A stretch of DNA of 64,000 nucleotides from an uncultured Erysipelotrichaceae bacterium (GCA_902766005.1 CACXCB010000101.1:1-64000), one strand, 5' to 3'. Counted from the stretch's first letter, positions 1 through 64,000 are shown. The notes: generated by a model not told the origin, from the letters alone. Numbers and translations: made by a program.

Positions 1-188
1 CCTGAATTTATATAATACGTGTCCGCTCGCTCCGCTCCGCGTCCGTTTCGCTCCGCAAAACTGTCCGCCCGCTTACGCAATCTGCATTCAAGCAGTGAAA
101 CTGCTAGAATATATATAAAATGTATGTCTAGAATCGGTCAAAAATGCCGATATTTGACGGTATCCGGTCATCAGAAAGGTATCTATAT
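1..188. other. Intergenic start of window with GC-rich CGCTCCG-type repeats
   Basis: No gene start is supported before 189. Bases about 20-75 are a short GC-rich tract built from repeated CGCTCCG / GTCCG words, clearly unlike the AT-rich sequence around it. No tRNA, terminator or insertion sequence end could be recognised. The upstream gene lies outside the window. Confidence 0.5.
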
Positions 189-752
189 ATGAACATTTTG
201 TTATTTGGCGTAACATGCGTCGGAAAAACAACTACAGGAAAAATTCTTGCTGAAAAACTCGGTTATGATTTTTATGATCTTGATGATGAAGTTGAGAAAT
301 ACTGTAATATGACAATTGACAAATTTGTCAGGACAGGATGGCTATATGAAAGGGACAAGACCCGTGGAATAGTCATAGGAAATGTCCTGAATGAACCGGG
401 GAATAAAGTTTTTGCCATTGCACCTATATATTATTCAAGAAATTTCAACAAGTATCTGACCAGGGAAGATGTGATTGCCATTGAACTGCAGGATGATGGC
501 GAGAATATCTATGATCGTTTAACCTTCTATGATGAAAACGGAAATCTCCAGGAAGACTTAGATGAATACAAGGACAAACACATGGCTTATTATATGAAAG
601 AAATAAAAGGAGATATTTCAGGATATAGAAAATCCTTCAGTAAAATCCAAAATAAGCACTTCATCAATAATGATCCACCTGAAAAAGTCGCTGATGACCT
701 GATTCGTAAATACAAACTGCATCATATAAGAATCATTCCGATAATGGAATAA
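189..752 (+). CDS. P-loop kinase-like protein (shikimate/adenylate kinase fold)
   Basis: The 187-residue product opens with MNILLFGVTCVGKTTTGK, a Walker A loop at residues 7-15, followed near residues 31-34 by an acidic DLDD patch as in shikimate kinase, where it contacts substrate and magnesium. I chose the ATG at 189, not the one at 144, because AGAAAGG lies about 9 bases upstream and the P-loop then sits at the N-terminus as in the family. After residue 60 the similarity to shikimate kinase fades, and no aromatic pathway genes are nearby, so the true substrate is unknown. A terminator hairpin follows at once, so it is probably the last gene of its unit. Confidence 0.6.
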   Translation: MNILLFGVTCVGKTTTGKILAEKLGYDFYDLDDEVEKYCNMTIDKFVRTGWLYERDKTRGIVIGNVLNEPGNKVFAIAPIYYSRNFNKYLTREDVIAIELQDDGENIYDRLTFYDENGNLQEDLDEYKDKHMAYYMKEIKGDISGYRKSFSKIQNKHFINNDPPEKVADDLIRKYKLHHIRIIPIME

Positions 753-760
753 ATACAATC

Positions 761-793
761 TCACAGGCATATTTTATGTACTGTGATTTTTTA
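761..793 (+). terminator. Intrinsic terminator after the kinase-like gene
   Basis: TCACAG (761-766) pairs with CTGTGA (781-786), with an inner CATA/TATG pairing, and is followed by a T run. Confidence 0.6.
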
Positions 794-823
794 TAATGAT
801 ATTCGTAAAAGGAAAATAAAAAT

Positions 824-1624
824 ATGACTGTCAGATTAACAAACTTTACCAATGAGGATCGCAAGATCGTAACGCAATTACAAAACTTCAGTGTTTTGGA
901 ACACTACAAGGATCAATCTGTTGCTCCCGGCAATGCCATGAATGAATTCTTTATGGCGAAGATGGGTGTCAGAAGAAGACAGCTTGTTGTAACACTGGAT
1001 GGCACAAATACATTGGTGACACAAGCAGGTGCCATGCAATGGCTCTTTGGAGATGTCAATGCCACTACAGGTGTCAAAGGTGTAGGTGATTTTTTCGGTA
1101 AGATGGTCAAAGGTGCTGTCACAAAAGAATCCGCAATCAAACCGGAATATGTCGGAAAAGGGACAATCGTTTTGGAACCGACATACAAATACATCATTCT
1201 GCAGGATATTGCCGAATGGGGCAGATATGGCATGTCTATTGAAGATGGCATGTTCTTGGCTTGTGATGGCAAGGTAGAACATACAATTGCGGCAAGAACC
1301 AATTTCTCTTCTGCCGTAGCAGGCAATGAAGGCTTGTTCAACCTTTCCTTAAGAGGAAACGGTGTAGCTGCCCTTGAAAGCAATGTTCCCGCATCTGAAT
1401 TAATCACGGTGGATCTGGATAATGATGTATTAAAGCTCGATGGAAGCTTTGCTGTCTGCTGGTCTACATCCTTGCAGTTTACGGTTGAAAGATCTTCTAA
1501 GTCATTAATCGGTTCAGCTGTTAACGGAGAAGGTCTTGTCAATGTTTACAGAGGAACAGGCAGAGTACTGATTTCACCGACAACACCTTCAACTTCCAGC
1601 TTATTCAGAACCACACACGATTAA
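824..1624 (+). CDS. AIM24 family protein (TIGR00266-like)
   Basis: A 266-residue protein rich in short beta segments and glycines, with the family-like stretch LVTQAGAMQWLFGDV near residues 64-78 and GTGRVLISP near the C-terminus. AIM24 (old DUF124) proteins are soluble beta-helical proteins of unknown biochemical role; some sit in stress or tellurium-resistance gene groups. No signal peptide is visible. A -10 like TATAAT at 792-797 and an AAAGGA ribosome site precede the start. A hairpin follows the stop. It lies just ahead of a DUF4177 gene and two genes for membrane-associated proteins, which may form one functional group, but nothing in the sequence proves it. Confidence 0.75.
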   Translation: MTVRLTNFTNEDRKIVTQLQNFSVLEHYKDQSVAPGNAMNEFFMAKMGVRRRQLVVTLDGTNTLVTQAGAMQWLFGDVNATTGVKGVGDFFGKMVKGAVTKESAIKPEYVGKGTIVLEPTYKYIILQDIAEWGRYGMSIEDGMFLACDGKVEHTIAARTNFSSAVAGNEGLFNLSLRGNGVAALESNVPASELITVDLDNDVLKLDGSFAVCWSTSLQFTVERSSKSLIGSAVNGEGLVNVYRGTGRVLISPTTPSTSSLFRTTHD

Positions 1625-1634
1625 ATATCTGTTT

Positions 1635-1654
1635 ACCGTTCCCTAAGGAACGGT
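1635..1654 (+). terminator. Hairpin between AIM24 and DUF4177 genes, weak terminator
   Basis: ACCGTTCC-CTAA-GGAACGGT is a perfect 8-bp stem, but only a CTTATAAT tract follows instead of a T run, so partial termination or mRNA processing is equally possible. The TATAAT at 1657-1662 just after it could serve as the -10 box for the next gene. Confidence 0.45.
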
Positions 1655-1688
1655 CTTATAATGTCTGCACAAACGGAGGAAAAAAACT

Positions 1689-1976
1689 ATGGGTATTATG
1701 GACAAGATTAACGATTTCTCAGAGAATGCCAGAAGGGAGAGTTCTTACTCAGTGGCTTCAGGACAGGATTACCACTATGTGGTATTTCAGGTAACACTCA
1801 AAGAGAAATTCATCGGAACCGGATCAGGTAATCTGACAGAGCTGGAGAATGTCATTAACAGACAGGCACAGAAAGGATACAGGTTACATACCATTACAAC
1901 CGCCAATGGCGGCAGCAAGGGTTTAGCCGGTGGTGACCGTATCCAGGCAACTATGGTATTTGAAAAAATACTTTGA
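1689..1976 (+). CDS. DUF4177 domain protein
   Basis: A 95-residue protein with the DUF4177 layout: a strand (HYVVFQVTLKEKFIG), a helix with LENVINRQAQKGYRLHTI, then a terminal strand (RIQATMVFEKIL). Proteins of this family are small cytoplasmic proteins without known function; the helix-plus-GYRL pattern is the recognisable mark. ACGGAGG lies 5-12 bases before the ATG. The following gene begins 37 bases downstream, so the two are likely cotranscribed. Confidence 0.7.
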   Translation: MGIMDKINDFSENARRESSYSVASGQDYHYVVFQVTLKEKFIGTGSGNLTELENVINRQAQKGYRLHTITTANGGSKGLAGGDRIQATMVFEKIL

Positions 1977-2013
1977 GGCATTTCAGGGAAATATACAGAC
2001 GAAAGGAGTGCAT

Positions 2014-2934
2014 ATGGATTACAACCAGGATGATATCGTAAAGAATATGAGTCAGTCTGAAAAACAGAAAGAACTGCTGAAGATGGGATATATTTACTAC
2101 ATTCAGGCGGGGATCTCTCTTTTGTTTTTTATCATATGTTATGCATTAGGAAAGAAATTCAGAAGCTGTATATTTCTCATTTTTGCGATTGTATTTGTGA
2201 TCTTCGGACTGGAGTATCTGTTCTCATCGGATGATAAGAAGGAAGAATTTCTGATCTCCAAACTGGTAAATGAAAAGATATCCGCATATAAGAAAGCAGG
2301 AAAAGTACTCCGTGAGGATGATATTGCTTCCATACGCTTTGCCTGTGATCCGATCTATAAGAAAAAAGTCATAGAAGAAATTCATCGTGAAGTCGATGAA
2401 GAACATGACTTAAAAGTACAGAATGCAGAAAAAGAAGTATCCGACCTGATTGCAAGAAGAAAAGAAACCTTATCTTTTATCAAGGATCAAAGATGGGAAG
2501 TCTATGACAGAAACCTGTCCTATAACTATGAGGAAGGCAAGGTATTGCTGTTTGGTCAGATCATGTTTTTCAATGATATTACCGGTGTGGAATTCAAAGA
2601 AGACCTGGAAAAGAGATTATTCAGTACGGTCTGCAAGCATATGGGGGTTGTAGTAGATCTGAATGGTTTTAAAAGGGAAATTATCTATATGAATGAAGAA
2701 ACAGATAAATCCAATAAGGAATACAGTAACGCATATCACAAAGCAAATGACATGCTGAATATGCTGACGCTTTTAGCCAGAACGCCTGTTCCAAGTGAGT
2801 ATCTGCCGCCTGAAGAAGATCCTCAGATCAAAGAACTGGATGAACAGATTAAACAGGCCAGAGTCAATCTTGATGTCATAAAGAGTACGGTTCCTGTATA
2901 TGAAATACCGCAAAAATATTTGAATCAGATCTGA
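2014..2934 (+). CDS. Membrane protein with two TM helices and a coiled-coil cytoplasmic part
   Basis: No named family is recognised. The start at 2014 is supported by GAAAGGAGTG directly upstream; a longer reading from 1930 would overlap the DUF4177 gene. The 306-residue product has two hydrophobic segments near residues 27-47 and 50-70, then a highly charged region with a long helix (about 125-165) likely to form a coiled coil, a central folded part, and a second charged helix near the C-terminus (KELDEQIKQARVNLDVIKS). The topology suggests a hairpin membrane anchor with a large cytoplasmic domain. It ends 14 bases before the next gene, consistent with an operon. Confidence 0.55.
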   Translation: MDYNQDDIVKNMSQSEKQKELLKMGYIYYIQAGISLLFFIICYALGKKFRSCIFLIFAIVFVIFGLEYLFSSDDKKEEFLISKLVNEKISAYKKAGKVLREDDIASIRFACDPIYKKKVIEEIHREVDEEHDLKVQNAEKEVSDLIARRKETLSFIKDQRWEVYDRNLSYNYEEGKVLLFGQIMFFNDITGVEFKEDLEKRLFSTVCKHMGVVVDLNGFKREIIYMNEETDKSNKEYSNAYHKANDMLNMLTLLARTPVPSEYLPPEEDPQIKELDEQIKQARVNLDVIKSTVPVYEIPQKYLNQI

Positions 2935-2948
2935 AAAGAGGCATACAG

Positions 2949-4376
2949 ATGAATACATTTTCAATGGAAGAATTTAAAAAATATACGGAAATTGCTTTTG
3001 CGGTATTTCTGGTTTCAACCGTATTCAGCTTCTTTTCCCCGAAAAAGCCGGAACAGCCTGCAAAACAGGAAGAAACAACCGTAACCGATAAAAAACAAAA
3101 TGGACCTGTCATTATCCAAACAAAAGCACCTGAACAAGAAACTGTTACAGAAGTTCCGTATAAAGCGCACACCTATACTACCTATACATGTGAAGACGGG
3201 TATTTCTGCTATGAGGTGCCGGAACGATGGGATCATGTTTCTGAAGATGATACGGAATACTACTATGTGAAAGAGAAAGGATCTTTCTTATCGGTTGATT
3301 TCTTTTTGGCAGATGAGGAAACGGATCTGAGTGAAGAATCGGTGAATCAATATTTTGATAGTCTCGAAAAGATTATGGAGAAAGAAGGCGATTCCTACTA
3401 TGTCTTTGATACAAAGAAACCGATCCGGATAGGAAATTATCCCGGAAAAGTCATGACCGGAAAATTCATCAATCAATCATACGAATATAACGGCATGGTA
3501 TTGGAATTCATGAATGAATACGGATATGCTTTTATCCAGTTTATAGACCTTGATGAAAAGACGGATTTCTCTGAAGTGACAGATCATATCTTTTCCAGCA
3601 TAACCTTCTATTCACCGGAAGTAACCCAAGAGGAAGCAGAGAAAGAAATTGAATCCCTGCAGGAAGAAACAGTAGAAGTACCGGAGCAAACCGTAACGGA
3701 ATATACGAAGGTTGATATTGCTAAGATGATCGAGGATCTGAAAAAGGATTCCGATCAAGCCGAAGACAAATATCTCGGACAGTATCTGGAAATCACCGGG
3801 GAATTGCGATCAATTGATGCCAGCGGAGATTATATCTCCATCAAAAAACCTAACAGCATCTTTGAATATTATGATGTACAGTGCTTCATTGAAAGTGAAA
3901 CACAGAGAAAACAGGTCATGAATATGGAAAAAGGTGATACCGTCACCGTAAAAGGCAAATGTACATGGGTAGGCTCGATTCTGGGTTACATGCTGCATAT
4001 TGATGAAATTGCAGGCTATGATTCTGTTGATAAAGCACAGACAGTCTACAATAAGAATGAATATCTGGAATGTACTGCTGATGATCTGGTGGATGATCTG
4101 GATCAGAATGCTTTACGGGCAAAAGAAAAATATGAAGGACAAAACCTGAAGATCACAGGGAAAATCTCCACGTTTGATTCGGATGGAGAATACTTCTGTA
4201 TTGAACCGGAAGATAATCTATTCAATCTGACATTCATATTCTGTTACATCAAAGATGAAGAAACCAAAAAAGCATTACAATCATATGATGAAGATGACAT
4301 GATTACCTTTACCGGCAGATGTACCATGGTAGGCGAAGTCCTCGGATACAGTATCGATATTGAAAAGATTGAATAG
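2949..4376 (+). CDS. Membrane-anchored protein with two tRNA_anti-like OB-fold repeats
   Basis: The 475-residue product starts with a hydrophobic anchor (about residues 12-29, no lipobox cysteine), a Lys/Glu/Gln-rich linker, and then a domain from about 75 to 220 that resembles PsbP/lipoprotein-type mixed alpha-beta domains (weak call). The C-terminal half holds two copies of an OB-fold unit, near residues 255-355 and 370-475, each with a helix, a Y.GQ.L.ITG strand and a closing G.C..VG..LGY segment. This matches the tRNA_anti-like family of extracytoplasmic OB-fold domains in Bacillota. Function unknown, presumably at the outer face of the membrane. An AAAGAGG site precedes the ATG; a strong terminator follows. 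Confidence 0.6.
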   Translation: MNTFSMEEFKKYTEIAFAVFLVSTVFSFFSPKKPEQPAKQEETTVTDKKQNGPVIIQTKAPEQETVTEVPYKAHTYTTYTCEDGYFCYEVPERWDHVSEDDTEYYYVKEKGSFLSVDFFLADEETDLSEESVNQYFDSLEKIMEKEGDSYYVFDTKKPIRIGNYPGKVMTGKFINQSYEYNGMVLEFMNEYGYAFIQFIDLDEKTDFSEVTDHIFSSITFYSPEVTQEEAEKEIESLQEETVEVPEQTVTEYTKVDIAKMIEDLKKDSDQAEDKYLGQYLEITGELRSIDASGDYISIKKPNSIFEYYDVQCFIESETQRKQVMNMEKGDTVTVKGKCTWVGSILGYMLHIDEIAGYDSVDKAQTVYNKNEYLECTADDLVDDLDQNALRAKEKYEGQNLKITGKISTFDSDGEYFCIEPEDNLFNLTFIFCYIKDEETKKALQSYDEDDMITFTGRCTMVGEVLGYSIDIEKIE

Positions 4377-4398
4377 TTTTTCAGAACAACACAAGAAT

Positions 4399-4431
4399 GA
4401 AACCAGCTGTAACAGTTGGTTTCTCTCTTTT
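4399..4431 (+). terminator. Intrinsic terminator before the nuclease gene
   Basis: GAAACCAGCTG-TAA-CAGTTGGTTTC (one G-U pair) followed by a CT/T-rich tract. It separates the OB-fold gene from the nuclease gene, so the latter needs its own promoter. Confidence 0.75.
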
Positions 4432-4461
4432 GGAGTAATCAGAAGTATAATAGATACGATT

Positions 4462-5376
4462 ATGAAACAGTATGAAAGAAAAACAGAAAACAGAATTTTC
4501 ATCCTGTTGTTCCTGTTATTGGCAATCGTTTCTTCCAGTCTGATTTATTTCAGGCTCAAAGAAGAACCAATCCAGCGGAATATGGATGTCACAGAAGAAG
4601 TATCCTTTTCCATGTCCATGGTTCCGGATTATAACGGTGTTCCCTATGCAGAGATCCATGAGAATATTCCTTTTATTTCCTGTAAGGATACAAAAGAGTA
4701 TATCCATTTTTCGGAATTAGATGAATGCGGAAGATGCGGTATTGCCGAAGCGGTTATCGGTGAAGAGATGCTTGCGAGTGAAGAAAGAGGATCCATCGGA
4801 CAAATCAAGCCGAGCGGATGGCAGACTGTACGCTATGATGATCTGATTGCGGATAAATACCTGTATAACAGATGTCATCTGATTGCCTATGAGTTGTGCA
4901 GTATCAATGATGATGCCAGAAATCTTGTTACCGGAACAAGATCGATGAATATCTACGGCATGCTTCCGTTTGAAAACATGACGGTACAGTATATTCATGA
5001 TACGGGAAACCATGTATACTACAGAGCAACACCTGTCTTTTCACAAGAGGATCTTGTATGCAAGGGCATCCTTTTGGAAGCATATTCCATCGAAGATGCA
5101 GGAAAGGGATTATCCTTCTGTGTCTTTTGTTATAACGTGCAGCCGGGTATTGAAATAGATTATCAAACAGGTGAAAGCAGAAGAATTGACTATCAGATTG
5201 AAAAGGAAATACCTCTGCAAAAGGAATATGTTCTAAACATTAGGTCACTGAAATTCCATGATCCCGATTGTGAAGGTGTATTGGCCATGTCTGAAAATAA
5301 TAAAGAAATACGCATTGCCACAAGAGATGAACTGATTGAAGAAGGATATACACCATGTGGCATATGCAATCCATAA
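4462..5376 (+). CDS. Secreted or membrane-anchored DNA/RNA non-specific endonuclease
   Basis: A 304-residue protein from the ATG at 4462. A membrane anchor or uncleaved signal (about residues 8-26) is followed by a nuclease domain of the EndA/streptodornase type: NRCHLIAYEL takes the place of the DRGH catalytic motif (the His is kept) and ARNLVTGTRSMN..GMLPFE is the typical metal-site Asn region. The C-terminal 50 residues (IRSLKFHDPDCEGVL...CGICNP) form the small Ada-like metal-binding module often appended to such nucleases. It probably degrades extracellular nucleic acid. The longer frame from 4360 would run through the terminator, so it is rejected. TATAAT at 4446-4451 lies 10 bases before the ATG with no ribosome site, suggesting a very short leader. 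Confidence 0.75.
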   Translation: MKQYERKTENRIFILLFLLLAIVSSSLIYFRLKEEPIQRNMDVTEEVSFSMSMVPDYNGVPYAEIHENIPFISCKDTKEYIHFSELDECGRCGIAEAVIGEEMLASEERGSIGQIKPSGWQTVRYDDLIADKYLYNRCHLIAYELCSINDDARNLVTGTRSMNIYGMLPFENMTVQYIHDTGNHVYYRATPVFSQEDLVCKGILLEAYSIEDAGKGLSFCVFCYNVQPGIEIDYQTGESRRIDYQIEKEIPLQKEYVLNIRSLKFHDPDCEGVLAMSENNKEIRIATRDELIEEGYTPCGICNP

Positions 5377-5406
5377 CCTTTCTATGCAAAAAACATGCCT
5401 GTGATG

Positions 5407-5412
5407 GTATAA
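5407..5412 (+). promoter_or_regulatory. -10 box (TGGTATAAT) of the WYL regulator gene
   Basis: An extended -10 box TGGTATAAT sits about 20 bases ahead of the ribosome site CGGGAGG and start codon. No convincing -35 box is seen, as expected for an extended -10 promoter. Confidence 0.5.
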
Positions 5413-5434
5413 TTTCTATGACCGGGAGGTTATT

Positions 5435-6403
5435 ATGGCGGAAAAGAAGCACATTGCTTTTGCATTACTCAAAATCCTGCAGGAAGAGACGGATGAAAAT
5501 CATATCATGCCTGTCAATGAGCTGATGGACAAGCTCAACAGTAAATTGCAGCTGGAAATCGAAAGAAGAACACTGTATTCCAATATCGATGTATTGAGAC
5601 AGGCAGGATATGAAATCAGCGATTATAAAGACAACAGAAAAGGATACTATCTGATCACAAGACAGTTTGAAAAAGGAGAAGTATTGCTGTTATGCAATGC
5701 CATACATGCTTCCCATTTCATCAACCAGAAACAAAGCAATGACCTGATTGAAAAACTGTTAAGCACCTTATCCGGCCCGCAACAGAAGGAATATACGGAT
5801 TCGGTATATATGCCGAATGATCAGAAAACGGATAATTCCGCATTGTTTCTGAATATTGAAGTTATATCCGAAGCCATTGAAAACAACAAGAAGATTTCAT
5901 TTACCTATCTGCATTACGACAACAATAAAAAGCTGAAACCAAAAAGAGATGAACCGTATGTGGTAGAACCGAGATACATTGTCTATAACGATGCAAGACC
6001 TTACATGATCAGCACCAATCCCAAATATACGGATTTTGCCCATTACAGGATTGACAAGATGCTGAATATCCGGATCCTGGATCAACCTGTCAGATTCCTG
6101 ACAAAGACCCGGGAAACTGAGGCATATCAGTATGCCAGAAACAAGCTGTTCATGTTTACCGGTGAAATGATTTCCGTCACTTACAGATGTAAAGAGAGAA
6201 TCATGGATCCGTTAGTGGACATCTTCGGTCAATCCCTGAAAGTGACTCCTGCAGAGGACGGATATTTTATCGCCAGGGTCAAGACAACGCAAAACGGCGC
6301 ATTGTTTCTGGCACAGCAGTTTCTCGATGCAATCGAATTGATTGCACCGGAAGATTTGAAAGAAGAGCTGGAAAAGAGAATGCTTGCAATTCTTAAAAGA
6401 TAA
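5435..6403 (+). CDS. WYL-domain transcriptional regulator
   Basis: A 322-residue protein with an N-terminal winged helix (about 1-65, ending in the wing GYEISDYKDNRKGYYLI) and a central WYL domain (about 145-225) with the typical order ISFTYLHYD...YVVEPRYIVYNDARPYMIST, followed by the WCX C-terminal part. WYL proteins are often DNA-damage or ligand-responsive regulators whose WYL domain binds nucleic acid or nucleotides. Ribosome site GGGAGG. It stands alone between the nuclease and reductase genes; the target is not evident from context. Confidence 0.8.
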   Translation: MAEKKHIAFALLKILQEETDENHIMPVNELMDKLNSKLQLEIERRTLYSNIDVLRQAGYEISDYKDNRKGYYLITRQFEKGEVLLLCNAIHASHFINQKQSNDLIEKLLSTLSGPQQKEYTDSVYMPNDQKTDNSALFLNIEVISEAIENNKKISFTYLHYDNNKKLKPKRDEPYVVEPRYIVYNDARPYMISTNPKYTDFAHYRIDKMLNIRILDQPVRFLTKTRETEAYQYARNKLFMFTGEMISVTYRCKERIMDPLVDIFGQSLKVTPAEDGYFIARVKTTQNGALFLAQQFLDAIELIAPEDLKEELEKRMLAILKR

Positions 6404-6441
6404 ATGAAGCGTATATCTTTTCCAAAATACAGGAAAGCTGA

Positions 6442-6447
6442 TACAAT
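6442..6447 (+). promoter_or_regulatory. Extended -10 box 7 nt before the ATG at 6455 (predicted leaderless)
   Basis: TGATACAAT ends 7 bases before the start codon. AGGAAAG at 6431-6437 is too far away to act as a ribosome site. Confidence 0.5.
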
Positions 6448-6454
6448 ATAGGGC

Positions 6455-6940
6455 ATGAAAGTGATTATAACGGATACAGGCGTATATCCAGGAATATTAA
6501 ATGAAGAAGATGTACTGATCAAAACCGGCATGAATGTGCATGCCTGTACAGGATGTTTTGGCTGCTGGACAAAGACACCGGGGGCATGCGTGCTGGATGA
6601 TGATATTGCGAATATGGGTGAAATATTGGCAAAATGTGATGATCTTTACATTGTCAGTAGATGCTGGTATGGTAGCTACAGTCCTTTTGTCAAGACAGTC
6701 ATGGAAAGATGCCTGTCATATGTACATCCGGACTTTGTGATCAAAGCCGGCATGATGCGCCATAAAAAGAGATACGATCATGAGATTCACATATCCGCAT
6801 TCTTCTATGGTGAAAACATAGAAGAAGCAGAGAAAGAAACCGCCAGGGAACTGATTCGCCTCAATGCGATCAACCTTTACGGAAGAGTCTCAAGGATCAT
6901 GTTCTTTACCGATGCACTGGAGATCGGAGGTGTACAATGA
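6455..6940 (+). CDS. Flavodoxin-like NAD(P)H-dependent FMN reductase family protein
   Basis: A 161-residue protein with the cysteine-containing signature ACTGCFGCWTKTPGACVLDDD (about residues 30-50) found in iron-sulfur flavoprotein/FMN-reductase relatives, where it follows the first beta-alpha unit, and SRCWYGSYSPFVKTVMERC (flavin loop region). The usual N-terminal FMN phosphate loop (GS.R..S.T) is missing: the protein is short and begins near the second strand. It overlaps the next flavodoxin-like gene by 4 bases, and that neighbour does have the missing loop, so the two may act as a complex. No ribosome site is visible; a -10 box abuts the start. Confidence 0.65.
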   Translation: MKVIITDTGVYPGILNEEDVLIKTGMNVHACTGCFGCWTKTPGACVLDDDIANMGEILAKCDDLYIVSRCWYGSYSPFVKTVMERCLSYVHPDFVIKAGMMRHKKRYDHEIHISAFFYGENIEEAEKETARELIRLNAINLYGRVSRIMFFTDALEIGGVQ

Positions 6941-7554
6941 AAGTTGCTTTGATTTGTGCAAGTCCGAAGGGAAAGGAATCCACCTCATACATTTTGTTAA
7001 AGGCATGCAGAGAAAAAATGCATGGGAATGAGATTGAAGAGATTTTCATTCAGCCTGATACAAATATGGATGAAGCCATGCAGCGTATGCTTGCGAATGA
7101 ATATGTCATCTTCTTTTATCCTTTGTATGTGGATGGTCTTCCATCTACACTATTGGCTTTTTTAAGCGCCTCTGAAATGAAACCGCATAAAAGAGGCATT
7201 CAGGTAGCAGAAGTATGCAATTGCGGATTCTATGAAGGAAAGCATGGATATATCAGTCTGAAAATCATAGAGAACTGGGCAAAGAAAATGCACTTTGTCT
7301 ATCATGGAGGTGCATCCATCGGTGCAGCACCGGCATGGGAAACCGTCAGGGAAATGCCTATGGCAAACCTGATGTGCAAAAGGGCAGATCAGGCTTTGTC
7401 CCTGATAGCCGCAGGCAATATCAAAGACAACATGACTGTGAATCTCGCCATTCCAAGGTTAGTCTACAAGAAAGCGGTAGAATCCAACTGGCGCAAGGAA
7501 ATCAGGAAAAACGGCTTGGAAGCCAGGGACCTGGACAATAAAGTGACAGAATAA
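6937..7554 (+). CDS. Flavodoxin-fold NAD(P)H oxidoreductase
   Basis: A 205-residue flavodoxin-fold protein. MKVALICASPKGKESTSY is the classic first strand and FMN phosphate-binding loop, and FFYPLYVDGLPSTLLAFL is the second flavin-contact segment of NADPH-dependent FMN reductases. It starts inside the stop region of the preceding reductase gene (ATGA overlap, 4 bases), which indicates translational coupling, and is followed 11 bases later by a glutaredoxin-like gene. Together these three form a small redox operon. Substrate unknown. Confidence 0.7.
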   Translation: MKVALICASPKGKESTSYILLKACREKMHGNEIEEIFIQPDTNMDEAMQRMLANEYVIFFYPLYVDGLPSTLLAFLSASEMKPHKRGIQVAEVCNCGFYEGKHGYISLKIIENWAKKMHFVYHGGASIGAAPAWETVREMPMANLMCKRADQALSLIAAGNIKDNMTVNLAIPRLVYKKAVESNWRKEIRKNGLEARDLDNKVTE

Positions 7555-7565
7555 AGGGAGGAAAA

Positions 7566-7883
7566 ATGTTAACGATTTACGGCAGCAGCATGTGCCCGGA
7601 TTGTGTGGCATGTAAGAAGAACTTCGACTTCTACGGCATCAAATATGATTTTGTGGATATTAACGAATCCTTAAAAAACTTAAAGGCATTTCTCAGCTTT
7701 AGGGACAACGATCCTGTTTTTGACGAATGCAAAGAGAACGGAAGCATCGGCTTGCCGGCATTAGTGAAAGAGGATGGCTCTATCACTCTGGACTGGGAAA
7801 GCATTGTTACAGGGAAAGGATATTACATCCTTCCGGAAGAAGAACAAAAGGAAGCCTGCGGTATAGACCGTAAGGGATGTTAA
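7566..7883 (+). CDS. Glutaredoxin-related protein
   Basis: A 105-residue thioredoxin-fold protein with the redox motif CPDC at residues 9-12 (SSMCPDCVACKKNF), the conserved IGLPALV cis-proline turn near residue 60, and three extra cysteines at the C-terminus (EACGIDRKGC). Glutaredoxin relatives of this kind occur in anaerobic Bacillota and are thought to reduce disulfides or accept electrons from flavoproteins. It is the last gene of the flavodoxin operon and is followed by a terminator. AAGGGAGG ribosome site. Confidence 0.75.
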   Translation: MLTIYGSSMCPDCVACKKNFDFYGIKYDFVDINESLKNLKAFLSFRDNDPVFDECKENGSIGLPALVKEDGSITLDWESIVTGKGYYILPEEEQKEACGIDRKGC

Positions 7884-7909
7884 GCAACCTGGAAAGTTGC
7901 TTTTTTTAT
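7884..7909 (+). terminator. Intrinsic terminator of the redox operon
   Basis: GCAAC-CTGGAAA-GTTGC followed by seven T bases. Confidence 0.7.
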
Positions 7910-7941
7910 CGAATTCATCCATAATACTTGCGGAGAAAAAC

Positions 7942-9282
7942 ATGGATTTATTTGGATATGCCTCACAAGAGGAAAGAAAAAAAGAAGAACCACTGGCTGC
8001 TAGAATGCGTCCTTCTACCTTGGAGGAGGTGGTTGGACAGCAGCATATCATAGGCAAAGGCAGACTGCTCTACAGGGCAATCAAGGCTGATAAGCTTGGA
8101 TCCATATTGTTTTACGGTCCTCCCGGAACCGGAAAAACAACATTGGCCAGGGTTATTGCAAATTCTACCAGTGCATCGTTTTGCCAGGTCAATGCAACCA
8201 TTGCCGGAAAGAAGGATATGGAGCAGGTAGTTGAACAGGCGAAAAGCCTTTACGGTGCATATGGGAAAAGAACGATTCTGTTTATTGATGAGATTCATCG
8301 CTTTAATAAAGCACAACAGGACTTTCTTTTGCCCCATGTAGAAGACGGCACGGTTGTGTTAATCGGCGCAACAACGGAAAATCCGTATTTTGAAGTCAAC
8401 AGTGCTTTATTGTCCAGATCAAGAATCTTTGAATTAAAGCCTTTAACCAAAGACGATATTATGGTGTTGATTCAAAGAGCTCTCGAAGACCCGTTTAAAG
8501 GCGTCGCTGCCCAAATGGTGCAGATGGAAAACGATGCGATAGAATTCCTTGCAGATGCAAGCGATGGTGATGCCAGGGCTGCCTTAAACGGATTGGAACT
8601 CGCGGTATTAACCACGGACAGGGAGGATGATGGCTATATCCATATCGATGTATCCGTGATTGAAGAATGCATTCAGAAGAAGTCACTTCGTTATGACAAG
8701 GATGGGGATAATCATTATGATACAATTTCCGCATTTATCAAATCCATGCGCGGATCTGATCCGGATGCCACCCTGTATTATCTTGCCAGAATGATAGAAG
8801 CAGGGGAGGATGTCAGGTTTATCTCAAGAAGAATCATGATTGCTGCTGCCGAAGAATGCGGCAATGCCGATCCCCGTGCACTTGAGATTGCGGTGAATGC
8901 AGCTCTTGCGGTAGAAAGAGTAGGCATGCCGGAAGGTCAGATTATCCTTGCCCAGGCGGCGACATATGTAGCCTGTGCACCAAAATCCAATGCAAGCTCC
9001 AACGGTATTTTCCTGGCAAGGGATGAGGTCCAAAAATCAGGCAATCTCAAAATTCCGTCATATCTGCAAGATGCCCATTACAGCGGGGCACAGAAACTGG
9101 ATCGCGGAACGGGATATATCTATCCTCATGATTATCCAAACCATTACACTTACCAGCAATATCTTCCCGATGCAATAAAAGACAAGAGATTCTATTTCTT
9201 CTCTGATGTTGCCTATGAAGGCAGACTGCAGAAGTATTACGAGATGATCGGCAAGAAGGATTTTGGAAAAGAAATGAAGTAA
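7942..9282 (+). CDS. rarA: Replication-associated recombination ATPase RarA (MgsA)
   Basis: A 446-residue AAA+ ATPase of the clamp-loader group that acts at stalled replication forks. MDLFGYASQEERKKEEPLAAR is the typical N-terminus, Walker A GPPGTGKT is at residues 59-66, Walker B ILFIDEIHR near 112, sensor 1 GATTEN near 140, and the C-terminal MgsA region ends with HDYPNHYTYQQYLPD. I chose the ATG at 7942 (GCGGAGA upstream) over the one at 7897, which would lie inside the preceding terminator. Length is normal for the family. Confidence 0.93.
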   Translation: MDLFGYASQEERKKEEPLAARMRPSTLEEVVGQQHIIGKGRLLYRAIKADKLGSILFYGPPGTGKTTLARVIANSTSASFCQVNATIAGKKDMEQVVEQAKSLYGAYGKRTILFIDEIHRFNKAQQDFLLPHVEDGTVVLIGATTENPYFEVNSALLSRSRIFELKPLTKDDIMVLIQRALEDPFKGVAAQMVQMENDAIEFLADASDGDARAALNGLELAVLTTDREDDGYIHIDVSVIEECIQKKSLRYDKDGDNHYDTISAFIKSMRGSDPDATLYYLARMIEAGEDVRFISRRIMIAAAEECGNADPRALEIAVNAALAVERVGMPEGQIILAQAATYVACAPKSNASSNGIFLARDEVQKSGNLKIPSYLQDAHYSGAQKLDRGTGYIYPHDYPNHYTYQQYLPDAIKDKRFYFFSDVAYEGRLQKYYEMIGKKDFGKEMK

Positions 9283-9400
9283 TACAAAACATTTTCATTT
9301 GTAATAATGCAAAGAACCGGATAGAACAGAAGGAAAAAGATCAGTGATTTCGGTTATGCAAAGAGAATCTGTAAAATTCGTAAAATGATGAAAACTTGAA
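9283..9400. other. Short intergenic stretch after rarA, no supported gene
   Basis: AT-rich; ATGCAAAGA occurs twice (around 9308 and 9356). A possible 14-codon GTG reading frame preceded by AGAAGGA lies near 9344-9388, but it is too short to support from one sequence. Confidence 0.4.
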
Positions 9401-9448
9401 AAAACTGCCGTTATGAATCATTTTTGTTCATAGACGGCGGTTTTCTTT
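9401..9448. terminator. Bidirectional terminator between rarA and the PBP gene
   Basis: AAAACTGCCG-TTATGAA pairs with TTCATAGACGGCGGTTTT across a T-rich loop. A-rich on the left and T-rich on the right, so it can end transcripts from both converging sides. Confidence 0.75.
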
Positions 9449-9523
9449 TAGGACAACGATAAGATATTTATGGTGTTCTGCCTTTAGGAAAAAAGAAGTA
9501 TCAGTTTTGATTGATACTTCCGT

Positions 9524-10909
9524 TTATTCATATATTTCGTTGATGGCAGAAACAAGCTGTTTAGCGACAGGATATAAATCCGTACTGTGCAGGGAGTTGT
9601 TCATGGAGATGCAAAAGGATGCATCTTCAGTAAATCCGATCATATAGGTATGTATTCTGTCTTCAGCACATTCTGCTGTACCGGTCTTGGCATAAACCAT
9701 GCCGTAAGTAGCTTCATCCAATCCGTATAACAATGCAGTAGAATGCATGACTTCCTTAAGCTTCTTATCAACACTGCTGTTAATGGCTGTGCTGAGTTTT
9801 CTGTTAATATGCCTGTATAATGTGTGATTGCCGCTTTTGATGTTCTGTACAATGTAGGGACGCATCATCTTGCCGTCATTGGCGATTGCCTGAGCGATTA
9901 ATGCTAGATGGGCAGGGGTGATCTCCGTATCTCCCTGGCCGAATGATGTCTGGGCAATAGTGATTGGTTTTTCATCCGCAAAGCTCATGGATGAGTGCAA
10001 TGTACAAAGATATGGTATTTCAATGTCTTTGCCCACCATAAATGCAGAAGCTGTTTTCTGCAGATAGGATGCACCGGTTCGAATGCCAAGATCTGCAAAG
10101 TAGCAGTTGACGGAATGATTCATCGCTTCCTCAAGACCGATATTTCCATAGGCAATATCATTGTAGTTTGTAATGACATAATCCGAGCCTGCCGGGGTAT
10201 ACGAGCCTGCATCTACGAACTGGAAGAAGGAACCGTCCAGATTTTCATCTTCCGCTTTTTTCAGAGCAGCTGCAGCTGTGATGACTTTGAAAGTACTTCC
10301 GGGAGGATCATTCTCATAGGTGCCTCTGCGGAACTGTGAACCCGGAACATCACTGTTTAACAGGCTTTCCATGTCATTGACATCGTAGGCAACCGTGCTT
10401 TGAGAAGAAAGGGCAAGAATTGCACCGGTATGGTTATCGATAACGGTGATGCTTCCTTCTTTTCCGTTTAACAGTGCATATGCTGTGTTCTGCAAACGAT
10501 TGTCGGTTGTCAATGTGATTGAGGCACCTTTGTTTTCTGCATCCAGATGGAACAGGGAATAATCTTTGAGATTGCCCCGCAAACCGAATGTATTTTCAAT
10601 ACCGCCATTCACAGAGTAATACCCTAATAACCATGCATAACTGTAATTCTTCGGGTTTTCCGCATAGGCAGATACGCCCGGAGATGCATTTCCGAGAATC
10701 AATGCACCATCACGGTCATAGATATCTCCCTCAACCACAAAATCTTCTATAGTCTGATAGGTGATTGTGTTTTTAGTGCCATGGTAGCCATCATCAAATG
10801 TAGCTAGAAGCAGATACTTTCCGCAAAGAAAAGTACTGAACAGAAGACAGCCGATAACACATGCGATTTCTGCAAGCAGAATACGCTTCTTCGATCTGTT
10901 ATTCTTCAT
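9524..10909 (-). CDS. Class B penicillin-binding protein (transpeptidase)
   Basis: A 461-residue peptidoglycan transpeptidase with an N-terminal membrane anchor (about residues 9-35). The catalytic triad motifs are present: SxxK as PPGSTFKVI (Ser about 205), SxN as NHSVNCYF (about 263) and KTG as AKTGTAE (about 405). It is shorter than FtsI/PbpB and lacks PASTA domains, resembling the compact PBPs (PbpA type) paired with FtsW/RodA/SpoVE proteins. Of two adjacent start codons the second (10909) has AAAGGAG at proper spacing. It overlaps the upstream FtsW-like gene by 11 bases, so glycosyltransferase and transpeptidase are made together, probably as a complex. Confidence 0.88.
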   Translation of the reverse strand: MKNNRSKKRILLAEIACVIGCLLFSTFLCGKYLLLATFDDGYHGTKNTITYQTIEDFVVEGDIYDRDGALILGNASPGVSAYAENPKNYSYAWLLGYYSVNGGIENTFGLRGNLKDYSLFHLDAENKGASITLTTDNRLQNTAYALLNGKEGSITVIDNHTGAILALSSQSTVAYDVNDMESLLNSDVPGSQFRRGTYENDPPGSTFKVITAAAALKKAEDENLDGSFFQFVDAGSYTPAGSDYVITNYNDIAYGNIGLEEAMNHSVNCYFADLGIRTGASYLQKTASAFMVGKDIEIPYLCTLHSSMSFADEKPITIAQTSFGQGDTEITPAHLALIAQAIANDGKMMRPYIVQNIKSGNHTLYRHINRKLSTAINSSVDKKLKEVMHSTALLYGLDEATYGMVYAKTGTAECAEDRIHTYMIGFTEDASFCISMNNSLHSTDLYPVAKQLVSAINEIYE

Positions 10910-12245
10910 GTGCATCTCCTTTCATGGAACCTTTTGAAAGGTAGATCAACAATCCGCTGAAACACAAGACAATAGACTGATATGTTCCGCCTCTGCTTAA
11001 GAAGGGAATCGGCAATCCGGCAAAAGGAATCATGTTGCAGGAACCGAGAATGACGATGATTGCCTGAAGGAACAACAGGATTGTTGCTCCATAGATGACA
11101 ATCGCATCTTTTGGTTCTCTTTCCATCATGCTCCTGGAAAGCCTGCTTCCGGAAATCAGGATTACCATAAACATCAGGACACTGAATATGCCAAGAGGAA
11201 GGCCGAAGGAATTAATCAAAGCAATAAATGCCATATCGCTTTCCGGTACGGGAATCGCATTGAAATTGACGGTATTGCCGAATAATCCGGCCATCCATAA
11301 CGCTTTCTTGCCCTGTAACAGCTGATAACCGGATCCGTACGGATCACTGGTCAGATTGGCGGTTAAGGAAAAGCGGGTATAAATCTTTTTAATAAAAGGC
11401 CATGCCATTCTCATGATGCCGTTCAATTCGCCGGCTTCTGCCATCGGAAGGAATGACTTGTACAGGACAAAACTGCATACAACCGCACCAACACAAAGTC
11501 CAAGGACAATCATCAGATAGATCCTTTTTCCAAGACTTCTCGGTACAAAGATGAACAGAATTGAAAGATGCAGAAAGAACAGGATAAAGAATGAGCCAAG
11601 TTCATGGATGATCACGCTTCCGGCAAGGTTGATTAAGAAGAAGATCGTAGATATCCAAAGGATATTGGAGACCGATCGATTTTCATCCGAAGTCAGCAGA
11701 CTGCTGTAAAACAGAATGGCAGCGACCTTGGTGAAGTCCGTCATCTGTGCAGTATAAGGACCGATACGAATCCATGCCAGTGTGCCGTAACCGTTAGGGT
11801 CAACCCCATAAAAATAGAGAATCACATAGATTGCCATGCAACCGAACAGGGTCAGATAAACCGTGAATTTTTTGCTCAGTATCTTACGGAAGAAGTAATA
11901 GAAAAAAACAAATACGGAAGCAATACCCAATCCGATCCCATATTTCAAAAAACTGAAGGTGGTGAGCGGATGGTATACCTGATCGACAAGGATCTGCAGG
12001 GCAATGCCTGTTGTCGTTAAAGAGATGAGAGCAAAGTACAGCCGCATGTCACAATCGTTATTGTAGGCATAGGTACCCAGGAATGCACTTAACAGCAGCA
12101 AGGGGATCAATGCATACAGATACAACAAGGCATCGAGGCCAAGCTTCAGAAACATCATAACGCCCATGGCCAGTTCAAACACGATGGCCAGGATAATATA
12201 GATGAAGCTGTTCTCGCTTCTGTTTAAATCCGATAAGAATTTCAT
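10899..12245 (-). CDS. FtsW/RodA/SpoVE family peptidoglycan glycosyltransferase
   Basis: A 448-residue SEDS protein with about ten membrane helices. The C-terminal signature is clear: NSFGLPLGIFSVLMFMV, NMIPFAGLPIPFLSRGGTYQSI and a last helix GLLIYLS. These proteins polymerise lipid II. The ATG at 12245 begins a typical short cytoplasmic tail (MKFLSDLNRSENSF); the frame stays open for 49 codons upstream, but that part runs through the divergent promoter region and looks non-coding. There is no ribosome site: a TTGCAC-16-TATTGT promoter lies so close that the mRNA leader would be only about 2-3 bases. Without neighbouring division or spore genes, the choice between FtsW, RodA and SpoVE cannot be made. 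Confidence 0.85.
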   Translation of the reverse strand: MKFLSDLNRSENSFIYIILAIVFELAMGVMMFLKLGLDALLYLYALIPLLLLSAFLGTYAYNNDCDMRLYFALISLTTTGIALQILVDQVYHPLTTFSFLKYGIGLGIASVFVFFYYFFRKILSKKFTVYLTLFGCMAIYVILYFYGVDPNGYGTLAWIRIGPYTAQMTDFTKVAAILFYSSLLTSDENRSVSNILWISTIFFLINLAGSVIIHELGSFFILFFLHLSILFIFVPRSLGKRIYLMIVLGLCVGAVVCSFVLYKSFLPMAEAGELNGIMRMAWPFIKKIYTRFSLTANLTSDPYGSGYQLLQGKKALWMAGLFGNTVNFNAIPVPESDMAFIALINSFGLPLGIFSVLMFMVILISGSRLSRSMMEREPKDAIVIYGATILLFLQAIIVILGSCNMIPFAGLPIPFLSRGGTYQSIVLCFSGLLIYLSKGSMKGDAHEE

Positions 12246-12254
12246 ACATGAATT

Positions 12255-12282
12255 ACAATAGCATTTTTGGAAAGATGTGCAA
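12255..12282 (-). promoter_or_regulatory. Promoter of the FtsW/PBP operon
   Basis: On the minus strand, TTGCAC (12282-12277), 16 bases, TATTGT (12260-12255), ending 9 bases before the start codon at 12245. Confidence 0.5.
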
Positions 12283-12318
12283 GTCTGAAAACGCTTGTAT
12301 AAAAGAAAATTAAACTTT

Positions 12319-12348
12319 TTGCAAGAATCCACTGAATTTTTGTAAAAT
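12319..12348 (+). promoter_or_regulatory. Promoter of the HAD phosphatase gene
   Basis: TTGCAA (12319-12324), 18 bases, TAAAAT (12343-12348), then GGGAG ahead of the ATG at 12367. Divergent from the FtsW promoter. Confidence 0.5.
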
Positions 12349-12366
12349 AACGTATGGGAGAGTTTT

Positions 12367-13143
12367 ATGATTAGAGCAGTATTTTTAGACATGGATGATA
12401 CGCTGTATTCTCATACGATCGGCGGTATTCCGGCATCTGCAACGGAGGCAATTCAAAAGGCAAGAGAGAACGGGATAAAAGTATTTCTGGCTACAGGAAG
12501 ACATAAAAGAGAACTGGAACAGCTGGTGAAAGAGGAACTGCCGTTAGACGGTTTTATTACCGTAAACGGTGCATATTCCTATCAGAAAGACAGGGTATTG
12601 GACAGCCACCCGATATCCCAAAGGGATATGGAAAGCCTGTATGCCTTTTTGCAGGAAAACCATGTGCCTGTTGTCTTTCTGGAAGATGAAAAGATGTATA
12701 TCAACATGCATGATGATCTTGTTCAAGAGGATATGGATAAAATCCATACGGCTTATCCGGATATCGAGCCGCTTGAAAGGATTCTACAGAATCCTATCTA
12801 CCAGTTTATTCCGTATGTCAATGATGAGATCTGGAACAGGATGAATCAGAATCTGAAAGATGTACAATCCACCAGATGGAATATTGCCCTGGATGTCGTA
12901 TCGAAAGATGCCGGCAAGGATATCGGCATCCGCAGGATTGCAGAAATAAACGGCTGGAAGAAGGAAGAGATCATGGCAATCGGAGACGGACCTAATGATG
13001 TTTCCATGCTGAAGGCTGCAGGAGTTGCCGTCTGTATGGGCAATGGAACCGATTCCTGTAAAAGTGTTGCAGATTATGTGACAGATGTCATTGATGAGGG
13101 TGGAATTATGCATGCTTTCAAACATTTTGGATTGATTTATTAG
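12367..13143 (+). CDS. Cof-type HAD-IIB sugar-phosphate phosphatase
   Basis: A 258-residue HAD hydrolase. Motif I is FLDMDDTLY (nucleophile Asp 8), motif II is LATGR near residue 42, motif III/IV is IGDGPNDVSMLKAAG near 205-220, with a C2B-type cap between them. These features define the Cof subgroup that dephosphorylates sugar phosphates and similar metabolites. It lies directly upstream of the fructokinase operon but has its own promoter and a 65-base gap follows, so a role in sugar phosphate balance is only suggestive. GGGAG ribosome site. Confidence 0.88.
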   Translation: MIRAVFLDMDDTLYSHTIGGIPASATEAIQKARENGIKVFLATGRHKRELEQLVKEELPLDGFITVNGAYSYQKDRVLDSHPISQRDMESLYAFLQENHVPVVFLEDEKMYINMHDDLVQEDMDKIHTAYPDIEPLERILQNPIYQFIPYVNDEIWNRMNQNLKDVQSTRWNIALDVVSKDAGKDIGIRRIAEINGWKKEEIMAIGDGPNDVSMLKAAGVAVCMGNGTDSCKSVADYVTDVIDEGGIMHAFKHFGLIY

Positions 13144-13147
13144 TCAG

Positions 13148-13175
13148 TTGACAGGATTCTGTTGTATTATATTAA
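13148..13175 (+). promoter_or_regulatory. Promoter of the fructokinase-epimerase-GH32 operon
   Basis: TTGACA (13148-13153), 16 bases, TATTAA (13170-13175); AAGGAG precedes the ATG at 13209. Confidence 0.55.
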
Positions 13176-13208
13176 TAAGGAATTTTTTCGAAGAATAAGG
13201 AGATAAAA

Positions 13209-14195
13209 ATGACAAAGAACAATGTACAGAAACAATTTGACGTAGTCGCTTTAGGCGAATTATTAATTGATTTTACAGAGAACGGTTTGTCAGAACAAGG
13301 CAATCCGCTTCTCGAGGCAAATCCAGGTGGCGCTCCATGTAATGTTTTGAGCATGTTGCAGAAGCTTGGCAAGAAAACCGCTTTTATCGGTAAGGTAGGT
13401 AATGACGGATTCGGAAACTTACTGGAAAAAGCAATTGTTGAGCAGGGCATTTCCGCACAGGGCTTAATGAAAGATAATGAAGTTCATACAACACTTGCTC
13501 TGGTATTGAAGAAAGAAAACGGAGACAGAGATTTTGCATTCTATAGAAAACCGGGTGCAGATGTCAACATCAAACCTGAAGAGATCGATCCTGAATTGAT
13601 TCAAAAATCCAGAATCTTCCATTTCGGCACATTGTCATTGACAGATGAGCCCGCTAAGAGTGCAACCATCAAAGCAGTTCAGGCTGCTGAAGATGCAGGA
13701 CTCACAATCACCTTTGATCCAAACCTCAGAGAACCGTTGTGGGATACACTCGATGATGCAAAAAGAGAAATTGACTGGGGCATGAAGCATGCACACTTCC
13801 TGAAGATTTCCGATAATGAGATTCAGTGGTTTACAGGTAAGGAAGACTTTGATGAAGGCATCAAGGTGTTACAGGATGCATATCCGAATATCAAGCTCAT
13901 CTGCCTGTCCATGGGACCTGACGGAAGCCGTGCTTACTATAACGGAAGCAAAGTAGAAGTGAATGCATTTGTACAGGAAGGCACAATTGAAACAACTGGC
14001 GCAGGCGACACATTCTGTGCATGCATGATCAATGCCATTCTGGAAACAGGACTGGACAACTTCACAGACGAAAAGCTGACAGAAGCTCTGACTTTCGCAA
14101 ATGCGGCAGCATCCATCGTCACAACGAGAAAAGGCGCATTGCGTGTTATGCCGACCAAGGAAGAAGTAGAGACATTCATCGATTCTAAAAAATAA
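13209..14195 (+). CDS. PfkB-family fructokinase
   Basis: A 328-residue ribokinase-fold sugar kinase that phosphorylates a sugar, most likely fructose, with ATP. Signature 1 is VALGELLIDF...NPGGAPCNV (about residues 13-45); the anion-hole/catalytic signature 2 is TTGAGDTFCACM (about 263-274) with the catalytic Asp. The start codon has AAGGAGAT just upstream. Position ahead of an epimerase and a GH32 invertase supports fructokinase, handling the fructose released from sucrose or fructans. No PTS or ABC transporter gene accompanies the operon here, which implies either a distant transporter or uptake of free hexose/oligosaccharide. Confidence 0.88.
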   Translation: MTKNNVQKQFDVVALGELLIDFTENGLSEQGNPLLEANPGGAPCNVLSMLQKLGKKTAFIGKVGNDGFGNLLEKAIVEQGISAQGLMKDNEVHTTLALVLKKENGDRDFAFYRKPGADVNIKPEEIDPELIQKSRIFHFGTLSLTDEPAKSATIKAVQAAEDAGLTITFDPNLREPLWDTLDDAKREIDWGMKHAHFLKISDNEIQWFTGKEDFDEGIKVLQDAYPNIKLICLSMGPDGSRAYYNGSKVEVNAFVQEGTIETTGAGDTFCACMINAILETGLDNFTDEKLTEALTFANAAASIVTTRKGALRVMPTKEEVETFIDSKK

Positions 14196-14208
14196 TAAAG
14201 GAAATTCC

Positions 14209-15210
14209 ATGAAAGAATTTTTCGGAACGTATAAAGAGAGTGAAATATATCTCTTCACATTGGAAAATGAGGGATTTGTCGCAAAGGTGACAAACTATGG
14301 GGCAACACTGGTATCCCTGGTGGAAAAAGAAACCGGCATTGATGTTGTACAGGGCTATGATACCCTCGAAGAGTACATGCAGCAGGATTTCTATACCGGT
14401 GCTTCTGTAGGCAGAACTGCCAACAGAATCGGCAAGGGAACATTTTCCCTCAATGGAAAAACCTATCATCTGCCCATCAACAATAACGGCAACTGCAACC
14501 ATGGTGGTATTGAAGGCTTTAACCGCAAGGCATTTGCATACAAAGAAGAGGATAACAGCGTTATTTTCTCTTATCTGAGTGTTGATGGCGAAGAAGGATA
14601 CCCCGGAAACCTGAAGGTTAACATTACATATACTCTTTGCGAGGATGGATTGCTGATTACCGCAGAAGGAACAAGCGATCAGGATACACTGTTTGCCTAT
14701 ACCAATCATGCCTACTTCAATCTCGATGCAAGTGACAATGCCCTGAATCATGAAGTTAAGATCTATGCTGATCAATACGGCTTAAGCGATGCCAACGGCA
14801 TGACACAGGATAGACTCGAGAATGTTGAAGGAACACCGTTTGACTTCAGACAGTTCAAGACACCTGCACAGGATATAGAAGCAGAAAACGAACAGCTTAC
14901 ATTTGGCAATGGTTACGATCATTTCTTCTTAATCAAAGGAGAAGGCATGCGTGACATGGCTGTATGTCTTGGACAAAAGCTGCAGTTAACCGTTTCCTCG
15001 GATCTGCCGGGAATGCATCTGTACAGTTCCAACTATCTCGATGGAATTCAGGGAAAGAAAGGTGTTTCTTATCCGAAGAGGTCTGCTTTGTGTTTTGAGG
15101 CAGAATATATGCCGAATGCGATCAACTACACCGATATAAAGGAAAAACCGATTGTTAAAGCGAATGAAACATTAACCTGTCATATCAAATATGCTTTAAA
15201 GAGGAGGTGA
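14209..15210 (+). CDS. galM: Aldose 1-epimerase (mutarotase)
   Basis: A 333-residue protein that interconverts alpha and beta anomers of aldoses. Conserved segments are GASVGRTANRIGKGTF (about residues 62-77), the catalytic His in TNHAYFNLD (about 165), GYDHFFLI and the catalytic Glu region CFEAEYMPNAIN near the C-terminus. It sits 13 bases after the fructokinase stop and 5 bases before the GH32 start, so it is part of the same operon. It would equilibrate the glucose or fructose anomers produced by the invertase. Confidence 0.88.
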   Translation: MKEFFGTYKESEIYLFTLENEGFVAKVTNYGATLVSLVEKETGIDVVQGYDTLEEYMQQDFYTGASVGRTANRIGKGTFSLNGKTYHLPINNNGNCNHGGIEGFNRKAFAYKEEDNSVIFSYLSVDGEEGYPGNLKVNITYTLCEDGLLITAEGTSDQDTLFAYTNHAYFNLDASDNALNHEVKIYADQYGLSDANGMTQDRLENVEGTPFDFRQFKTPAQDIEAENEQLTFGNGYDHFFLIKGEGMRDMAVCLGQKLQLTVSSDLPGMHLYSSNYLDGIQGKKGVSYPKRSALCFEAEYMPNAINYTDIKEKPIVKANETLTCHIKYALKRR

Positions 15211-15215
15211 CAGAT

Positions 15216-16715
15216 ATGAAACAGTGGACACCTGAGGAAAAACGCAGAGTGTACAAAGACACGGATTATCAGGAACTCAAACTTCTGCATGAGGAAGTAA
15301 GCCGTTCGAGATGGCGTACGCAGTTTCATGTACAAACCGTAACGGGACTGATGAATGACCCGAATGGTTTTTCCTACTGGAACGGGGAATGGCATCTGTT
15401 CTACCAGTGGTTCCCGTATGGCGGTGTTCACGGAACAAAGCACTGGTATCATGTTACAAGTGAAGATCTTGTTTCATGGAAGAATGTCGGATGCGCCATG
15501 ATTCCGGATCATTACGAAGATAACAACGGCTGTTATAGCGGCAGCGCATATCCGGCAGATGATGCATTGTATCTTGCCTATACGGGAAACTGCCGTGACA
15601 AGGACAATGTCCGTCATCCTTTCCAGCTGCTTGCCAAAATGGACAAGGAAGGCAATATCACCAAACAGACGGAACCGTTAATCAAGCCGCAAGAAGGATA
15701 TACTGAACACCAGAGAGATCCGAAGATCTTTCGTCATCTAGGCTATTATTATATTCTTCTGGGTGCTCAGGATGAAAACAAGAAGGGAAAACTCCTTCTC
15801 TTCCGTTCGCAGGATATCGAAGAAGGATGGTATCTTCTGGGTGAGCTGAAGGTCAGAGGTTTTGAGGATTTTGGCTTTATGGTGGAATGCCCCGACCTCG
15901 AAAAAATCGGCAGCCAGTGGGTTCTGTTATTCTCCCCGCAGGGCTTACAGCCTGAGGGAGACAATTATCAGAACAAGTTCAACAATGTCTGCATGGTAGG
16001 CAAGATGGATTTCGACAATCTCGAATTCATTCCGGAATCACCGATGACCGAACTCGACAGGGGCTTTGATTTTTATGCAGCACAATGTGCATTCCAGAAA
16101 GAATACTCCTCTGCCGGTGTCTTAATCGGCTGGTTCGGTGTTGCGGATTACAGTTATCCGCCTGCAGATGATGAGGGCTGGGCCGGCTTACAGACTATGC
16201 CAAGAGAACTAACCATTAAAAACAACAGACTGTACCAGAAGCCTGTCAGGGCAATCGGCAAGCTGAAAGGGGATGTTCTTTTGAAAGTCAGTGATGGCCA
16301 TATCATTGATGACAAGACATTGGGAAGAACACCTGCTGCATGTATTATCGATCTTGAAAATCCGAAAGAAGAATCCGTCAGCCTGAACCTGTTTGCCGGT
16401 TCCATTGAGAGAGGATTTGAGATTTCCTATAATAAAAACTCCAAGGACTTTTATATCGATAAAGGTGGTATGCGCATCCAGACAAATACCGATTTCGGCA
16501 CAAGAAGGAATGTCCATCTTGACAATGGATTAAAAACCATGCAGATCTTCGTAGATCACAGCGCTATAGAAATCTTCCTGAATGACGGTGAATATGTACT
16601 GTCTTCGAGAATCTTCCCGACAGAAGAAGAACATCTGTTAAGGATGAGCGGAAAGGATATTAATATTACGATTTCTGAAGCCAACCGTACGGTTGAAGAA
16701 GATTTTGTCATTTAA
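15216..16715 (+). CDS. GH32 beta-fructofuranosidase (sucrose/sucrose-6-phosphate hydrolase)
   Basis: A 499-residue family 32 glycoside hydrolase that cleaves terminal fructose from sucrose, sucrose-6-phosphate or short fructans. The five-bladed propeller motifs are clear: LMNDPNGF (nucleophile Asp 48), QRDPKIF (transition-state Asp near 168) and VECPDL (acid/base Glu near 225); a beta-sandwich domain follows from about 350. The ATG at 15216 has a perfect AGGAGGTGA 5 bases upstream. No signal peptide is present, so the enzyme is intracellular and the substrate must be imported. A terminator ends the operon. Confidence 0.92.
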   Translation: MKQWTPEEKRRVYKDTDYQELKLLHEEVSRSRWRTQFHVQTVTGLMNDPNGFSYWNGEWHLFYQWFPYGGVHGTKHWYHVTSEDLVSWKNVGCAMIPDHYEDNNGCYSGSAYPADDALYLAYTGNCRDKDNVRHPFQLLAKMDKEGNITKQTEPLIKPQEGYTEHQRDPKIFRHLGYYYILLGAQDENKKGKLLLFRSQDIEEGWYLLGELKVRGFEDFGFMVECPDLEKIGSQWVLLFSPQGLQPEGDNYQNKFNNVCMVGKMDFDNLEFIPESPMTELDRGFDFYAAQCAFQKEYSSAGVLIGWFGVADYSYPPADDEGWAGLQTMPRELTIKNNRLYQKPVRAIGKLKGDVLLKVSDGHIIDDKTLGRTPAACIIDLENPKEESVSLNLFAGSIERGFEISYNKNSKDFYIDKGGMRIQTNTDFGTRRNVHLDNGLKTMQIFVDHSAIEIFLNDGEYVLSSRIFPTEEEHLLRMSGKDINITISEANRTVEEDFVI

Positions 16716-16722
16716 CAATATT

Positions 16723-16744
16723 GGCCGGTGCAAACCGGCTTTTC
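16723..16744 (+). terminator. Terminator of the sucrose/fructan operon
   Basis: GCCGGT-GCAA-ACCGGC followed by TTTT. Confidence 0.75.
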
Positions 16745-16807
16745 TGATGTATTTGGATTGAAAATGAAATCGCAGTGTGATATTTTTTTGCGTAATGGAG
16801 AGAGAAG

Positions 16808-17896
16808 ATGAGTGAGAAAAAATTAGGTTTTGGCTTAATGCGATTACCGCGCAAGGGAATCGGTATTGACGTTGCACAGACCGCAGAAATGGTCGATCTG
16901 TTCCTGGATGCAGGAATGACATATTTTGATACGGCATATGTATATCCGGGAAGTGAAAAAGCGATCCGCAAGGCATTGTTTCAAAGGTATCCGAGAGACA
17001 GCTTTACCATAGCGACAAAACTGTTTGCGACAGCTGCTCTCAATGAAAATGCAGCGAAGAAGGAATTGGCTACAAGCCTGGAAAGGCTGGGAACGGATTA
17101 TGTCGATTATTATCTTCTGCATTCCCTGATGGAAAGCAACTATAAAAAATATGATAAATATCATCTTTGGGATTTTGTGAAGGAAGAAAAGGAAAAAGGG
17201 GTAATCCGTCATATCGGTTTTTCCTTCCATGGCGGACCGCAACTGCTTGAGGAATTGCTGACATTACATCCGGAAGTGGAATTTGTTCAGCTGCAGATCA
17301 ATTATGCCGATTGGGAGAATCCGAAGGTACAATCAAGAGCCAATTATGAAGTTGCCAGAAAATTCGGAAAGCAAATTACGATTATGGAACCGGTCAAAGG
17401 CGGTGCCTTGGTAAAACCGGATGAAAAGATCATCGATATCATGAAGCAGAAGCATCCCGATATGTCAACGGCCTCATGGGCAATCCGTTTTGCGGCATCA
17501 CTGGATGGGGTATTGGCAGTCTTGAGCGGCATGAGCAATATTGAACAGATGAAGGACAATCTATCCTACATGAAGGATTTCAAACCGCTTGATGATGAAG
17601 AAAAGAAGATTATCCGTCAGGCACAGGTGATTCTCGGCAGATCCAATGCCATTCCCTGTACTGCGTGCCGCTATTGTACTGCGGGATGCCCGAAACAGAT
17701 TCCGATTCCGGATATTTTTGCCGCAATGAACATGCACCTGGTCAGCGGACAGCTGCAGGAAGGCAAACAGGCATATGCCTCTATTGCAAACAATGCGTCG
17801 GAATGCATTGCTTGCGGACAGTGTGAGTCGGTATGCCCGCAACACATTAACATTATTGAGCAGCTGAAAAACTGTGCAGATATTTTGGAAAACTAG
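16808..17896 (+). CDS. Aldo/keto reductase with C-terminal 2[4Fe-4S] ferredoxin-like domain
   Basis: A 362-residue fusion. Residues 1-260 form an aldo/keto reductase barrel with the catalytic Asp-Tyr-Lys-His set in [19 protein letters not shown] and LLHSLM. Residues about 280-345 carry two cysteine clusters, [12 protein letters not shown] and [12 protein letters not shown], each typical of a [4Fe-4S] site. Such fusions are common in strict anaerobes and may couple ferredoxin electrons to NAD(P)H-linked carbonyl reduction. GGAGAGAG ribosome site. The GNAT gene starts 13 bases downstream. Confidence 0.88.
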
Positions 17897-17909
17897 AAAG
17901 AGGAAAGAA

Positions 17910-18374
17910 ATGATCAGAAAAGCAGAAGCGAAGGATTTGGAAAAGGTAAATGAATTGTTGGAAGAGGTACTGGAGATCCATGCGCATATCCGTCCGGATA
18001 TCTTTATTGCCGGAACAAAAAAGTATGAGGATGAGGAACTGTTAAAGATCTTTGAAGATCCGGATGCACCGGTATTTGTCTATGACAAAGATGGTGAGGT
18101 ATTGGGATATGCTTTCTGTCAGCTGATGAAAAGGCCTCACCCGACCAATATGCAGGATATCACAACATTGTATATAGATGATCTTTGCGTAGATGAAAAG
18201 GCCAGGGGTATGCATATTGGCAAATCCCTATATGAATATGTCATTGCATATGCAAAGGAAAAGGGATGTTACAACGTGACATTGAATGTATGGGAAGGCA
18301 ATGACAGTGCCAGAAAGTTCTATGAAAAAGTCGGCTTTGGCATCCAGAAGACGATGATGGAGAAAATCCTATAA
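17910..18374 (+). CDS. GNAT family N-acetyltransferase
   Basis: A 154-residue acyl-CoA dependent acetyltransferase. The acetyl-CoA pyrophosphate loop is visible as DEKARGMHIGKSLYEYV (motif A, about residues 100-116) after the strand LYIDDLCV, and motif B as GCYNVTLNVWEGNDSARKFYEKVGF. Substrate unknown. The start at 17910 follows AAGAGGAAAG; the longer frame from 17874 overlaps the preceding reductase. It is cotranscribed with the reductase. Confidence 0.85.
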   Translation: MIRKAEAKDLEKVNELLEEVLEIHAHIRPDIFIAGTKKYEDEELLKIFEDPDAPVFVYDKDGEVLGYAFCQLMKRPHPTNMQDITTLYIDDLCVDEKARGMHIGKSLYEYVIAYAKEKGCYNVTLNVWEGNDSARKFYEKVGFGIQKTMMEKIL

Positions 18375-18383
18375 AATAAAAGA

Positions 18384-18406
18384 GACAAGCTAGGCTTGTC
18401 TTTTTT
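18384..18406. terminator. Bidirectional terminator between GNAT and DegV genes
   Basis: GACAAGC-TAG-GCTTGTC with T run on the plus side and T-rich sequence on the minus side. The degV stop codon (18392-18390) lies in the loop, so the hairpin also encodes the last DegV codons. Confidence 0.8.
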
Positions 18407-19262
18407 CAGCAAAATATACGATGGATAAGAAACCGGGGCCGATATGACAACCGATTGTCGGGCCAAGCTCTTGTAATGTGACATCAGCTTTAGGGAATCT
18501 TTCCTGTACCATGGCTTTCCATTTTTCGCCATCTTCCGGACAATCTGCATGGGAGAGGACAATCTCACATGGCTGATCTGCATCAATTTCCTTCGCTGCA
18601 CTTTCGAGAAGCTCATGTACGGCTTTCTTTTTGCCATGGACTTTTTCGTAAGCAACGAGGGTGCCGTCATCCGGAATGTAGATCAAAGGCTTGATTGCTA
18701 AAAGCGTTCCGACAATAGCGGAAGCATTGGAAAGTCTTCCGCCTTTGCGCAGCCACTGCAGGTCATCCACTACAAAGCGGTGAGCAATCTTCAAGGCATT
18801 TTCATTTGCCCATTCGATGACTTCCTGACATGTTTTTCCCTCATCCCTGAGTCTTGCCATGTGTTTGACCAGAAAACCAAGACCGGTTGTGATACATCTT
18901 GTATCGAGGATATACAGCTCGGCATCCGGTATTTTTTCCAGGACCATTTCTTTTCCGGTAAGGGAATTGTTATAGGAGTTGGAAATGGCTTTATCCATGT
19001 CGACAAAGATGACAGGTTTTCCTTCCTTTAACAGGTCCTTGAAAAATTCATAATATGCATAAGCAGTGATTTGGGAGGTGTTAGGCATTTTTCCTTCCCT
19101 CATTTTCTGATAGATAATGTGTGTTGTCTCTTCATCACAGTTATCCACATAGATTTCACCATCCACTTCAAATGTATAGGAAATAAAAGGAATATCATGA
19201 TCGCTAAGCCATTGATGATCCAGGTCACAGGTTGATGCGGTGGCGATGATATAGTCTTTCAT
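18390..19262 (-). CDS. DegV family fatty-acid-binding protein
   Basis: A 290-residue DegV protein. The N-terminal strand and polar loop YIIATASTCDLD (residues 3-14) includes the Ser/Thr that binds the fatty acid carboxylate, YVDNCDEET matches the second conserved block, and TSQITAYAYYEFF and NNSLTGKEMV follow as expected. In Gram-positives these are FakB-like carriers that present fatty acids to the kinase FakA for phosphorylation; no fakA is nearby. AAGGAG lies before the ATG at 19262. Single-gene unit. Confidence 0.88.
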   Translation of the reverse strand: MKDYIIATASTCDLDHQWLSDHDIPFISYTFEVDGEIYVDNCDEETTHIIYQKMREGKMPNTSQITAYAYYEFFKDLLKEGKPVIFVDMDKAISNSYNNSLTGKEMVLEKIPDAELYILDTRCITTGLGFLVKHMARLRDEGKTCQEVIEWANENALKIAHRFVVDDLQWLRKGGRLSNASAIVGTLLAIKPLIYIPDDGTLVAYEKVHGKKKAVHELLESAAKEIDADQPCEIVLSHADCPEDGEKWKAMVQERFPKADVTLQELGPTIGCHIGPGFLSIVYFAEKRQA

Positions 19263-19381
19263 AAATAATCTCCTTACAGTCACGGCTTATATTTTATTGA
19301 TTTTTCTGAATGAAATCAACAGACTTGAATCATATTTTTATACAAAAGAGATAAATTGTTCTTGGAATGCTGTGACCTAAT

Positions 19382-19406
19382 GAAAAAACCGGCTGAAAAT
19401 ACCGGT
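19382..19406 (-). terminator. Terminator of the LysR gene
   Basis: Minus strand AACCGGT-ATTTTCA-GCCGGTT followed by TTTT; it overlaps the end of the gene. Confidence 0.7.
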
Positions 19407-20293
19407 TAGAAGCCTTTGGCACGTTCCTCGATCATGTCAATCAGGTCTTGCATGTTTTGGCCGATTTCCACATCTTTGCGATAGGCAAAGACAATCTCGG
19501 TTACGGCTCTTGGAATCAGCGGAACGGCAACAACGCCTTTCTGCCGATAGCGGTTTAAACTGCTGATCGGCAATAAGCCGACACCATGCTGTTTGGAGAT
19601 TTCAGGAATGATGTTGTTCAAGTCCGTAATGATGACATTTTCGGTAGAGATCATGTTCTCCTTCAGAAGATTCCATCCCTGGCCGAAGGAACTGGATGTA
19701 GGATTCACAAGATAGAATACTTCGTTTTTCAGCTGTGCCAGTCGGATTTCCGGCTCGTTTGCCAGGGGATGGTCCTGCCATAAAATAGCAGCCATCTCAT
19801 CCTGCGCCAGCGTTGCATAATTGACATCCATCCTGTACAGCATGTTTTTGCGGATGATAATCGCATCATAATAGTTTTCACGCAATCCTGCGACGAGTGT
19901 TTTGCCGTCAGTTTCCTCAAGAGAGAAGTCGACTTCTTCATGCTCATCCTGGAAACGGGAGAAGATGTTCCGCAGACGATACTGTTTGAGAATCGGCAGA
20001 CTGCCGATGATCATTCTTCTTTCCGCATTGGGACGGTACATTTCCATCATGCGGACGGTCTTATGATACTGCCTCACAAGAGGAATGGCTTGGGTGAGAA
20101 GGGTTTGTCCGGCTTCTGTAAGCTTGCCTGTCGTATCTCCTTCACGAAGAAAAAGTAATGTTTTGAATTCTGCTTCCAATTCAAGAATCTCTTTGGCTGC
20201 AGAAGTGTGGTAGCGGTGTGCCTCTGACTGGCCTGTGAAAAAAGAATCACTTTGGGCAGCGGAAATAAATGCCTCTAATTGTTCAATTGTCAT
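19406..20293 (-). CDS. LysR family transcriptional regulator
   Basis: A 295-residue regulator. Residues 1-60 form the winged helix (MTIEQLEAFISAAQSDSFFTGQSE...), and GKLTEAGQTLL is the typical end of that domain; the rest is the two-lobed effector-binding domain. The recognition helix is unusual (AHRYHTSAAKEILELEAEF). The ATG at 20293 has AAGGAAG 8 bases upstream; the frame from 20314 lacks one. It stands between degV and the activase genes, both on the same strand but separated by terminators, so its target is not apparent. Confidence 0.82.
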   Translation of the reverse strand: MTIEQLEAFISAAQSDSFFTGQSEAHRYHTSAAKEILELEAEFKTLLFLREGDTTGKLTEAGQTLLTQAIPLVRQYHKTVRMMEMYRPNAERRMIIGSLPILKQYRLRNIFSRFQDEHEEVDFSLEETDGKTLVAGLRENYYDAIIIRKNMLYRMDVNYATLAQDEMAAILWQDHPLANEPEIRLAQLKNEVFYLVNPTSSSFGQGWNLLKENMISTENVIITDLNNIIPEISKQHGVGLLPISSLNRYRQKGVVAVPLIPRAVTEIVFAYRKDVEIGQNMQDLIDMIEERAKGF

Positions 20294-20370
20294 GTTATAT
20301 ACTTCCTTGTTCACATTATAGCATTTTTTCTATAGAGAAAAAACAGAAGAAGGGAATAGATTCACAAAAT

Positions 20371-20402
20371 AAAAGACATGGAGAATGCTTCTCATGTCTT
20401 TA
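20371..20402 (-). terminator. Terminator of the activase/dehydratase-like operon
   Basis: Minus strand AAAGACATGAGAA-GCA-TTCTCCATGTCTTT followed by TATTTT; it overlaps the stop codon of the last gene. Confidence 0.8.
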
Positions 20403-21638
20403 TGATTCGTCAGCAACTGCCAGCATCAGCTTGATTCTGTTTTCCTGGTTGACTTTTGTTGCACTTGGATCATAGTCGATCGGTGTGATATTGGCGTCTG
20501 GAAATTTTTCCCTGATTTTTTTAATGACACCTTTGCCGGCAATGTGATTGGGCAGACAGCCAAATGGCTGGGCACAGATGATGTTTGTATAACCGCCCTC
20601 AATCAGCTCGACCATCTCTGCGGTTAAAAGCCAGCCTTCACCCATTTTTGCCCCAAGATGCAGAATGCCGTCCGGTTTCTGCATCAGGTCATGGAAGGAA
20701 CCCGGTGCATAGAAGCCGAAGTTTTGCATAGCCTTGTTCATGGCATTGCCGATATTGTCGAGTGATTTCAGCAGAAGTTTTGCACCTGCGGAAACAAAGG
20801 AGTTTCCGCCATACAGGTCAAAATCGATGCCATAGTTGGCAATACAGTATTCAATAAATCCCATCAAGCCGGGCAGATTGACTTCACAACCTTCCTTCTC
20901 GAGAAATTCCTGCAAGTGATTGTTGCCGAGGGGAGAGAATTTGACATAGATTTCCCCGACAATGCCTACCTTTGTACAGTCTTTTTTCTGTATGGGTATT
21001 TGGGAAAAGTCTTTGGCAATTTCGAGAAACTTCTTTTTCATCTTCAGAGGATGGATATTCTTCTTTGCGTGAATCCAGCTGCTGATTCTTTCAATCCATT
21101 CCTTTGTCTTTTGTTCTGTTTCGCCATCATGCATTTCATATGGCTTGACCTGATTGCGCAGGGAACAGATTTCATCCCCGTATTCAATTGCGGCAATAGC
21201 CTTTTTGATAAAATTCATGGACAGAGGCATGGAACTTCCTTCCTCAAGATGCGATGTATTCAGGGAGGCAACCGGAATATTGCCATATCCTGCCTTGACA
21301 AGGGCTTTGCGCAAAAGCCTGATATAATTGGATGCTCTGCATCCTCCTCCGGTCTGCGTGATTAACAGGGCAGTATGATCAAGATCATATTTGCCGGATT
21401 GAAGGGCGTCCAGAAACTGTCCGATGATCAAAAGGGCGGGATAGCATGTATCATTATGGACATATTTCAGGCCAAGCTGGGCAACCTCGCTGCCGGCATT
21501 GTGCAACAGCTCGACGTGGTAGCCTTCACTTTCCATGGCTGCTTTTAAAAGGGAAAACTGGATCGGTGCCATATCAGGCACAAGAATTGTATGTGTACTT
21601 AGCATTTCTTTGGTAAAACTAGGTGTCAGATACTCCAT
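20400..21638 (-). CDS. 2-hydroxyacyl-CoA dehydratase D-component-like protein
   Basis: A 412-residue protein related to the HgdB/FldC-type subunits of 2-hydroxyacyl-CoA dehydratase, of the kind normally fused behind two activase modules in large (about 1400-residue) proteins of Bacillota. Recognisable parts are HNDTCYPALLIIGQFLDAL, TQTGGGCRASNYIRLLRKAL and AQPFGCLPNHIAGKGV, whose cysteines likely hold an Fe-S cluster. It begins inside the 3' end of the activase gene (20-base overlap) with its own AAAGGAGG site, so it is made as a separate, translationally coupled chain rather than as a fused domain. The reaction is unknown. Confidence 0.75.
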   Translation of the reverse strand: MEYLTPSFTKEMLSTHTILVPDMAPIQFSLLKAAMESEGYHVELLHNAGSEVAQLGLKYVHNDTCYPALLIIGQFLDALQSGKYDLDHTALLITQTGGGCRASNYIRLLRKALVKAGYGNIPVASLNTSHLEEGSSMPLSMNFIKKAIAAIEYGDEICSLRNQVKPYEMHDGETEQKTKEWIERISSWIHAKKNIHPLKMKKKFLEIAKDFSQIPIQKKDCTKVGIVGEIYVKFSPLGNNHLQEFLEKEGCEVNLPGLMGFIEYCIANYGIDFDLYGGNSFVSAGAKLLLKSLDNIGNAMNKAMQNFGFYAPGSFHDLMQKPDGILHLGAKMGEGWLLTAEMVELIEGGYTNIICAQPFGCLPNHIAGKGVIKKIREKFPDANITPIDYDPSATKVNQENRIKLMLAVADES

Positions 21639-24558
21639 GATTCTTTTCCTCCTTTTTTGCCGCTAATGCTGCAAATAAAGAACGCAAACGGATGTTTGCC
21701 GCACCCGTATTGGTGATTTCGTCTATTTTCAGCTGGGTATAGAGTTTGTTTCCTTCCTGCAGGATCTCCCTGGTTTCATCGGTTGTGATCGCATCCAATC
21801 CGCACCCGAATGATACCAACTGTACAAGATCTGTATCCTCATGCATGGTACAGTATTTGGCAGCTGCATATAATCGGCTGTGGTAGGTCCATTGGTTCAA
21901 GACGGATGTATTGAATTTCTCTACGGTATGGCTGATGCTGTCTTCGGTGATGACCGAAACGCCTTGGCGGATGATCAATTCATCAATACCATGGTTGATT
22001 TCGGGATCGATATGGTAAGGCCTGCCGGCAAGGATAATGATATGCTTGCCCATCTTACGGGATTCATCGATGATCCATGCCGCTCTTTCTCGGATCTGTT
22101 GCATATGCAATGCATATTCTTCATAGGCTTTTTCTGTTGCAGAATGAATATCTGTTTTCTTCAGATACGGGAAATACTTCAGCAGAATCTTTGTAAACCT
22201 GTTTGTGAATTCCTTCCTGTTATCAATATTGACATATTCATATATGAAGGGAAGACGTGAGAGCTCATCGCAATTATCAGCCAGTACTTCGGGATAATAC
22301 GCAACAACAGGACAGTTGTAGTGGTTCTCGCCTTTGCCTTCATCGACATTGTATGTCATGCAAGGATAGAAGATATAATCGACTTTCTTTTCGCATAGAT
22401 CATGAATATGCCCATGAGACAGCTTTGCAGGGAAACATGCGGTATCGCTTGGGATTGTGCCTTGACCTTTCTGATACAGTTTCCTGTCGGAAAACGGGCT
22501 TGTCACGACATGAAAGCCTAGAGATGTAAACAATACAGACCAGAAAGGGAGCAGTTCATACATATTCAGACAAAGCGGAATGCCGATGTTTGTCTGATCG
22601 CTTACACATGCATGACTCATGTACTTTTTCAAAAGCTCACGCTTGAAGGCATACAGATTGAATGTATTGTCCTTCGCTTTGCCGGTGATCGGCTTTTCAC
22701 AACGGTTTCCGGAGATATAGCGTTTGCGGTCTGCAAACAGATTGATTGTCAGCTGGCAATGGTTACCGCAACCCTGGCATTGCACATTCTGTACCTGATG
22801 TGTGAAATGCTCCATTTCTTCTTTGGATAAAAAGGAACTGCCTGTGGAAAGGGGATGAGCCCTTCCATAGAGAGCTGCTCCGTATGCTCCCATCAGGCCG
22901 GCAATATCGGGACGGATAACATTGATTCCCATCTCTTTTTCAAAAGCGCGTAAAACGGCTTCGTTGTAAAATGTACCGCCCTGTACGACGATATTTCTGC
23001 CTAAGCTTTCTACAGATGTTGTGCGAATGACCTTATACAAAGCATTTTTGACAATAGATATGGATAGGCCTGCGGAAATGCAGTCAATGGATGCACCGTC
23101 CTTCTGTGCCTGCTTGACAGAGGAATTCATAAAGACTGTACATCTGCTGCCGAGATCCACCGGCTGTTTTGCAAACAAGCCCTGCATCGCAAAGTCTTCA
23201 ACATTGGAACCCAATGCTTCCGCAAAGGTCTGCAGGAAACTGCCGCATCCGGAAGAACATGCTTCATTCAGGAAGATATCGCTGATCGCACCGTCTTCGA
23301 TCTTGAAGCATTTCATGTCCTGTCCGCCGATATCGATGATAAAGTCGACATCCGGCAGAAAGTGTTTGGCGGCAAGAAAATGTGCTTCTGTTTCCACAAT
23401 GCCGTAATCGCCATGGAAAGCATTTTTCATGAGCTCTTCGCCATATCCGGTTGTTGTGACAGTGGCTATCTGCATGTCCGGATGTTCTGTAAACAATTTC
23501 AAAAACGTATTTCTCACAATCTCAAGAGGTTTTCCGTCATTGGGCCTGTAGTCCGTAAACAATAAGGATCCATTGTCATCGATAACAGCCATCTTGATGG
23601 TGGTTGAACCGGAATCGATGCCGATATGCACTTTTCCCGTATCTTTTGTGAATGGAACTCTTGGCACTTTGGCTTTGGCATGGCGCAAATGAAATTTCCA
23701 GTATTCCTCCCTGTCTGAAAACAGAGGATCAAGAAAGGCATACCCGTTAGCTGTATTGCGGTTTTTCAGTTTCAAGAATACATCTTTTATGGATACAGCT
23801 TTGTCTGCATAGTATGCAGCACCTAGGGCAACATAATATAAACTGTTGTCAGGACATATGCCTTTGATGTGCAGTGTCTGATCAAAACTGTCACGCAGGC
23901 ATTTGGAGAAGGTCAAAGGACCGCCAAGATACAGGATGTTCCCCTGAATGCTTCGGCCTTGGGCGAGACCGGCAATGGTCTGGTTCACAACTGCCTGATA
24001 GATGGAAGCGGCAATATCATCGGTGGAAGCTCCCTGGTTAATTAATGGCTGTACATCCGATTTGGCAAAAACACCGCATCGGCTGGCTATGGTATACCTG
24101 CGCTTTGCCTGTTGTGCTTTTTTATCTAACTCGGAAGCATCCATCTTTAAAAGGGTAGCCATCTGATCGATGAAGGCACCGGTTCCTCCGGCACAGCTTC
24201 CGTTCATTCTGACTTCCATGCCGCCCGAAAGGAAAAGAATCTTGGCATCTTCGCCGCCGAGTTCAATGATACAGTCGGTATCGGGATTCAGGCGGTTGGC
24301 AGCGACACGGTCAGCATAGACCTCCTGTACAAAAGGTATTTCACATAAAGAGGCAATACCCATGCCTGCTGAACCGGATATCGCAAAATGGATTTGTCTG
24401 TCACCGCAAAAAGAAACGATCATCTTCTGCATCATCTCTTCTGTTTTCTCGACGATATGACTGTAGTGACGCTCATACTTCTGAAAAAGAATGTTGTCAT
24501 GATCATCCAGAATGACACATTTGATTGTGGTTGAACCGATATCCAGACCTGCCCGCAT
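21619..24558 (-). CDS. Tandem BadF/BcrA-type activase with DUF2229 domain
   Basis: A 979-residue protein of the acyl-CoA dehydratase activase-related family. Two ASKHA ATPase modules are visible: one starting MRAGLDIGSTTIKCVIL (residue 1, with GSCAGGTGAFIDQMA) and one near residue 311 (IGIDSGSTTIKMAVI, with EACSSGCGSF and GSRCTVFMNSS; the cysteines match the bridging [4Fe-4S] ligands of HgdC). A cysteine-rich DUF2229 region follows from about 640. True activases use ATP hydrolysis to inject a low-potential electron into a dehydratase. The ATG at 24558 with TGGAGGA upstream matches the canonical N-terminus; the 49 upstream codons are promoter sequence. Confidence 0.82.
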   Translation of the reverse strand: MRAGLDIGSTTIKCVILDDHDNILFQKYERHYSHIVEKTEEMMQKMIVSFCGDRQIHFAISGSAGMGIASLCEIPFVQEVYADRVAANRLNPDTDCIIELGGEDAKILFLSGGMEVRMNGSCAGGTGAFIDQMATLLKMDASELDKKAQQAKRRYTIASRCGVFAKSDVQPLINQGASTDDIAASIYQAVVNQTIAGLAQGRSIQGNILYLGGPLTFSKCLRDSFDQTLHIKGICPDNSLYYVALGAAYYADKAVSIKDVFLKLKNRNTANGYAFLDPLFSDREEYWKFHLRHAKAKVPRVPFTKDTGKVHIGIDSGSTTIKMAVIDDNGSLLFTDYRPNDGKPLEIVRNTFLKLFTEHPDMQIATVTTTGYGEELMKNAFHGDYGIVETEAHFLAAKHFLPDVDFIIDIGGQDMKCFKIEDGAISDIFLNEACSSGCGSFLQTFAEALGSNVEDFAMQGLFAKQPVDLGSRCTVFMNSSVKQAQKDGASIDCISAGLSISIVKNALYKVIRTTSVESLGRNIVVQGGTFYNEAVLRAFEKEMGINVIRPDIAGLMGAYGAALYGRAHPLSTGSSFLSKEEMEHFTHQVQNVQCQGCGNHCQLTINLFADRKRYISGNRCEKPITGKAKDNTFNLYAFKRELLKKYMSHACVSDQTNIGIPLCLNMYELLPFWSVLFTSLGFHVVTSPFSDRKLYQKGQGTIPSDTACFPAKLSHGHIHDLCEKKVDYIFYPCMTYNVDEGKGENHYNCPVVAYYPEVLADNCDELSRLPFIYEYVNIDNRKEFTNRFTKILLKYFPYLKKTDIHSATEKAYEEYALHMQQIRERAAWIIDESRKMGKHIIILAGRPYHIDPEINHGIDELIIRQGVSVITEDSISHTVEKFNTSVLNQWTYHSRLYAAAKYCTMHEDTDLVQLVSFGCGLDAITTDETREILQEGNKLYTQLKIDEITNTGAANIRLRSLFAALAAKKEEKNHGVSDT

Positions 24559-24583
24559 ACAATCCTCCAATTTACAACGTGTA

Positions 24584-24612
24584 ATTTTAATGTGATTTAT
24601 GGTATCGCGCAA
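24584..24612 (-). promoter_or_regulatory. Promoter of the activase operon
   Basis: Minus strand TTGCGC (24612-24607), 17 bases, TAAAAT (24589-24584). Two 10-bp palindromes (TGCATATGCA and GACATATGTC) lie just upstream near 24619-24645 and could be regulator sites. Confidence 0.5.
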
Positions 24613-24729
24613 GTGTAATGCATATGCAAAATGACATATGTCCTGTTTTGTATATTCAAGGAATCTTAATGATTTGTTCAGCGTTTCTTCACGTGAATCT
24701 GTCATAATAGCATGGGAAGGGAGGCAGAT

Positions 24730-25557
24730 GTGAAAAAGATTTGGATTTTATTTTGTAGTGTATTGTTCCTGTGTGGATGCAGTGTACAGAAGAAAGAGAT
24801 GACTGTCACGGATGGTTGCGTTGTAACTGTTTTTGACCGTGGCAAAGCGGATGCAATTCTCATACAGAATGAAGATACGGTATTGATGATCGATACGGGT
24901 CTCGATGAGAATGTGAATGCCTTGATTCGGCAGCTGAAAGAAAAAGGAGTAACCCGGATTGATGCCATCTATCTTTCCCACTACGACAAGGATCATGTAG
25001 GCGGTGCCGATCAGATTCTTTCTGCATTTACGGTAAACCATGTATACGGAACATACATGACAAAGGAAAGCGATGATATCACGGAGCTGCTGGAAGCTTT
25101 GGAAAATAAGAATATGGAACTGGAGGTTATTGCAGAAGATACGGTTCATTCCTATGGAGACATAAGCCTGGATATTGATGCGGCTGATGGCGGGTATGAA
25201 AACAATGCCTCCAACAATTCTTCTTTGATCATATCGGCAGCCTATGGTGAAAATACAATTCTCTTTGCGGGAGATGCACAAAATGAGCGCATAAAGGAAT
25301 ACCTGGCAAATCATGATGCGACAGCCGATATACTGAAAGTTCCTTATCATGGCCATTATCAGAAACAGCTGGATAACCTTCTTGAAGCGGTTGAACCGGA
25401 AGTCACACTCATCACAAACAGTGATGAGGAGCCAGAAGAAGAGGACCTTGGCAAGGCACTGGATGTTCTGCATGAATATGCGGATCAGGTATATGAAACG
25501 AAGAACGGGAATATTGTGATTACCATGACCTTGGAAAACTATGAGGTGAGCCAATGA
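24730..25557 (+). CDS. ComEC-like metallo-beta-lactamase domain lipoprotein
   Basis: A 275-residue protein read from the GTG at 24730, which has GGGAGG six bases upstream; this gives a standard signal peptide and a lipobox-like LFLCGC near residues 11-16, so the mature protein should be membrane-attached outside the cell. The body is a metallo-beta-lactamase fold with the metal motif LSHYDKDHVGG (about 80-90), FAGDAQ and PYHGHYQ, as in the C-terminal hydrolase domain of ComEC. ComEC-type domains are proposed nucleases; here it is free-standing. It overlaps the following lipoprotein gene by 4 bases. Confidence 0.78.
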   Translation: MKKIWILFCSVLFLCGCSVQKKEMTVTDGCVVTVFDRGKADAILIQNEDTVLMIDTGLDENVNALIRQLKEKGVTRIDAIYLSHYDKDHVGGADQILSAFTVNHVYGTYMTKESDDITELLEALENKNMELEVIAEDTVHSYGDISLDIDAADGGYENNASNNSSLIISAAYGENTILFAGDAQNERIKEYLANHDATADILKVPYHGHYQKQLDNLLEAVEPEVTLITNSDEEPEEEDLGKALDVLHEYADQVYETKNGNIVITMTLENYEVSQ

Positions 25558-26156
25558 GAAGAAAATGGATGACATGCTTTTTATGCATGTCTCTTTTGGC
25601 TTTTGGATGCAGGGAATATGCATACGATATTCCGCCATATCAAAGCACAACAGATATGGACAATGACGGCATCGATGATCAGACGGACATCTTTCTCAAT
25701 GCCAAAGCCTACATAGAGACAAGACCGAAATACAAAAGCAGGTACTACAGTAGCGGTTATCCGGATGACGGATACGGTACATGTGTGGATGTGGTCGGTT
25801 TTGCCCTAAAAAATGCCGGATACGATCTGATGACACTGGTGGATGAAGACATACAGGAACATCCTGATGACTATGATGTTGAAATCAGGGACAAGAATAT
25901 CGATTTTCGAAGGGTAAAAAATCTTGCGGTCTATTTTTCTCATCATGCAATTTCCTTAACCACGGATATCAAATCTATTGAAGAATGGCAGCCGGGAGAC
26001 ATCGTTATCTATGAAAACCATATCGGCATTGTCTCCGACAGGCGTAATACTGAGGGGATTCCTTACCTGATTCATCACAGCTCTGTATTTCAGATCCGTT
26101 ATGAAGAAAACAGGCTGAATTATGGAAATATTACAGGACATTACCGCATGTCTTAA
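25554..26156 (+). CDS. DUF1287 lipoprotein-like protein
   Basis: A 200-residue protein with an N-terminal signal ending in a cysteine (SLLAFGC, residue 19 region), then a DUF1287 domain: YYSSGYPDDGYGTCVDVVGFALKNAGYDL contains the Cys, and GDIVIY..HIGIVSD holds the His, as in NlpC/P60-like hydrolase relatives (YijF family). DUF1287 proteins are presumed cell-envelope hydrolases of unknown substrate. ATGA overlap with the ComEC-like gene shows coupling, so both probably act outside the membrane. Confidence 0.78.
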   Translation: MRRKWMTCFLCMSLLAFGCREYAYDIPPYQSTTDMDNDGIDDQTDIFLNAKAYIETRPKYKSRYYSSGYPDDGYGTCVDVVGFALKNAGYDLMTLVDEDIQEHPDDYDVEIRDKNIDFRRVKNLAVYFSHHAISLTTDIKSIEEWQPGDIVIYENHIGIVSDRRNTEGIPYLIHHSSVFQIRYEENRLNYGNITGHYRMS

Positions 26157-26185
26157 TGTACAATAATGAATAGGAGGTTTTACCC

Positions 26186-27103
26186 ATGAGATATATTGAA
26201 TACGGAAGTGAGAAAACAAAAGTTTCATGCATCGGCATCGGCTGTATGCGCATTGCGGCGATGGACGAAAACACTGCAGAATCGTTTGTACAGACTGCCT
26301 TGGAACAGGGAATCAATTTCTTCGATCATGCAGATATCTATGGTGGAGGAAGAAGCGAACAGGTTTTTGGCAAACTGTTTCAAAAAGATCCATCACTGAG
26401 GGATAAGATGTTCCTGCAGTCCAAGTGTGCCATTCATGACGGCATGTTTGATTTCTCCAAAGAATATATATTAAAGAGTGTTGACGGCATTCTGGAAAGA
26501 CTGCATACGGATCATCTGGATGCATTGTTGCTGCACCGGCCGGATGCCTTGATGGAACCGCAGGAAGTGCAGGATGCATTTGATGAACTCCATAAAACAG
26601 GAAAAGTAAAGAATTTCGGCGTTTCCAACTGCAACAGATACCAGATGGACCTGTTAAAGACAAAAGTCACATATGCCTTAAGTGCAGACCAGATGCAGAT
26701 GAGCATCGCCCATACGCCGATGCTTGATGCAGGATTCAATGTCAACATGGCCATTGATCCTTCCATTATGCGTGATGGAGGAACACTGGAATACTGCCGT
26801 ATCAATGACATGGTTGTACAGACATGGTCGCCATTGCAGATCGGCTATTTCGGCGGCGTGTTCCTGAACAATGAAAAATATGGCGAACTCAACGAAAAGC
26901 TCGATGAGATTGCAGCCGCATACGGTGTAGAAAAGGATACAATTGCCTATGCATGGCTGTTGCGTTATCCGGCAAAAATGCAGGTCATTACCGGTACGAC
27001 AACACCGGCCAGGATACAGAGTGCAGCCAAGGCAGCTGACATTACGCTGACAAGAAAAGAATGGTATGATCTTTATAAAGCAGCAGGAAACAGGCTGCCT
27101 TGA
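26186..27103 (+). CDS. Aldo/keto reductase (YdhF-like)
   Basis: A 305-residue NADPH-dependent reductase with the barrel-fold catalytic residues Asp (FFDHADIYGGG), Tyr in the same segment, Lys (FLQSKCAI) and His (ALLLHRPD). The C-terminal SAD/cofactor region ITGTTTPARIQSAAKA is typical. No Fe-S cysteines are present, unlike the paralogue at 16.8 kb. AGGAGG site upstream; the M32 peptidase gene follows after 12 bases. Substrate not deducible. Confidence 0.88.
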   Translation: MRYIEYGSEKTKVSCIGIGCMRIAAMDENTAESFVQTALEQGINFFDHADIYGGGRSEQVFGKLFQKDPSLRDKMFLQSKCAIHDGMFDFSKEYILKSVDGILERLHTDHLDALLLHRPDALMEPQEVQDAFDELHKTGKVKNFGVSNCNRYQMDLLKTKVTYALSADQMQMSIAHTPMLDAGFNVNMAIDPSIMRDGGTLEYCRINDMVVQTWSPLQIGYFGGVFLNNEKYGELNEKLDEIAAAYGVEKDTIAYAWLLRYPAKMQVITGTTTPARIQSAAKAADITLTRKEWYDLYKAAGNRLP

Positions 27104-27115
27104 TAGGGGGAGAAG

Positions 27116-28612
27116 ATGAATACTGAACAAAAACTTCAGCAATACAAAGACTGGGTATTCCGTCTGTCCGCATACAATATGGCACTTGCCATTATCGGTA
27201 TCGACAAGCTGACAGTAGCTCCTGCGGGAGGAAGCGAATATCGTGACAAGAGAACTGCATTTCTTGCAGGGGAGCTGTTTACCCTGGAAACGGATCCGGA
27301 AATCATTGAGATTCTCAAAGAACTCAAAGATGACAAATCCATTGACGAAGATGACAAAAGAGCCATCACTTTGTATTATCAGAATGCGATGAAGACCATG
27401 TGCATACCGAAAGACGAGTTTGTCGAGGCAAGAGAACTGATGAACCGGTCTTATGATGCATGGCTTGAAGCCAAAACCAAAAATGACTATACGATTTTTG
27501 AACCGTATTTAAAGAAAGTCATTGAAATCCAGAAGAAGTTCTACGGCTATCGCAATTGCGACAAACCGTTATATGATCAGATGCTGGATGATTTTGAGCC
27601 CGGCATGAATCAGGAAAAATACGATGCCTTCTTCGATGCTTTGAAAGAAAGGCTTGTGCCGTTAATCCAAAAGGTTGTTCAAGCTAAGCAGATTGATGAC
27701 AGCTTCCTGTATCAGTCATATCCGGTGGAAGAGCAGAAGAAGTTCATGGATGAAATTCTTGCTTATCTGCATTTTGACAAGGATTGGGGCTATCAGAACG
27801 AAACGGAACATCCGTTTACTTCCTGGACATGTGAGAATGACTGCCGCACGACAACAAAATATCTAAAGAACAATGTTGCTTCGGCAATTCTTTCCACGAT
27901 TCATGAGGTGGGACATGCAACCTACGAACATGATGTGGATGAACGTTATGACGGCATGATCCTTTCCGAAGGCATCTCCAGCGGAATGCACGAATCACAA
28001 TCCAGGCTCTGTGAAAACTATCTCGGCAGAACGAAAGCATTCTGGGATTATAATTTCCCGATTCTGCAAAAGCATTTTCCGGAGCAATTGAACGATGTCA
28101 GCACGGAACAGTTTGTTGAAGCAATCAATGTCTCAAGACCATCCCTTGTGCGTACGGAAGCGGATGAACTGACCTATCCGATGCATATTCTGATCCGCTA
28201 TGAAATTGAAAAAGGCCTGTTCAACGGTACAATTTCCACGGAGGGCCTGGATCAGACTTGGAATGCAATGTATAAAAAGTATCTGGGCGTGGATGTTACG
28301 GATGCTTCCAATGGAATCCTGCAGGATGTACACTGGTCGGATGGCAGCTTCGGCTACTTCCCGACATATGCATTGGGCAGTGCTTTCTCGGCACAGTTCA
28401 TGCATCAGATGAGAAAAGAACTGGATGTGGATGAAGCATTGCAGCATAACCGCTTTGATTTGTGTGTGGCATGGTTAAAAGAACATATACACAAATACGG
28501 CTGCAGATATGATGCGGATGACATCATGCAGATTGCAACCGGTGAACCGTTTAATGTAAACTACTATATTGAATATCTGGAAGACAAATACAACAAATTG
28601 TATCACTTGTAA
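27116..28612 (+). CDS. M32 family metallocarboxypeptidase
   Basis: A 498-residue zinc carboxypeptidase of the Taq/B. subtilis YpwA type. The zinc motif is HEVGH in STIHEVGHATYEHDV near residue 264, with the third ligand Glu in SEGISSGMHESQSRL shortly after, and the family block RPSLVRTEADELTYPMHILIRYEIE near 342-366. It removes C-terminal residues from peptides in the cytoplasm. Length matches the family. AGGGGGAG before the ATG; it is part of a run of closely spaced genes ending in xpt. Confidence 0.92.
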   Translation: MNTEQKLQQYKDWVFRLSAYNMALAIIGIDKLTVAPAGGSEYRDKRTAFLAGELFTLETDPEIIEILKELKDDKSIDEDDKRAITLYYQNAMKTMCIPKDEFVEARELMNRSYDAWLEAKTKNDYTIFEPYLKKVIEIQKKFYGYRNCDKPLYDQMLDDFEPGMNQEKYDAFFDALKERLVPLIQKVVQAKQIDDSFLYQSYPVEEQKKFMDEILAYLHFDKDWGYQNETEHPFTSWTCENDCRTTTKYLKNNVASAILSTIHEVGHATYEHDVDERYDGMILSEGISSGMHESQSRLCENYLGRTKAFWDYNFPILQKHFPEQLNDVSTEQFVEAINVSRPSLVRTEADELTYPMHILIRYEIEKGLFNGTISTEGLDQTWNAMYKKYLGVDVTDASNGILQDVHWSDGSFGYFPTYALGSAFSAQFMHQMRKELDVDEALQHNRFDLCVAWLKEHIHKYGCRYDADDIMQIATGEPFNVNYYIEYLEDKYNKLYHL

Positions 28613-28626
28613 CAGGAGACCAAACA

Positions 28627-29205
28627 ATGAAAGAACTGGAACAGAGAATTTTAAAAGACGGTGATATTCTCGGTGGTGATATCCTCAAAGTGGACAGCTT
28701 TTTAAATCATCAGCTTGACATCACTTTATTGAAACATATCGGTGAAGCGTTTTATGAAAAATTCAAAGATGACAAGGTGACAAAAATCGTGACCATCGAG
28801 GCTTCGGGAATTGCGATTGCCTGCTTTGCAGCTTTAAAATTCAATGTACCGGTTGTCTTTGCCAAGAAGGCTCAAAGCCATAATCTTGGCAATGAGGTCT
28901 ATACTTCCAAAGTGCATTCGTACACATATGACAGGGATTATGACATTACCGTATCCAGAAAATATCTTTCCGAAGATGATACCATTGTGATCATCGATGA
29001 TTTCATGGCCAACGGATTAGCAACGGAAGGACTTTTGGATATCGCTAAACAAGCAGGAGCAAAAGTTGCCGGCATCGGCATCTGCATCGAAAAAGGCTTC
29101 CAGCCGGGCGGACGGAGATTGCGCGATAAAGGCTACAAGCTAGTCAGCCTTGCCATTGTGGATGAAATGAAAGAAGGAGAAATCCGATTCAGAGAACTCG
29201 ACTGA
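28627..29205 (+). CDS. xpt: Xanthine phosphoribosyltransferase
   Basis: A 192-residue purine salvage enzyme converting xanthine and PRPP to XMP. The N-terminus MKELEQRILKDGDILGGDILKVDSFLNHQ is characteristic, and the PRPP loop is VIIDDFMANGLA (about residues 121-132). Length is standard. No purine riboswitch is present upstream; the gene follows the carboxypeptidase by 14 bases, so it is controlled from further upstream. The stop codon lies inside the terminator hairpin. Confidence 0.93.
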   Translation: MKELEQRILKDGDILGGDILKVDSFLNHQLDITLLKHIGEAFYEKFKDDKVTKIVTIEASGIAIACFAALKFNVPVVFAKKAQSHNLGNEVYTSKVHSYTYDRDYDITVSRKYLSEDDTIVIIDDFMANGLATEGLLDIAKQAGAKVAGIGICIEKGFQPGGRRLRDKGYKLVSLAIVDEMKEGEIRFRELD

Positions 29206-29217
29206 GTTCTCTTTTTT
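29191..29217 (+). terminator. Terminator of xpt, overlapping its last codons
   Basis: AGAGAACTC-GACT-GAGTTCTCT followed by T6; the TGA stop (29203-29205) is at the top of the stem. Confidence 0.85.
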
Positions 29218-29239
29218 GTATTGCACTGTCAAAGCATGG

Positions 29240-29245
29240 TATAAT
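29240..29245 (+). promoter_or_regulatory. Extended -10 box 7 nt before the ATG at 29253 (predicted leaderless)
   Basis: TGGTATAAT then TTTTGAC and the ATG; no ribosome site. Confidence 0.6.
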
Positions 29246-29252
29246 TTTTGAC

Positions 29253-29966
29253 ATGAAAAAGAAGATGATATTATTTGATCTCGACGGCACCTTGCTGCCG
29301 ATGAATGAACCTGTATTCGTAAAGGCATATTTCGGTGCGCTGACAAAGAAATTGTCACCGATCGGATATGATCCTGAGAAACTGATTCAGACGATGTGGG
29401 CCGGCACCAAAGCGATGGTCATGAATAACGGAACACAAACCAACGAGGAAGCTTTCTGGAAGACATTCAGAAGTGTTTTTGGGGAAGCATCAATGAAACA
29501 TTATCCTGTATTTGCGGATTTCTATGACAATGACTTTCCCAAGCTGCAGTCTTCTTGCGGCTATCTTCCTGAAGCGAATGAAACGGTAAAGGCATGTTTG
29601 GAAAGAGGGTATCGGGTTGCCTTGGCAACAAATCCGATCTTTCCTTCTGCAGCCACGGAAGAAAGAGTCAGATGGGCAGGCATTGATAAGAATGTTTTCG
29701 ATCTGATCACGACATATGAAGACAGTCATTACTGCAAGCCGAATCCTATGTATTATCAGGAGGTGCTGAAGCGTCTTGGCGTTGAGGCTGAAGATTGCCT
29801 GATGATCGGCAATGACGGTTTGGAAGACGGCGTCATCACTGAGCTGGGCATACCTGTCTTTCTGATTGACGGCTTCCTTCTGCATGAAGAACAGCTCGAA
29901 AAGAAGCAGATAAAGCACGGAACATTTGCGGATGCTTTAAAATGGATTGAGGAAAAAGGGGAATAA
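29253..29966 (+). CDS. HAD family hydrolase
   Basis: A 237-residue HAD-like phosphatase: motif I FDLDGTLLP (nucleophile Asp 9), motif II LATNP near residue 126, Lys in CKPNPMYYQEVLKRL and motif IV MIGNDGLEDGVIT near 190. The cap lies between motifs I and II, so it belongs to subfamily I. Substrate unknown. A consensus extended -10 box stands directly before the start and no ribosome site exists. The next gene begins two bases after the stop. Confidence 0.87.
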   Translation: MKKKMILFDLDGTLLPMNEPVFVKAYFGALTKKLSPIGYDPEKLIQTMWAGTKAMVMNNGTQTNEEAFWKTFRSVFGEASMKHYPVFADFYDNDFPKLQSSCGYLPEANETVKACLERGYRVALATNPIFPSAATEERVRWAGIDKNVFDLITTYEDSHYCKPNPMYYQEVLKRLGVEAEDCLMIGNDGLEDGVITELGIPVFLIDGFLLHEEQLEKKQIKHGTFADALKWIEEKGE

Positions 29967-29967
29967 A

Positions 29968-30960
29968 ATGGCTTTATTATTAAAAGACTGTCTGGCGATG
30001 AAGCATGATATGGAGTGGGTGGATGCTTTCCGCCATGAGACAGGCAGGGAATCTATGGATGTTGAGGAGACACTGGATCTGATTGCGAAAGATTTTTGTG
30101 ATCCTGAAATTCTTTCCAAAAGACTGATGGTACTCAATGATGATGACATCTTTTTTTTGGAGATGGCAATGAAAAAGGATATTGTACCTTCACCTGCCAA
30201 TTATGCAAGTGCGGACAAGATCTGCAACCTTGATTATGCTTTTGCATTCGGCGAGCAGATGCTTCTGCATGTGCCGGAAGATGTCAGGGATGCATATGCC
30301 TTGATCAACACAAAGGCATTTCATGAAAAAAGAAGGAAGATGTCATGGCTGTATACATGTGTGGATCTTTCAAGATATCTCTATGGAATGATACGCATTT
30401 CAGACCTTGGAAAGATGTATCGCAAGAGAAAAGGTTATAATGATGCAGATGAAGAGATTCTTTTCAAGCTGTTACCGGATCTTTTCAGAAATCACGAATG
30501 CAATGCAATGATTAAAGAAAAATTTGTGATGGACAGCAATATTGCCGATTCACCTTTTGAAGAAAGGATCAAGCAGATCCAAAAAGATATGGAAATATCC
30601 ATTCCATCCTATGGGGAGTTAAAAGATCTTATGGAAAACGGTTATCCATCCAAGAGCGCTGCTTATCAGAAGCTAAAGGCATTCTTCAGGGAAAGCATGC
30701 ATCTTTCGGAAGATTATCTGGAGGCTTTGATGGGGGCTTTATGGAAACCGCTGGCCAAAGGGTATACCTATAAGGAAATGCTGAACTATATGGACGAATT
30801 ATCCTTAACTGTGCCACAGAATACCGAGCTGTTATTGCGAAAGATCTTGAAAGAAGTATGGGAGGATACAAGAACGCTGTTATGCAACGGCAACAAGCCG
30901 AAAACGGCATTGCCAAACAGCACGTACATCTTCTTCTCCGATACGGGTAATGCTGCATGA
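29968..30960 (+). CDS. Hypothetical cytoplasmic protein
   Basis: No family is recognised. The 330-residue product is mostly helical, has no signal peptide or membrane segment, and shows no catalytic motif. It begins MALLLKDCLAMKHDMEWVDAF and contains repeated Met/Leu-rich helices with acidic loops. The start at 29968 has AAAGGGGA upstream and follows the HAD stop directly; the 3' end overlaps the esterase start by 4 bases (ATGA). It is therefore the middle gene of a three-gene unit HAD-hypothetical-esterase. Confidence 0.55.
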   Translation: MALLLKDCLAMKHDMEWVDAFRHETGRESMDVEETLDLIAKDFCDPEILSKRLMVLNDDDIFFLEMAMKKDIVPSPANYASADKICNLDYAFAFGEQMLLHVPEDVRDAYALINTKAFHEKRRKMSWLYTCVDLSRYLYGMIRISDLGKMYRKRKGYNDADEEILFKLLPDLFRNHECNAMIKEKFVMDSNIADSPFEERIKQIQKDMEISIPSYGELKDLMENGYPSKSAAYQKLKAFFRESMHLSEDYLEALMGALWKPLAKGYTYKEMLNYMDELSLTVPQNTELLLRKILKEVWEDTRTLLCNGNKPKTALPNSTYIFFSDTGNAA

Positions 30961-32732
30961 AGGTGCTGACTTACCTTTTATTCTGTATATTCGGCATTCT
31001 TGGTTTTGCCTTCCTTGAGCTGAATAAAAATACCATTCTTGGCTGGATAGTATGGATTCTTGTATTAGGATTCGCCATATATTTCCATAAGACTTATTTT
31101 TCATTATCATGGATGAAGAGGATTGGCTTTTGGATCATCTTTCTTGTTTGTCTTGTGGTGACAGTGATGATCAGCTGGCCGCCTGTTCGCAATGTCAAAG
31201 CAGTCAATGTGAAAAATCCGGAATATACCGACATCATCACGATTTCACAAGGTCAGTTACAGGGCGTGTTGAATGAAGAACATACGGTAGAAGTTTTTGC
31301 GGGTATTCCTTATGCCAAACCTCCTGTTGGTGATTTGCGCTGGAAAGAGCCGCAGGATGCAGAAGGCTGGGATGGTGTTTTACAGGCGGATACATTTGCA
31401 CCGATGTCGATGCAGCTGGTGAATATTCCCGCATACAATTCCCTGGCGCAGATCATCGGCTACCATGACTACAAAATATCTTTTGATGACAATTACCGCA
31501 CGCCTGTCAGTGAGGATTCGTTGTATCTGAATATCTGGAAACCTGCAACCGTAGAAAAGAACCTTCCGGTACTTGTCTATATTCACGGAGGTTCCCTGCA
31601 GACAGGTCAGCCATGGTATGAAGACTATTCGGGCGAAGGTCTGGCAAAAGAAGGCGTAATTGTAGTGAACATGGGATATCGTCTCGGCATATTCGGCTTT
31701 CTGGCAGAGGAAGAGCTGCAGGAAGAATCCGGGAATCATACAACCGGCAATTACGGATTGCTTGATCAAATCAAAGCGCTGAAATGGGTACAGGAAAACA
31801 TTTCTGCATTCGGCGGAGATCCGGACAATGTCACTCTTGCAGGGGAATCTGCAGGCTCAGCCTGTGTCAGTGCATTATGTACATCTCCTGAAGCCGGGGG
31901 ACTTTTTCAAAGAGCAATCGGGGAAAGCTCTTCCGTTGCATCCGCTCAACCTCCTCATTCTTTCCGCCTTTTGGAAGAAGCTCTTTCTTCCGGAAAGGAA
32001 ATCATGCAGAAATACAACTGCAGCTCCATCGAAGAATTAAGAAAGGTCGATGCAGAAAAGCTTGTCAATGAAGCCTACAGCCAACACCACATCACCATTG
32101 ACGGCTATGTCCTTAAAGAGATGCCGTATGAATCCTATCAAAAGGGAATATGCAACGAGAAACAACTGCTGCACGGATATAACCTCAAGGAGAGCGGGCC
32201 GTTTCTGTTGTTTGATCAAACAACGATGAAAAACTATGCCGAAAAGATTCATTCTTATTTCGGCAATTACACAGATGAGGTATTGAAGCTTTATCCGGCG
32301 AAAACAGATGAGGAAGCAGGCGCTTATTGGGCCGACATCTATTCCGTGATTTATTTTCATTACAGCCATTACTGCTGGAACAGGATGGCAAATCTGAATG
32401 ATATTCCGGTATATGAATACATCTTTTCAAAGGATAACGGCAGGCTTGGCTGCTGGCACAGCGGGGAAGAGGTATACTGCTATGGAAATATTCCGGTTGA
32501 CAGCAATCTGTATGATGATGCTGACAGAAAACTTGCGGCTGTCATGACGCAATACTGGGCGAATTTCTGTAAATACGGTAATCCGAACGGTGAAAATCTT
32601 CCGGAATGGAAGATCAACAAAGATAATCAAAAGATCATGGAATTCAACACAGTATCAGGCATGTCGGAAGACAAATACCTTGCATTATATACAATTCTGG
32701 ATCAGCTTCAAGGATGGAACATCGGGCAATAA
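30957..32732 (+). CDS. Membrane-anchored type B carboxylesterase
   Basis: A 591-residue protein. The first ~75 residues hold three hydrophobic segments (about 5-20, 27-42, 55-72), then a carboxylesterase/lipase type B domain begins: GIPYAKPPVGDLRWKEP, EDSLYLNIWKP, oxyanion hole HGGSLQTG, and the nucleophile elbow GESAGSACV (Ser about 300). The Glu and His of the triad should lie in the C-terminal third (RLGCWHSGEE). The domain should face outside. Most bacterial homologues lack the multi-helix anchor. ATGA overlap with the previous gene; terminator follows. Confidence 0.82.
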   Translation: MKVLTYLLFCIFGILGFAFLELNKNTILGWIVWILVLGFAIYFHKTYFSLSWMKRIGFWIIFLVCLVVTVMISWPPVRNVKAVNVKNPEYTDIITISQGQLQGVLNEEHTVEVFAGIPYAKPPVGDLRWKEPQDAEGWDGVLQADTFAPMSMQLVNIPAYNSLAQIIGYHDYKISFDDNYRTPVSEDSLYLNIWKPATVEKNLPVLVYIHGGSLQTGQPWYEDYSGEGLAKEGVIVVNMGYRLGIFGFLAEEELQEESGNHTTGNYGLLDQIKALKWVQENISAFGGDPDNVTLAGESAGSACVSALCTSPEAGGLFQRAIGESSSVASAQPPHSFRLLEEALSSGKEIMQKYNCSSIEELRKVDAEKLVNEAYSQHHITIDGYVLKEMPYESYQKGICNEKQLLHGYNLKESGPFLLFDQTTMKNYAEKIHSYFGNYTDEVLKLYPAKTDEEAGAYWADIYSVIYFHYSHYCWNRMANLNDIPVYEYIFSKDNGRLGCWHSGEEVYCYGNIPVDSNLYDDADRKLAAVMTQYWANFCKYGNPNGENLPEWKINKDNQKIMEFNTVSGMSEDKYLALYTILDQLQGWNIGQ

Positions 32733-32748
32733 AACCTGATGTTTTTTT
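32720..32748 (+). terminator. Terminator of the esterase unit
   Basis: CATCGGG-CAATAAAA-CCTGATG (one G-U pair) followed by T7; it overlaps the stop codon. Confidence 0.65.
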
Positions 32749-32758
32749 ATGAAAAGAA

Positions 32759-32787
32759 TTGACAACTTTGGTTAGTTATAATAAACT
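32759..32787 (+). promoter_or_regulatory. feo operon promoter
   Basis: TTGACA (32759-32764), 17 bases, TAAACT (32782-32787). A stronger TATAAT at 32777-32782 is too close to this -35. Either box is covered by the inverted repeat at 32771-32790. Confidence 0.55.
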
Positions 32788-32811
32788 AACATATGGTTAG
32801 GTTGTTCTAAC
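32771..32811 (+). promoter_or_regulatory. Two DtxR/MntR-like operators in the feo promoter
   Basis: Site 1 is a perfect inverted repeat GTTAGTT-6-AACTAAC (32771-32790) over the -10 region. Site 2 is GTTAG-6-CTAAC (32796-32811) in the leader. Both follow the TTAG...CTAA half-site pattern of DtxR-family metalloregulators, consistent with iron repression of feo. Confidence 0.65.
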
Positions 32812-32828
32812 TTTAGTTGGGGGTAAAA

Positions 32829-33041
32829 ATGATGCCGTTAACAATTGCCGTAATCGGTGAAGAAAACATTATCAGGCACATTGGCGGAAATGCCGAGACA
32901 AAACAGCATCTTGCTGATCTTGGCTTTGTTCCCGGTGGCAAGGTAACTGTCATTTCCGAAACAAATGGAAATCTGATTGTGAATGTGAAAGAATCTCGCG
33001 TAGCTATCGGAAAGCAGATGGCTGCGAAGATAATGATCTAA
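32829..33041 (+). CDS. feoA: FeoA domain protein (first copy)
   Basis: A 70-residue SH3-like FeoA protein. The family core is ADLGFVPGGKVTVISETNGNLIVNVKESRVAIGKQMAAKIMI. FeoA is a small cytoplasmic partner that helps FeoB import Fe2+. The ATG at 32829 follows TTGGGGGT; a TTG at 32817 in frame is less likely. First of two FeoA genes ahead of feoB, 16 bases apart. Confidence 0.88.
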   Translation: MMPLTIAVIGEENIIRHIGGNAETKQHLADLGFVPGGKVTVISETNGNLIVNVKESRVAIGKQMAAKIMI

Positions 33042-33057
33042 GGAGGGAGATAGTCTT

Positions 33058-33276
33058 ATGACATTAAGAGAAGTTGCCATCGGTCAAACAGTTACCGTGG
33101 TAAAACTGCATGGTGAAGGCGCAGTAAAACGCAGAATCATGGACATGGGAATTACAAAAGGTGTGGAAATCTATGTCCGTAAAGTTGCACCGCTCGGTGA
33201 TCCGATCGAACTGACAGTCAGGGGATATGAGCTGTCATTGCGTAAAGCGGATGCCGAAATGGTAGAAGTGAAGTAA
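33058..33276 (+). CDS. feoA: FeoA domain protein (second copy)
   Basis: A 72-residue FeoA protein with the core VVKLHGEGAVKRRIMDMGITKGVEIYVRKVAPLGDPIELTVRGYELSLRKADAEMVEV, closer to the standard FeoA consensus (RRRLLDMGL..G..V.V...APLGDP) than the first copy. It has a perfect AAGGAGGG site and precedes feoB by 10 bases. The divergent pair may form a heteromer on FeoB. Confidence 0.9.
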   Translation: MTLREVAIGQTVTVVKLHGEGAVKRRIMDMGITKGVEIYVRKVAPLGDPIELTVRGYELSLRKADAEMVEVK

Positions 33277-33286
33277 GGGGGAAATT

Positions 33287-35761
33287 ATGGCTGAAATCAG
33301 AATTGCTTTAGCAGGTAACCCGAACAGTGGTAAAACGACATTGTTTAATGCCTTGACGGGCTCAAATCAGTTTGTCGGAAACTGGCCGGGCGTTACCGTT
33401 GAAAAGAAAGAGGGCAAACTAAAGAAACACGATGATGTTATCATCCAGGACCTGCCCGGTATCTATTCTCTTTCTCCGTACACTTTGGAAGAAGTTGTAT
33501 CCAGAAACTATCTTGTCAACAACCGTCCTGATGCAATCCTAAACATTGTTGACGGTACAAACCTGGAAAGAAACCTGTATCTGACAACACAGCTCACAGA
33601 GCTTGGTATTCCGGTTGTCATCGCCATCAACATGATGGATCTTGTCAGAAAGAATGGCGATTCAATCAATATTGCCGAATTGAGCAAACAGCTCGGCTGC
33701 AAGATCATTGAAATTTCCGCCCTTCGTGAAGAGGGTATCATGGATGCTGCCGAAGCAGCGATTGAAGCGGCAAGAAACGGCAAAACCATTCCGCAGCATA
33801 CATTCTCCGGTGTTGTTGAGCATGCCATTGCACACATTGAAGATGCATGTCTCTCAAATGTGCCGGAAGATCAGAAACGCTGGTATGCGATCAAGGTGTT
33901 CGAAAGAGATGACAAAGTCATGCCATCCCTGAATCTGAGTACAGAGCAGATGACACAGATCGAAACAGATATCCAGGCAGCTGAAAAAGAACTCGATGAT
34001 GATGCGGAATCCATTATCACTAATGAAAGATATATTTATATCGCAAACATCCTCAAAGGCATCTACCGCAAGAAGGGTGCAGGCGAGTTAAGCACATCCG
34101 ATAAGATCGATAATATCGTCACAAACAGATGGCTGGGTCTGCCGATCTTCGCATTGGTAATGTTCATTGTTTATTACGTCTCTATCCAGACTGTCGGTAC
34201 AATGGCTACCGACTGGGTGAATGACGGATTGTTCGGTGATGGCTGGTTCTGGTTTGGATCCGGCAGAGAAGCATTCGATGAGGACTCCGGAACATTTGCG
34301 GTTGCCGATGAAAGAGCTGCCCAGTATGAAGAAGTCGCTATCGATGCCGGTTATGCTGAGATGGTTGAAAATGAAGATGGCGAAGAAGAACTTGCTATTC
34401 TTGATGAAACAGCATTTGCTGGCATCACGCTGGATGAAGCAATTGTCCATGATGAAGAAGGTGAAATTGTCGATGAGGAAGTCATTGCCAATTATTCCTT
34501 TGCCGAATATGAAGCTGACCGTGCTATCGAAGAACCGGATCCTGCTGCATACGGACCATGGGCTGACGGTTTACCGGTTGTTGTAGATAATTTCCTGACA
34601 AATATCAATTGTGCTGACTGGCTGCAGAGCCTGATCCTTGACGGTATTATCGCCGGTGTAGGTGCAGTGCTTGGTTTCTTGCCACAGATGCTTGTATTGT
34701 TCTTCTTCTTGGCAATTCTGGAAAGCTGTGGATATATGGCACGTATTGCGTTTGTCATGGACCGTATCTTCCGCAGATTCGGTTTATCCGGAAAAAGCTT
34801 TATTCCGATGCTTGTCGGAACAGGCTGTGGCGTACCTGGTGTTATGGCATCAAGAACAATTGAGAATGAACGTGACAGAAGAATGACAGTTATGACAACT
34901 ACATTCGTGCCATGTGGTGCCAAGTTGCCGATTATCGCATTAATTGCAGGTTCCTTCTTTAATAAGAGCGGTCTTGTTGCGACATCCGCATATTTCCTCG
35001 GCGTTGGATCCATCATCGTATCCGGTATCATGTTGAAGAAGTTCAAGATGTTTGCAGGTGATCCGGCACCATTCGTTATGGAGCTTCCTGCATATCATAT
35101 GCCGACTGTTTCCAATATCCTGCATTCCATGTGGGAGCGTGGTTCTTCCTTCGTCAAGAAGGCAGGTTCCATCATTCTCCTGGCAACAATCTTCGTATGG
35201 TTCACTTCCAGCTATGGCTTTACAGCGGATGGCTTCGGTGCATGCGAGATGGATGAATCCATTCTGGCTACTTTCGGTAATGCAGTGAAATGGATCTTCA
35301 CACCTCTTGGATGGGGTGACTGGAAAGCTGCTGTTGCTACAGTAACAGGCTTAATCGCAAAAGAAAACGTTGTCGGTACAATGGGTGTCCTGTATGGTGC
35401 AGGCGAAGTTGCTGAAAACGGATGGGAAATCTTCGGTTCACTGAATGAGGCATTCGGCGGCAGTGCTGTTGCCGGCTATTCCTTCCTCGCATTCAACCTT
35501 CTGTGTGCTCCATGCTTTGCAGCGATCGGTGCGATCAGACGTGAGATGAACAGTGCTAAATGGACATGGTTTGCGATCGGCTACCAGTGTGGATGGGCTT
35601 ATGTCGTATCCATGATCATTTACCAGTTCGGTGCATTTGCTGAAGGCCACGGAAATATCCTCGGTGCAATCGTTGCAGCTGCATTGTGTGCCGGTATCCT
35701 TTATCTCTTATTCAGACCATATAAAGAATCTTATAAATTGGAAACAGCTGTACAGGGATAA
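33287..35761 (+). CDS. feoB: Ferrous iron transporter FeoB with an acidic extracytoplasmic insert
   Basis: An 824-residue Fe2+ permease. The N-terminal G domain has G1 GNPNSGKTTLFNALTG (9-24), G3 DLPGIYSLSPYTLEE and G4 NMMD; the guanine dissociation inhibitor helices follow, then the first membrane helix (about 284-302). Residues about 325-425 are an unusual Glu/Asp-rich, nearly lysine-free segment before the Gate region DGIIAGVGAVLGFLPQML and the CGVPGVMASRTIENERDRRMT motif. Most FeoB proteins lack this and are about 100 residues shorter. It would sit outside the membrane and may collect metal (inference). A terminator follows. Confidence 0.93.
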   Translation: MAEIRIALAGNPNSGKTTLFNALTGSNQFVGNWPGVTVEKKEGKLKKHDDVIIQDLPGIYSLSPYTLEEVVSRNYLVNNRPDAILNIVDGTNLERNLYLTTQLTELGIPVVIAINMMDLVRKNGDSINIAELSKQLGCKIIEISALREEGIMDAAEAAIEAARNGKTIPQHTFSGVVEHAIAHIEDACLSNVPEDQKRWYAIKVFERDDKVMPSLNLSTEQMTQIETDIQAAEKELDDDAESIITNERYIYIANILKGIYRKKGAGELSTSDKIDNIVTNRWLGLPIFALVMFIVYYVSIQTVGTMATDWVNDGLFGDGWFWFGSGREAFDEDSGTFAVADERAAQYEEVAIDAGYAEMVENEDGEEELAILDETAFAGITLDEAIVHDEEGEIVDEEVIANYSFAEYEADRAIEEPDPAAYGPWADGLPVVVDNFLTNINCADWLQSLILDGIIAGVGAVLGFLPQMLVLFFFLAILESCGYMARIAFVMDRIFRRFGLSGKSFIPMLVGTGCGVPGVMASRTIENERDRRMTVMTTTFVPCGAKLPIIALIAGSFFNKSGLVATSAYFLGVGSIIVSGIMLKKFKMFAGDPAPFVMELPAYHMPTVSNILHSMWERGSSFVKKAGSIILLATIFVWFTSSYGFTADGFGACEMDESILATFGNAVKWIFTPLGWGDWKAAVATVTGLIAKENVVGTMGVLYGAGEVAENGWEIFGSLNEAFGGSAVAGYSFLAFNLLCAPCFAAIGAIRREMNSAKWTWFAIGYQCGWAYVVSMIIYQFGAFAEGHGNILGAIVAAALCAGILYLLFRPYKESYKLETAVQG

Positions 35762-35777
35762 TTTGATTACAAAGCAT

Positions 35778-35808
35778 AAGGGTGCAGTGCAGACTGCACC
35801 CTTTATTT
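35778..35808 (+). terminator. Terminator/attenuator between feoB and the DtxR-like gene
   Basis: AAGGGTGCAGT-GCAG-ACTGCACCCTTT followed by ATTT; an 11-bp stem. Since no clear promoter separates it from the next gene, partial read-through may supply the regulator. Confidence 0.75.
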
Positions 35809-35824
35809 ACGCAGAAAGGAATGT

Positions 35825-36073
35825 ATGAGCAGGGAATTATCAAAAGCACAGATCAAATATCTTGTGGCCATGTATAAAATGGATCCCGAAGGGAAAGGGC
35901 TCCGCAGCATCTCCATATGCAGAGAACTGGATGTTTCAAGACCCAGTGCGCATGCGATGATTGAGAAACTGGATGATAAGGGATATGTCAAAAAAGAGTT
36001 TTATGGCATCGTTTATCTGACTAACAAGGGCGTTGCAGCAGGAAAATATTATATGGAGAAAAAAAGCGATTGA
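35825..36073 (+). CDS. Minimal DtxR-like winged-helix protein (FeoC-like position)
   Basis: An 82-residue protein consisting only of a winged helix: YLVAMYKM...LRSISICRELDVSRPSAHAMIEKLDDKGYVKKEFYGIVYLTNKGVAAGKYY. The order matches the DNA-binding domain of DtxR/IdeR/MntR repressors, but the dimerisation and metal-binding domain is absent. Placed right after feoB, it holds the position of FeoC in enterobacteria, yet lacks the FeoC cysteine cluster. It could bind the feo operators itself or act with a full-length metalloregulator elsewhere. AGAAAGGA site. Confidence 0.7.
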   Translation: MSRELSKAQIKYLVAMYKMDPEGKGLRSISICRELDVSRPSAHAMIEKLDDKGYVKKEFYGIVYLTNKGVAAGKYYMEKKSD

Positions 36074-36098
36074 CTTATATCGACTCCTTTAATAAAAT
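36070..36098 (+). promoter_or_regulatory. Promoter of rplM-rpsI
   Basis: TTGACT (36070-36075), 17 bases, TAAAAT (36093-36098). The -35 overlaps the stop codon of the DtxR-like gene. Confidence 0.75.
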
Positions 36099-36104
36099 AA
36101 TTGA

Positions 36105-36150
36105 TGGCACATTATGCCACAAATGTAGCCCCGGTAAATCTACATTATGG
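36105..36150 (+). ncRNA. Probable ribosomal protein L13 leader (autoregulatory)
   Basis: Two adjacent hairpins fill the short leader: GGCA-CATTA-TGCC (36106-36118) and AATGTAG-11-CTACATT (36122-36146), the second ending next to the GGAGG of rplM. Known L13 leaders in Bacillota are of similar size and place. L13 would bind its own mRNA and block its translation. Family match not verified. Confidence 0.5.
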
Positions 36151-36163
36151 AGGTAAATGAAAA

Positions 36164-36601
36164 ATGCGTCAAACAACGATGTTAAAACCTGCCGAAGTAA
36201 AACGTACATGGTACGTTGTGGATGGAACTGACCAGACGCTTGGTCGTCTCGCAAGCCAGGTCGCAGCTGTCCTCAGAGGCAAACACAAACCTACTTTTAC
36301 ACCTCACGTTGACTGTGGTGACTATGTCATCATCGTTAATGCTGACAAGATCAAAATCACCGGCGATCAGGATGAGAAGAAATTCTACTACAGCCATTCT
36401 GGATATCCGGGAGGATTGCGTGTAAGAAGTACAAAGGAAATGCGTGAAAAGTATACTGTTGAATGGGTTGAAAAAGCTGTTAAAGGTATGCTTCCACACA
36501 ACAAGCTGGGCGATGTAATGCGTAAGCATGTATTCGTCTATGTCGGTCCGGATCATCCACATGCTGCGCAGAAGCCAGTGAAGATGGAAATCAAGAAGTA
36601 A
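36164..36601 (+). CDS. rplM: 50S ribosomal protein L13
   Basis: A 145-residue large-subunit protein with the family core RTWYVVDGTDQTLGRLASQVAAVLRGKHKPTFTPHVDCGDYVIIVNA and the late motif KGMLPHNKLGDVMRKHVFVYVGPDHPH. It assembles early on 23S rRNA. GGAGGTAA lies upstream. Paired with rpsI, as in nearly all bacteria. Length is standard. Confidence 0.97.
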   Translation: MRQTTMLKPAEVKRTWYVVDGTDQTLGRLASQVAAVLRGKHKPTFTPHVDCGDYVIIVNADKIKITGDQDEKKFYYSHSGYPGGLRVRSTKEMREKYTVEWVEKAVKGMLPHNKLGDVMRKHVFVYVGPDHPHAAQKPVKMEIKK

Positions 36602-36614
36602 GGGGGAATAAGAT

Positions 36615-37019
36615 ATGCCAACAAGTAAGAAAAAGATTATGTATCTTGGAACAGGCCGTCGTAAAAGTTCGGTCGCGCGTGTCTTCATGACTCCGGGAAC
36701 TGGTGTTATCACAGTTAATGGACGTACACTGGAAGAGTATCTGCCACAGGCAACACTGCGCATGGTAGTCAACTCTCCGCTTGTACTCACTGAAACAAAA
36801 GATCAGTTTGACATTCAGATCAACGTCTATGGTGGTGGATTTACTGGACAGGCTGGCGCTATGCGTCACGGTATCTCCCGTGCACTGCTTGAAGCAAGCC
36901 CTGATTACAGACCGGTTTTGAAGAAGGCTGGTTTCCTGACACGTGACTCTCGTGTAAAAGAGAGAAAGAAGTACGGTTTGAAAGGTGCAAGAAGAGCACC
37001 GCAGTACTCAAAGCGTTAA
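36615..37019 (+). CDS. rpsI: 30S ribosomal protein S9
   Basis: A 134-residue small-subunit protein with [14 protein letters not shown] near the N-terminus, [21 protein letters not shown] in the middle and the basic tail ending [12 protein letters not shown], whose last residues reach the P-site tRNA. GGGGGA site 13 bases after rplM. A strong terminator follows. Confidence 0.97.
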
Positions 37020-37051
37020 AAACTTTGTTTATTGGACAACACGTTGGAATG

Positions 37052-37084
37052 GTCTTTCCTTTATGGAAAGACTTTTTCTTTTTT
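37052..37084 (+). terminator. Terminator of rplM-rpsI
   Basis: GTCTTTCC-TTTAT-GGAAAGAC with a long T-rich tail. Confidence 0.9.
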
Positions 37085-37132
37085 TTGAAAAAAATGCATG
37101 TTTTTTCTCTATAAATATAATAGGAGGAAAAT

Positions 37133-37708
37133 ATGTTTCGGAAAATATGTGCAATATTCACGCAGGATCTGACGTACCTGCAAGAAAAGGAATTGGAAGA
37201 AGCTTTGTATCATGGCCTCAGTGATCGTCAGATAGCATTTTTAAGCAGACAGGGTTGGAATCATGAAAAGATGCATGAAGCCCGGTTGTGTCTACAGGAT
37301 GGTATTCCCATCAAACAGATCAAAAAGCTTATGAGACTGGAAACAGATGAGATCCGCACGAAGAGAAAACAGATAGAAAGAGGTGAGATTGTTGAATTGA
37401 AATCCTTCCGTTGGGAAACGTTGTCCATGTGCATGGTTTCTATTGGTGTGATCTGCTTACTGTTAAGCGGTTTTATACAGAGCCGCAACAAACCGTATTT
37501 GCATCTGAAGACGGATTCCGTTCAGCTGAAGAAAGGAGAGACATTTGATCCGATGTCATATGTAGAATCGTATTCTTCATCACACAGTCGGCTTTATCTG
37601 CCTGAAGCTGTGAATACGTCAAAGGAGGGTTCGTATATGGTTGTGTATAAGCTTGTTCACGGAAATCAGGAAATCATTGCATCCATGAAAATACAGGTAA
37701 CCGATTGA
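37133..37708 (+). CDS. Single-pass membrane protein with C-terminal Ig-like domain
   Basis: A 191-residue protein of unknown role. Residues 1-90 are cytoplasmic and charged, with helix-turn-helix-like repeats (LSDRQIAFLSRQGWNHEKMHEARLCLQDGIPIKQIKKLM). A membrane segment lies at about 100-118 (MCMVSIGVICLLLSGFI). The outer part, about 125-191, looks like a bacterial Ig-like (DUF5011-type) domain: VQLKKGETFDPMSYVESYSS...KEGSYMVVYKLVHGNQEI. TAGGAGGAA site. A signal-relay or wall-associated role can be imagined but is not shown. Confidence 0.55.
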   Translation: MFRKICAIFTQDLTYLQEKELEEALYHGLSDRQIAFLSRQGWNHEKMHEARLCLQDGIPIKQIKKLMRLETDEIRTKRKQIERGEIVELKSFRWETLSMCMVSIGVICLLLSGFIQSRNKPYLHLKTDSVQLKKGETFDPMSYVESYSSSHSRLYLPEAVNTSKEGSYMVVYKLVHGNQEIIASMKIQVTD

Positions 37709-37743
37709 CCATGAGGTTTTACATGCAGATACAATGAAGTCTA

Positions 37744-37776
37744 AAAAATCTTCATTCTCAGTAATGAAGATTTTTC
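37744..37776 (+). terminator. Terminator before tRNA-Leu
   Basis: Perfect 13-bp stem AAAAATCTTCATT-CTCAGT-AATGAAGATTTTT. Confidence 0.85.
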
Positions 37777-37802
37777 TTTCTTTTTCATATCGAATCTGCT
37801 AA

Positions 37803-37808
37803 TATAAT
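37803..37808 (+). promoter_or_regulatory. -10 box of tRNA-Leu
   Basis: TATAAT 9 bases before the tRNA 5' end. Confidence 0.5.
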
Positions 37809-37817
37809 AAAGCATTT

Positions 37818-37897
37818 GCGGATATGGCGGAACTGGCAGACGCGCCAGATTTAGGATCTGGTTCCTAGGAGTGCAGGTTCGATTCCTGTTATCCGCA
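37818..37897 (+). tRNA. tRNA-Leu (anticodon TAG)
   Basis: Acceptor GCGGATA pairs with TATCCGC, D arm GCGG...CGC, anticodon stem CCAGA/TCTGG with loop TTTAGGA (anticodon TAG), a short class II variable arm TTCCTAGGAGT, and T arm GCAGG-TTCGATT-CCTGT. The CCA end is not encoded. The 3' 48 bases, from the anticodon loop on, are repeated exactly at 41303-41350. Confidence 0.93.
37850..37897. repeat. Left attachment repeat (attL), within tRNA-Leu
   Basis: 48 bp, identical to 41303-41350; identity stops exactly at the base after the discriminator on one side and in the anticodon loop on the other. Confidence 0.8.
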
Positions 37898-37909
37898 CTG
37901 TTTATGTAC

Positions 37910-37957
37910 AAAAATGAGATCCGGACTTCTGAGTTAGGAGACTGGGATCTCATTTTT
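37910..37957. terminator. Bidirectional terminator at the left end of the cassette
   Basis: Perfect 13-bp inverted repeat AAAAATGAGATCC / GGATCTCATTTTT with an inner CTTCT/AGGAG pairing. It can end both tRNA-Leu and the oppositely oriented ABC operon. Confidence 0.8.
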
Positions 37958-37986
37958 ATGTGTCACGTATTCAAAATTGAATTCAC

Positions 37987-38658
37987 TTATTCTTTTCCGC
38001 CGATGATTCTTCCGTCTTCCATGACAATCATCCTGTCAGCACGATGTGCAAGCGTCTGATCATGTGTGCCAAACAATACAGTTGTCTTTGTTTTTCTGGC
38101 AGCGTCTTCAAACATGCGGAATACCGTTTCCGCATTTTTGCTGTCCAGGTTTCCGGTGGCTTCATCTGCCAGCACAATGCTGGGTTTCAGTATAAAAGCA
38201 CGGGCTATTGCGGCTCTTTGCTGCTGACCGCCGGAGCACTGCAAAGGATATTTATCCAGTATTCCTTCGATATCCAGAAGCCTGATCAGCCCCTCAAAAT
38301 ATGTCTGATCACATTCCGAATCTGCCAGGCGGCATGGAATCAGGATGTTATCGCGGATTGTATATTCATGAATGAGTTTGTAATCCTGCCATATAAAACC
38401 GATATTCCTGAGCCGGAAAGCACTTCTTTCTTCATCGTCTGAATTGATTTCCCGGCCGTTCAGTCTGATGATGCCGCTGTCCTGCATCTCCTGCAGACCA
38501 AGCAGTCTCAGCAAAGTGCTTTTGCCGCTTCCGCTCTTGCCTGTCAAAGCATTAACTGTACCTTCTTCAATGGAAAGTGTTATGTGATTCACTGCGTGTA
38601 CAGGTTCATTTTTTACTCCATAAGTTTTGCAGAGATCAGTCACTTCTATCATTTTCAT
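37987..38658 (-). CDS. ABC transporter ATP-binding protein (MacB/LolD type)
   Basis: A 223-residue ATPase with Walker A GKSGSGKST (about 39-47), Q-loop WQDYKL, signature CSGGQQQRAAIARA (about 140-153), Walker B IVLADEATGNLDS and switch His in FGTHDQTLAHRADR. The sequence type is that of ATPases working with FtsX-fold permeases (MacB, LolD, BceA group). It starts just after the permease stop, so both are made from one mRNA and form one transporter. No two-component system, as in Bce modules, is adjacent. Part of the tRNA-Leu cassette. Confidence 0.92.
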   Translation of the reverse strand: MKMIEVTDLCKTYGVKNEPVHAVNHITLSIEEGTVNALTGKSGSGKSTLLRLLGLQEMQDSGIIRLNGREINSDDEERSAFRLRNIGFIWQDYKLIHEYTIRDNILIPCRLADSECDQTYFEGLIRLLDIEGILDKYPLQCSGGQQQRAAIARAFILKPSIVLADEATGNLDSKNAETVFRMFEDAARKTKTTVLFGTHDQTLAHRADRMIVMEDGRIIGGKE

Positions 38659-38660
38659 GA

Positions 38661-40985
38661 TCAGCCCTCCAGATTTTCATACGGCTCCTTGCTGAGCCAT
38701 GCAGCATAAGCCGTTCTCTTCAGAATCATTACCGCACAGGCAACGCATACAGCAGTACCTGTAATCGGCAGCCATGCGTAATTCCATCGCACATTTACAA
38801 TCACATCACACTTCAGCATCTCAAATATTTTCAGTTTCGCTGGCCCATGATTCATATAACTGACAATGCCGCAATGCACTGCGATTGAAACAAGTGCACA
38901 GACTGCGATCACTCCTGCATCTCTTTTCAGATATGCATTCCGGAGCTTTGATGATGAAATACCCAATCCTCTTAATATACCGATTCTGTTTTTTTCAGTT
39001 TCGTTTTTCAGATTTTCCACATGAATCAGCAGGAGAATAGTTACTGCCGCTGTCAATGCACCGGCCAGAAGGATCAGCTGAGCATTGAATACCGACTGTT
39101 CATAAATCTGACTTACCAAAGCATAAGTATCACCTGAAAGTCTGCCGCCGCTTTCAACCGCAGCCGCGGAAATGGACCGTCTCACTGATTCAGGAGTATC
39201 GTCTTCCAGTCTGAGGTTTACTCTTGTCACCTCACCGCTATATTGAGGATTCTGTTTCCGGTAATAGTTTTCTGACACGATCAGCGTACCCGGCATGAGC
39301 AAGGTATTGTTTGTCAGCAGGGATTCCGGCTGAATCCGGCGGATCGTTTCCAGAATCATTGTCGGATGATCATCAATCTGCACTTCATGTCCGGCTTCAA
39401 GCGAAGTGATTTCTGAAATTGTATAGGAATAGTCATACATTCCGTTTTCCTGTTTCACATAACCGGGCAGATAAAACAGGATGCCGTCTCCGTTTACAAA
39501 TGCATTCTGCAATTCTTTATTCAGACCGTATGTTTTCCAGAGAGTCTCAGTTTCCCATTCGGGGATGACAGCCGCCTGCATGCCAACAACACCCTTCTCA
39601 TAGCGCATCAGGAATCCCGGCTGTTCCATTACGGCATTCAGTACCGGATCGTTCATTGTCTCTTCGGATGAAACACGATGAAATGACGGATCCAGATAAT
39701 ATGCAGCTGTTTCTGTCACATATGGAATCTCTTTCAGTTTTATCATGATTCCGCAGGACATTCCCTGATCTGCCTGTATATTCATCGCTGTATAAGGCCT
39801 GTTGATGTTGTATTTCAGCATCTGCCAGTCAGCTGCAGTGATTGAAGCGGATGCACTTAAGAACAGCAGTCCGATCAGAACAGCTTCTCTGATTTCCAAA
39901 GCAGAGGCGATTGTGAACCGTCTGCTCTTACGTACCGTCTTAGCAGTCTCACCTTTAATACTGGATGACTTCAGCTGCACATACAGGATCATATGCAGCA
40001 GAATCAGAACAGCAATGACAATCCCGTATACACCTGCCTTTATATGCAGATGCGCAGCGCAGCTGTATATGAATGTAACTATGAGCAATGCAAAGACCAT
40101 CGGAATATCCGCACATATCAAAATCAGTACATTCAGCATACCCCGGATTTTCACACGCGGTGCTCCCAGAAGGATGAGCGTTTTGACGGCACTGCGGATG
40201 CTTTTGCCATACAGATGATTCAGGAAAAAGATCAGAAGTATACAGACAATTGTAAATATTGCTCTGATTCCATACAGACCATAATCGGAGTCATATTGCT
40301 CAGGCCACGCATATTCATTAACAACCAGCATTTCTGATTCCCGGCCTCTGAACTGCATGAGCTGCTTCTCTGACATTCCGTATAAAAATGTCTGTATGTG
40401 GTCATCAGTAAATCTTCCGCATGTATCACTGCATATCACATCGATCAGCAGATTCCCTCCGGAAAACCAGTAACTGTCATAAGAAGGGAGAATTCCGGTG
40501 ATAACAAATGAATCTGTGTGAATCTCCTGACTGTCTTCTGCTTCTTTCCACTTCAGATCCACGCTTTGATCCACATCATATGTTTTTCCCAATGTATCCA
40601 GCATGGACAATGTCACGGCTATTTCATTATCTTTTTCAGGCAGTCTTCCTTCGATCAGAGAAATATTGTTTGACGCAAGAAAATCTGACGGCATTGTTCC
40701 AACTGCACCGATCACCTGCTCTTCGCCATTGACAGCAAGTGCTTTCCGGTGAAGCTGCCAGGATAATCCATAATCTGTCTTCCCCTCAAAATCAGCCACC
40801 TGCCAGTTTCCATACAGCTCCTTCAGCTTTTCAGAAGAGGCATTCTGCATCTGTATGATCTGAAAAGTCAGACAACAGAAAAAAGCCGTCAGAATAAACA
40901 CACCTGCCGAAAACAGAATGGACGGCTTACGATTCCCCTTCATCAATCTGAAAGAGAGTTTTAATATATTATTTCTTTTATTCAT
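38661..40985 (-). CDS. ABC transporter permease with two FtsX-type modules
   Basis: A 774-residue membrane protein with eight likely helices in two four-helix groups. Helix 1 (about 21-42) is followed by a large outside domain (45-230), then three helices (about 238-345); helix 5 (about 372) is followed by a second outside domain and three final helices containing the FtsX-like segment EKNRIGILRGLGISSSKLRNAYLKRD. This is a double MacB/LolC-like layout, suggesting mechanotransmission or export of a peptide or lipid rather than import. The ATG at 40985 has GAGGCG upstream; the 36 codons before it are leader. TATAAT on the minus strand near 41082 is the likely -10 box. Confidence 0.82.
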   Translation of the reverse strand: MNKRNNILKLSFRLMKGNRKPSILFSAGVFILTAFFCCLTFQIIQMQNASSEKLKELYGNWQVADFEGKTDYGLSWQLHRKALAVNGEEQVIGAVGTMPSDFLASNNISLIEGRLPEKDNEIAVTLSMLDTLGKTYDVDQSVDLKWKEAEDSQEIHTDSFVITGILPSYDSYWFSGGNLLIDVICSDTCGRFTDDHIQTFLYGMSEKQLMQFRGRESEMLVVNEYAWPEQYDSDYGLYGIRAIFTIVCILLIFFLNHLYGKSIRSAVKTLILLGAPRVKIRGMLNVLILICADIPMVFALLIVTFIYSCAAHLHIKAGVYGIVIAVLILLHMILYVQLKSSSIKGETAKTVRKSRRFTIASALEIREAVLIGLLFLSASASITAADWQMLKYNINRPYTAMNIQADQGMSCGIMIKLKEIPYVTETAAYYLDPSFHRVSSEETMNDPVLNAVMEQPGFLMRYEKGVVGMQAAVIPEWETETLWKTYGLNKELQNAFVNGDGILFYLPGYVKQENGMYDYSYTISEITSLEAGHEVQIDDHPTMILETIRRIQPESLLTNNTLLMPGTLIVSENYYRKQNPQYSGEVTRVNLRLEDDTPESVRRSISAAAVESGGRLSGDTYALVSQIYEQSVFNAQLILLAGALTAAVTILLLIHVENLKNETEKNRIGILRGLGISSSKLRNAYLKRDAGVIAVCALVSIAVHCGIVSYMNHGPAKLKIFEMLKCDVIVNVRWNYAWLPITGTAVCVACAVMILKRTAYAAWLSKEPYENLEG

Positions 40986-41172
40986 TGACTTGCGCCTCGT
41001 TTCCAGGAGCAAAACGTTATAACCTTGAAAAAAAAGCTGTTGAAGGATATTTGATTCGTTTCTGTTCTCAACTATATTATACTCCGTTAACATATTCTCT
41101 TATTATTATGTAAATGCAATTTAAAGGAATATTAAAATTTCTGAATGTAATAATTCATCAATGCAGTTATGC

Positions 41173-41178
41173 TATAAT
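41173..41178 (+). promoter_or_regulatory. Orphan extended -10 promoter in the cassette right end
   Basis: TGCTATAAT on the plus strand with no open reading frame of use before the terminator at 41357-41380. A transcript from about 41185 would be near 195 nt and end with the tRNA-Leu 3' half. Confidence 0.4.
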
Positions 41179-41292
41179 CTTACGTGTCGAAGCCAAAAAG
41201 ATCTTACGCGGTGTCAGCCGATGACATTACGAAAGATCAATCGTTACAGGCATTCATGATTCAAAAGATTATTTCAGGCACCGATCTTACGC
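41177..41292 (+). repeat. Three ATCTTACG direct repeats (possible recombinase arm sites)
   Basis: ATCTTACG occurs at 41177-41184, 41201-41208 and 41284-41291; the latter two extend to GATCTTACGC. They lie within 130 bases of the right attachment repeat. Confidence 0.5.
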
Positions 41293-41302
41293 ACTCCGGA
41301 GT

Positions 41303-41350
41303 TTTAGGATCTGGTTCCTAGGAGTGCAGGTTCGATTCCTGTTATCCGCA
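41303..41350. repeat. Right attachment repeat (attR), tRNA-Leu 3' half
   Basis: Exact copy of the last 48 bases of tRNA-Leu without a 5' half; not a functional tRNA gene. Confidence 0.8.
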
Positions 41351-41356
41351 TCGCTA

Positions 41357-41380
41357 AGCCTGGTAAAACAGGTTTTTTTT
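41357..41380 (+). terminator. Terminator after the right attachment repeat
   Basis: AGCCTG-GTAAAA-CAGGTT then T6. Its position directly behind the tRNA 3' copy suggests it was the tRNA-Leu terminator before insertion. Confidence 0.65.
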
Positions 41381-41389
41381 ATAAACAAA

Positions 41390-41418
41390 AAGAGAAGCGG
41401 TTTGCTTCTCTTTATTTT
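41390..41418. terminator. Bidirectional terminator at the htpG 3' end
   Basis: AAAGAGAAGC-GGTTT-GCTTCTCTTT with T-rich sequence on both sides; overlaps the htpG stop codon. Confidence 0.8.
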
Positions 41419-43307
41419 TCCAACATCATATTGGCAATTTTCTTTGCATAGGCAACAGGATCGCTGATCGGCAAACCCTGAATCAAGAGTGCCTGATTGT
41501 AAAGAATATCGGTGTAATCGTCCAGTTTTTCAGGCTCTTCTTTATAAACAGATTGCAGTTTTGCGAAAATCGGGTGATCCGGATTGATTTCGAGAATCTT
41601 TGTGGCCTTGATACCGTTCATTCTGTTCATCGGATCATTTGCCATGTATTTTTCCATTTCGAGGGAAACACCTTCATCTGCTACGATGCATACCGGATCA
41701 TCTGTCAGTCTGGATGAAATGCGGACTTCCTTGACCTGGTTTCCAAGGGCTTCCTTCATCTTGTCAAGCATGTCCTTGTTTTCCTGTGTCTTTTCTTCCT
41801 TTTCCTTCTTTTCATCTTCGTTGTCGAGATCAAGATCTGCCTTGTTGACAGACTGGAACTGTTTTTCTTTGTAGTTCTGCAGAATGCCGGATACAAATTC
41901 ATCTCTTTCATCAAGGAAGTAGAGAACCTCATATCCTTTTTCATGGATTTTCTTTAATACAGGGAGCTTTTCAATCTCTTCAATGGATGTGCCGCATGCA
42001 TAATAGATGGCTTTCTGCTCTTCGGGCATGCGCTCCACATATTCATTGAGGGTGACATATTTGCCTTCCTTGCTGGAGCGGAAGAGGATCAGATCCTGTA
42101 ATCTGTCCTTGTTCATGCCATAATCCTTATAGATGCCATACTTGAGATTTAAACCGAAATTGTCAAAGAATTTTTCATAGTCTTCTCTTTCGTTTTTCAG
42201 CATATCTTCAAGATAGGACTGGATCTTTTTGGTGATGGATTTTGCCAGCATCTTCACCTGACGGTCCTGCTGCAGGATTTCACGTGAGATATTCAGATTG
42301 AGATCATCGCTGTCAATCAATCCCTGTACAAAGCGGAACTCATCCGGTAGCAGGTCTTTTGCCTTGTCGAGAATATATACACCTTTTGAATACAGCTGCA
42401 GTCCGGGTTCAAAGTCCTGATAATAGAAGTTGTACGGTGTCTTGGAAGGAATGAACATCAAGGCAGTGTAAGAAAGATTTCCTTCAACGGAATAGTGGAT
42501 GACTTTTTGCGGATCCTCCCAGTCATTGAACTTGGACTTGTAGAATTCGTTGTACTCTTCATCCTTGATAGAGGATTTGGACTTCTTCCACAGAGGAATC
42601 ATGGAGTTTAAAGTTTCCATTTCTTTTGTATCGATTGTCTTTCCTTCATCCGTAGGATCAGGAATGGATTTTGTGACTTCCATCTGAATCGGATATCTTA
42701 CATAATCTGAGTATTTCTTGACAAGATTGCGGATGGTATATTCCTCAAGATATGTGGAATAGTTTTCATCTTCCGTATCATCCTTCAATTCAAGCGTGAT
42801 GCGTGTGCCGATTTCCGGCTTGTCGATTTCGGAAATGACATAACCTTCCTCGCCGCTGCTTGTCCAGCTGTAGGCCTTGTCGGAAAGGGCATTTCTGGAT
42901 TCTACCACAATGCGCTTGGAAACCATGAATGCGCTGTAGAAACCGACACCGAACTGTCCGATAATATCGATGTTGTCCTCAGCTTTTTCCAACTGCTTTC
43001 TGAATTCGGCAGAACCGCTTTTTGCGATTGTTCCGAGGTTGTTTTCCAAATCTTCTTCCGTCATTCCGATGCCGGTATCCTCAATGATCAGCTGGCGCTT
43101 TTCCTTATCCTGCGTCAAAGTGATTGTCAGATCCTTGCGGTCAACGGTATGCTCTTTGTCTGTCAAAGAGAGATAGTGTCTTTTATCCAGTGCATCGGAT
43201 GCATTGGAGATCAGTTCCCTGAGGAAGATTTCCTTGTTTGTATAGATGGAATTGATCATTAATTCAAGTAATCGTTTCGATTCTGCTTTAAACTGTTTTA
43301 CTGGCAT
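41412..43307 (-). CDS. htpG: Molecular chaperone HtpG (Hsp90)
   Basis: A 631-residue ATP-dependent chaperone. The GHKL ATPase domain shows FLRELISNASDALDKRHYLSL (N1 box with catalytic Glu), IEDTGIGMTEEDLENNLGTIAKSG (N2) and GQFGVGFYSAFMVS (N3); the middle domain has SREILQQDRQVKMLAKSITKKI. The C-terminal dimer domain is complete. Start 43307 is fixed by ACAGGAGGT; the ORF upstream is promoter DNA. A CIRCE operator sits 14 bases ahead, so the gene should be under HrcA, unlike B. subtilis htpG. Confidence 0.97.
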   Translation of the reverse strand: MPVKQFKAESKRLLELMINSIYTNKEIFLRELISNASDALDKRHYLSLTDKEHTVDRKDLTITLTQDKEKRQLIIEDTGIGMTEEDLENNLGTIAKSGSAEFRKQLEKAEDNIDIIGQFGVGFYSAFMVSKRIVVESRNALSDKAYSWTSSGEEGYVISEIDKPEIGTRITLELKDDTEDENYSTYLEEYTIRNLVKKYSDYVRYPIQMEVTKSIPDPTDEGKTIDTKEMETLNSMIPLWKKSKSSIKDEEYNEFYKSKFNDWEDPQKVIHYSVEGNLSYTALMFIPSKTPYNFYYQDFEPGLQLYSKGVYILDKAKDLLPDEFRFVQGLIDSDDLNLNISREILQQDRQVKMLAKSITKKIQSYLEDMLKNEREDYEKFFDNFGLNLKYGIYKDYGMNKDRLQDLILFRSSKEGKYVTLNEYVERMPEEQKAIYYACGTSIEEIEKLPVLKKIHEKGYEVLYFLDERDEFVSGILQNYKEKQFQSVNKADLDLDNEDEKKEKEEKTQENKDMLDKMKEALGNQVKEVRISSRLTDDPVCIVADEGVSLEMEKYMANDPMNRMNGIKATKILEINPDHPIFAKLQSVYKEEPEKLDDYTDILYNQALLIQGLPISDPVAYAKKIANMMLEK

Positions 43308-43321
43308 ATTTACCTCCTGTT

Positions 43322-43348
43322 TTAGCACTCTTATTGTTTGACTGCTAA
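43322..43348. promoter_or_regulatory. CIRCE operator of htpG
   Basis: TTAGCACTC-9-GACTGCTAA, matching the CIRCE consensus TTAGCACTC-N9-GAGTGCTAA at 17 of 18 arm positions. HrcA binds here and represses until heat stress. Confidence 0.88.
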
Positions 43349-43486
43349 ATATACTACCACTAACACGAGAATAATGCAAATCTTTTTGTCGGTTGCAATT
43401 TTGTAAATGAATGTTTATCATTTTCTTGTAAGTTTTTATACAGATCCGGACTAATCGGACGATATCATATTATTTGGGAGAATTAT

Positions 43487-43825
43487 ATGAATGTGAAGGA
43501 TTGTGAGAAAATAAAAACAATGCATATCATGCTTGCAGCTATGCGTGTGCAGATCGGAATGCATCAGACAGATGTCTCGGAATATCTGGATGTGAACAAC
43601 AGAATGATTTCAGCTTATGAAAATGGATGGAACAATCCGGATATTTTTGAATTTTCGAAATTGTGCAAGCTGTATGGCATTCCTTTTTTGGATGCAAATG
43701 ATGCAGCATTCATGATGAATACAGTTGAAAACAAAGATGAAATCAGGCTTTTACAGTGGTTCAGAAGACAGCCTGATTATGTAAAAAATATGATTCACAA
43801 CTGTTTATGCAATTCATCCGTCTGA
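43487..43825 (+). CDS. Small XRE-family helix-turn-helix protein
   Basis: A 112-residue regulator with an XRE-type HTH at about residues 17-72 (AMRVQIGMHQTDVSEYLDVNNRMISAYENGWNNPDIFEFSKLCKLY) and a short C-terminal helix for contacts between subunits. The GGGAGAATT site precedes the ATG. It lies just upstream of the fumarase genes, which appear to have their own promoter within its last codons. Targets unknown. Confidence 0.78.
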   Translation: MNVKDCEKIKTMHIMLAAMRVQIGMHQTDVSEYLDVNNRMISAYENGWNNPDIFEFSKLCKLYGIPFLDANDAAFMMNTVENKDEIRLLQWFRRQPDYVKNMIHNCLCNSSV

Positions 43826-43836
43826 TGGATTTATGG

Positions 43837-43842
43837 TATGAT
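43837..43842 (+). promoter_or_regulatory. Extended -10 box 6 nt before the fumarase alpha ATG (predicted leaderless)
   Basis: TGGTATGAT, then ATTGAC and ATG at 43849; no ribosome site. Confidence 0.55.
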
Positions 43843-43848
43843 ATTGAC

Positions 43849-44691
43849 ATGAAAGAGATTGATGTAAAAAGAATAGGGGATAAAACAGAAGAACTGTTTG
43901 GCAGAATTGCCTACCGATATCCCGAAATGATTATGGATGCAATCCATCAAGCGCATCAGGAAGAGACGAATTCAAGGGCCTGCAATGTATTTTCAATGCT
44001 TAAGGAGAATGCTCGTATTGCGGTTGAAGAACACATTCCGATCTGCCAGGATACCGGCATGGCTGTCGTATGGCTTTCGATCGGACAGGATGTACATCTG
44101 ACAGGAGGAGATGTCAATACTGCAATTCACGAAGCTGTCGGCAGAAGCTATACAGGCAATGCTTTAAGGGCATCGGTTGTAGATGATCCGCTGTATGCGC
44201 GCAAGAATACGAAAAACAACACGCCGGCTTTAATCCATACCCGGATTGTTCCCGGTGATACGGTAACAATTGAGGTTATGGCAAAGGGGTTTGGCTCGGA
44301 AAATAAGTCACAGTTAAAAATGCTGACACCTGCCATGGGTGTGGAAGGCGTGAAAGAGTTTGTCGTGGAAACCGTGAGAAAAGCCGGACCGGATGCCTGT
44401 CCGCCATACGTGGTCGGTGTCGGTATCGGTGGGGATTTTGAATCCTGCGCCGAGATGTCCAAGAGAGCGTTGTTAAGAGAAGAGCCACAAGAAGATCCCC
44501 AATACAATCAATTGGAAAAGGAGCTTCTTGAAAGCATAAATCAGCTAAATATCGGACCAATGGGATATGGTGGCAAAGCCACGGCATTAAAAGTCATGGT
44601 GGAATATGCACCTACACATATTGCCGGACTTCCTTGTGCCGTGAATATCTGCTGCCATGTATGCCGGCATGCAAAGGCGGTGATTGAATGA
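43849..44691 (+). CDS. Class I fumarate hydratase, alpha subunit
   Basis: A 280-residue iron-sulfur subunit of a two-chain fumarase/tartrate dehydratase. Cysteines for the [4Fe-4S] cluster are in ICQDTGM (about 65), GPDACPPYVVGVGIGG (about 185) and CCHVCRHAK at the C-terminus. The start is 43849, since the frame from 43807 overlaps the XRE gene and its N-terminus is foreign to the family; no ribosome site is present and a -10 box abuts the ATG. ATGA overlap with the beta subunit gene. Fumarase fits best, although L-tartrate dehydratase cannot be excluded. Confidence 0.88.
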   Translation: MKEIDVKRIGDKTEELFGRIAYRYPEMIMDAIHQAHQEETNSRACNVFSMLKENARIAVEEHIPICQDTGMAVVWLSIGQDVHLTGGDVNTAIHEAVGRSYTGNALRASVVDDPLYARKNTKNNTPALIHTRIVPGDTVTIEVMAKGFGSENKSQLKMLTPAMGVEGVKEFVVETVRKAGPDACPPYVVGVGIGGDFESCAEMSKRALLREEPQEDPQYNQLEKELLESINQLNIGPMGYGGKATALKVMVEYAPTHIAGLPCAVNICCHVCRHAKAVIE

Positions 44692-45221
44692 AACGGATAA
44701 ATTTGCCTTTAAGTGAAGAAGATCTGAAAGATCTGCATGCGGGAGATGCCGTACTATTGAATGGTGAGATATATACCGCAAGGGATGCTGCTCACAAGCG
44801 GATGCATGAATGCATTGCGCAGGGAAAAGAACTGCCTTTTGATATCCGTCAGGCAATGATCTACTATGTCGGACCGACGCCGGCTACGGAAGGCCGTGCA
44901 ATCGGTTCAGCCGGGCCGACCACTTCCTCACGCATGGATCCATATGTGGAGGAGCTGCTGGAAAAAGGATTGGGAGGCATGATCGGCAAGGGCAGAAGAA
45001 GCCTGCCGGTAAAGGATGCAGTAAAGAAACATAAAGCGGTGTATTTTGTGGCAGTCGGCGGAGCCGGTGCATTATTATCCAAAAGCATCATCAAAGGAGA
45101 ACCGGTTGCCTATGAGGATCTGCTGGCTGAAGCAATTACAAAACTGACCGTCAGGGATTTCCCTTGTTTTGTGGGACTTGACATTTACGGAAAGGATATC
45201 TATGATCATGATGAGTCATAG
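44688..45221 (+). CDS. Class I fumarate hydratase, beta subunit
   Basis: A 177-residue partner of the alpha subunit. Conserved parts include LLNGEIYTARDAAHKRM, YYVGPTPATEGRAIGSAGPTTSSRMDPY, MIGKGRR and VYFVAVGGAGALLSKSI. It supplies substrate-binding residues to the alpha Fe-S cluster, hydrating fumarate to malate. Coupled to the alpha gene by a 4-base overlap. Confidence 0.9.
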   Translation: MKRINLPLSEEDLKDLHAGDAVLLNGEIYTARDAAHKRMHECIAQGKELPFDIRQAMIYYVGPTPATEGRAIGSAGPTTSSRMDPYVEELLEKGLGGMIGKGRRSLPVKDAVKKHKAVYFVAVGGAGALLSKSIIKGEPVAYEDLLAEAITKLTVRDFPCFVGLDIYGKDIYDHDES

Positions 45222-45230
45222 GGGGGAAGT

Positions 45231-45563
45231 ATGGAAGTATTCATTGAACTATTGCGCACCGGACTGGTTTACATTGTGGAAATTGCCAGTACATTGCTTG
45301 AGTTATTCGGTGTAGCCATTCTGCTGTTTACCGGTGTAAAAGCCTTTCTGGGATGGATGCACAAGGAAGAGGAATCCGGTTTGAATCTGGCTGAATCCAT
45401 TGCCATGGCACTCGAATTCCTGTTGGCTGCCGAGGTTATGCATACCGTTCTTGCAGATGAGGTTTCTGATCTGATCATCTTAGGTGCATTAGTTGTATTG
45501 CGGGCAGTCATGACCGTTGAAATCCATTGGGAATTAAAAGAAGAAAAGAAAAACCTGGAGTAA
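45231..45563 (+). CDS. DUF1622 membrane protein
   Basis: A 110-residue protein with three hydrophobic segments (about 10-38, 56-72, 80-95) and the DUF1622 signature LAESIAMALEFLLAAEVMHTVL. Members are small inner membrane proteins of unknown role. GGGGGGAAG site 9 bases after the fumarase beta stop, so it is in the same operon. Confidence 0.8.
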   Translation: MEVFIELLRTGLVYIVEIASTLLELFGVAILLFTGVKAFLGWMHKEEESGLNLAESIAMALEFLLAAEVMHTVLADEVSDLIILGALVVLRAVMTVEIHWELKEEKKNLE

Positions 45564-45565
45564 AA

Positions 45566-45599
45566 AAGAACAAGGAATCTAAGCGGATTCCTTGTTTTT
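45566..45599. terminator. Bidirectional terminator
   Basis: AACAAGGAATC-TAAGCG-GATTCCTTGTT with A- and T-rich flanks; the stop codon of the minus-strand methyltransferase lies in the stem. Confidence 0.85.
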
Positions 45600-46364
45600 C
45601 TGATAGATCTGAATGACAAACTGCGCCCTGATATCCATGGCTTCTATTCTTTTCAGCTTTTGCACATCATCAATGCCGGTATGGAAAGCATACGGTGTCA
45701 TCATAAACAGGTTTTGCAATGCATCGTTGTCAGCGTGGAATGTATTTTCAATTTCCATCTGATGAACCAGCGGAAAGGGAAGATCCTGCCGCTTGACTTC
45801 ATTGACATAGGCTTTTTCATACAGAGCTTCCTTGAATTCGATCAAGTGAAGCGGCCCCGGTGAAACATAGATGAAATATCCGTTATCTTTTAGCAGACGG
45901 TCGATTTCCTTTGATGCAGTCGGAGCAAAGCAGGTCAGAATGGTATCCGCACAACGGTCTGCAAGGGGAACGTTAAAAATGGAGGCTACAACGTATTGTG
46001 TGGAAGGATCGTGTTTTGCGGCATATTTCAAAGCATCCTTGGATAAGTCAAAGCCGAATTTTTCTTCTGCGGTTAAAGCGGCAGTATAATACCCATTGCC
46101 ACAGCCTAAATCGGAAATGATGGAGGAATGCAACTCTCTTGTCAATGCGGAAAGCTTTTCCTGTAAAAAGGCATATGCACCGGTATTGAGAAAAGCAATT
46201 CTTGCCTTTGACATTTCCGCATTATCTCCATGATTTTTCTTTTGGGAGATCATCAGATTCAGATAGCCGCTTTTTGCATAATCAAAGTGGTGGTTGTTGC
46301 CGCAAAGGGCTTCTTTATTGTTGCGTATTAAAGGTTTCTTGCATACGGGACAGATTAATTTCAT
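45579..46364 (-). CDS. RlmA-like 23S rRNA (guanine-N1) methyltransferase
   Basis: A 261-residue SAM methyltransferase. The N-terminal zinc ribbon CPVCKKPL...ALCGNNHHFDYAKSGYLNLM and the following KKNHGDNAEMSKAR region are typical of RlmA(I)/RlmA(II), which methylate G745/G748 of 23S rRNA and can affect macrolide or tylosin response. SAM motif I is DLGCGNGYYTAAL (about 93). The start at 46364 has no ribosome site; a TGGTATAAT box ends six bases before it. Confidence 0.82.
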   Translation of the reverse strand: MKLICPVCKKPLIRNNKEALCGNNHHFDYAKSGYLNLMISQKKNHGDNAEMSKARIAFLNTGAYAFLQEKLSALTRELHSSIISDLGCGNGYYTAALTAEEKFGFDLSKDALKYAAKHDPSTQYVVASIFNVPLADRCADTILTCFAPTASKEIDRLLKDNGYFIYVSPGPLHLIEFKEALYEKAYVNEVKRQDLPFPLVHQMEIENTFHADNDALQNLFMMTPYAFHTGIDDVQKLKRIEAMDIRAQFVIQIYQKNKESA

Positions 46365-46370
46365 GAGAGC

Positions 46371-46376
46371 ATTATA
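46371..46376 (-). promoter_or_regulatory. Extended -10 box 6 nt before the RlmA-like ATG (predicted leaderless)
   Basis: Minus strand TGGTATAAT, then GCTCTC and ATG at 46364. Confidence 0.6.
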
Positions 46377-46398
46377 CCATATTCTCCCCATATTTCTA

Positions 46399-46427
46399 TT
46401 GACTGGCGGTCAGTGGGGTAGTAATAT
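46399..46427 (+). promoter_or_regulatory. TetR gene promoter with overlapping operator-like inverted repeats
   Basis: TTGACT (46399-46404), 17 bases, TAATAT (46422-46427). The spacer carries TGACTGGCGGTCAGT, containing TGAC-5-GTCA and ACTG-5-CAGT, typical of TetR/AcrR autoregulation. Confidence 0.55.
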
Positions 46428-46444
46428 AGTCATGGAGGTAGAAC

Positions 46445-47008
46445 ATGGTTGGAAATAAAGACAATGAACAAAGAAGAAATGAATTTATGGATGCCGCTGA
46501 GAAACTGTTTCGTGAAAACGGAATTGTGGATACAACCGTAAGTTCCATTGTCAATGAAATGAATGTTGCAAAAGGCCTCTTCTATTATTATTTCAATTCC
46601 AAAGATGATCTGATTGAAGCGATCAGTGATAAATATGCGGAAAAATTCAAAACGATGATGGAGGGATCGGCTGATCCGAAAGATTACAGTGAGAAGCTGA
46701 TGCAGTTTGTGGATAACAGTGTAAACTCTTTCCAAAATCTTGTAACAAAGCTGCATGTGGACGGTGACGTGGACTTGTCACAGATCGCAACCCGTTCCAT
46801 GGATGAAGCGAAAGAAACTGCTTCTAAAACACTTCAGGAACTTCTGGAAGAGGGGAACAGGCTTGGAGAACTGCAGATAAAGCATGTCAAATATCTTTCG
46901 GATATTCTGATCAGCGGTATCGCGAATCTTGCAGAGCAGGGAGAGGCCACAGCGGAAGAAATGAAAGAGATTATTATGAATCTGATTGACAGAGAAGGAG
47001 AAAAGTAA
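46445..47008 (+). CDS. TetR family transcriptional regulator
   Basis: A 187-residue repressor. The N-terminal HTH is clear: RRNEFMDAAEKLFRENGIVDTTVSSIVNEMNVAKGLFYYYFNSKDDLIEAI (about 10-60). The rest is the ligand-binding helical domain. ATGGAGGT precedes the start. It is followed two bases later by a small coiled-coil protein gene rather than an efflux pump, so its target is presumably its own two-gene operon and perhaps distant genes. Confidence 0.87.
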   Translation: MVGNKDNEQRRNEFMDAAEKLFRENGIVDTTVSSIVNEMNVAKGLFYYYFNSKDDLIEAISDKYAEKFKTMMEGSADPKDYSEKLMQFVDNSVNSFQNLVTKLHVDGDVDLSQIATRSMDEAKETASKTLQELLEEGNRLGELQIKHVKYLSDILISGIANLAEQGEATAEEMKEIIMNLIDREGEK

Positions 47009-47010
47009 AA

Positions 47011-47319
47011 ATGGATGAACTCAACAACAAGATCAACGACCTGGCGGACAAGGCAGTGAAAAAATTACAGGATAGCTCCAAAGCTGTCATTGGGATGCTG
47101 GATATTGAAAAGCAGAAAGCAGAGATCCGTTCAGAAATCGGACATGCTTCAAGGGACCTGCAGAAGGCATATGAAAAACTCGGCAGGGACTATTATACAT
47201 ATAAAGTTACAGGAAGAATCATTGAGACAGAGAAGGACATGATGGATCTGATTCGTACAAAAGAAAAGATCATCGAGCTTCTCAATGAAAAACTCGACAA
47301 TCTGGATAAGGAGAATTAA
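47011..47319 (+). CDS. Small coiled-coil protein cotranscribed with TetR
   Basis: A 102-residue, highly charged, almost all-helical protein (heptads through IEKQKAEIRSEIGHASRDLQKAYEKLGRDYYTYKV and KEKIIELLNEKLDNLD). No signal peptide or domain is recognised. Related short proteins are annotated only as hypothetical. Its stop codon lies in a perfect palindromic terminator shared with queH. Confidence 0.6.
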   Translation: MDELNNKINDLADKAVKKLQDSSKAVIGMLDIEKQKAEIRSEIGHASRDLQKAYEKLGRDYYTYKVTGRIIETEKDMMDLIRTKEKIIELLNEKLDNLDKEN

Positions 47320-47333
47320 TTCTCCTTTTTTCT
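47308..47333. terminator. Palindromic terminator encoding both convergent stop codons
   Basis: AAGGAGAATTAATTCTCCTT is a perfect 20-bp palindrome followed by T-rich sequence. Its central TTAA contains the stop codons of both the coiled-coil gene (+, 47317-47319) and queH (-, 47318-47316). Confidence 0.85.
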
Positions 47334-47990
47334 TTGCATATAGGAATAGATACAACCACAGTAATCCTGATGATATAAATCCAGTTCCTTTACAATTTCA
47401 TCCCTTCTGACCTGTCCGCCTTTCTTTTTGAAGTCCGAACAGAAATATCTGACAGAAGGGTATTTATTCTGCAGTTCAAGACCGATCTCATTGAGCTTTT
47501 GGCTGTCCTTCTGACGTGAGATGGTCATGACGGTTGTGAAGTAGTCATAGTGATGTTCAAGCGCATATTGGTAGGCTTCTTCCATTCTTTTGCGGTAGCA
47601 GAAGAAGCATCTTTCCCATCCTTCAGGATCATCCTTCATGGGCTCTAGTTCCTTTGTGTAGGAAACGTTATCGTACGGTGTAACAATTAATGAAATATCA
47701 TCATATCCTTTCAGGACAAGAAGTTTTTTTAATTCTTCCAGTCTTCTGGTATATTCCTGTTCGGGATAGATATTGGCGTTATTGAAAATGATCGTGATCT
47801 CAAAGATATCATGAAGAAATTCAAGCGGCCATCCGGCACAGGGGCCGCAACACGCATGTAAGAGGATTCTCGGCTTATGATCAAATTCTTTTTTGATTTT
47901 TTCAATCTCCTGCAGGGAAGAAAGGTAATAGTTTGTCTTATTTGACGCCTTCCTGCTTTTCAGGTAGGCAATATATGCTTCCTTATTCAT
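47316..47990 (-). CDS. queH: Epoxyqueuosine reductase QueH
   Basis: A 224-residue iron-sulfur enzyme for the last step of queuosine synthesis, reducing epoxyqueuosine in tRNA. Cysteine motifs are HACCGPC (about 46-52), WERCFFCYRKRME (about 130) and DYCGCIYS near the C-terminus, which hold a [4Fe-4S] cluster and an extra metal. It replaces the cobalamin enzyme QueG, fitting an anaerobe. It overlaps queA by 8 bases; last gene of the operon. Confidence 0.92.
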   Translation of the reverse strand: MNKEAYIAYLKSRKASNKTNYYLSSLQEIEKIKKEFDHKPRILLHACCGPCAGWPLEFLHDIFEITIIFNNANIYPEQEYTRRLEELKKLLVLKGYDDISLIVTPYDNVSYTKELEPMKDDPEGWERCFFCYRKRMEEAYQYALEHHYDYFTTVMTISRQKDSQKLNEIGLELQNKYPSVRYFCSDFKKKGGQVRRDEIVKELDLYHQDYCGCIYSYMQRKKEN

Positions 47991-49013
47991 TGAGAATCAG
48001 CATGCAATCGCCGAAGGAGAAGAAACGATAACGTTCTTCAACTGCATGGCGATATGCCTCAAACGTTAATGCTTTGCCTGCAAAGGAGGAGATCATCATA
48101 ATCAGCGTGGATTTAGGCAGATGGAAATTGGTCAGTATGCAGTCGGCTGTATGCCATTCATAGCCGGGATAGATAAACAGTGTCGTTTCGCCAGAGCATT
48201 CCTCAAATCTGCCGAAGCGGTTGTACACGGATTCCAGTGTCCTGACGGAAGTTGTACCGATCGCAATGATTCGGCGGTTTTCAGCCTTTGCCTGATTCAG
48301 AATATCTGCAGTTTCCTTTGACATGAAGTAGACTTCTTCATGCATGATGTGATCTTCTACATTTTCCGTATCCATCGGCCTGAAAGTGCCAAGACCTACG
48401 TGCAATGTCACATCGCATACGATAACACCTTTTTCTCTTAATTGGGCAAATACCTCATCGGTAAAGTGAAGGCCTGCAGTAGGTGCTGCAGCGGAACCTC
48501 TGACTTTTGCATAAACAGTCTGATAGCGTTCCGGATCATCCAGCTTCTCCTTGATATAAGGGGGAAGGGGCACATTGCCCAGTTCATCGAGAATCTCATT
48601 GAAGATCCCTTCATACAGCATCTTCATCTTCCGGATTCCTTTTTCACCAAATCCCACGCATTGTGCTTTCAGCCTGCCGTCTCCAAAGGAGATGATCGTA
48701 TCCATCTTGATGACTTTGGCATTGCCTGCCAGACATTCCCAGACATCATCTTCCAATTGTCTCAGCAGTAACAGCTCGACATGTGCGCCTGTTTGTTCCT
48801 TCGTGCCAAAAAGGCGTGCCGGAATGACCCTGGTGTTATTCCTGACCAAAACATCTCCTTCATGCAGATATTCGGTGATATCGTAGAAATGCCTGTCCTC
48901 ATAAGTGTTATTGCCTTTGTGTACCACCAGCATCCTGCTTTCCTTGCGGTTGGCAAGAGGTGTCTGGGCAATCAGCTCCTTGGGCAAATCATAGTCAAAT
49001 TCAGTCGTTTTCA

Positions 49014-49014
<1 letters not shown>
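47983..49014 (-). CDS. queA: S-adenosylmethionine:tRNA ribosyltransferase-isomerase QueA
   Basis: A 343-residue enzyme that moves the ribosyl part of SAM onto preQ1 in tRNA, giving epoxyqueuosine. Conserved blocks: FDYDLPKELIAQTPL, VRNNTRVIPARLFG, AAPTAGLHFT near 180, VGLGTFRPM, EVYFM and NFHLPKSTLIMMISSFAG. The start overlaps the tgt stop by 1 base. Standard length. Confidence 0.96.
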
Positions 49015-50199
<1,185 letters not shown>

Positions 50200-50212
50200 C
50201 TCATACAGAAGA

Positions 50213-50234
50213 AAAAAGCGGTAGACCGCTTTTA
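50213..50234 (-). terminator. Terminator of the lipoprotein gene
   Basis: AAAAGCGGT-AGA-CCGCTTTT, overlapping the stop codon; T-rich on the minus-strand 3' side. Confidence 0.7.
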
Positions 50235-51074
50235 TTCAACTGATTCAAAACGAATGATTTTGGCCGGAATCTCTTCAGACAGTCCGACAGAGTAGGAATC
50301 GCTGAAGACAACAGATCCTTTAATGCGTTTGACACTGTCAAACATGACTGTATCCAACGTTTTGGCGACATCGTATTGTGATGTCTGTGCATTTTCATCA
50401 AAGTATTTCACATAGTCTGCCGTGTCGACATATACCCAGTAAACATTTTCGTTTTCATCTTCCGTATAACAGACAAATCCGTTATATGCGCCAAGGTTGT
50501 TTGAGGAAATCGTATAGTATGGCATAATGCCTATCAGATCTGCATATACCGGTTCGCCGCCTTTGATATCCTCAGTGAATAACTGTGCTTCACCGGCTTC
50601 TCCCAATGCATCCAATGAAGAACATTCAATCAGCAGGTCACCTGTTGTCTCGGAAAGATTGTCGGTAACAGAATCTGCAGTTATAACTGTGCCATGGATT
50701 CTTCTTGCCGGGGAATAATAGATCGTATTATAACTGCCCATGACATTGGAGACGATGACATTGCTCAGATCAAGATCAGGATCAATTTCCTTTTTATATT
50801 CATCAACCGTGAACATGACATGGATCAGATCTCCGTCACTGGTAAAAGCTTCGGCAACGATATCCGAATAATTCTTGTTGATATGCATTTTTTCTGATTC
50901 GTCATAAATGCCCGATACCGGGGCAAAGGAAACAACATCGACGTATACTGCATCTCCGGCAGCAGATGCGGAAGAATAGGCTTCTTCAGCTTTTGACGCG
51001 GATTTGGAACCGGAACAGGCGGCAAGAAACAGGCATACCGCTGCTAAGAATGATTTGAATTGTTGTGTTTTCAT
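50232..51074 (-). CDS. Predicted lipoprotein, function unknown
   Basis: A 280-residue product from the ATG at 51074 (AAGGAGT upstream). It has a signal peptide with lipobox LAAC-S near residues 17-21 (CLFLAACSGSKS), then an Ala/Ser-rich linker. The mature part appears to contain two related beta-rich halves, each with a VYADL/VYVDV start, a helix and a KR/RR-I-x-G-x-V strand (ARRIHGTVITADSV and VKRIKGSVVFSDSY), suggesting an internal duplication. No named family recognised. Divergent from the next gene. Confidence 0.6.
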   Translation of the reverse strand: MKTQQFKSFLAAVCLFLAACSGSKSASKAEEAYSSASAAGDAVYVDVVSFAPVSGIYDESEKMHINKNYSDIVAEAFTSDGDLIHVMFTVDEYKKEIDPDLDLSNVIVSNVMGSYNTIYYSPARRIHGTVITADSVTDNLSETTGDLLIECSSLDALGEAGEAQLFTEDIKGGEPVYADLIGIMPYYTISSNNLGAYNGFVCYTEDENENVYWVYVDTADYVKYFDENAQTSQYDVAKTLDTVMFDSVKRIKGSVVFSDSYSVGLSEEIPAKIIRFESVE

Positions 51075-51134
51075 AATTATGTACTCCTTGTGTATATCTA
51101 TTGTATCATCTTCGGATTTCAAAAGAAAAGATGA

Positions 51135-51140
51135 TATAAT
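51135..51140 (+). promoter_or_regulatory. Extended -10 box 6 nt before the ATG at 51147 (predicted leaderless)
   Basis: TGATATAAT, then AAAGTT and ATG; no ribosome site. Confidence 0.6.
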
Positions 51141-51146
51141 AAAGTT

Positions 51147-51605
51147 ATGAAATCGCAGCGAATAAAAATCAGAAATCTTGATCAAGACGGGAAAAAAATG
51201 AAGACGATCCATGTGAAGCCGACACCGGCTTTGGCCATCATGCTTGTCATGGGGGTTGCTTTAATGGTCATGAAATCATATATGTTACTGGCTGGGCTGG
51301 CAATGGTACTTCTTGCCTTGTTTGCCTTAACGGTTATGCCGGACCGCAATCTTTGTTCCTTTTGTCCTGAGTATCTGGTTTTATACAACTGTAGGGATAA
51401 AGCGGAATGTATGGTGATCTATTGGGAGGATATCGTCAACTGGCAGTATGAATGGTCGCCGGTAGTCGACCGTTTTGCGGTAACACTGGTTGACGGGCAT
51501 ACGGAAATCCAGGAAGTCTATGCCAAAGGAAGAATACAGAGAGCGATGAATCACTATGCTCCCGGCAAAGAAAAAAAGAGTAAGATGAAACAGGCAGGTA
51601 AATGA
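51147..51605 (+). CDS. Membrane protein with cytoplasmic PH-like domain
   Basis: A 152-residue protein with two hydrophobic segments (about 27-44 and 47-64) separated by a tight turn, then a soluble part with CPEYLVLYNCRDKAECMVIYWEDIVNWQYEWSPVVDRFAVTLVDGHTEIQ, whose alternating strands recall PH-like/YcxB-type domains. Unnamed. Its stop overlaps the start of the ArsR gene (ATGATGA region), so the two are coupled, which may connect it to zinc response. Confidence 0.55.
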   Translation: MKSQRIKIRNLDQDGKKMKTIHVKPTPALAIMLVMGVALMVMKSYMLLAGLAMVLLALFALTVMPDRNLCSFCPEYLVLYNCRDKAECMVIYWEDIVNWQYEWSPVVDRFAVTLVDGHTEIQEVYAKGRIQRAMNHYAPGKEKKSKMKQAGK

Positions 51606-51934
51606 TGAAATTGATAGATCCGACAGCAGTAGAAGAATGCCGCAAAGCAATGGTTGCGGAAAAAGACTATGATGATATGAGTCTGATTTTTGACATGTTT
51701 TCCGACAGCACAAGATTGAAAATCATGAATGCCCTGTTTACCCATGAATTATGTGTAGGGGACCTTGCGGCATTGTTGGAAATGAGCACCAGTGCCATCA
51801 GCCATCAGCTTTCGTCTTTAAAGAAGACAAGGCTTGTGGCAACAAGAAAGATCGGCAAGCATGTCTATTATTCCATGGCTGACGAGCACATCAAAAATAT
51901 TTACAAGATGGCATATGAGCATATACAGGAATGA
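51602..51934 (+). CDS. ArsR/SmtB-family metal sensor, zinc type
   Basis: A 110-residue winged-helix repressor: DSTRLKIMNALFTHELCVGDLAALLEMSTSAISHQLSSLKKTRLVATRKIGKHVYYSM. The last helix, ADEHIKNIYKMAYEHIQE, carries a complete D-x-H-x10-H-x2-E pattern, the alpha-5 zinc site of SmtB and CzrA. ELCVGDL also matches the alpha-3 metal region, though only one of the CadC cysteines is kept. It should therefore derepress in excess zinc or cobalt. No efflux pump is adjacent. The start overlaps the previous gene. Confidence 0.85.
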   Translation: MMKLIDPTAVEECRKAMVAEKDYDDMSLIFDMFSDSTRLKIMNALFTHELCVGDLAALLEMSTSAISHQLSSLKKTRLVATRKIGKHVYYSMADEHIKNIYKMAYEHIQE

Positions 51935-52493
51935 TGTCAAAGTAGTTTCCATTGACTTTGAAACCGCAAATTTCAAGCCAGCCAGTGTCTGCTCGGTTGG
52001 CTTGTGCACCCTTGAAGACGGGGCGATAGAGGAAACATATTACAGTCTGATCAAGCCGGAAAGAAATGTCGGATGGTTTTCACGAAGAAACATTGAGATT
52101 CACGGCATAACGCAACAGGATGTGATGCATGCACCATCGTTTGAAAAGGTATATGCCGATATGCTGGATATCTTTGATCATGCAATCATTACGGCACATA
52201 ATGCAAGATTTGATATGGGCTGTTTGAAAGCCGCCTGTATCAATACAGGCAGAAAGATTCCGTATCTGGAATACTTTGATACCGTTGAGCTCAGCAGAAA
52301 AGTATTCCCGGGACTTGAACGGCACAGTCTGGATTGTGTATGTCATTATTTAAATGTCGAATTAAACCATCACAATGCCATGAGCGATGCCTATGGATGT
52401 CTGATGATTGTCGTACAGGCAATGAATCTGACGGGCATCTATGATGTACATGAGATGCTGAAGGCATGTAAAACAAAGATCTATACTCTGTAA
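51915..52493 (+). CDS. DnaQ-like 3'-5' exonuclease
   Basis: A 192-residue DEDDh exonuclease: motif I VVSIDFETAN (Asp-Glu), motif II AHNARFDMG near residue 95, motif III HNAMSDAYG with His and Asp near 160. Such proteins resemble the proofreading subunit of DNA polymerase III but stand alone. The ATG at 51915 overlaps the ArsR gene by 20 bases and lacks a ribosome site, so translation probably depends on coupling. The longer frame from 51834 is entirely inside arsR and is rejected. Confidence 0.82.
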   Translation: MSIYRNDVKVVSIDFETANFKPASVCSVGLCTLEDGAIEETYYSLIKPERNVGWFSRRNIEIHGITQQDVMHAPSFEKVYADMLDIFDHAIITAHNARFDMGCLKAACINTGRKIPYLEYFDTVELSRKVFPGLERHSLDCVCHYLNVELNHHNAMSDAYGCLMIVVQAMNLTGIYDVHEMLKACKTKIYTL

Positions 52494-52540
52494 ATTAATG
52501 CATGCATGTATGAAAAATTTTCAAAATATATTGAAATTTA

Positions 52541-52569
52541 TTTACAAAAAGACATTCATCCTTTATAAT
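52541..52569 (+). promoter_or_regulatory. Promoter of the pyrophosphatase-like gene
   Basis: TTTACA (52541-52546), 17 bases, TATAAT (52564-52569); followed by a leader with GGTGAGGT, i.e. an ordinary SD-led start. Confidence 0.7.
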
Positions 52570-52594
52570 GTGTGTGCTTTTTGGTGAGGTCAAC

Positions 52595-52987
52595 ATGTCA
52601 AATTATGAAAACAATGCCTATTTCTGGCAAAAGGTGGATACTTTATATTTATCCAGCGGATTTACCCTGACACGCAAAAAAGGGGACGTGCATCCTGTTT
52701 TTAAAAATCTGATTTATCCGACAGATTACGGTCATGCCAAGGATACACAGAGTGTCAGCGGCGAAGGTGTCTCTGTTTATGCAGGAAGCCTGAACAGATA
52801 TTCCATTACTGCTCTTGTGGTAGCTGCAGATATTCTATCCAAGGAACTGGATGTCAAGATTCTTGTAGGTTGCACAGAAGAAGAAGTAGATGATGTCCTG
52901 AGGTTTTTGAACCAGACGGACTATCAGAAGACTGTATTAATCCGCAGGGGCATGGAGATCCCATCTTGGGGTGTTACGGATATTTAA
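52595..52987 (+). CDS. Inorganic pyrophosphatase-like protein
   Basis: A 130-residue protein whose core IYPTDYGHAKDTQSVSGEGVSVYAGS resembles the Y-P-x-D-Y-G...GDG-x-x-D-V-x-V-G motif of family I pyrophosphatases, but the second and third catalytic Asp are not kept (GEGVSVYAGS in place of GDGDPLDV). It is also shorter. The fold is probably shared; activity on pyrophosphate is doubtful. Start at 52595 with GGTGAGGT. Confidence 0.6.
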   Translation: MSNYENNAYFWQKVDTLYLSSGFTLTRKKGDVHPVFKNLIYPTDYGHAKDTQSVSGEGVSVYAGSLNRYSITALVVAADILSKELDVKILVGCTEEEVDDVLRFLNQTDYQKTVLIRRGMEIPSWGVTDI

Positions 52988-53012
52988 AAAGGAAGCGTTG
53001 AGCTTCCTTTTA
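52987..53012. terminator. Bidirectional terminator
   Basis: AAAAGGAAGC-GTTGA-GCTTCCTTTT between converging genes. Confidence 0.8.
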
Positions 53013-53015
53013 TAA

Positions 53016-53876
53016 TCAATACGGTGATCCGCTGAAATTGATGTTGAAATCACTCTTGTCATGGTGATCGAGCAGTCTGCATGCCTTGAATATGGCCTTT
53101 CCGTAGAGCTCGGGAAATGATGCAGAGATTGTCTTTGTCTCATCAAAGATGAGCGGATATTTCTTATGATCCAGATTGATGATGGAGAAATCTGTTTTAT
53201 TCACCAGCATCATTCCGGATATACCATGAGGCATCTTGAACATTGTCTCCATGCGATGGATCAAATTGTATGTTGTCTGACGCGGAGCGATGAAATGCGT
53301 CCAGGATGAGATCTCCTGAATGGCTGTATAGACATCAATAACTTTCACATCAATGTTGAAGATTTTCTTCAGCATTTTAAAATACATCACGGAAAGTTTC
53401 TTACGGTCGTTATGGGAGACATGGATATCTTTATAGACATCATAAGAAGAGATCTTTCTTCCTCTCTGGTTTAACAGCCATACATCGATAGCACCTTCGG
53501 AAGTGACATGGATCACGCCTTCATTGTCACCGGTCTCCAGAGACTTGCTTCTGGCATAGGCAAAGATCAAAGGGTGTGCTTGTGAATCTAATGCATAGTG
53601 GCAAAGATAACCGAGATAATAACTGAACAGGTCCCTGTCATTTGCGGAATATTCCTCAAAGAACTGAATGACATCCCAAATCTTTTCTTCATGAAGCATG
53701 TCTCCGTATTTCTTTAATGATCCGGGAAGGACGGAAGCCCTGTGAAAAAACAACATGTCTGGTCCTTGCGAACCTAAATAGAACATATGTTTGTTTGTGA
53801 TTTCGTTCTGAATCTGTTGCGGAAGTCTTTCATAAACTTCCTTGGCAAAAATCACATGGGTAGTAGCAGCAGGCAT
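53016..53876 (-). CDS. Zinc-dependent phospholipase C family protein
   Basis: A 286-residue protein with the P1 nuclease/phospholipase C helical fold: MPAATTHVIFAKEV (N-terminal metal His), GSQGPDMLFFHR, and GYLCHYALDSQAHPL (two His, one Asp) reproduce the metal ligands of the bacterial PLC-like family. No signal peptide, so unlike toxin phospholipases it is intracellular. Many Bacillota carry such proteins; substrate unknown. AGGATGAAG site. Confidence 0.82.
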   Translation of the reverse strand: MPAATTHVIFAKEVYERLPQQIQNEITNKHMFYLGSQGPDMLFFHRASVLPGSLKKYGDMLHEEKIWDVIQFFEEYSANDRDLFSYYLGYLCHYALDSQAHPLIFAYARSKSLETGDNEGVIHVTSEGAIDVWLLNQRGRKISSYDVYKDIHVSHNDRKKLSVMYFKMLKKIFNIDVKVIDVYTAIQEISSWTHFIAPRQTTYNLIHRMETMFKMPHGISGMMLVNKTDFSIINLDHKKYPLIFDETKTISASFPELYGKAIFKACRLLDHHDKSDFNINFSGSPY

Positions 53877-53894
53877 ATCTTCATCCTATCCAAA

Positions 53895-55133
53895 TCAGGC
53901 CTGAACCTGATCTATAATCTCTTTCATCTTTTGTGCAAGGCCGTAGACCTTGTTGACGGGGAGGGAACAAACTGCGACACGAATGCCGAGATTTACCTGG
54001 ATTGTGTAAATGTGCTCGTCCATGAGTGCTGCATGTACTTTATCGCGCATTTCATTGTCCTTCATGACAAGGGTGACAAAGAATCCTTCTTTGTATGGAT
54101 AGGTTTCCAGACCGCATTCCTGTGCCTCTTTTAAGAAGAGGGCGGAACGCTTTTTCATTAAGTCAATATATCCCTGTTTCTCTTTTAAGAAGGCATCCTT
54201 GTTTTCATTGACAACCCATGTGAAGTTTTCCATGGCGGCATTGGGAATATTGGACCAGGTTGCTCTGGCTTTTTTCTCCATGACGATTTCAACATCATCC
54301 ACTTTTTCAGGATCTTTGCCTAAGACAATTGCCGCTCCGCAACGCAAGCCGTAGGAAGTGACGGTCTTGGAACAGCTGAAGGCGACACAGATCAAGACAT
54401 TGTCAGTGATATCATTGAAGGTATTCATGTAGCTTCTGGAAGCAGCCAGGTCGTTGGAATAATCAATATAAGCGATGTCATCAATGACGATGCATGGATG
54501 TGTCTTTGAACATTCATTCAGGAAAGCAATGAGATCTTTCCATTCTTCCACGGTCATGGAATAGCCTGTCGGATTATGGCATGGATCATTGATGGCGATG
54601 ACGACTCTTTCCTGCTTCTTCATCATTTCCGATACTTTTTCTTTCAGTCCTTTTAAATCAAAGGCATCACCGTCAAACATATTGTAACTGGTAGAGTTGA
54701 TGCCATTTTCCTGTGCCATTAAGGCATAGCTTTCCCACCCTATATTTGGATATAACAATGTTTCTCCGGCATCGAGGAATGTTGTGATGGCAGTGGATAC
54801 TGCACCGCTTCCACCGGGCGTTGCGATAACGCTGCTGTTCAAATGCAAGTCTGCACCCTGGGTGGCCCATTCATATACTGATTTGCGGAAGGAAGGGTTG
54901 CCTGTAAAACTGGAGGCATAAGCTGCCTTCACACGGTGATCGATATTGTCATAATGATTGAATACGCTATCGTATGCGACAAGTTTGCCGTCTTCGTCAA
55001 AAAGCGATCCGAGGGTTGCGTCTGTAGCGATGTCAGGTCCATTCTCGGCAATGTCTTTTCTTGCCTTAGCAACAATGCCGAAAACGGTGTCTGCATAGCG
55101 GGATAGGTTTGCGCTGTTCTTTGTGAATTTCAT
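53895..55133 (-). CDS. PLP-dependent class I/II aminotransferase (aromatic-type)
   Basis: A 412-residue fold type I aminotransferase. Visible: TPGGSGAVSTAITTFLDAGETLLYPNIGWESY (cofactor phosphate region), NDPCHNPTGYSM (Asn), IVIDDIAYIDYS (Asp to PLP nitrogen), AFSCSKTVTSYGLRCGAAI (PLP Lys in SCSK) and the C-terminal LGIRVAVCS with Arg for the substrate carboxylate. The pattern is closest to aspartate/aromatic aminotransferases. AGGAGAT site; downstream of yggS by 9 bases, so the two PLP proteins form one operon. Confidence 0.88.
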   Translation of the reverse strand: MKFTKNSANLSRYADTVFGIVAKARKDIAENGPDIATDATLGSLFDEDGKLVAYDSVFNHYDNIDHRVKAAYASSFTGNPSFRKSVYEWATQGADLHLNSSVIATPGGSGAVSTAITTFLDAGETLLYPNIGWESYALMAQENGINSTSYNMFDGDAFDLKGLKEKVSEMMKKQERVVIAINDPCHNPTGYSMTVEEWKDLIAFLNECSKTHPCIVIDDIAYIDYSNDLAASRSYMNTFNDITDNVLICVAFSCSKTVTSYGLRCGAAIVLGKDPEKVDDVEIVMEKKARATWSNIPNAAMENFTWVVNENKDAFLKEKQGYIDLMKKRSALFLKEAQECGLETYPYKEGFFVTLVMKDNEMRDKVHAALMDEHIYTIQVNLGIRVAVCSLPVNKVYGLAQKMKEIIDQVQA

Positions 55134-55142
55134 AAGTATCTC

Positions 55143-55787
55143 CTATTCTGTAAATAAATATGTCCCGATACGGACCATATTGCTGCCATGGGAAAGGGCG
55201 ATCGGATAATCATCGCTCATGCCCATTGACAGGATGCGGATATCTTCCTCAGGGAATGCCTCCCTGATTTGATGAAACAGCCGGCTTGCTTCTTCGAATA
55301 CGGAAGCGATTTTTTCTTTGTCTTCGGTATGGGGTCCCATGACCATGATGCCTTTGATATGAATGTGTTTAAGATCAAGACATTGGGTGATAAAGGGAAT
55401 AGCCTCCTCTTTGGCAAGACCTGTTTTATTCAGATCATCTTCAGCCAGATGAAATTCCACAAGGACATCAACCTGTTTATCGATCTTATTTGCTTCTTTT
55501 TCAATAACCTGTGCCAGAGCTATGTTGTCAAGGGACTGGATCATAGAAACATAGGGAAGAATGTCCTTGACTTTGTTTCTCTGAAGGTGGCCGATGAAAT
55601 GCCATTGAATATCATGCGGCAGCTGCTTAGCTTTCTCAACAAGCTCCTTTGCATGGTTTTCTCCGAATATTCTTTCTTCTGCCTCATAATAGGACATAAT
55701 TTCCTCTAAAGATCTCTTCTTGGAGACAATGCAGAGCGATGCGCCATGGAGCTGTGACTTTACTTTATCGTAATGTGATTTAATCAT
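55143..55787 (-). CDS. YggS-family pyridoxal phosphate homeostasis protein
   Basis: A 214-residue PLP-binding protein without catalytic activity that buffers PLP. Typical blocks: IVSKKRSLEEIMSYY (PLP Lys), FGENHAKELVEK, IQWHFIGHLQRNKVKDIL, IQSLD, VLVEFHLAEDDLNKTGL, and LSMGMSDDYPIALSHGSNMVRIGTYLF. First gene in an operon with an aminotransferase. No ribosome site: TGGTATAAT ends six bases before the ATG. Confidence 0.93.
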   Translation of the reverse strand: MIKSHYDKVKSQLHGASLCIVSKKRSLEEIMSYYEAEERIFGENHAKELVEKAKQLPHDIQWHFIGHLQRNKVKDILPYVSMIQSLDNIALAQVIEKEANKIDKQVDVLVEFHLAEDDLNKTGLAKEEAIPFITQCLDLKHIHIKGIMVMGPHTEDKEKIASVFEEASRLFHQIREAFPEEDIRILSMGMSDDYPIALSHGSNMVRIGTYLFTE

Positions 55788-55793
55788 GGGTAG

Positions 55794-55799
55794 ATTATA
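55794..55799 (-). promoter_or_regulatory. Extended -10 box 6 nt before the yggS ATG (predicted leaderless)
   Basis: Minus strand TGGTATAAT, then CTACCC and ATG at 55787. Confidence 0.6.
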
Positions 55800-55816
55800 C
55801 CACCATGTGTGTAATG

Positions 55817-55841
55817 AAAAAAGAAAGTTTTCACTTTCTTT
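55817..55841 (-). terminator. Terminator of folT
   Basis: Minus strand AAAGAAAGT-GAAA-ACTTTCTTT followed by T3. Confidence 0.7.
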
Positions 55842-55851
55842 CAGAGTATTT

Positions 55852-56418
55852 TCATTTGATTTTCAACGGAATCTCCTGTTTCTTCACAAGTTTCCTCTGC
55901 CACAGGATCGGCAGAATCAGATTGAATACCGCAACAAGTATGATGACTTCAATCGGTAACAGGATCGTATTTTTAACCAGACTTTTTGTCAGATAGTAAA
56001 TATATCCCTTACTGTAAAGAACACTCGAATAATAGGAGCCTAAAAGAACATTCACAAAGTAGTTCACGACAAACTTGGCACCGCACAGCCGCAGGACGGT
56101 AATCTTTCGCTCGTAAAGAAACAGGGCATAGATTAAAGAACCGAGCATTGTGTTCAGCGTATATCCGGGAAAGAAAGGACCCGTAGGATGGATCATATAA
56201 CCGACGATATCGGTGATAAAACCGGAGACGGTTGCTGTTACCGGCCCGAGAATGCTGGCTTCCACGGCAGTGGCAATGAAGGTGAAGATGATATTCAGGT
56301 TTTCACCTACAGGGATGCGGATGTAAGAAAGAACGACTTTTAAGGCGATGAACATGGCACAGATTGCCATGAACTTGATGTTTTTCATCTTCAGGGCAGA
56401 TGAGTGAAAACGATTCAT
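55852..56418 (-). CDS. folT: Folate ECF transporter substrate-binding component FolT
   Basis: A 188-residue membrane protein with six helices, the S component that binds folate for an energy-coupling factor transporter. Family-like segments: ALKVVLSYIRIPVGENLNIIFTFIATAVEASILGPVTATVSGFITDIVGYMIHPTGPFFPGYTLNTMLGSLIYALFLY, including the AxxxA-type contact surface for EcfT in helix 1. The EcfA/A'/T genes are not in this window. Expression is controlled by a THF riboswitch whose expression platform holds the ribosome site. Confidence 0.92.
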   Translation of the reverse strand: MNRFHSSALKMKNIKFMAICAMFIALKVVLSYIRIPVGENLNIIFTFIATAVEASILGPVTATVSGFITDIVGYMIHPTGPFFPGYTLNTMLGSLIYALFLYERKITVLRLCGAKFVVNYFVNVLLGSYYSSVLYSKGYIYYLTKSLVKNTILLPIEVIILVAVFNLILPILWQRKLVKKQEIPLKIK

Positions 56419-56426
56419 ATATAAAA

Positions 56427-56455
56427 ACCTCCTTTCTCCATCAGTGAAAGGAGGT
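56427..56455 (-). promoter_or_regulatory. SD-sequestering hairpin / terminator of the folT riboswitch
   Basis: Minus strand ACCTCCTTTC-ACTGATGGA-GAAAGGAGGT followed by TTTTTAT. The 3' arm is the folT ribosome site (AAAGGAGG), so one hairpin could both end transcription and hide the SD. Confidence 0.75.
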
Positions 56456-56473
56456 CATCAATTCACATAATGG

Positions 56474-56553
56474 GATATTGGCCGATCCAACCGCAAGCAG
56501 TGCTTTTCGTCCGCAGGATCCCAAACCTGCAGCACTTAACGCCGATCGGCAAT
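56474..56553 (-). ncRNA. Tetrahydrofolate (THF) riboswitch upstream of folT
   Basis: On the minus strand, P1 is formed by TTGCCGAT and ATCGGCCAA; the core GGCGTTAAGTG, TTTGGGATCC and GGACGAAAAGCACTGC segments follow the class I THF aptamer order. THF binding should lower folT expression. Confidence 0.85.
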
Positions 56554-56556
56554 TCA

Positions 56557-56584
56557 ACAATATCATAGAAATACATTCTGTCAA
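56557..56584 (-). promoter_or_regulatory. Promoter of folT
   Basis: Minus strand TTGACA (56584-56579), 16 bases, TATTGT (56562-56557), just before the aptamer. Confidence 0.7.
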
Positions 56585-56598
56585 TAGAAATAATGTGG

Positions 56599-56604
56599 TA
56601 AAAT
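56599..56604 (+). promoter_or_regulatory. Extended -10 box 7 nt before the yrrN-like ATG (predicted leaderless)
   Basis: TGGTAAAAT, then ACCATTC and ATG at 56612. Confidence 0.6.
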
Positions 56605-56611
56605 ACCATTC

Positions 56612-57472
56612 ATGAACAGATTCGCAATTACATTGGAAAATAAAGAAGATATTGGCTATTACGCAAAGAACGGTGTTGATGAGCTGATTGTTTATCTGAA
56701 AGGATATTGTTTCAGCGGCCTGAAACAGTTTGTTACGGAAGATGTTTTGGCTATCATTGGCGATGCAAGAGCATATGGCATGGATGTATCTGTATCCATG
56801 AACCGCTTGTTTTTTCCCGCTGAAACAAAGAAAGCAGCTGAAATCATGGCAAAGATCATTTGTGCAGGTGCATATGTGCAGTTTAGCGATCCTGCCTTAT
56901 TGAGACATGCCTTACAGAACGGATTGGCAGCAGGGATGATCTATCAGCCGGAAATGCTTGTCACAAACCGCTATGATGCGGATAACTGGCTGGATACAGG
57001 CATTCACAGTGTTGTGGTTTCACCGTTATTAACGGCAGAGGAGATCAGGGATATTGCGATGCATGTTTCCCATACAAGGCTGCAGATTCACGGCCACAGC
57101 CTGATGTCCATGTCAGGCAGAAAGCTGTTGCATGCTTTCACCAGGGAAACCGGCATTCCCGCTGAAAAAGACCTGTATCTGCAGGAGGAAAAACGGGATG
57201 GAAAAATGCCTGTATTTGAAGATCAAAACGGGACATATATTTATACGGATTATGTACTGCATTCTTTTATGCATATGCCATATCTGAAAGATGTGGAAAC
57301 ATTGGAGATCAGCACCTTGGGCATGGACAGGGAAGAAGCTGTTTTTGCAATGCAGCTGTATCGCAAAATACAGAATGGCATGGATGGACAGGAAGTTTTG
57401 GAGTTATACCGCAACAGATATCCCGAGACGGTATTGTTCAGTGGCTATTATGATGAAAAGACAATCAGGTGA
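56612..57472 (+). CDS. yrrN: YrrN-like U32 family protein (tRNA U34 hydroxylation)
   Basis: A 286-residue U32-family relative matching the first of the paired U32 proteins YrrN/YrrO (TrhP1/TrhP2 in B. subtilis), needed for prephenate-dependent 5-hydroxyuridine at tRNA wobble position 34. Features: GVDELIVYLKGYCFSGLKQF at the N-terminus, and LQIHGHSLMSMSGRKLLHAF in place of the Cys-rich region of YrrO, so it probably lacks its own Fe-S cluster. Start codon directly follows a -10 box. yrrO begins 4 bases after its stop. Confidence 0.8.
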   Translation: MNRFAITLENKEDIGYYAKNGVDELIVYLKGYCFSGLKQFVTEDVLAIIGDARAYGMDVSVSMNRLFFPAETKKAAEIMAKIICAGAYVQFSDPALLRHALQNGLAAGMIYQPEMLVTNRYDADNWLDTGIHSVVVSPLLTAEEIRDIAMHVSHTRLQIHGHSLMSMSGRKLLHAFTRETGIPAEKDLYLQEEKRDGKMPVFEDQNGTYIYTDYVLHSFMHMPYLKDVETLEISTLGMDREEAVFAMQLYRKIQNGMDGQEVLELYRNRYPETVLFSGYYDEKTIR

Positions 57473-57475
57473 TTT

Positions 57476-58681
57476 ATGAAGAAAGTGGAGTTGTTGTCAC
57501 CGGCAGGTGACTTGAAAAGATGCATTACTGCCATTAACTATGGTGCAGATGCGGTATATATCGGCGGAAAGTCTTTTTCGCTACGCTCCAGAGCCTCCAA
57601 TTTTACCATGGATGACATCAGGGAGGCCTGTGCCTATGCGGAAAAGAAAAATGCGCATATCCATGTGACCGTCAATATGATTCCTCATGATGAAGACTTG
57701 ATTGGGCTGCAGGAATACCTGCAACAGCTCGAAGATGCAGGTGTAAAAGCGATCATTGTCGCTTCTCCCTATATCATGAAGCTGGCAAAATCATGCACCT
57801 CAAAACTGGAAGTACACTGTTCCACCCAGATGTCTGTCACCAATGCGGAGGCTGCAAAATTTCTGCATGAGCAATACGGCATAGACAGGGTTGTGCTGGC
57901 GAGGGAATGCAGTTTGAAAGATGTCAGAGAGATTACCGCTTCCTGCCCGATTGAAACAGAGAGTTTCATTCATGGCGGAATGTGTGTCAACTTTTCAGGC
58001 AGATGCACGCTCAGTAACCGCATGACTTTCAGAGATGCCAACAGAGGCGGATGTGCCCAATCCTGCAGGTGGAGCTATCGTCTCTATGAGGGAAAGGATG
58101 AAATCAGCAAAGATCTTCTGTTTACGATGGGTTCAAAGGATCTTTGTGCGGTTCGGTATATTTACGATCTGATGAAAGCCGGTGTAAGCTCCTTCAAGAT
58201 TGAAGGCAGAATGAAGACGGAATACTATGTGGCTTCTGTCGTAAAAGCATACAGAAATCTGATTGATGAAATATATGATCATAACGGTCCACTATCGGAA
58301 GAGCGCATGGCATATCATGCAAAGCAGGTTATGCGTGCTGCAAACAGGGAAGTCTGGCCGGGCTTTTATCAGGGCTCGGATGACAGCTCCCTGATTTATC
58401 ACAACAACACTGATGCTTTTGTCAGTCATGATTTCTTAGGAACGGTAAAGGAATATGACCAAGAAAGAAATGTTGCGGTGATCGAAAGCAGAAATGTCTT
58501 TCAAGTCGGGGATATGGTGGAATTTCTGTCTCCTAGCTCATCCGATCAGCCTTTTAAGATTCAAAGCATAAAGAACCAGAACAATGCATACATCGATTCC
58601 ATCCGCAATCCCATGTCCTTGGTGGAAATCCCTGTTTCTTTTGCGGTAGAGAAGGAAGATATTCTGAGGAAAGCATTATGA
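57476..58681 (+). CDS. yrrO: YrrO-like U32 family protein (tRNA U34 hydroxylation)
   Basis: A 401-residue U32 protein. LLSPAGDLKRCITAINYGADAVYIGGKSFSLRSRASNF is the family N-terminus; RVVLARECSLKDVREI and ESFIHGGMCVNFSGRCTLSNRMTFRDANRGGCAQSCRWSY (about 160-200) hold the cysteines for an Fe-S cluster. Together with YrrN it forms ho5U34 in tRNA. Its stop overlaps the next methyltransferase start by 4 bases, giving a three-gene RNA modification operon. Confidence 0.9.
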   Translation: MKKVELLSPAGDLKRCITAINYGADAVYIGGKSFSLRSRASNFTMDDIREACAYAEKKNAHIHVTVNMIPHDEDLIGLQEYLQQLEDAGVKAIIVASPYIMKLAKSCTSKLEVHCSTQMSVTNAEAAKFLHEQYGIDRVVLARECSLKDVREITASCPIETESFIHGGMCVNFSGRCTLSNRMTFRDANRGGCAQSCRWSYRLYEGKDEISKDLLFTMGSKDLCAVRYIYDLMKAGVSSFKIEGRMKTEYYVASVVKAYRNLIDEIYDHNGPLSEERMAYHAKQVMRAANREVWPGFYQGSDDSSLIYHNNTDAFVSHDFLGTVKEYDQERNVAVIESRNVFQVGDMVEFLSPSSSDQPFKIQSIKNQNNAYIDSIRNPMSLVEIPVSFAVEKEDILRKAL

Positions 58682-59400
58682 TTATTGAAGGAAACATCAG
58701 CGTCAAAGCAGCCATTCTCGGCGGTAAAAGAGAGATTCAGAAGCTCTTTGTGGATGAAAAGAAAAAAGACCGCGATCTTTCCTTTATCATCCATCAGGCA
58801 ATGAATCAGCAGATTCCTGTTGAAAAAATCAGAAGGGAAGCTATTGACAATATTGCTCAGGGCAGAACCCATGGAGGATGTATTGCCATTTGCAAACCAA
58901 GAAGGCTTGATGCTTTGGAAGATGTTTTACAGAAACAAAATGCCTTTTTGTTTCTTGTAGAAGGGGTTGAAGATCCGTTTAATCTGGGATATATCATACG
59001 TTCCCTGTATGCGGCAGGCTGTGATGGCCTTCTGTTAAGAAAAAGAGACTGGAAAGACAGTGAGAGTGTCATATTGAAATCGAGTGCCGGCGCATTGGAT
59101 TATATGCGTATTATTATGAATGATGATCTGGGCGAAACGGTTAAGACATGCAGGGAAAATGGTTTTACGTGCTATGCTGCCATGCGCAAGGATGCCGTTT
59201 CCTATTTTGATGTCCGTTATCAGGGAAAATGCCTGATTGCGGTAGGCGGGGAAATGCGCGGCCTTTCCAAAGGGGTGCTGACACAGATGGACCACAATAT
59301 CTTCATCCCTTATGCAAATGATTTCCGCAACGCCCTGAATGCTGCTTCTGCCTGTACGGCAATCGGTTTTGAAATCTTCCGTCAAAGACAAACTTTATAA
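58678..59400 (+). CDS. TrmH/SpoU family RNA 2'-O-methyltransferase
   Basis: A 240-residue SPOUT enzyme with a trefoil knot. Motif 1 is VEGVEDPFNLGYIIRSLYAAGCDGL (about 91-115), motif 2 LIAVGGEMRGLS, motif 3 IPYANDFRNALNAASACTAIGFEI. An N-terminal substrate-binding domain is present (residues 1-75). Targets rRNA or tRNA 2'-OH; the exact site is unknown. ATGA overlap with yrrO. A second SpoU gene lies 1.7 kb downstream. Confidence 0.87.
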   Translation: MIIEGNISVKAAILGGKREIQKLFVDEKKKDRDLSFIIHQAMNQQIPVEKIRREAIDNIAQGRTHGGCIAICKPRRLDALEDVLQKQNAFLFLVEGVEDPFNLGYIIRSLYAAGCDGLLLRKRDWKDSESVILKSSAGALDYMRIIMNDDLGETVKTCRENGFTCYAAMRKDAVSYFDVRYQGKCLIAVGGEMRGLSKGVLTQMDHNIFIPYANDFRNALNAASACTAIGFEIFRQRQTL

Positions 59401-59404
59401 AACT

Positions 59405-59426
59405 GGCGCTTCAAGCGCTTTTTCTT
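59405..59426 (+). terminator. Terminator of the yrrNO-SpoU operon
   Basis: GGCGCTT-C-AAGCGCT stem with TTTTTC. Confidence 0.6.
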
Positions 59427-59467
59427 ATGTTATAATTGTCACAAGAGAAATAAGGAGATTTTCTAAT

Positions 59468-60370
59468 ATGAGAACATTTATCGGTATTGACCTTGGCGGT
59501 ACAAATGTGCGTGTTGCCAAGATTACGGAAGATGGTCAGATTGTTGCACAGGTAAAAGGACCGTCTTACGGAACAGAAGGCCCGGAAAAAGTCATGGGCA
59601 ATTTGAAGGAAATGATTCGTGAAATTCCTGACTGGAAAGAGTGCTCCGGCATCGGTGTAGGCGTGCCAGGCCCTGTCAACACGAAAGCAGGGACCATGGT
59701 TCTGTCCACAAACCTTCCCGGTTTTACAGGCTATCCGTTTGCAGACGAACTCTCCAAGGAATTCGGCATGCCTGCATTCCTGGATAACGATGCCAATGTT
59801 GCAGGTCTTGCAGAAGCTCTGGTAGGTGCAGGAAAAGGCCTCAGCACAGTATTCTATGTAACAATTTCCACCGGTATTGGCGGTGTCCTGGTTGTCGATG
59901 GAAAGACGGTTTCCGGCAAGCATGGTTTCGGTGGCGAAATTGCCAATATCATCATTGACAGAGACCGTGAGAAAGTCAACTACCTGAATATCGGTGCTAT
60001 TGAAAATGAAGCAAGCGGAACAGCTATCACAAGAAAAGGCAGAGCAGCATTCCCGGATAAAGACATTCCGCATGCCGGTGCCGTATTTGATCTGGCAGAT
60101 GCAGGTGATGAAAAAGCAATCGCAATCATCGATGGCATGAAGAAGGATCTCGGCCAGCTGTTTGCGACAATCGCATGCGTCTGTGATCCCGATATTTTCA
60201 TCATCGGCGGCGGCATGACAAAGTCTGCAGACAAGTTCTTGTCAGGTGTTGTTGAACAGTTTAAGGCAATGTCCCATGAAGCAGTTCATGATACACCGTT
60301 TGTCATCGCTACACTCGATGAGCCGGGCATCATCGGTGCTGCAATGCTTCCTGTATCCAACGGTATCTAA
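59468..60370 (+). CDS. ROK family sugar kinase
   Basis: A 300-residue ASKHA kinase: IGIDLGGTNVRVAKI (phosphate 1, residues 4-18), GVGVPGPVN (about 60), FLDNDANVAGLAEALVGAGKG (catalytic Asp), TISTGIGGVLVVDGKTVSGKHGFGGEIANI (phosphate 2) and IIGGGM. The ROK zinc site C-x-C-G-x2-G-C-x-E after the HxGE-like region is absent: the place is taken by YLNIGAIENEASG. It phosphorylates glucose or a related sugar. AAGGAGAT precedes the ATG at 59468; the frame from 59339 overlaps the previous gene. Confidence 0.85.
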   Translation: MRTFIGIDLGGTNVRVAKITEDGQIVAQVKGPSYGTEGPEKVMGNLKEMIREIPDWKECSGIGVGVPGPVNTKAGTMVLSTNLPGFTGYPFADELSKEFGMPAFLDNDANVAGLAEALVGAGKGLSTVFYVTISTGIGGVLVVDGKTVSGKHGFGGEIANIIIDRDREKVNYLNIGAIENEASGTAITRKGRAAFPDKDIPHAGAVFDLADAGDEKAIAIIDGMKKDLGQLFATIACVCDPDIFIIGGGMTKSADKFLSGVVEQFKAMSHEAVHDTPFVIATLDEPGIIGAAMLPVSNGI

Positions 60371-60378
60371 ACAAGGAA

Positions 60379-60407
60379 AAGAGCAGTTGCAACAACTGCT
60401 TTTTTTG
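60379..60407 (+). terminator. Terminator of the ROK gene, containing the next -35 box
   Basis: GAGCAGTTG-CAA-CAACTGCT followed by T7; the TTGCAA in its stem and loop is the -35 box of the next gene. Confidence 0.8.
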
Positions 60408-60415
60408 TTTAAGAT
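60387..60415 (+). promoter_or_regulatory. Promoter of the YsgA-type gene, -10 box 6 nt before ATG (predicted leaderless)
   Basis: TTGCAA (60387-60392), 17 bases, TAAGAT (60410-60415), then GGATGC and ATG at 60422. Confidence 0.6.
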
Positions 60416-60421
60416 GGATGC

Positions 60422-61147
60422 ATGGAAAAAATCACATCATTGCAAAATGCAAAAATCAAAAAATACGCACTGCTTAAGCAGAAAAAGGAAAGGGATAAAA
60501 CAGGTCTTTTCCTCATTGAAGGAGAACATCTGATTGAAGAAGCGCTCAAAGCCGAGTGTGTTGAGACGATATTGTATAGTGGCAACTGTCCGTTCAGCTT
60601 TTCTTCCTTCATTGAAGTGACACCTGAAATTCTCAACAAATTATCACAGAATGTTTCCGGTGCCAAGCTGGTTGCGGTATGCCGCAAGAAAGTTAACAAC
60701 CTTATGAATCCGCAGAAGCTGATCCTGCTTGACGGTATACAGGATCCCGGAAATCTTGGCACGATCATCCGTACAGCGATCTCCTTCGGCTTTGACGGCA
60801 TATATTGTTCAAAGGATACATGTGACATCTACAACGAAAAAGTGATCCGTTCGACACAGGGCGCGCTGTTTCAGATGCCTGTCATCTATGAAGACCTGCA
60901 TGATGTCATTTTGAAGTTACAAAAAGAGGGCATGACGGTCATCGGAACATCTTTGCAGGAATCCAAAACGATAGATGAGATTCAAAAAGAAAAGATTGCC
61001 ATTGTATTGGGAAATGAAGGACAGGGTGTTCATGAAGACATTATACAGCTATGTGATGCAGCTGTACGAATTGAAATGAACGGGTTTGAATCGTTGAATG
61101 TCGCCGTAGCAGGAGGCATATTGATGTATCATTACCGGAAAAAATAA
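60422..61147 (+). CDS. TrmH family RNA methyltransferase (YsgA-type)
   Basis: A 241-residue SpoU methyltransferase: N-terminal ITSLQNAKIKKYALLKQKKERDKTGLFLIEGEHLIEEAL, motif 1 LLDGIQDPGNLGTIIRTAISFGFDGI, motif 2 AIVLGNEGQGV and motif 3 IEMNGFESLNVAVAGGILMYHY. In B. subtilis the homologue ysgA sits directly before pheS; here acylphosphatase, peptidase E and dedA genes lie between, so the neighbourhood is partly kept. No ribosome site; a promoter ends six bases before the ATG. Confidence 0.87.
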   Translation: MEKITSLQNAKIKKYALLKQKKERDKTGLFLIEGEHLIEEALKAECVETILYSGNCPFSFSSFIEVTPEILNKLSQNVSGAKLVAVCRKKVNNLMNPQKLILLDGIQDPGNLGTIIRTAISFGFDGIYCSKDTCDIYNEKVIRSTQGALFQMPVIYEDLHDVILKLQKEGMTVIGTSLQESKTIDEIQKEKIAIVLGNEGQGVHEDIIQLCDAAVRIEMNGFESLNVAVAGGILMYHYRKK

Positions 61148-61186
61148 AAAGGTTTCCTAGTACCATCCGTAGGAAAACCTTTTTTC
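61144..61186. terminator. Bidirectional terminator
   Basis: AAAAAGGTTT-CCTA...TAGG-AAAACCTTTTTT; the acylphosphatase stop codon lies in the stem-loop. Confidence 0.75.
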
Positions 61187-61435
61187 ATTCGGCACAACTT
61201 CTGTCTGTTTTACAGAAATATTATCGACCCGGATAAATCTGCCGTCACCTTTTTCAATTGCTTCCAGGAAAGAATCAATCTGCGCCTCTTCCCCCTGTAC
61301 AAACATTTCCACCATGCCGTTGTCCAGGTTTTTGACAGAACCCGTCAGATTTCTTCTTTGTGCATTGAGCATCGCAAATCCACGGAAACCGACGCCTTGT
61401 ACTCTGCCTTCCACAAATACATGATATCTTTTCAT
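61157..61435 (-). CDS. acyP: Acylphosphatase
   Basis: A 92-residue enzyme hydrolysing acyl phosphates. FVEGRVQGVGFRGFAMLNAQRRNLTGSVKNLDNGMVEMFVQGEEAQIDSFL contains the phosphate-binding loop with catalytic Arg (RVQGVGFR) and the catalytic Asn (VKNLDNG). Length standard. The leader has TATAAT and GAGGTAA. Single gene. Confidence 0.95.
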   Translation of the reverse strand: MKRYHVFVEGRVQGVGFRGFAMLNAQRRNLTGSVKNLDNGMVEMFVQGEEAQIDSFLEAIEKGDGRFIRVDNISVKQTEVVPNEKRFSYGWY

Positions 61436-61518
61436 AAGTGAATTACCTCATCTGTATTATAACAGAGATACTGATGTTTTTCGATGTTTTCATATTTTGC
61501 TTTGCAGGATGAATGCAC

Positions 61519-61524
61519 TATAAT
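61519..61524 (+). promoter_or_regulatory. -10 box of the peptidase E gene
   Basis: TATAAT with a TTGCTT 16 bases upstream; the GTGAGGT ribosome site follows, so this start is SD-led. Confidence 0.6.
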
Positions 61525-61542
61525 AGTAGCCGTGAGGTAAAC

Positions 61543-62253
61543 ATGATCAACATCTTATTAAACATTTCAAACTTTGATGAAGGATGGGCATATCCTTCAT
61601 TGGAAAATATTTTAACACCGGATAAAAAAGTACTGATGCTGCCGTTATCCTATGATGAAGGCTGGATTACGGATTCCTATGAATGGAAAAGAAAATTCGG
61701 AAAAGGAAGAAGGCATTATGAAGAGCTGGTAAGACCGTTCAGATCATATGGAATCCCTGACAGGAATATATCCTGGGTCAACTATTATGACGATGATGAA
61801 AGCAGCTCGAGAAGAAAAATAGAAAATGCAGATGTCCTATTCTTTACAGGGGGTTATCCGCACTGGATGATGCAGAGATTATATGATCTCGGCATACAGG
61901 ATGATATCCGTGATTTTAACGGTGTCGTCATGGGAACAAGTGCTGGAGCATGCATCCAGCTGGATGAGTTTCATCTGCCCGCAGAAGGTGAAGAACCCTT
62001 CCAGTATCAGGAAGGGCTCGGTTTATTGTCGGGATTTGATATCGACGTGCATTTTGAAGAGGATCTCATCCATATAGAAGCTTTGATCCGTTCCCTTGAG
62101 GATATGGGCAAGCCGATTATCGCTTATCCAAACCAGGGGGGCGTTGTCATCGAAGGGGATCATTTTGAACTGCTGGGAGGTGCATTTGTGGTAGATACAA
62201 ATGATCTGAATGACCTGTATAAGACGTATGATTATTTGCGTTATGAGATCTGA
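61543..62253 (+). CDS. Peptidase S51 (peptidase E) family protein
   Basis: A 236-residue type 1 glutamine amidotransferase-like protein. The nucleophile elbow VMGTSAGACIQLDEF (Ser about 124) after LFFTGGYPHWMMQRL is the S51 mark; His is expected in FDIDVHFEEDLIH. Peptidase E releases aspartate from Asp-X dipeptides. The ATG at 61543 has GTGAGGT. Its 3' end overlaps the convergent dedA-like gene by 13 bases. Confidence 0.83.
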   Translation: MINILLNISNFDEGWAYPSLENILTPDKKVLMLPLSYDEGWITDSYEWKRKFGKGRRHYEELVRPFRSYGIPDRNISWVNYYDDDESSSRRKIENADVLFFTGGYPHWMMQRLYDLGIQDDIRDFNGVVMGTSAGACIQLDEFHLPAEGEEPFQYQEGLGLLSGFDIDVHFEEDLIHIEALIRSLEDMGKPIIAYPNQGGVVIEGDHFELLGGAFVVDTNDLNDLYKTYDYLRYEI

Positions 62254-62822
62254 TTTCTTTTGGAAACGATATGGGAAAGAAGAATCATGCCGGCTAAAAG
62301 AATGGCAGAAACAATCAGGAACCAAGGGTTCTTTGTGGCAATGACAACACTGTGGCCAAACGTTGCTAACATGGCGATCATGAACAGCTTGGCAGCATAA
62401 AGCGTTGTCAGATATTTTTTGTCATCATAATTGGAGACGCCAAAGGCAAAATTGACAAATGCGCTTGGTGTAAAAGGCATGATGATAATCATGAACAGGG
62501 TGATCCGGTTGATGGATTCCACCCATTTTTTTGCTTTTTCAATTCGATGGTGATTATCTGCAAACCGGATGAAGAATCTCTGGAAAACATGGCGAATAAA
62601 ATAGAATACAACTGTACAGCCAAGACACGATCCGATCCAGCTGTACAGAAAGCCTAAGAAAGGACCGTGAGCAGCAACATTAAAGGAAACAATCGCAATT
62701 AAAGGAAGCGGTGGAATAAACGCCTCAATGAATGCCAAAAAGACAGGTGGCAGAATGCCTGCATCGCCATATTTATCTATCAGGCTTAACCAGAATTCTA
62801 ATGTAGTGATCTCTGTAATCAT
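62241..62822 (-). CDS. DedA/VTT-domain membrane protein
   Basis: A 193-residue integral membrane protein. FIEAFIPPLPLIAIVSFNVAAHGPFLGFLYSWIGSCLGCTVVFYFIRHVFQRFF shows the VTT-domain re-entrant loop and the G-x-x-x-G-x3-FY-x-R pattern; PFTPSAFVNFAFGV is the second half motif. DedA-related proteins flip lipids such as undecaprenyl phosphate or phospholipids. The ATG at 62822 directly follows a TGCTAGAAT -10 box and has no ribosome site; a TTG at 62828 is in frame but would lie inside the predicted transcript start. Confidence 0.85.
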   Translation of the reverse strand: MITEITTLEFWLSLIDKYGDAGILPPVFLAFIEAFIPPLPLIAIVSFNVAAHGPFLGFLYSWIGSCLGCTVVFYFIRHVFQRFFIRFADNHHRIEKAKKWVESINRITLFMIIIMPFTPSAFVNFAFGVSNYDDKKYLTTLYAAKLFMIAMLATFGHSVVIATKNPWFLIVSAILLAGMILLSHIVSKRNQIS

Positions 62823-62829
62823 CACCAAT

Positions 62830-62835
62830 ATTCTA
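62830..62835 (-). promoter_or_regulatory. Extended -10 box 7 nt before the dedA-like ATG (predicted leaderless)
   Basis: Minus strand TGCTAGAAT, then ATTGGTG and ATG at 62822. Confidence 0.5.
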
Positions 62836-62890
62836 GCAACTATCCATTATGAATAACAGGGGAAAAGTTGAAGGATTTATTAAATTTTGA

Positions 62891-62918
62891 TTGCATTTAT
62901 TCTAAATTCTTTTATAAT
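62891..62918 (+). promoter_or_regulatory. Promoter of pheS
   Basis: TTGCAT (62891-62896), 16 bases, TATAAT (62913-62918). Confidence 0.7.
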
Positions 62919-62925
62919 CTTGCTT

Positions 62926-63150
62926 GTACGAAATCGATGACGAAAGACAAGTAGCCTTGCATGGCTGATTTCAAGAGAGAAGCGGGTGGTGGAAAGCTTC
63001 AATTGGCGGCATGTGTGAATTCACTTTTAACAGTGAGGCCAATCCCCTCCGGCTGCTCCCGTTACGAGCTTCAATCAAGCTGCGCACCTAAGCTGGTGCG
63101 AATCAGGATGGTACCGCGTGCAAGCGTTCCTGGATGGGAACGTTTTTATT
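62926..63150 (+). ncRNA. T-box leader (phenylalanine) of pheS
   Basis: Stem I carries AGAGAGAAGCGGGTGGTGGAAAGC and a specifier loop with TTC (63020-63022), a Phe codon. The T-box sequence AGGATGGTACCGCG is at 63105-63118, followed by the terminator AAGCGTTCC-TGGAT-GGGAACGTT and T run (63122-63150). Uncharged tRNA-Phe should favour the antiterminator and pheS expression. Confidence 0.95.
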
Positions 63151-63164
63151 TTTGGAGGTAAAGA

Positions 63165-64000
63165 ATGGATAAGGTATTAGAAGTACAGGCGGAAGCATTG
63201 CAGGCGATTGCGGATGCAGACAGTCTTCAGGCATTGCAGGATGTAAGAGTCCGCTATCTTGGCAGAAAGGGAAGCATCCAGGCACTGATGAGCGAGATGA
63301 AATCCCTGCCTAAAGAAGAAAAGCCGGCATTCGGACAGAAGGTTAATGTCTGCAAGCAGGTTGTGACAGAAGCCCTGGAAAAAAGACAGACAGAGCTGAA
63401 TGAACTTGCGCTCATAAACAGAATGGAAGAAGAGAAAATCGACATCACCCTGAGAGGAAATGATCTGCATCTTGGCACAACACATCCGTTAATCATGATC
63501 CAGCAGGAAATTGAAGACCTGTTTATCGGCATGGGATACAAGATTGCCGAAGGACCGGAAGTCGAGCAGGATTTCTACAACTTTGAGCTTGCCAACATTC
63601 CAAAGGATCATCCGGCTAGAGACATGCAGGATACATTCTATATTGATCCAAATACGCTTTTAAGAACGCACACGACTGCGATGCAGATGAGAGAGCTTGA
63701 AAAAGCCAAAGGACAGACGCCGATCAAGTTGATCTGCCCAGGCAAGGTATACCGCAGAGATGATGATGACGCTACACACTCCCACCAGTTCATGCAGTGT
63801 GAAGGCCTTGTGGTTGGTGAGCATATTACCCTCGGCGATCTGAAAGGCACACTGGAATTCATGGCGAACAAGATGTTCGGAGAAGGCAGAAAGATCCGTT
63901 TCCGTCCATCCTATTTCCCGTTCACCGAACCGTCTGTAGAAGTTGATGTCTCCTGTCCGTTCTGTAACGGAAAGGGATGCTCGGTATGCAAAGGATCAGG
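63165..64000 (+). CDS. pheS: Phenylalanyl-tRNA synthetase alpha subunit (cut by window end)
   Basis: The reading frame stays open to the last base: 278 codons of an expected about 340. The N-terminal tRNA-binding coiled coil spans about residues 1-85 (LQALQDVRVRYLGRKGSIQALMSEMKSL is the usual start), then the class II catalytic core: motif 1 HPLIMIQQEIEDLFIGMGY, THTTAMQMREL, motif 2 with GKVYRRDDDDATHSHQFMQCEGLVV, and FRPSYFPFTEPSVEVDVSC. TTTGGAGGT lies before the ATG. It joins Phe to tRNA-Phe with PheT, whose gene should follow. Confidence 0.96.
   Translation, partial: MDKVLEVQAEALQAIADADSLQALQDVRVRYLGRKGSIQALMSEMKSLPKEEKPAFGQKVNVCKQVVTEALEKRQTELNELALINRMEEEKIDITLRGNDLHLGTTHPLIMIQQEIEDLFIGMGYKIAEGPEVEQDFYNFELANIPKDHPARDMQDTFYIDPNTLLRTHTTAMQMRELEKAKGQTPIKLICPGKVYRRDDDDATHSHQFMQCEGLVVGEHITLGDLKGTLEFMANKMFGEGRKIRFRPSYFPFTEPSVEVDVSCPFCNGKGCSVCKGS

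Follow-up and report, generated by a model that had tools for sequence, protein, structure and literature searches.

Integrase-less cassettes with a shared 133-bp end at a tRNA-Leu gene of gut Erysipelotrichaceae, a putative family mobilised in trans

Introduction

Tandem islands without an integrase at tRNA genes are already known, in the form of CIMEs, of the Dehalococcoides ssrA islands and of additive flexible islands. CIMEs retain attL and attR without integration or transfer genes and accrete in tandem with ICEs or IMEs at a tRNA gene (PMC5704250). The Dehalococcoides ssrA islands, found in another phylum, are arranged in tandem at a single tDNA, and 15 of the 31 have no integration module; they display a conserved short motif beside a 20-bp repeat and rely on serine recombinases (DsiB/DsiA) (PMC3146451). 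For additive flexible islands, the available text of the sources presents a conserved tRNA gene as the cassette target, with tRNA-end repeats marking the cassettes (Alteromonas, PMC4119200 and PMC5217437; Methylophilaceae, PMC10872708). Islander-type tDNA islands split their target, restore the gene and leave the displaced 3′ fragment at the far end, with a subsite in the anticodon loop (PMC4383910). Integrase-less arrays also exist among integrons, namely CALINs, which include toxin-antitoxin cassettes and can be mobilised in trans by an integrase encoded elsewhere (PMC11389934).

The locus presented here lies in a 64,000-nucleotide stretch of DNA from an uncultured Erysipelotrichaceae bacterium (CACXCB010000101.1:1-64000), hereafter the window. 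It comprises a 3,453-bp unit that is very probably an integrase-less integrative cassette, moved in trans by a tyrosine recombinase through tRNA-Leu and the core adjoining a conserved right-end module (RE). Judging from sequence comparison, RE cassettes appear to be a family that stacks at one tRNA-Leu gene, moves between gut Erysipelotrichaceae species and is slightly integron-like. No earlier description of this family was found in the open-licence literature. The window genome is a MAG (97% complete, 6.5% contamination), as are nearly all comparison genomes, with one genome per species.

The tRNA-Leu site and its repeated 3′ half

The host tRNA is a tRNA-Leu(UAG) with anticodon TAG. The gene and the features derived from it are the following.

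37818–37898, + strand: tRNA-Leu(UAG), regenerated from the host 5′ half and the cassette 3′ half (ARAGORN, Rfam)
37850–37897, + strand: left copy of the 48-bp repeat (exact), the cassette-borne tRNA 3′ half, a 'type A' left end
37850–37856, + strand: left crossover core TTTAGGA, which corresponds to the anticodon loop of the tRNA and lies between the stem arms CCAGA and TCTGG (placed by the empty and occupied junctions of G035/G005 and G061/G088)
41303–41350, + strand: right copy of the repeat (exact), the displaced original host tRNA-Leu 3′ half (from comparison with relatives)
41303–41309, + strand: right crossover core TTTAGGA
41357–41380, + strand: original host terminator of tRNA-Leu, CCTG..CAGG followed by T8, unlike the cassette terminator (from the sequence)

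The original prediction had started from a repetition, 3.45 kb downstream, of the last 48 bases of tRNA-Leu, and this repetition is exact: 37850–37897 is identical to 41303–41350 at a spacing of 3453, and the match extends to 51 bp with one mismatch. On the left, identity starts exactly where the 7-nt anticodon loop does, and the stem CCAGA/TCTGG provides inverted core arms around TTTAGGA. The probability that such a 48-mer recurs by chance in the 75-kb contig is negligible, and no third copy was found in the whole genome (4.05 Mb). Thus, the window displays the hallmark of a tRNA-targeted element, which is a regenerated tRNA gene with a displaced 3′ fragment in direct orientation. The terminator 3′ of the displaced half (AGCCTGGTAAAACAGGTTTTTTTT) reads as the end that the host tRNA gene originally had and, in relatives, the far-end half is that of the empty or sister site (G005 matching G035, and G068 matching G090).

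The cargo of the window cassette

Between the repeats are found an ABC ATPase, its permease, a terminator hairpin and a non-coding right end, and no recombinase; the earlier description of a cassette carrying one ABC exporter without a recombinase is therefore upheld. The two genes are as follows.

37987–38658, − strand: ABC ATPase (cargo), 223 aa, LolD/MacB/BceA-like (PF00005, 3.7e-29; NCBIfam and PDB relatives)
38661–40985, − strand: partner permease (cargo), about 774 aa, with eight predicted transmembrane segments in a (1+3)+(1+3) pattern (hydropathy)

The ATPase possesses the Walker A and B motifs and the signature; its nearest models are LolD/FtsE/MacB-like, and its nearest solved relatives are BceA, PsdA and LolD. 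The permease has no sequence match in Pfam, NCBIfam or the PDB and no close relative in the genus, in GTDB contigs or in viral contigs. Weak relatives (19–31% identical) occur in G034, G025 and G044, and the protein is absent from 59 relatives apart from matches at 25–31%. A LolD/MacB/BceA-type exporter pairs an ATPase of this class with a large FtsX-fold permease; here the ATPase is clear, and the permease has its eight segments in the 1+3+1+3 pattern, no family match and an AlphaFold model at a pLDDT of only 36. Based on the family of the ATPase, the cargo is probably a two-gene ABC exporter of the efflux or peptide/lipid type. An ABC pair near the tRNA-Leu gene of G034 was considered as the same cassette and rejected, as it has neither RE nor repeat and is 19–25% identical; it is a coincidence or a separate insertion.

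The right-end module

The non-coding right end contains a module that recurs in relatives, recovered with positions 41090–41302 as query against 70 genomes of the genus.

41170–41302, + strand: RE, 133 bp, non-coding, 70–94% identical in 13 of 70 genus genomes

Copies in about 13 of these genomes are mostly 83–94% identical over 128–144 bp, with one diverged to 70% and others truncated. The module opens with an extended −10-like element (TGCTATAAT), and the aligned copies start abruptly at TGnTATAATCTTACG and end at GGAGTTTTAGGATC. What follows is a tRNA-Leu 3′ half, except at two junctions, where 17 bp lead into a whole tRNA-Leu ('type B'); all 18 aligned copies abut one or the other, and several can be present on one contig. 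Among 316 genomes of the order, RE is confined to this single genus (13 genomes; 0 of the 246 genomes outside it), and it was not found in viral contigs. NK3D112 is among the named GTDB records that contain it, which are 'Solobacterium sp.' or Erysipelotrichaceae records from the ruminant gut and elsewhere. The original prediction had missed RE as a family-wide conserved module, together with the arrays described below.

The short direct repeats noticed earlier in the right end are real and correspond to RATCTTACG at 41176, 41200 and 41283; with the inverted AAAGATY at 41232 and 41264, they make five ATCTT-type boxes in the window RE. Nearly all RE copies have RATCTTACG at −125, −101 and −18 and AAAGATY at −69 and −37 from the core. 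When the most diverged copy is compared with that of the window, 39 of 41 box positions are identical, versus 48 of 92 elsewhere (Fisher p = 3e-7, a value that is indicative only, the boxes having been picked by eye). In appearance, these repeats are arm-type.

Two other readings of RE were rejected. A structured RNA or folded attC has neither covariation in its favor (31 predicted pairs with a covariation term of −0.39 kcal/mol, giving no support to a conserved fold in the alignment) nor a match in Rfam. An open reading frame of 45 codons from the GTG at 41184 does not stay open in other copies, where stops or deletions interrupt it.

Junctions, arrays and transfer between species

Integration at a specific site and a non-autonomous cassette, both originally proposed, are backed by an empty site and by identical ends around other cargo in related genomes. 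The tRNA-Leu gene is intact in G035, and in G005 the same flanks enclose two cassettes of about 9.2 kb in all. Identity between these flanks is 97.4% over the 1,239 bp that end at tRNA nt 39 and 90.0% over the 2,772 bp that begin at nt 30, and the junctions read GCCAGATTTAGGA followed by ATATAC... and ...GGAGTTTTAGGA followed by TCTGG.... In a second pair, G061 and G088 are 94.6% identical over an 11.4-kb stretch that takes in tRNA-Leu and a 9.2-kb cassette and runs to RE and TTTTAGGA; there, at the junction between RE and the 3′ half, G088 carries an extra 4.2-kb cassette. From these empty and occupied junctions, the crossover maps to TTTAGGA, which forms the 7-nt anticodon loop. The empty site is established at the level of the family (G035/G005); none was found for the window species, as the contig of its nearest relative, G086, ends just upstream. 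Synteny with htpG offered no route to empty sites, no tRNA-Leu being present beside htpG in 29 relatives.

Successive RE modules, several per contig, are separated by unrelated genes. Array cargo includes HigA/HigB (PF01381, PF05015), Fic (PF02661), AAA_14/DUF4143, a GH3 enzyme with an MFS_2 sugar transporter, GH1 with a PTS EIIC and, as read from the sequence, an acetyltransferase–MFS–AEC–aldo/keto reductase–AraC set. Cassettes range from about 1 to 10 kb, the smallest complete one being HigBA (about 0.9–1.1 kb).

The cassettes are shared at high identity between species: 97.5% for G030/G068 (9.1 kb), 97.6% for G061/G088 (9.3 kb), 95.0% over 5.1 kb for G005/G064 and 93–99% for the HigBA cassette. 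The upstream chromosome is 73% and 81% identical in the two pairs that can be compared. Cassettes at about 92–98% identity between species, against 73–81% for the flanking chromosome, indicate that cassettes move.

Left ends and the status of the window copy

37898–37957, + strand: cassette left end with terminator hairpin, arms 37910–37922 and 37945–37957 (from the sequence)

Left ends are of two types. Type A, as in the window, consists of the tRNA 3′ half only; type B consists of 17 bp and a complete tRNA-Leu, with the host 5′ half stranded upstream. Two stranded 5′ halves are in tandem in G064, which implies two insertions. A terminator at the left end is by itself not diagnostic, since empty sites such as that of G035 carry a similar one.

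The window left end is 90% identical over 61 bp to that of an integrase-bearing element in G004. A competing view, less probable than a cassette moved in trans and still deserving weight, is that the window copy is a dead relic of a mobile family, a former integrative element of which little more than the ends and a single beneficial operon are left, now fixed. It is in keeping with an ancestral left end shortened to these 61 bp, with the absence of the left-arm RATCTTACG box, which other cassettes have some 151 bp rightward of the core (about +151), and with the lack of any relative of the candidate recombinase IntL, beyond Xer-like proteins, in this 97% complete genome, which makes the window copy an orphan. 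However, the two 48-bp halves have not diverged and RE is intact with its five boxes, which suggests recent insertion or continued use, and several other cassettes without the left-arm box (among them G088_2 and G005_2) are shared by different species at high identity. The preferred reading is that of a cassette that depends on a recombinase in trans, while its transfer route and the present mobility of the window copy are inferred.

IntL, the candidate recombinase

IntL is a tyrosine recombinase (PF00589) of about 328 aa encoded directly behind tRNA-Leu in four genomes. In G064 and G004, intL starts about 150 bp behind an intact type B tRNA-Leu, and the G004 contig stops within the gene; at this position, the copies of G030 and G071 are broken. 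At left ends in G005, G071 and a second position of G064, intL is truncated at codon 47–50 or so, and the G004 left end with the intL start is 88–97% identical to these over about 285–293 bp. Shorter pieces of the G004 left end are present in G068, G021, G090 and G014. Left ends of relatives therefore form a gradient, from integrase-bearing through integrase-truncated to integrase-less, and the remnants make it plausible that integrase-less cassettes descend from IntL elements. This gradient fits both alternatives raised in the original prediction, a cassette mobilised in trans and an element stripped to its cargo. The presence of a Mob_Pre relaxase in one G064 element suggests that IntL elements are or were conjugatively mobilizable. 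As regards CIMEs, which derive from a related ICE or IME and are mobilised in cis by accretion, the intL remnants point to integrase-bearing ancestors of the cassettes.

The best model for IntL is NF040815 (138.9, cut-off 220), and no arm-binding domain is obvious in Pfam, which speaks against IntL as the enzyme, given the arm-type look of the RE repeats. Relatives of IntL in plasmids, phages and viral contigs were below 30% identity where any were found. Two other candidates were set aside: a 376-aa integrase at a contig end of G064, unlinked to RE genomes or tRNA-Leu, and the integrases of G241 and G115 (31–33%), with no tRNA-Leu in the surrounding stretch examined.

IntL is missing from most RE-bearing genomes, that of the window included, so that it is a candidate for the enzyme. 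This absence favors a different driver, either a host XerC/XerD-like recombinase, present in every genome, or the integrase of a co-resident element; the RE genomes G017 and G018 show one and two PF00589 proteins, respectively, a near-universal class. Yet these two genomes are only 82% complete, the position of intL coincides exactly with the left end of family elements, other cassettes have its remnants at their left ends, and the core is the tRNA anticodon loop, a usual integrase target (2083 anticodon-centred sites for Islander, PMC4383910). A driver other than IntL is accordingly rather unlikely, and IntL remains the probable natural one.

That the arrays represent a genuine integron or CALIN with IntI and attC is highly improbable: small diverse cassettes including HigBA recall one, as does the integrase that some genomes encode next to the primary site, but IntL scores 54 bits against the integron integrase model TIGR02249 (cut-off 265), RE has no covarying hairpin and the crossover falls within a tRNA anticodon loop. 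An assembly artefact or simple tRNA-end duplication, conceivable for a MAG with some contamination, is refuted for the family and highly improbable for the window copy, since some ten assemblies made independently in separate projects, that of NK3D112 among them, have the same junction architecture.

Proposed mechanism and significance

Integration of an RE cassette can be pictured as follows. In the circular cassette, RE (133 bp), the core TTTAGGA (7 bp) and a tRNA-Leu 3′ half would together form the attachment site. Recombination between this core and the anticodon loop of the tRNA-Leu(UAG) gene would be carried out by a tyrosine recombinase acting in trans, probably of the IntL family, whose action on RE is inferred. 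The tRNA would be restored by the cassette 3′ half and the host 3′ half displaced to the far end where, still joined to RE, it could accept the next cassette. Type B members would instead deliver a complete tRNA-Leu and strand the host 5′ half upstream. Repeated insertion would yield arrays of unrelated cargo. Many cassettes look like IntL elements from which the integrase was deleted and replaced by cargo.

A broader and decidedly tentative proposal is that of a tRNA-based cassette-capture platform, a functional equivalent of the integron in which tRNA-Leu would be the primary site, RE with the 3′ half the universal site and IntL the integrase. It may be, with the same reserve, that most genomes then hold integrase-less arrays in which type B cassettes log insertions as stacked 5′ halves.

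The significance of the family is that a bacterium outside the classical integron hosts would gather, at a single essential tRNA gene, interchangeable operons with accessory roles in sugar use, toxin-antitoxin activity and export, by means of elements pared down to a 133-bp end and a tRNA half. The order of insertion may be read from the arrays through stacked 5′ halves and displaced 3′ halves. With ends this small, the family also suggests a compact means of delivering cargo to a specific site in gut Bacillota.

Comparison with known systems

Like a CIME, the window cassette keeps attL and attR without integration or transfer genes; RE cassettes differ by their small size (about 1–10 kb), a dedicated 133-bp end, interchangeable cargo, occurrence in several species and, for some, type B ends. 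With respect to the Dehalococcoides islands, they are distinguished by a tRNA-Leu target, a tyrosine recombinase family (PF00589), a crossover in the anticodon loop and the 133-bp RE. The shared attachment module and type B ends also set them apart from additive islands, for which the available text of the sources describes neither. RE arrays would work similarly to CALINs, by analogy, but have no attC and no IntI, and their target is a tRNA whose function is restored. Finally, Islander needs an integrase gene inside the island, unlike RE cassettes, which are therefore missed by design, and island finders with this demand overlook such cassettes.

Promoter-like sequence at the right end

The conserved 133-bp right-end module of the tRNA-Leu cassettes, which abuts the tRNA-Leu 3′ half, starts in the window with a near-perfect extended −10 sequence (TGnTATAAT; 41170-41178) oriented toward the tRNA half, and most copies of the module carry this motif at the same position. 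Transcription from it could yield a short RNA or, inside arrays of stacked cassettes, the complete tRNA-Leu brought by type B left ends.

Elsewhere in the window, a THF riboswitch (RF01831; 56468-56559, minus strand) scores 37.1 bits, slightly over the gathering score. The genome as a whole (4.05 Mb, 6.5% contamination, 17 tyrosine recombinase matches) exceeds most other members of its genus in size (these span 1.3-3.6 Mb, with a single genome at 5.2 Mb), and the bin may be a mixture of strains.

Other features near tRNA-Leu

Relative to the empty-site genome G035, G087 carries ~4 kb extra ~60 bp past tRNA-Leu (L082 3125-7163, reverse complement), an insertion with neither right-end module nor tRNA repeat. 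In G034, a genome without the module, a BceAB-like ABC pair lies 1.8 kb behind tRNA-Leu (L080 4840-9821, reverse complement), accompanied by two genes resembling a two-component system. Directly behind tRNA-Leu in G085 stands a truncated, antisense C-terminal integrase fragment (L072; G085:C1:301925-302131), probably part of another element located at this tRNA.

Array interiors

Some tRNA 3′ halves within arrays terminate in CAGGCGCAC, an acceptor strand that differs from the TATCCGC/TATCCTC normally seen in this tRNA; these halves look as though they were picked up from a different tRNA-Leu:

L117 10263-10312, minus strand (coordinates on reverse complement), 3′ half ending CAGGCGCAC
L116 1183-1231, minus strand (coordinates on reverse complement), 3′ half ending CAGGCGCAC

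Inside the G064 array, a relaxase adjoins a second integrase resembling IntL, the tyrosine recombinase directly behind tRNA-Leu in some relatives:

L122 6352-7671, Mob_Pre relaxase
L122 5382-6326, second IntL-like integrase

This pair is a candidate mobilizable parent element.
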